16,464 bases of DNA, from the NCBI GenBank assembly GCA_021204715.1, contig JAJPYW010000014.1:1-16464 (forward strand), given 5' to 3'. The translations under genes and the position numbers were made by a program. Shown here in pieces: positions 1 to 16,464 of the stretch. This stretch comes from Prevotellaceae bacterium. Its GTDB lineage: Bacteria; Bacteroidota; Bacteroidia; Bacteroidales; Bacteroidaceae. The notes under the pieces are model-generated. The model made no database searches. It was not told the origin of the DNA and was given only the letters and a program-made list of their open reading frames with translations. Positions within the stretch are counted from its first letter, which is position 1; every line of letters starts with the position of its first letter.

Positions 1-1500
1 GTCGCGGGCGGCGGCGGCGGCTTGTGCCGAGCGGAACTTGGCCCAAGCGTCACGGCCTCTGTCTTCGGGCGCGAGGAAGTCGGCTAATTCCACAATGTAG
101 AACGGCAGGGTGTCTTTCCCGAAGAGCGCGCGCCAGTCGTTCATCATGGCTGTGAGCAGGTCGGCGTAGCAGTTCCATTCCCCGATGTTTGACTCTCCTT
201 GATACCACACCACGCCTTTGAAGGTGCAATGGCGCAGGGGATAGACCATGCAGTTATAGATGCCTACAGGCAGGCAGTTGAACGCCGTGGACGAAGCAGG
301 GCCGGGCATGTCGGCGCCGATGCGGTGCTTCCACATGCCTTGCAGGTCGATTTCTTCATCGCCGCAGATAAGTTTGTAAGGCTTGTCTTTGATGAAGGAG
401 GGACGGCCGCCTGCGGTCAACCTGATGGTGATTTGGTTCTCTCCTTGGGTGAGCAGTGAGGCGGGTACATGGTATATGCGCGGGGGGTATTGGTAGGAGG
501 TGGTGCCCACGAACACGCCGTTCACATAGACCGAATCGGCATTGACGATGCAGCCCAAACGCAGGGTGGCTTCTTTCCCTTGCCACGAGGCGGGCACATC
601 GATAGTCTTGCGCAGCCAGTGTGCGCCGCTCGCGGCGCGTCCCGCTTGCATGGCCCAATTGCCCGAGAACATGTCGACCGTTTCCCACGACGTGTCGTCA
701 TATTCCTTGGCATACCATGGAAGGGTGTCGTGCAGCCCCAAGTCGGCATCGTGCAGCACGCGCGCCCAAGCTTCTCCCCTTAGCCGTTCCACCTCTTGTA
801 TCTTCTGCACCAAGGCGTCGTCGGTGTACATGGCTTTCTGGTTCAAATAGAACGGGAAGCCGCGCAGGCTCTCCTCGCTCATCCACGCTTCGACGGTGCT
901 GCCTCCCCAGCTGGAGTTGACAATGCCCACGGGTACGCCCGTCTTCTCATAGAGCAGCTTGGCCATGAAATAGGCGAGGGCGGCGAAGTCTTTTATATAA
1001 GGCTTGGTCATGGGGTGCCACTCGGCGGGCGCTATGTCCTCGTGGGGTTGGTTGAAGTCTACGCCGTAGGGCAGCTTTACGTAGCGCACGTTGCCGTTCT
1101 CATAGCCTTCAATCTCGGGGCCGAACATGTCCATGACACGCGACACCTGCACCTCCATGTTCGACTGGCCCGAGCAAAGAAATACATCGCCTATCAATAT
1201 ATCCTTGATGATGCGTCCGTTTACTTGCAGCTCGTAGGGGCCGCCCGCTTCCCGGGCGGGAAGCGTTACCATCCAACGGCCTTCTTCATCGGCCGTGGTT
1301 TGGTACCGCTTCTTCGTGAATGTGACCGTCACTTGCTCGCCGGCGTCGGCTGTTCCCCATACGTTAACCGGCTCGCCGCGTTGCAGCACCATGCCGTCTC
1401 CAAACAGATGGTGGACGACGACCTTGGCGTGCAAGCTGCCCGTGAGGCACAGCGCCACGACTATCCACCAGCACTTTCTAAAACCATTCCCTGCTTTCAT
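1..1500 (-). CDS. Sialate O-acetylesterase-type SGNH esterase, candidate acetyl-xylan esterase (3' end outside window)
   Basis: The frame is open from the ATG at 1500 to base 1, giving 500 codons without a stop; the C-terminus lies beyond the window. A type I signal peptide (Trp/Val/Leu-rich core, probable cleavage after Ala25 in LHA-K) predicts a periplasmic enzyme. An N-terminal beta domain (about 26-100) is followed by the SGNH blocks: GDVFLCSGQSNM at 104-115 with probable nucleophile Ser113, NSSWGGS at 195-201, and VWYQGESN at 431-438. The final Asp/His block is not in view. Between about 210 and 390 the esterase fold is interrupted by a galactose-binding-like beta-sandwich (DSVYVNGVFVG, 322-332), as in many sialate O-acetylesterase relatives. 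In this locus, removing O-acetyl groups from xylan or xylo-oligosaccharides is the likely role; this is inferred from neighbours, and sialic acid deacetylation remains possible. It starts 57 bases after the preceding fimbrillin gene. Confidence 0.9.
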   Translation of the reverse strand, partial: MKAGNGFRKCWWIVVALCLTGSLHAKVVVHHLFGDGMVLQRGEPVNVWGTADAGEQVTVTFTKKRYQTTADEEGRWMVTLPAREAGGPYELQVNGRIIKDILIGDVFLCSGQSNMEVQVSRVMDMFGPEIEGYENGNVRYVKLPYGVDFNQPHEDIAPAEWHPMTKPYIKDFAALAYFMAKLLYEKTGVPVGIVNSSWGGSTVEAWMSEESLRGFPFYLNQKAMYTDDALVQKIQEVERLRGEAWARVLHDADLGLHDTLPWYAKEYDDTSWETVDMFSGNWAMQAGRAASGAHWLRKTIDVPASWQGKEATLRLGCIVNADSVYVNGVFVGTTSYQYPPRIYHVPASLLTQGENQITIRLTAGGRPSFIKDKPYKLICGDEEIDLQGMWKHRIGADMPGPASSTAFNCLPVGIYNCMVYPLRHCTFKGVVWYQGESNIGEWNCYADLLTAMMNDWRALFGKDTLPFYIVELADFLAPEDRGRDAWAKFRSAQAAAAARD

Positions 1501-1523
1501 CTTTGCCTGCTCTATTCCTCACG

Positions 1524-1554
1524 TAAATATATAATCTTTTTACCTATTTCCAAC
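1524..1554 (-). promoter_or_regulatory. Possible Bacteroidetes-type promoter before the esterase gene
   Basis: Read on the minus strand, GTTG (1554-1551) and TATATTTA (1531-1524) are separated by 19 bases. This is close to the Bacteroides sigma-ABfr pattern (TTTG, about 19-21 bases, TAnnTTTG), with a mismatch at the last base of the -7 box. It would place transcription start about 15-20 bases before the esterase ATG. The spacer is AT-rich in an otherwise GC-rich region, so the match could be chance. Confidence 0.3.
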
Positions 1555-1557
1555 TGA

Positions 1558-2514
1558 TTAACGGCGTAAGTTTCCTTGTGTGGCGTCGCTGTCGTCGAGC
1601 CACGGGTTGATGCCGTCCCACTCTTCCGTTGAAGTGAGTGTCACTTCTATACTAAGGTGTGCGGAATCCTCGGCAGCAAGCTCTTCGTCCTGTTTGATTT
1701 TAAGCACGAAATCGTATTGGTTGTTTCTACTGAAATTGATGTCGGCGGGTGCCGAGGCGTGCAGCAATGTGCCGTCTGAGAGTTTTACTTCAAAGAGGTA
1801 AAGCTCTTGCGACATGTATTGCGGCGGCAGCACTACCGTGCCTTTGATGTCGGCGTTCTCGTCTTCAATGAGGGCGCCATCGATGCGCTGCGGCAAGCCG
1901 CAAAGGGTAATCTCGCCGGTTGAGGGCTTGTAATAGACTTCCGGATAGGTGTTGACTATCACGATGGTGGCTTTGGCAAGCGACAAGCCCGACAGATTGG
2001 TTGTCAATTGGAAGTTGATGCGCGACATGCAATGCGTCACCGACAGGGGTATTACATTGATGTCTTTGTAATCGACGCTCAAAGGGTTGGCCACAGGCAC
2101 AATGTACAGCAGGTCGCTTGCGGCAAGACCGGCCGTGGTTGTCTGGTCGGTAGACACCGTGAAATGGTAGTCGGTGTCGGGCCCGTCCGTCCAATAGCTG
2201 TTGTAGGGGGCATAGAAATAGAGATACTTCACTTCGTTGCCACCGCTTGAACGTGTCTCGACATTGTCGGTGGACAGAGCCAAGTCGTTGACAAGCAAAT
2301 TGCCGGATGCATCGGTACCATACACGCCCAAAGAGAGGCCTTCTCCTATCAAGTTGAGCAAGGTGCCGTCTTCCTCTTTGGGAACCGTCAAGATGGTTTG
2401 ACTTTGAAGTACCTCCTCCAAACTGTTGTCGTCGTCATCGCTACACGACACAAAGGAGAGTGCAAGCGGTGCGAGCAATGCGATGTATGTAAAGGACTGT
2501 GTTATATATTTCAT
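1558..2514 (-). CDS. Fimbrillin-family (Mfa-like) surface lipoprotein, short form
   Basis: The 318-residue product has a lipoprotein signal peptide with lipobox FVSC (Cys24) followed at once by SDDDD. This acidic run matches the Bacteroidetes lipoprotein export signal and predicts cell-surface display. The rest resembles the Mfa_like_1/fimbrillin family: a YFYAPYNSYW segment, a SDLLY motif and an SRINFQL strand, matching AYAPYDNSF, SDLLY and TKININFI in the gene upstream. The two are therefore paralogues, although this one lacks the long C-terminal module of its neighbour. Fimbrillins build fimbriae, but many lone members in PULs have no chaperone or anchor genes beside them and may serve as surface glycan-binding proteins. 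That role is inferred here from position only. The start ATGAAATATATA is AT-rich and gives the complete signal peptide. No carbohydrate-binding residues can be named. Confidence 0.85.
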   Translation of the reverse strand: MKYITQSFTYIALLAPLALSFVSCSDDDDNSLEEVLQSQTILTVPKEEDGTLLNLIGEGLSLGVYGTDASGNLLVNDLALSTDNVETRSSGGNEVKYLYFYAPYNSYWTDGPDTDYHFTVSTDQTTTAGLAASDLLYIVPVANPLSVDYKDINVIPLSVTHCMSRINFQLTTNLSGLSLAKATIVIVNTYPEVYYKPSTGEITLCGLPQRIDGALIEDENADIKGTVVLPPQYMSQELYLFEVKLSDGTLLHASAPADINFSRNNQYDFVLKIKQDEELAAEDSAHLSIEVTLTSTEEWDGINPWLDDSDATQGNLRR

Positions 2515-2570
2515 ACGTTGTTTCTTTTTAGGAGATTCTTGTTGTTAAGGTGTATCGGTGCAGCAGGTAC

Positions 2571-2599
2571 GGGGCGGATGGCGGAATGTCATCCGCCCC
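2571..2599 (-). other. Intercistronic stem-loop between the two fimbrillin genes
   Basis: A perfect 10-bp inverted repeat (2571-2580 with 2590-2599, eight of ten pairs G-C... arms GGGGCGGATG/CATCCGCCCC with a few A-T pairs) encloses a 9-base loop. In the transcript it begins 15 bases after the upstream stop codon. No U-tract follows, so it is not a standard intrinsic terminator. It may instead be an mRNA-stability or processing hairpin, or an attenuating structure that lowers expression of the downstream genes. Confidence 0.6.
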
Positions 2600-2614
2600 T
2601 GAACCATGGACTGT

Positions 2615-4360
2615 TTAATCATTTGTAACCAAAGAGTCGCTGTCGCCGCTTAATTTATAGGCAAGGACGTATCTTACGCGGCCGTTATAGTTACTTATCA
2701 TGGTACCGTTGGTGATTGAGACAGTTCCGGTAGTACCGTCGGCACTATGTATAACGGCCTTCCATACATCCGACTTGTCGTATTGGGTGGAAGTGTGGTA
2801 TGTAAAGTCACCGAATTGTACAGTATAGTCTGTATAGTTGAATGAGCCGCCATCTGCATTTGAAGTGTATAAACCTGATGCGCTCAATTTAGCACCGATA
2901 CATTCATGTAATTTTTCGGCCACTCCATCACCTTCGTAAGTGAAAGAGGTGCTGCCTACAGTGTAGTCCATATCGCACAGGTTTTTAAAGATAAGCGCCC
3001 ATTGTCCCAAGGAAGGAATATACCAACCACTGCAATTCGAGGCTGTCACGAGAAAATCGTCTCTCGAGTAGTTGGAGATTGTCCCTGTCCCGTTATAGTC
3101 GTTAACCAATGAGAATACCGCACCCCATCCATCAGAGCCTTCCGGAGCTTCGGAAGCCAAGAACAATCTGGTGTTGGTAAGTCCGTCCCAATCGGTGGCT
3201 ATGTCGCCCAAGTTTTCACTGGTGATATGGCTGACGCCGTCTATAAGACTCAAATTGTCTGCACTTACAGATTCTGATCCGAACCAAGTGACGTGAGAAC
3301 CGCTGTCGCGAATCGCCAATACATAGCCTGCATAACCTTCCGCGGCATCGGCATCGCTTACCTCGGTGCTGAATACAATGCCCACGATGCCTGCCGGCAA
3401 TTCGGCGGGGTCGGTATCGCCGCTGACGAAAGTGCCGTCGGAAAGCATGAAGTCGCCTATTTGCGGAGCTTCGGCCTCTTCTTCTTCTTCGGGATCAGTC
3501 CAGTCTTGGATGGCCGTTACGAGTTCCATCACGATGGCGCCTTCGCCCACTTTTGCGTTGTAGGTATAGTGGGTACCCTCCTTGAAGGTAGTGGTCTTGG
3601 GCAGGTAATACTCACCGCCGCCCGCGGTCATGAATACCGCGTCGCCCGAAACCTCTTGGGGAACGATAATGGCAGAGCAAGTGAAGGTGGTGGCGTCGCT
3701 GTCGTACACGGCGGCAGTGATGTCTCCGGGATCGGTGTTGTTGCTCATGGTGCCGTCTTCAAGATTGAACGTCGTGTTGATATATACGTTTTTGATGGTG
3801 ACGGTCTCGCCTTGCAGGTCGCTTATGTCACTGCCGATGAAGTTGATGTTGATCTTTGTAAACTTGTGGTAGAACAACAGGTCTACACTGGCATCGCTGA
3901 TGGTGGAAGTGGCGGTGGCATAGAGCAGGTCGCTGTCCAAGTAGCCATCGTCCGTGCTCTGGTCTTGCCGCACGGAGAAGTCGTTTGTGGTTGAGGAATC
4001 AAAACTGTTGTCGTAAGGAGCGTAGGCGATAATGGATACCGAACCCGATTCAGGATAGCTCATCGATTGTCCGGTAAAGCCGTCGTTGCCGTCGGTGGTA
4101 AGTGCCACGTTGGTGTAGCCCGTGTAGGTGGCGTCCTCACCGTCTCCGGTAACAAACACGCCTACTTGCCGGCCGGCGTCGAATCCCGTATTCTGCAACT
4201 CTTGGCTCACGCTGCGGGTGTTGCCGTTATATATGCTGCTTCTCAATACAATTGTTCCCGAAGGATTCGCTGTCCCTATACGCTCGTCGTTGTTGCAAGA
4301 CGAGATGCACAGTACAGTGGTCAAAAAGGCCACCCCTAATAAAAACCTTTTAGTTGTCAT
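2615..4360 (-). CDS. Fimbrillin-family lipoprotein with a C-terminal DUF1566/Lcl-like module
   Basis: The 581-residue product has a lipoprotein signal (ISSC, Cys22) followed by NNDE, which is compatible with surface export. Residues about 30-285 look like an Mfa-like fimbrillin domain (AYAPYDNSF at 113-121, SDLLY at 143-147, HKFTKININFI at 165-175). An acidic linker (DPEEEEEAEA, 289-298) leads to a second module from about 300 to 570. That module opens with GDFMLSDGTFVSG and carries GWYIPSLGQWALIF (445-458) and RVRYVLAYKL at its end, which resembles the C-terminal modules of Bacteroidales fimbrillin-like proteins related to DUF1566/Lcl folds. Ligand and function are unknown; surface adhesion or glycan capture is inferred from the PUL context. 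Its 3' part (about 2640-3340) is noticeably poorer in GC than the rest of the window, suggesting a separately acquired module. It starts 44 bases after the GH98 stop. Confidence 0.85.
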   Translation of the reverse strand: MTTKRFLLGVAFLTTVLCISSCNNDERIGTANPSGTIVLRSSIYNGNTRSVSQELQNTGFDAGRQVGVFVTGDGEDATYTGYTNVALTTDGNDGFTGQSMSYPESGSVSIIAYAPYDNSFDSSTTNDFSVRQDQSTDDGYLDSDLLYATATSTISDASVDLLFYHKFTKININFIGSDISDLQGETVTIKNVYINTTFNLEDGTMSNNTDPGDITAAVYDSDATTFTCSAIIVPQEVSGDAVFMTAGGGEYYLPKTTTFKEGTHYTYNAKVGEGAIVMELVTAIQDWTDPEEEEEAEAPQIGDFMLSDGTFVSGDTDPAELPAGIVGIVFSTEVSDADAAEGYAGYVLAIRDSGSHVTWFGSESVSADNLSLIDGVSHITSENLGDIATDWDGLTNTRLFLASEAPEGSDGWGAVFSLVNDYNGTGTISNYSRDDFLVTASNCSGWYIPSLGQWALIFKNLCDMDYTVGSTSFTYEGDGVAEKLHECIGAKLSASGLYTSNADGGSFNYTDYTVQFGDFTYHTSTQYDKSDVWKAVIHSADGTTGTVSITNGTMISNYNGRVRYVLAYKLSGDSDSLVTND

Positions 4361-4404
4361 ACTGTAAAATGTTTAAGATTAATATTTGAAATGATTGGTT
4401 ATTA

Positions 4405-7206
4405 TCATAAGCTTTCCACTACCATGTTGTCTATGTAGAACGAACCGGCTGCGGCCGCGTTAGCCTTGAGTTCTACCTTGTTGGAGCCTTCGTTCAAGTT
4501 GACGCCTACCGAGACTACTTCCCACGGGTCGTCGCCCGAACTGGTCTGGGTGAACTCGGGCGAAGCTACCAACGTGCCGTTGATGTAGAGGTCGACGGTA
4601 TCGATGGTGGCCGAAGGCGCGCTGTACTTGATGCGGACGGCGTAGGAGCCGTCGTTGTTCACCGTTACATAATCGCGCACGGCGGCACTGGCACTTTGTC
4701 CGAAGTTCATGTAGCCCAAGGCTGTGTAGTTCAACAAGGCGCCCGAAGTGCTGATGGCTTCTTTCACTACGCTCGACACGTTTTGGTACTCGAAGTTCTC
4801 CGCTTCATACTGGCGGGGGCCGTCGTAAATGTCGGGCGAGGCGGGTATGCCTATGTTGGCTTCCGTATAGCTTGTCTCACGGTCGGTGGCCGTTCCCGAG
4901 CAGTTCACGGTGAGATCCAAGGCGCCGTTGTGTTTTACGGTCAGGGTGAGCACGCCGTCTGTCCAGTCGTCGCTTACCGTGCAGGAATTACCCGATACAC
5001 GGTTGGTGTAGGTGTATGTGGGTTGTGATGTGCTGCCGCTTATCTTGATGACATCCGTCACCCCGGAACCGCCTTCGGTGTAGTTGGTCAAGTAGAAATT
5101 CACTTTGCTTGCATACTCCTTGATGACCGCCACGGAATACTTGCCGAAGGCCAAATCCATCTGTTCGGCCGTATTGTACTTGAAGGGTATGGAGGCTGTC
5201 TTGGTATCGGCATAGCAGTTGTAGGCCACCCACGTGTTCTCGTTGCGCCCCACGTACATGCCGTCGGCGGTGAACTCTTCTGGGAACAATGTGTTGAACT
5301 GGTTCTGCTTTATCTGCACGTTGCCCCAACCTGTACCCGAGGTGAACTGCGAGGCGTTGATTTGCACTTCAAAGCTGTTGGCCAAGTTGTCGGCCAATTC
5401 GGCTACCGTGGGTATGGCGGGATAACGGCCCGTCTTCTTGAAGAAGAGGTGGCTGTCGGACTGCGTGCCGTCTTCGTCCATCTTGTAGAGTCCTTCAAAC
5501 AGGTTGGCGGGTGCGGAATAGCCCGGATCCCACTTGGAAGCACCTGTGGGACTGATGTCGTTCACCACCACCACCTTGGTGCGTTCAATCACTTCTTGGC
5601 GGCTCAAGATGCGGATGGTACCGTCGAGTATCTTCCGGTAAATGTCTTGGTAGATGTTGTCGAACTGGCTGTAGGTTTCCCAATTGCGCTTGGTGTAGCC
5701 GTCGCCGGCACTCGAGGTGCTGCCCTCCTTGAAGCATTGCTGCCATATCAGTTCAGGCCCATCGAATACCGTCTGCCCGGTGAAGGTGATGTGCTCGATG
5801 ATGGGCAGCGCGCCGGCAGCCATGGGGTAATCATAATCGCCGTTCCAACCGCCGTCGTCTTGGTACCAGCCGCACTGGTCGTAGCGTATGCCGTAGTTCT
5901 GTGAGAATCCCGACACGAACACGCCGAGTGAGGTGCTCTCCATATCAAGGAAGCCGGTGGTCTGCGTGAACTTCTCGCAAGGAATGTAGTTCTCGGGATA
6001 GTTGCGGCAGGCGTCGGCCAAGTTTGCGTTGCGCTTTATCATGCCCACACCGCTCATGTTGGAGGCCCATTCGGGCAAGAAATAGCTTACAACCAAATAA
6101 CCGCCATACTCGTGGCTCAACTGCATGAGGCCCGCGAAATGTTGCAGACGCTCGTCGCTTGAGGAGTTGTAGCCGTCGAAGCCCCAGCCTTGTTCGGCGT
6201 AGACGAATCCCAAGAAGTTGGGATAGTCTTGGAAGAATTCCTCGAACAAGCTGCCTTTGAATTGGGAATAGCTCGAGTAGTCGGGCCACAGGCAACCGCC
6301 GCCGCTCGAACCTTGCACGGTGGCCCACACGTTGTTCTCGGCACACGTGCGCAACCACGACTTGGCTGTCTCGTAACCGTAGGCTACCTTGGCGAAGTTG
6401 CCGTCGTCGTCCTGCGAAGAGGAGAGCGCGATGTTGAAGATGACATACGGACGGATGTCGTCGGGAATCAGATCGATGATAGCTTGCGGGTCAGCCGTGT
6501 TCCAACAGTCTATGTGGATGAACCATGCCGGATAATCGGGCGTGATGGGACGCCGCAGCGTGCCGGTGGGCTCGATGGTGGTGCTTCCGCTGCTTGAACT
6601 CCGCAGCAGGGTGATGGTGTGCACGTCGCCCCGCAAGGAGAACTTCACTTGGGAAGCGTCGGCCGTGATGATTTCAGCGAAGAGGCTTTTGACGGTTCCT
6701 TCACCGGCTGTCTCCAACTGTTGCGTGATGCCACCGTATGTCACGGTCCAGTATCCGGCGGCGTCAATGTCGACGACCGGCGTCTCGCCGTCGATGACTT
6801 CCACTTTCTCTCCCGCAAGGGTGAGGTACTCGCCGTCCAACGTCCAGTAATAGGTACCGTTACTCTTCATCGCGCTGATGACGGGATAGTAGGTGGTGGG
6901 TCCTTCGGTGTCGCCTAACGTGGTGATGGAGGTCAACACGGTGAAACTGTTGCCGTCGGACAATTCCACTTGATAGGTGGAAGTGGTGAGCTGCACACAA
7001 GATTTCACAGTCAGTTCCTCCGCTTGCGCGGCCAACAGCTTTTGGAAAGCCCTGATGTTGGCGTTCATCTGCTCTACAGTCTTGTTCACTGTCGCGCCCG
7101 TATCGATACCTACATCCAAGTCATCGTCTGTGCATCCGTACAACACCACTGCGAAAATGGCCAAGAGGATGCTTGTTATACCGATTTTATCAAATAGATA
7201 TTTCAT
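4405..7206 (-). CDS. GH98 family surface lipoprotein, probable endo-xylanase on decorated xylan
   Basis: From the ATG at 7206 the product is 933 residues. A start at 7236 overlaps the previous stop (ATGA), but the signal peptide begins properly at MKYLFDK, with lipobox LYGC (Cys25) followed by TDDDLD, an export signal for the cell surface. Domains in order: a short coiled stretch and DUF4988/PL29-N-terminal-like region (about 40-200); the GH98 catalytic domain (about 219-560) with the hallmark WFIHIDCWNTADPQ (228-241) and IIDLIPDDIRPYVIFNIALS (243-262); a beta-rich C-terminal GH98 domain (to about 790); and a CBM35/CBM6-like module (798-933, opening RQYEAENFEY). Likely catalytic acids are Glu338 (VYAEQGWGFD), Asp443 (RYDQCGW) and Glu485 (DGPELIW), assigned by analogy. 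GH98 includes blood-group endo-beta-galactosidases and the inverting glucuronoarabinoxylan endo-xylanase of Bacteroides ovatus. The xylan-type neighbours favour the latter. Confidence 0.9.
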   Translation of the reverse strand: MKYLFDKIGITSILLAIFAVVLYGCTDDDLDVGIDTGATVNKTVEQMNANIRAFQKLLAAQAEELTVKSCVQLTTSTYQVELSDGNSFTVLTSITTLGDTEGPTTYYPVISAMKSNGTYYWTLDGEYLTLAGEKVEVIDGETPVVDIDAAGYWTVTYGGITQQLETAGEGTVKSLFAEIITADASQVKFSLRGDVHTITLLRSSSSGSTTIEPTGTLRRPITPDYPAWFIHIDCWNTADPQAIIDLIPDDIRPYVIFNIALSSSQDDDGNFAKVAYGYETAKSWLRTCAENNVWATVQGSSGGGCLWPDYSSYSQFKGSLFEEFFQDYPNFLGFVYAEQGWGFDGYNSSSDERLQHFAGLMQLSHEYGGYLVVSYFLPEWASNMSGVGMIKRNANLADACRNYPENYIPCEKFTQTTGFLDMESTSLGVFVSGFSQNYGIRYDQCGWYQDDGGWNGDYDYPMAAGALPIIEHITFTGQTVFDGPELIWQQCFKEGSTSSAGDGYTKRNWETYSQFDNIYQDIYRKILDGTIRILSRQEVIERTKVVVVNDISPTGASKWDPGYSAPANLFEGLYKMDEDGTQSDSHLFFKKTGRYPAIPTVAELADNLANSFEVQINASQFTSGTGWGNVQIKQNQFNTLFPEEFTADGMYVGRNENTWVAYNCYADTKTASIPFKYNTAEQMDLAFGKYSVAVIKEYASKVNFYLTNYTEGGSGVTDVIKISGSTSQPTYTYTNRVSGNSCTVSDDWTDGVLTLTVKHNGALDLTVNCSGTATDRETSYTEANIGIPASPDIYDGPRQYEAENFEYQNVSSVVKEAISTSGALLNYTALGYMNFGQSASAAVRDYVTVNNDGSYAVRIKYSAPSATIDTVDLYINGTLVASPEFTQTSSGDDPWEVVSVGVNLNEGSNKVELKANAAAAGSFYIDNMVVESL

Positions 7207-7232
7207 GTGTGTCATGTTTTTATGGTGTTTTG

Positions 7233-9497
7233 TCATTCACTCTCGTCACTCAATCCGTTCACGATGCCTTCATAGATTTCGGTACGTCCGTAGCCCGATG
7301 TCCAAGGACACAGCACGCTGCCGCCTTCCACTTGCGTCATGCTCGAGATGGATATGCCGTATTGGTTCTCCGGGGAAATCAACCGCCGGTATTCTTGCAT
7401 GATGAACGTTACGTAGGAGGCCGCCCGCTCGCGTTGTGCGGTCAGGGCGTCGTCGGCCGAGACGAAGTTGCCCGTCTCGTCTGCTACCATGACACTGAGC
7501 TCGGACACGCGCACGGGTCTGCCCGTGGCGGCGAGCTTGGTGAACAGCTCGGTTATTTCTTGCTCATAGCCCGCTTGGGTGGATTCTTTCTCGGAATACC
7601 ATGCGTTCAGGCGTATGTTGTACCCGTCTATCACGGTTTCGTTGTCGGGATCTTCCGTCTTGTCTTCCCATTCCTTCACCAAGTTGATGAGGTTGTCGGC
7701 GTTGCCGCTCACGTTGATGCCTTGGTAGAACGTGTTGCCCACGAAGAGCGTCAACGGTTGTTCCGAAGCCGCGCGCGCCATGCTCACGGCCTTGCGCGCA
7801 TACGCTTTCTCGCCCAAGTACTCGCCCCAGTTGAAGGTGTTGGCGTCGACGGTGTTGTCCAACGGCTCGCTGACTACATCCCACATCGTGATGTTTTCGC
7901 CGCCGGCCTCTACCATGCCGGTTATCCACTTGTCTAACTGTTCGGTCAGGATCTCTTCCTTCTCTTCGTCGGTCTTTTCGATGACGGTATCGCCTTTCCT
8001 TTCCCAGTTGAAGCTGATGTTGTCGATGTATCCATACCATGCACCCGATCCTGACCCGATGGTGAAGTCAAATTCGTTGAGCGCCGCCAAGTCGGAGCTC
8101 AACGAGAAGCTGCCGTCGGCGGTAGAGCCGTCGCTTAAAAGCGGTATGTTGACAACCCCGCGTCCCCATGCGTTGCTTGAGCAACCGTAGGTGGCGGGCT
8201 GGCTGCCGGTAAACGAGGTTCCGTTGATGCTCAAAGTCACGCCTACACCGTATATTCCGTTGCCGTCAATGAAATACATATCCACGGAGATGGAACTATA
8301 ATCACCCAACGTCATGCCGTCGTCCAACGTTACGTGGAATTCAGGATAGGAATAGACGGCCATGTCGTTGGCCGTACCTATCTGCAGCACGTTGCCGCTC
8401 TTGCCGGCCGGGTCGGCCACCACCACGGCTTGTGAACCGTTGGTCATGGGGTACTCGGTACCTATGGCGTCGTCCTCGAAGTCAATGGTCGTGGCGCCGT
8501 CGGCCACTGTTTGCCAAGTGAAGCCGATGTTGTCGATATAGAAATCTATATTGGAGCCTTGGCACACGCCGATGGCTATCTGGAACTCGGTGAGGTCTTT
8601 CAAGGCGGTATGCCAGCTCTCGTTCTCGATGGAATAGGATATTTGTGTCCACCTTTCTGAAGACTCCATGCTGCTCAAGCCATCACTGAATTCCGACCTG
8701 TACTGGTTACGGTCGGTCCATCCTTCCGGGAGGATGTAAAGGCGGAAGGCGGCGTTCCAACCGTCGGATATGTAGTAGGAGTCGAAGATGAAGTCTTTCA
8801 TGTCGCCCAATGTCTTGCCGTCGGGCAACTTGACGTCGAACACGGGCAAGTGGTATTCAGCCGTATAACCTTCGGCTTCGGAAATGTGGAGCACCTTTCC
8901 CCTGCTGCCCGACTCGGTGGGGTCGTACTCTACCTTGTCACCCAATAGATCCGGTTGGTCGAGGTACTGGACGGAGGCGTAGTACTTGCCTATTTCATCG
9001 TCTTCAAAGTCAATCAAGATTGTCTGGCCGGTTTCTGAAACGAATGGAATCACCTCGTCGGCTATCAACCCGTTCAAGTAGGTGGCCGGCTGTCCTTGGT
9101 TGGAGCAGAGCGCTCCGCCATAGACGGTCACGCCATCGTCGGCGGCCGCTTGCCCCAAGGTCTTGACATCGCTGAAGTCATAATCTCCACCCGAGTCGAT
9201 CATGTCGGCAGGTGTGTAGGCCCCGTTGACGTCGATGCCCTCGAAGTTGTTTATCATTGTGGAGTAAGCCAGTTTCTTGGCTTCAAAATCGCCCGGCGCC
9301 ATGGTGGTGGCAAGAATGAAAGGCGATCCCGCTTCGCGCACGATATACGACTTCAACACGTCGAAGTAATTGAGGTATTCTTGCGTGGCTACGTCCGTGG
9401 GCTTTTCGGGCGTGTCGATGGTCACATCATACTCATCGATACATGCCACGCATGCTAACGAGAACGCGCATACAGCTAATTTATTTATATATTTCAT
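7233..9497 (-). CDS. xyn10C: GH10-type lipoprotein with two inserted carbohydrate-binding modules and an altered active site
   Basis: Taking MKYINK at 9497 as start gives 754 residues with a lipoprotein signal (Cys19, then IDEYD). An upstream ATG at 9527 overlaps the DUF1735 stop but would add an unlikely N-terminal extension. The N-terminal GH10 half (about 40-150, VYGGALCSNQG then YLNGLIADE) is separated from the C-terminal half (about 505-750) by two tandem beta-sandwich modules. This is the interrupted layout known from xylan-system Xyn10C enzymes. The acid/base Glu544 (WDVVSEP) and nucleophile Glu666 (RVSELSV) are present. Many other conserved residues are changed: the usual GHTLxWH is GGALCSN, Asn before the acid/base is Ser543, TQMH is IRLN, ELD is ELS, and the Trp near the C-terminus (GITxW) is Ser. 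Residues near 70-105 show no clear ENxMK-type motif. It may be a weak or re-specified xylanase, or a xylan-binding protein. Ligand contacts were inferred from remembered family motifs, not from an alignment. Confidence 0.85.
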   Translation of the reverse strand: MKYINKLAVCAFSLACVACIDEYDVTIDTPEKPTDVATQEYLNYFDVLKSYIVREAGSPFILATTMAPGDFEAKKLAYSTMINNFEGIDVNGAYTPADMIDSGGDYDFSDVKTLGQAAADDGVTVYGGALCSNQGQPATYLNGLIADEVIPFVSETGQTILIDFEDDEIGKYYASVQYLDQPDLLGDKVEYDPTESGSRGKVLHISEAEGYTAEYHLPVFDVKLPDGKTLGDMKDFIFDSYYISDGWNAAFRLYILPEGWTDRNQYRSEFSDGLSSMESSERWTQISYSIENESWHTALKDLTEFQIAIGVCQGSNIDFYIDNIGFTWQTVADGATTIDFEDDAIGTEYPMTNGSQAVVVADPAGKSGNVLQIGTANDMAVYSYPEFHVTLDDGMTLGDYSSISVDMYFIDGNGIYGVGVTLSINGTSFTGSQPATYGCSSNAWGRGVVNIPLLSDGSTADGSFSLSSDLAALNEFDFTIGSGSGAWYGYIDNISFNWERKGDTVIEKTDEEKEEILTEQLDKWITGMVEAGGENITMWDVVSEPLDNTVDANTFNWGEYLGEKAYARKAVSMARAASEQPLTLFVGNTFYQGINVSGNADNLINLVKEWEDKTEDPDNETVIDGYNIRLNAWYSEKESTQAGYEQEITELFTKLAATGRPVRVSELSVMVADETGNFVSADDALTAQRERAASYVTFIMQEYRRLISPENQYGISISSMTQVEGGSVLCPWTSGYGRTEIYEGIVNGLSDESE
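8001..8492 (-). repeat. Second inserted CBM-like module of the GH10 protein
   Basis: This encodes residues about 336-499. It opens with TTIDFEDDAIGTEYP and closes with GYIDNISFNWER, mirroring the first module. The protein copies are diverged, so the duplication is old or the modules were recruited separately. The module ends just before the acidic stretch EKTDEEKEE, where the GH10 fold resumes. Confidence 0.7.
8514..9020 (-). repeat. First inserted CBM-like module of the GH10 protein
   Basis: This encodes residues about 160-328 of the GH10 protein. It opens with TILIDFEDDEIGKYY and closes with IDFYIDNIGFTWQ, and the second module has the same opening and closing motifs. The fold type expected for such inserts is a CBM4/CBM22-like beta-sandwich that binds xylan. 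Aromatic residues such as Trp247, Trp260, Trp283 and Trp295 are candidates for sugar stacking, which is inferred. Confidence 0.7.
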
Positions 9498-9523
9498 ATC
9501 GTTGGTCTTTAGAAATTGATAAA

Positions 9524-10513
9524 TCATTGCTCAACCGTGGAGAAATACTCCTGTGTGACGCCCCTGTACTGCATTACCAATGTGTCCACCGTCTGGTAAA
9601 CGGCGTTCAGGTCGGGGATGTCCACCGTGTAGTCCAAATAGAGCGCGTCGCGGTCTTTGCCGCCGAAGCTCTCCTTCTCCCCTTGGGCCACATACTTGCC
9701 GGTGCCGGTGGCGGTCACGTTCTCCGTGTTGCTGCCCACCGTGCAGGTGCCGTCCTCTTGGAACGAGAGTTTCAGGTCTACCACATAGTTCACGCCCGCG
9801 TTGTCCTTGTAGGTAATGGGCAGGCTGTTCTCCAAGTAGCCGGTAGTGTAGGTCTGCACCTGCTCGTCGTTCTCCACATACTCATAGTGCCGGGCCACTC
9901 CGTTGACCACGCCGTTTGAAGTAACTATATCCGTGCCGTGACGCAGGTAATGGGCTTCCCAAGGATTGATGTACTTCAAGGCGTAGAGCACGTAATCCTT
10001 GTCTTCGAGGATGGAGTCCACGCCCTGCACAATGCCCGTGATGCGCAGCGGAATGACGTAGGTGGTTTCAATCGACAGTGGGTCGTTGAAGAAGGCGTCG
10101 GCCAATTCCACTTTCACGCCGCCCAATATCTCGCCTTTGTTGATGCGCAGCTTGTCGTCGTCCAACGTATAATAGTTGGTAGGCATGGGTGTGACCTTTT
10201 TCACGGCTACATCTTCTTCGGCAAACCAAAGGTTGTCGCAGAGGGACTCGTCTACCGTATAATTCAACACGATGTCTTTTTTGTTCCCGTAGGAACCGCC
10301 CATGGTAGCCTTTATCCATATACAGTGGTTGTTGTCGTCGCTCAAGTCCCATTCGGGGTCGTTGCCCAACTCGACGGTACGTATCGGCGTCTGGGCTGCA
10401 AAATAGGCTGTCTGGTAATCGAAATCGCTGTACACCGGGTCGCCGCTCTCGCAAGAAGCGCCTAAGGCCATCAGTGCGCCCATCAGTATCCAATTGTAAA
10501 TCCTCTTTTCCAT
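9524..10513 (-). CDS. xusE: DUF1735 (BT_3987-like domain) lipoprotein, XusE-type
   Basis: From MEKRIYN at 10513 the product is 329 residues with lipobox GASC (Cys21) followed by ESGDP. ATGs at 10534 and 10543 are alternatives: 10543 overlaps the SusD stop, and 10534 has AAGGA 8 bases upstream. The N-terminal part (about 30-185, with YYTLDDDKLRINKGE and TTYVIPLRITG) matches DUF1735, a beta-sandwich found in SusCD-linked lipoproteins. The C-terminal part (about 190-329, starting NPWEAHYLRHGTDIV) resembles the DUF4361/DUF5627-type lipocalin-like domains that often follow. In xylan utilization systems the gene between the second susD and xyn10C is xusE, and this gene sits exactly there. Its probable role is surface glycan binding that assists the transporter, inferred from position and family. 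Confidence 0.85.
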   Translation of the reverse strand: MEKRIYNWILMGALMALGASCESGDPVYSDFDYQTAYFAAQTPIRTVELGNDPEWDLSDDNNHCIWIKATMGGSYGNKKDIVLNYTVDESLCDNLWFAEEDVAVKKVTPMPTNYYTLDDDKLRINKGEILGGVKVELADAFFNDPLSIETTYVIPLRITGIVQGVDSILEDKDYVLYALKYINPWEAHYLRHGTDIVTSNGVVNGVARHYEYVENDEQVQTYTTGYLENSLPITYKDNAGVNYVVDLKLSFQEDGTCTVGSNTENVTATGTGKYVAQGEKESFGGKDRDALYLDYTVDIPDLNAVYQTVDTLVMQYRGVTQEYFSTVEQ

Positions 10514-10536
10514 AATCGTTCTGTTGTAATGCATAG

Positions 10537-12303
10537 TTACCATCCTTTGTTTTGTTCCAAATTGTTAAACTTCAAGGTTTCCGTATAGGGAATAGGCCCG
10601 TAATACATGTAGTCCTTGTAGGCGCGTTCCTCCACGTCCATATACGTGTAAGTCGAACCGTTTACATCCACGCCGCGGGCCGTCTCGTTCATGTCGGCTT
10701 TCCAACGGCGCAAGTCCCATATACGGAACCCCTCGAAGCAAAGCTCCAAGCGGCGCTCGTTGTGGATGAGCTCGCGCATCAAGTCTTGGTCGGCGGCACA
10801 CGTCTCCAAGTAGCGGTCGCTGGTTCCGCCCACACCGGCGCGTTGGCGGATGGCCTTGATTACATCGTAAGCCGAATAGCCGTGCGTGCCCGTTCCCGTA
10901 GGTCCCCATGCTTCGTTGGCGGCCTCGGCATAGTTCAAGAAGATTTCCGTGGCGCGGATGCGCGGCCGGTAGTGCGTCTGTCCGCTGGTGGATACCGGGT
11001 TGCAGTTCACCGACATAATTAAGAACTTCTTCATGTAGTAGCCCGTGCGCGTGCTGGTGGAGATGACGTTGAGCCCGTCCTCCGTACCCGACTGGCTGCC
11101 CGTATAGATGGTAGAACTCGACGGACCCTCGGTGGCGCCGTTGTAGATGATGTAGTCGTACAGGCGCGGGTCGCGGTTGCTGTAGGGGTTGCTGCTGTCA
11201 TACCCGCTGGCCGCGTTGTCTATGGGATAGCCGTTGGCCATGGGGAAGGCGTCCACCAAGTTCTGTGTGGGGTTCATCCTGCCGTTGCCGAAGAGCGTGG
11301 GCGGATAGTGCTTGTCTTCCAAGTCCGTGTTGTTGGTCTGCACGTTCTCGCGCCATATCATCTCGTCGGGATTGGCGCCTTCGGCCAAGTTGCTTATCTC
11401 GTCCGTGTTGGTGTACCACGTTACCCCGTTGGCGGCCAAGCCGCTTATGCCGCCTTTCAAATCAATGACCTCGGCGGCGGCATCGGCGGCATCCTCCCAC
11501 GTCACTGTGTTGCTGGCGTCTTGGAATTGCGGGCTGGCGGCCATCAAGAGCAGGCGCGAGCGGATGGCTTTGGCAATCATGCCGTTCAACAGCTGCCGGG
11601 CGTCGTTGCCCATGGCGTTGTTGTAAAGTTCCCAAGAGGTGGTGATGCTTTGGTATTTCTCAGGCACTTCCGCTCCATCGGCCAAGTCGTTGTAGTCATC
11701 GGGCAACAACTCTTCGGCGGTGGCAAGGTCGTCGAGCGCCTGCTGCACGCACTCCATGAAAGTGGATCGGGGAATGTTGAAGTCGGCGTCTGATTCCAAG
11801 AACTCGTTGATAATAGGCACGCCCATCAGCCGTCCGTCGTCAGTATAGCCGGCGTGCGAGCGTAGCAGCAGGTACATGTGCAGCGCCCTCAAGCCGAAGG
11901 CCTCGCCCCGGGTGCGCATGTTGATGAGTTCCCTTACCGAGAGGTCGTTCACGTAGTCAATGTCCACGCCGTTCTCTATGTACTGGTTCAGGTACAGGAT
12001 GGCAGCGTAAGAAGCGTCCCAGCGGGAAAGCGGGTCGTTGCTCGAGGTCCATGTACCGGTGGCCATCTTCAGGTAACTGCTGGTATAGTCGTTGGTTACA
12101 GCGTCGTCGGTGGCGTAGTCCCAATCCTGTATATAGCTGGGTATCGCGCTGTACCCCCTTGTGAGGAAACTTTGGCCGAAATTGGGCTCGGTGGTCATCT
12201 GGCTCAAGTCTTTGAAGTTCTCGTTGGCCGGCTCGAACAGGTCCGAACAGCCCGTCATCAGGAAAGAACCGGTCAACAACGCCAATATAATCACTCTTTT
12301 CAT
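10537..12303 (-). CDS. xusD: SusD/RagB-family nutrient-binding outer-membrane lipoprotein
   Basis: The product is complete at 588 residues. It has lipobox MTGC (Cys19) and ends in the Gly-Trp typical of SusD proteins. SusD hallmarks include TRGEAFGLRALHMYLL (131-146, a tetratricopeptide-like helix), NRDPRLYDYI (377-386), EIFLNYAEAANEAWG (453-467), AIRQRAGV (484-491) and ERRLELCFEGFRIWDLRRW (516-534). SusD proteins lie on the cell surface over the SusC pore and capture oligosaccharides. Here the probable ligands are xylan-derived chains, as the neighbours suggest. The gene follows the SusC gene by 27 bases and its stop overlaps an ATG of the DUF1735 gene, which suggests translational coupling. 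The Trp at several surface positions cannot be assigned to the binding platform without a structure. Confidence 0.95.
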   Translation of the reverse strand: MKRVIILALLTGSFLMTGCSDLFEPANENFKDLSQMTTEPNFGQSFLTRGYSAIPSYIQDWDYATDDAVTNDYTSSYLKMATGTWTSSNDPLSRWDASYAAILYLNQYIENGVDIDYVNDLSVRELINMRTRGEAFGLRALHMYLLLRSHAGYTDDGRLMGVPIINEFLESDADFNIPRSTFMECVQQALDDLATAEELLPDDYNDLADGAEVPEKYQSITTSWELYNNAMGNDARQLLNGMIAKAIRSRLLLMAASPQFQDASNTVTWEDAADAAAEVIDLKGGISGLAANGVTWYTNTDEISNLAEGANPDEMIWRENVQTNNTDLEDKHYPPTLFGNGRMNPTQNLVDAFPMANGYPIDNAASGYDSSNPYSNRDPRLYDYIIYNGATEGPSSSTIYTGSQSGTEDGLNVISTSTRTGYYMKKFLIMSVNCNPVSTSGQTHYRPRIRATEIFLNYAEAANEAWGPTGTGTHGYSAYDVIKAIRQRAGVGGTSDRYLETCAADQDLMRELIHNERRLELCFEGFRIWDLRRWKADMNETARGVDVNGSTYTYMDVEERAYKDYMYYGPIPYTETLKFNNLEQNKGW

Positions 12304-12330
12304 ATTGTATATAGTTTTAATGGGTTAGCG

Positions 12331-15138
12331 TTAGAATTTAGCGGTCACACCGAGATTGTAGAAACGGCATTGCGGCGTGGTGCCGATGTTCATCTCCATA
12401 TACTTGTGTTCTTTGGAGATGGTGAGCAGACTCTCGCCGCTCACGTAGACGCTCATGCCTTTCAACACCTTGTTCTTCATGAACCACTCTTCGGGCATGT
12501 TGTAGGTGAGCTGCACGCGGTTCAGCTTGAAGCACCTCGTGTTGTACCGCCAGAAGGTGGAGCTTTGGAAGTTGTTGGTGTTGCTCTGCGTGGTAAGGCG
12601 CGGATAGGTGGCCGTGTCGGCCGTCTCGGGCGTCCAGCGTCCCCACACCACTTCAGAGTACTTGCGGTCGCCGTACACCCACCAGTAGGTGTTGTTCTTG
12701 TAGCCTATGCCGCCTGCCTGCCCCGAACCCAAGGCGAAAAGCGTGAAGTCCTTCCATTTCAAAGTCAAGTTCACGCCGAAAGTGAAGGGGTTGCCGCTGT
12801 TGCCCAATACCACCCGGTCGTTGGTGTCGATCTGGCCGTCGCCGTTCACATCTTGGTATTTCAAGTCGCCGGCTTGCACGCTGCCCAGAGTCGAGGTATA
12901 GCCGCCATCAATGTCGTCCTGCGTGAGGAAGCCCTCGCACACATACCCCCATGAGGCGTTGAGTGACCGGCCTTGCGTGCGCAAGTAGTCATATTCCACC
13001 GCCTCGTCGCGTCTCAAAGCCTTGCTGCGGTAGAGCATGCCCATGAATCCCAACGTGGCGTCTACTTTGCCAACGCGTTTGTTCAAGTAAATCGAGAAGT
13101 CGAAACCTTGCCGGCGGTCGTTGTTGTAGTTGATGTAAGGTGTAAGTCCTGCCGTTGCGTAATATGAGGGGAAGGTAGTGGCATCGCTGATGAGCCCGCC
13201 GTCGGTGTCCTGCGTGAAGAGGTTGAAGTCGAACTTCACGAGTCCTTTCAGCAACGAACCTTCCAACCCCACGCGGTACTCCTCGCGGGTGAGCATGCGC
13301 AGCTGGTCGTTGTCGCCCCTTACGTAGCCGTAGAACCAGCCGCCTTGAGAGGCGTCCTTCCACTGGAACCAGTTGCTCTGGGTATTGAACGTACTTTTAT
13401 AGAGATAGTAGTCGCTGATGTCGATGTCTTGGTGCAGCAGCGAGTAGGCGGCGGTCAGTTTCAAATTGTCCACCCAAGTGACGTTCTGCATGAAGTTCTC
13501 TTTGTCCAATCTCCAGCCCAACGTGATGGATGGAGAGAGGGCGTTGCGGTGGTTCTCGGGCAACTTGGCCGAGTGTACCACGGCCAGCCCGAAATCGGCA
13601 TAGTAACGGCGGTCGTAGTTATACCGGGCGCTGAGCCCCAAGTTCACGTTGCTGGTGCGGTGGTAGGTACTGCCGTCGTTGTTCTCGTCCTTGCCGTCTT
13701 GCTCTTGGAAACCCCAGCCCACCAATGTGGCCGACACGTTGTGCAGCCGGTTGAACTGACGGTTGTAGTCGAACTGCGCGCTGAAGGTGATTACCTGCGA
13801 CATGCTCGAGTTGTCCACCGTTTCCGAAGTGGACTGCTTGTCCAAGTTGTATTGTGTCAAGTCCACAATCACATCCTTGCCGTTCACGTTACTCCACGTG
13901 GGCTCGTACACGGCGTAGGTGTTGTTGTAATCCTCGGTATAGTAGTCCATGTAGTCTATGTTGAACAAGGTCTTGAAGGAAAGCCCTTTGAGCAACATGT
14001 CGAGCTTGGCGTCCAAGCCCACTTGGAACGAGAAGTTGCGCTGCTTCACGGCCTCGTAGCCAGCTACCGACAAGTCGGCGAAGGCGTTGGTGGTGTCGGT
14101 GGAACGGCCGCCAATCAAGTACTTGCCGTCAATCACGTTCCCGCTGCCGGCCACGATGGCGGCGATGTCGCTGTTGTCCATGTCCATTTGGTCAATGGGT
14201 AGCAACGGTGCGAACCAGTTGGGGCGCAGGTTGGCCGACTGGTTCCAGAAACCGTAGACCGAACTCTTCGTGCTGTGGGTGTTCTCGATGATTACCCCGG
14301 CGCTGGCGAAAGCCTTCATCCAGTCGGTCACTTTCAACTCCACGTTCGAGAGCAGGTTGAACTTCACGTAGTTGTCGCCGCTTGCCTGGCCGTATTTCAA
14401 CAAGGTGTTGTTGTAGGTCAACGACATGTTGGCGTAATACTTGGCGTTGTCGTTACCGCCGGTCACCTCGCCGGTCACGTCGGTCTTGTTGTACACCCGG
14501 CGCAAGTTGTCATGGGTGAAGTACTTGGTGTCGGGATAGCGGTAAGGATTCGTTCCCATGGCCGTGTTGTAAATGTCGGCGTCGCTGTACAGCGCCGACA
14601 GACCGTCGTTGGCACGCGCCTCGTTGTAGAGCGTCATGTAAGAGGCCGCGTCCAAATAGTTCGGATAAGACTTGGGCACATACAAGCCGGTGTTCGCCCT
14701 CATGTCGATGGACAGCGGCTGCTCCTTTCCCTTTTTGGTTGTAATCAGCACGGCTCCCTTGGCGGCGCGGCTGCCGTAGAGCACCAACGCGCTGGCCGCC
14801 TTCATCACCGTGATGCTCTCTATCTGCGAGGGCAGCACCGTGGAGGCGTCGCGGGGCACGCCGTCCACCAATACGAGCGGCGACTGTCCCCACGTGTTGC
14901 CGTCATAACCGCCTACGAAGCTTTGCAAGCCGTCCGTACTGCCCGTATAATACTCCTTCTTCATGAGATCCTCCACGTCGATGGCCGTCACGCCGCCAAG
15001 CAGGTCTTGTTTCTCCACATCTGTGAAGGCCACGTGCACCTTGGTGGTGTCGGAGGGCACTTGCGCCCATGCTTCCACGCCCGTAAGGTGAATTGCGGCA
15101 ACCATCGGGATAGTGATCAATGCATTATATAATTTCAT
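12331..15138 (-). CDS. xusC: SusC/RagA-family TonB-dependent outer-membrane transporter lacking the N-terminal carboxypeptidase-D-like domain
   Basis: The 935-residue product has a type I signal peptide (cleavage near AWA-Q, residue 25) and then a candidate TonB box (KVHVAFTDVEKQDLLGG, 33-49). The plug follows directly, with SPLVLVDGVPRD (86-97), IESITVMKAASALVLYGSRA (106-125) and AAKGAVLITTKKG (125-137). The beta-barrel fills the rest and includes the common DVNGDGQIDTNDRVVLG extracellular loop, and the chain ends in aromatic Phe. There is no room for the regulatory-like CarboxypepD domain found in longer SusC proteins. That is known among the second transporters of tandem susCD systems. It moves oligosaccharides captured by SusD into the periplasm using TonB energy. 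It starts 39 bases after the stop of the preceding SusD gene, with AAGGA just upstream of the ATG. Confidence 0.95.
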   Translation of the reverse strand: MKLYNALITIPMVAAIHLTGVEAWAQVPSDTTKVHVAFTDVEKQDLLGGVTAIDVEDLMKKEYYTGSTDGLQSFVGGYDGNTWGQSPLVLVDGVPRDASTVLPSQIESITVMKAASALVLYGSRAAKGAVLITTKKGKEQPLSIDMRANTGLYVPKSYPNYLDAASYMTLYNEARANDGLSALYSDADIYNTAMGTNPYRYPDTKYFTHDNLRRVYNKTDVTGEVTGGNDNAKYYANMSLTYNNTLLKYGQASGDNYVKFNLLSNVELKVTDWMKAFASAGVIIENTHSTKSSVYGFWNQSANLRPNWFAPLLPIDQMDMDNSDIAAIVAGSGNVIDGKYLIGGRSTDTTNAFADLSVAGYEAVKQRNFSFQVGLDAKLDMLLKGLSFKTLFNIDYMDYYTEDYNNTYAVYEPTWSNVNGKDVIVDLTQYNLDKQSTSETVDNSSMSQVITFSAQFDYNRQFNRLHNVSATLVGWGFQEQDGKDENNDGSTYHRTSNVNLGLSARYNYDRRYYADFGLAVVHSAKLPENHRNALSPSITLGWRLDKENFMQNVTWVDNLKLTAAYSLLHQDIDISDYYLYKSTFNTQSNWFQWKDASQGGWFYGYVRGDNDQLRMLTREEYRVGLEGSLLKGLVKFDFNLFTQDTDGGLISDATTFPSYYATAGLTPYINYNNDRRQGFDFSIYLNKRVGKVDATLGFMGMLYRSKALRRDEAVEYDYLRTQGRSLNASWGYVCEGFLTQDDIDGGYTSTLGSVQAGDLKYQDVNGDGQIDTNDRVVLGNSGNPFTFGVNLTLKWKDFTLFALGSGQAGGIGYKNNTYWWVYGDRKYSEVVWGRWTPETADTATYPRLTTQSNTNNFQSSTFWRYNTRCFKLNRVQLTYNMPEEWFMKNKVLKGMSVYVSGESLLTISKEHKYMEMNIGTTPQCRFYNLGVTAKF

Positions 15139-15177
15139 AGTGTCCTTTGTTTTATGATTAGTAATATCCTCCCTTGT

Positions 15178-16464
15178 TTACCAGCCCGGATTCTGGGTAA
15201 ATGCTTCATACATGTCCACATCGTCGCGCAGGAACGGGAACCAGTAGTGTTTCTCGGTGTAGTTGCGTTGAACCAATACCTCTTCCCGCAGGTTGAGCAC
15301 GCGGGCGTTGGCAGGGTCGGCAAAGCGGGTGTCGTCGTCGATGGACGGGTCGCGGTCGAAGTACACCGCTGTCTTCTGGTTGTAAGGCTGCTTGTCGAGC
15401 AGCAACCAGCGGCGCAGGTCGTTGAAGCGGTGTCCTTCGAAAGCCAGCTCGATGGCGCGTTCCCGTTGCAGTTCGCTCATGAAAGCGTCCGTGGAGCCGG
15501 TGTATTTGCTGTTCACGTCGGGCACGCCGGCACGTTCGCGTATGGTGTTCACGGCGTCAAGTGCCGTAAGGTTGTAGGCCGAGGAGCTGCTTTGCGGCGA
15601 ACCGTAGCCTTCGGCCACCGACTCGGCGTACATCAGGTAGACGTCCGTCATGCGCATCAGGCTCAATATAAAAGTATTGTTGTCAATGTAGCCGTCCCAG
15701 TCGTTGTTGTATTGCGACACGAGCCTTAAGTTCATGTACCCCGTGCGGCAGGAAGCCGTACCGTTGGCGGTGCGGTAAGCGCCGCCCTCATAGAGGCTGG
15801 CATACTGGTAGTCGGGGTCGTTGCCCACTTTCGTGCCGTCGAGCACGCACTTCATGCCGTCGAACACGAAACTCTTGTAGAAGCGCGGGTCGCGGTTGCG
15901 GAAAGGATATTCAGGGTCGTAGCCCGACTCGTCGTCCTTCTTGGTGATGTCGGGGATGGGAAGTCCCGTATCCATGCCGAAGAGGTCGGCATAGTTGGCC
16001 GGCGGATAGTTTTTTATGCCCGTACTCTTGATGATGCCCGGACGGTAGTCGTTCACTTGGTTCCAACGGTAACGTGTGGTGCTGCTTCCCAAGTATTCAT
16101 ACAGAATCGTCTCGCCGGAGCCGGGCAGCTTGCCGTTTTTATTATAGGTATAGAGCAGCTCGTCGTAGTCGTCCCACGAGCATAGTTTGTACAGCCCCGT
16201 GGAGGCGCACAGGGAAAGCACCTGCCCAAAGGCTTCGGCCGCCTTCTTGCAGTAGTCGGTGTTGTAGGTGGCGCTTCCGCCCGACGACTGGTTCATGAGC
16301 GGGCTGCCCGCATAAAGATAGTTCTTGCCAAGGAAAGCCAGCGCCATGATTTTGTTGGCACGCTGGTTGTTCTTGCCAAGCGTGGCCTTGCCCACGGTGG
16401 TCTCGTCCCAGTCGGTGGGCAGCAAGTAGGCGGCGCGTTGCAAGTCTTCGGCCACCGTGTAGGC
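15178..16464 (-). CDS. xusB: SusD/RagB-family lipoprotein, first of the tandem pair (5' part outside window)
   Basis: The frame is open from the window edge to the stop at 15178, giving 428 C-terminal residues; the signal peptide and N-terminus are missing. A GTG at 16455 lies within the open frame and is not the start. SusD features include DLQRAAYLLP, RNRDPRFYKSFVFDG, MTDVYLMYAESVAEGYG, NTIRERAGVP and RERAIELAFEGHRFNDLRRW, and the chain ends NPGW. The sequence differs clearly from the SusD encoded at 10537-12303, so the two are separate members of a tandem susCD arrangement, not a recent duplication. A first susC gene (xusA) would be expected immediately beyond the right edge. The probable ligand is a xylan oligosaccharide, inferred from context. 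Confidence 0.92.
   Translation of the reverse strand, partial: AYTVAEDLQRAAYLLPTDWDETTVGKATLGKNNQRANKIMALAFLGKNYLYAGSPLMNQSSGGSATYNTDYCKKAAEAFGQVLSLCASTGLYKLCSWDDYDELLYTYNKNGKLPGSGETILYEYLGSSTTRYRWNQVNDYRPGIIKSTGIKNYPPANYADLFGMDTGLPIPDITKKDDESGYDPEYPFRNRDPRFYKSFVFDGMKCVLDGTKVGNDPDYQYASLYEGGAYRTANGTASCRTGYMNLRLVSQYNNDWDGYIDNNTFILSLMRMTDVYLMYAESVAEGYGSPQSSSSAYNLTALDAVNTIRERAGVPDVNSKYTGSTDAFMSELQRERAIELAFEGHRFNDLRRWLLLDKQPYNQKTAVYFDRDPSIDDDTRFADPANARVLNLREEVLVQRNYTEKHYWFPFLRDDVDMYEAFTQNPGW

Follow-up and report, generated by a model that had tools for sequence, protein, structure and literature searches.

The window, i.e. the whole 16,464-nucleotide stretch of DNA analyzed here, encodes a GH10-like protein of 754 amino acids with a ruined glycone site (P0001; 7233..9497, minus strand). 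On the same strand this gene is preceded by those for a SusD-like protein (the second of two, cut by the contig end; 15178..16464), a SusC-like transporter (12331..15138), the other SusD-like protein (10537..12303) and a BT_3987-like/DUF5627 protein (9524..10543) homologous to PDB 3N91, which is BACOVA_03430 (3.6e-84). It is followed, again on the minus strand, by a gene for a GH98 endoxylanase homolog (4405..7236; 968 bits to 9h6f), after which come two fimbrillin-like (Mfa_like_1) proteins (2615-4360 and 1558-2514) and a SASA-type acetylesterase that includes a GH2 sugar-binding-like part and is truncated by the contig edge (1-1500). According to PMC11216935 and PMC4855328, the combination of a double SusCD, a DUF1735+DUF5627 protein and a GH10 constitutes the published core xylan utilization cluster, and PMC4855328 describes the version in PUL-XylL of B. 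ovatus as carrying an inactive GH10. The window order, SusD, SusC, SusD, 3N91 homolog, GH10-like and GH98, is the layout of PUL-XylL. PDB entry 9h6g, from the same set as 9h6f, is titled as the E361A form of the B. ovatus GH98 endoxylanase, and Glu348 and Asp453 of the window GH98 protein (counted along the alignment) align with Glu361 and Asp467 of that enzyme, to which PMC4491172 assigns catalytic roles.

The GH10-like gene is an uninterrupted frame of 754 codons, all of its parts lying on the minus strand. It starts with a lipoprotein-type signal (9441..9497) whose Cys19, followed by IDEYD, is invariant across a 30-sequence family alignment; we take this lipobox-like signal to be a surface-export signal. 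The GH10 barrel, together with a PF00331 match exceeding the cut-off, establishes membership in the family and is split into a first part (residues 46-152; 9042..9362) and a second part (residues 503-753; 7239..7991). Between them lie the beta-rich insert 1 (residues 156-333; 8499..9032) and insert 2 (residues 334-502; 7992..8498), which are homologous to each other (BLASTP 2e-12). The predicted fold of insert 2 is a beta-sandwich resembling several carbohydrate-binding modules, with weak scores. A Foldseek search of the PDB gave no match for the inserts with an E of 0.001 or below, and in a PDB profile search with the whole family they matched only rusticyanin (E 0.005 and 0.011, among the best 60 of 86 rows). 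A viral structure library gave one match under E 0.001, an uninformative phage tail protein.

Active-site residues and the counterpart in B. ovatus

Both catalytic positions of the window protein, Glu544 (acid/base) and Glu666 (nucleophile), are Glu. However, the motifs around them are gone: Ser543 (Ser543-Glu544, 7866..7871) replaces the Asn before the acid/base, GGALCSN (9119-9099) replaces GHTLxWH, IRLN (residues 628-631; 7605..7616) replaces TQMH, Ser718 (7344..7346) replaces the Trp of GITxW, and the nucleophile position reads Glu666-Leu-Ser668 (7494..7502). These substitutions and their positions, reported earlier by a sequence-only reading, were all correct on re-checking. Altogether 8 of 11 key GH10 residues are lost, namely His80, Trp84, Asn126, Gln203, His205, Asn44, Lys47 and the GITxW Trp, and the -2 subsite is disrupted, with Gly92 and Thr95 where Asn and Lys are expected. 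His80, Trp84, Asn126, Glu127, Gln203, His205, Glu233 and the GITxW Trp are all retained in 15 of 15 sister GH10s from related genomes (32-38% identity); L024, from the same list as these sisters, is itself degenerate.

The earlier comparison with Xyn10C proteins of similar loci fits this sister group, but the true counterpart is BACOVA_03431. Active Xyn10C-type GH10s (Pm25, BXY_29300 and BACOVA_04390; PMC7848910 and PMC4855328) share with the window protein the gene slot, the barrel and the presence of two inserts between beta3 and alpha3 (CBM4s in the Xyn10C type), and Glu546 and Glu663 of Pm25 correspond to Glu544 and Glu666. They differ in being xylanases, whereas the window protein has lost most of the key residues. 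PMC4491172 describes BACOVA_03431, encoded in PUL-XylL, as a GH10-related surface lipoprotein that is inactive on xylans and binds birch glucuronoxylan and corn xylan; its inactivity is attributed there to a missing nucleophile and disruption of the -2 subsite. The same source places a GH30-GH98-GH115 array in PUL-XylL and identifies 3N91 as BACOVA_03430. In the genome matching B. ovatus (G020), the protein preceding a GH10-like gene aligns with 3N91 across 311 residues without a visible mismatch, and downstream lie a 547-aa gene lacking any Pfam match, a GH98 and a GH115. Since the 3N91 match stands before it and the downstream order fits the published array, this gene was taken as BACOVA_03431. 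It reads Asn at the acid/base and Asp at the nucleophile, and its residues place it in the same clade as the window protein.

The window protein is 42% identical to this presumed counterpart, and the two resemble each other in layout and synteny (SusC/SusD, a 3N91-like gene before, GH98 after) as well as in having lost GHTLxWH, the NEP Asn, the Gln and His of TQMH and the GITxW Trp. They differ in that the B. ovatus protein has Asn and Asp where the window protein has Glu at both catalytic positions together with Arg629, and in that the window lacks the 547-aa gene between GH10-like and GH98. As Glu666 is present, the nucleophile loss named for BACOVA_03431 does not apply to the window protein, so that its inactivity is inferred from the other losses and its placement from clade and synteny. 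A GH98 was found at only some of the other main-clade loci (L040, L041, L045, L047, L048, L050 and L056).

The conserved clade and the origin of Glu666

Of the 7995 best candidates in a homolog search, 170 proteins reached E 0.001 or better. In the 120 listed, including the window protein, the nucleophile column contains Asp in 109, Gly in 5, Asn in 5 and Glu only in the window protein; the acid/base column contains Glu in 85, Asn in 32, and Gln, Lys and a gap once each; and the preceding column contains Gly (86), Ser (21), Ala (9), and once each Cys, Asp, Asn and a gap. The earlier suggestion that the substitutions might define a branch is borne out: they are common to a main clade that comprises 49 rows once sequences are thinned at 90% barrel identity (support 100/100, stem 1.32), and the grouping of the window protein with BACOVA_03431-type members receives 100/100 in both trees. 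Residues fixed in the clade and different in active GH10s include Ser132, present in all 49 rows, and Gly128, present in 48. At 18 barrel positions the clade and the active GH10s are each fixed for different residues, and 13 of these are at or beside the old active-site motifs (96, 128, 132, 626, 627, 628, 630, 632, 663, 668, 716, 730 and 731). Three clade members are publicly named endo-1,4-beta-xylanase (P0010 and P0085 in NCBI, P0094 in UniRef). Tallies of GH10 matches may thus overstate xylan-degrading capacity.

Against this background the earlier statement that both catalytic Glu are kept is literally true but misleading, for none of the other 119 listed homologs has Glu at the nucleophile position, and the window protein falls among members with Gly or Asn. 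The members closest to it have Gly in four cases and Asn in one at this position, and its nesting is supported at 99/97, within nodes of 100/98 and 100/96, and at 100/97, 100/100 and 100/98 in a second tree. That the nucleophile was simply kept since an active ancestor is disfavored by this nesting; AU tests placing the window protein outside the rest gave p 0.127 (barrel columns, key sites omitted) and p 0.0435 (full length minus column 666, with the group named after the tree had been seen), which do not firmly reject it. A tree without regain needs at least five separate losses along the path to the window protein, so one loss and one regain is simpler, and Glu666 is probably a regain rather than preserved machinery, as judged from the trees. 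Codon 666 is GAG in the window; at the equivalent position of 14 loci it is GAC/GAT in 11, and GGT, AAT and GGA once each, the GGA coming from a Pedobacter protein outside the clade. With GAC/GAT in the relatives and GAG in the window, Asp to Glu is a change of one base. Among degenerate GH10s of another lineage (lineage 2, see below), L100, as well as P0121 and P0132 among 18 full-length clusters, also combine both Glu with a broken pocket, which shows that decay can give rise to such a state.

The intact Glu pair constitutes weak evidence for catalysis. With Glu544 and Glu666 in place, the latter the sole nucleophile Glu among the 120 listed homologs, and with the AU values allowing a basal position at which it was retained, the window protein might have kept or regained weak GH10 hydrolysis, perhaps with a changed -1/-2 pocket. 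We consider this improbable, given that the eight other key residues listed above are replaced and that the nearest group has Gly or Asn at the nucleophile, requiring at least five losses if there was no regain. Because the pocket is gone, there would be little reason to expect catalysis from a lone Glu pair, and Glu666 is probably a secondary, functionally neutral change. Nothing here supports a changed substrate or a different mechanism, both of which had been raised by the sequence-only reading.

Whole-gene dN/dS was 0.05-0.15 in 7 of 7 pairs of main-clade relatives, and 0.04-0.18 when the barrel and insert values of these pairs are included as well, the window gene being too distant from any relative available as DNA for inclusion. 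Barrel and inserts are alike under purifying selection in these relatives, implying that the barrel is not being discarded. That the window gene might be a decaying pseudogene or a sequencing error could be argued from its being represented by one contig of a draft genome and two member sequences, from the single base separating the GAG of Glu666 from Asp, and from a broken copy in B. reticulotermitis, whose main-clade gene is split into separate frames (L045 10001-12209). This is scarcely credible in view of the intact 754-codon frame, the sharing of the substitutions across a large clade and the low dN/dS of the relatives.

A retained or new binding cleft is suggested by the 13 positions at or beside the old active-site motifs. 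The idea that the old active-site columns form a specially conserved new cleft was rejected: conservation at the 11 key columns does not significantly exceed that of the remaining barrel, since their observed mean was reached in 16% of 2000 random draws of barrel columns. Hence, such a cleft is suggested rather than shown.

Proposed role of the window protein

Clade, synteny, lost residues, predicted fold and purifying selection on relatives form the sequence basis for interpreting the window protein as a binding protein. Taken together, they make it very likely that the locus serves complex-xylan utilization and that the window protein, a surface lipoprotein of the BACOVA_03431 type, binds xylan and is not a catalyst. 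By analogy with the B. ovatus member of the same clade, reported in PMC4491172 to be inactive and xylan-binding, the window protein would itself be inactive and bind xylan, and the earlier proposal of a binding-only protein thereby gains support. The barrel would have been inherited from an active core-cluster xylanase of the Xyn10C type; after the loss of the glycone site it would have been kept as a scaffold, and perhaps as a binding cleft, carrying the two inserted CBM-like domains. The protein would hold decorated glucuronoarabinoxylan at the cell surface, binding mainly via the two inserts, while the neighboring GH98 endoxylanase would cut the held xylan and SusC/SusD would import the pieces. 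The GH18 chitin-binding lectins, a comparison drawn in PMC4491172, likewise represent a TIM-barrel hydrolase that has become a binding protein; they belong to another family with another ligand, and the parallel is an analogy only. In the genome carrying the window, which is 72% complete, a single further GH10 match was recovered, and we count this against a purely binding role.

In the open-licence literature, with the terms used, no naturally inactive GH10 other than BACOVA_03431 was found described; PMC4855328 and PMC11610566 refer to the inactive GH10 of PMC4491172. The latter of the two, a 2024 review, points out that the tested xylans are not degraded by Phocaeicola vulgatus and P. dorei although both have a GH10 gene, and guesses at a binding role for that GH10. 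The single naturally inactive GH10 of the 2015 report (PMC4491172) here becomes a large conserved clade.

Degenerate GH10s in the slot of the core xylan cluster

The window DUF5627 protein was used as the query against 158 same-genus and 393 same-order genomes, and matched 60 and 47 of these, respectively (the window's own genome counted in each). In 80 downstream stretches a GH10 was present in 61 and absent from 19; about 11 stronger matched places and the weak ones were omitted (contig edges, second copies and choice), and the main-clade places and L062-L068 were obtained outside this census. L080 is represented by its second, larger ORF in place of a 340-aa first one, and L109 by the first of two ORFs. 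By the 11 key residues the 61 slot GH10s fall into 54 missing 0-1, 6 missing 5 or more and one fragmentary, with none missing 2-4. Two of the six, L087 and L088, are main-clade members. Degenerate GH10s outside the main clade are L062 (G021), L066 (G007), L100 (G234), L144 (G384), L069 (G020), L109 (G218), L120 (G267) and L049 (Pedobacter), and their loss patterns differ. The slot also holds other GH10s that were ruined differently.

Excluding the window's, 12 of 13 same-genus genomes with a main-clade member also hold a slot-type GH10 missing 0-1 key residues; the thirteenth, G209, has three strong GH10 matches, by family match only. G021, G007 and G234 (the last 83% complete), by contrast, each yield no GH10 family match besides the degenerate one (3 of 3). 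In G218 (59% complete) the GH10 family search gave zero matches, its degenerate protein being missed too.

Trees for the number of origins omitted fragments, second GH10s per locus, L061_2 and near-identical rows. A single clade for all 31 degenerate rows is rejected by the AU test (p 0.00026), and the tree needs four changes, all forced by starred branches. Once the long rows L109, L120, L049 and L001 are removed, a single clade of the main clade, L069 and lineage 2 is not rejected (AU p 0.43) and starred branches force only one change, so that the rejection leans on long, uncertain rows. Four independent losses are not claimed for this reason; the trees point to at least two origins, with a point estimate of four. 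Barrel identity leans toward separate origins for the main clade and lineage 2: to four whole-site GH10s it is 46-51% for L062 and L100 and 43-45% for L066, as against 28-34% for these three to four main-clade rows.

The lineage 2 GH10 adjoins a weak BT3328-like match in G007 (L173, L172), G234 (L176) and G021 (L174). In the G007 locus PL8 (twice), GH88 and an alginate lyase occur after the GH10, and GH29 and GH31 before it; these neighbors suggest another target glycan for lineage 2. For the window protein, the PL8 and GH88 near this other degenerate lineage and the weak BT3328-like neighbors could be taken to mean that a different polysaccharide is bound or cut, the PUL core having been redirected from xylan. 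We regard this as very unlikely, as the next gene in the window encodes a GH98 endoxylanase homolog with both catalytic residues, as in PUL-XylL.

More generally, we tentatively propose, at somewhat less than even confidence, that the GH10 slot of the core cluster has repeatedly turned from cutter to binder by different losses, that lineage 2 (L062, L066, L100 and the 18 full-length clusters), the sole GH10 in the three genomes examined, may have moved to a uronate-rich glycan, and that G020 carries a second degenerate GH10 in a xylan-type locus. This wider pattern holds more interest than the window protein alone, and the lineage 2 members with both Glu and a broken pocket could make the order of losing catalysis and becoming a binder experimentally traceable.

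The second degenerate GH10 of G020 (L069, L058; C1 ~3142310-3144037) has 586 aa, with Cys at the acid/base and Asp at the nucleophile; it follows a 3N91-like gene and is succeeded on the same strand by GH115, GH2, GH97, GH43-CBM6, GH95, GH3 and GH67. In G173 (L061; C75 ~111479-114154) two GH10-like genes occur in tandem: the first, a 901-aa frame whose start is missing from the stretch analyzed, reads Ser-Asp for the usual Asn-Glu, and the second has the whole key-site set.
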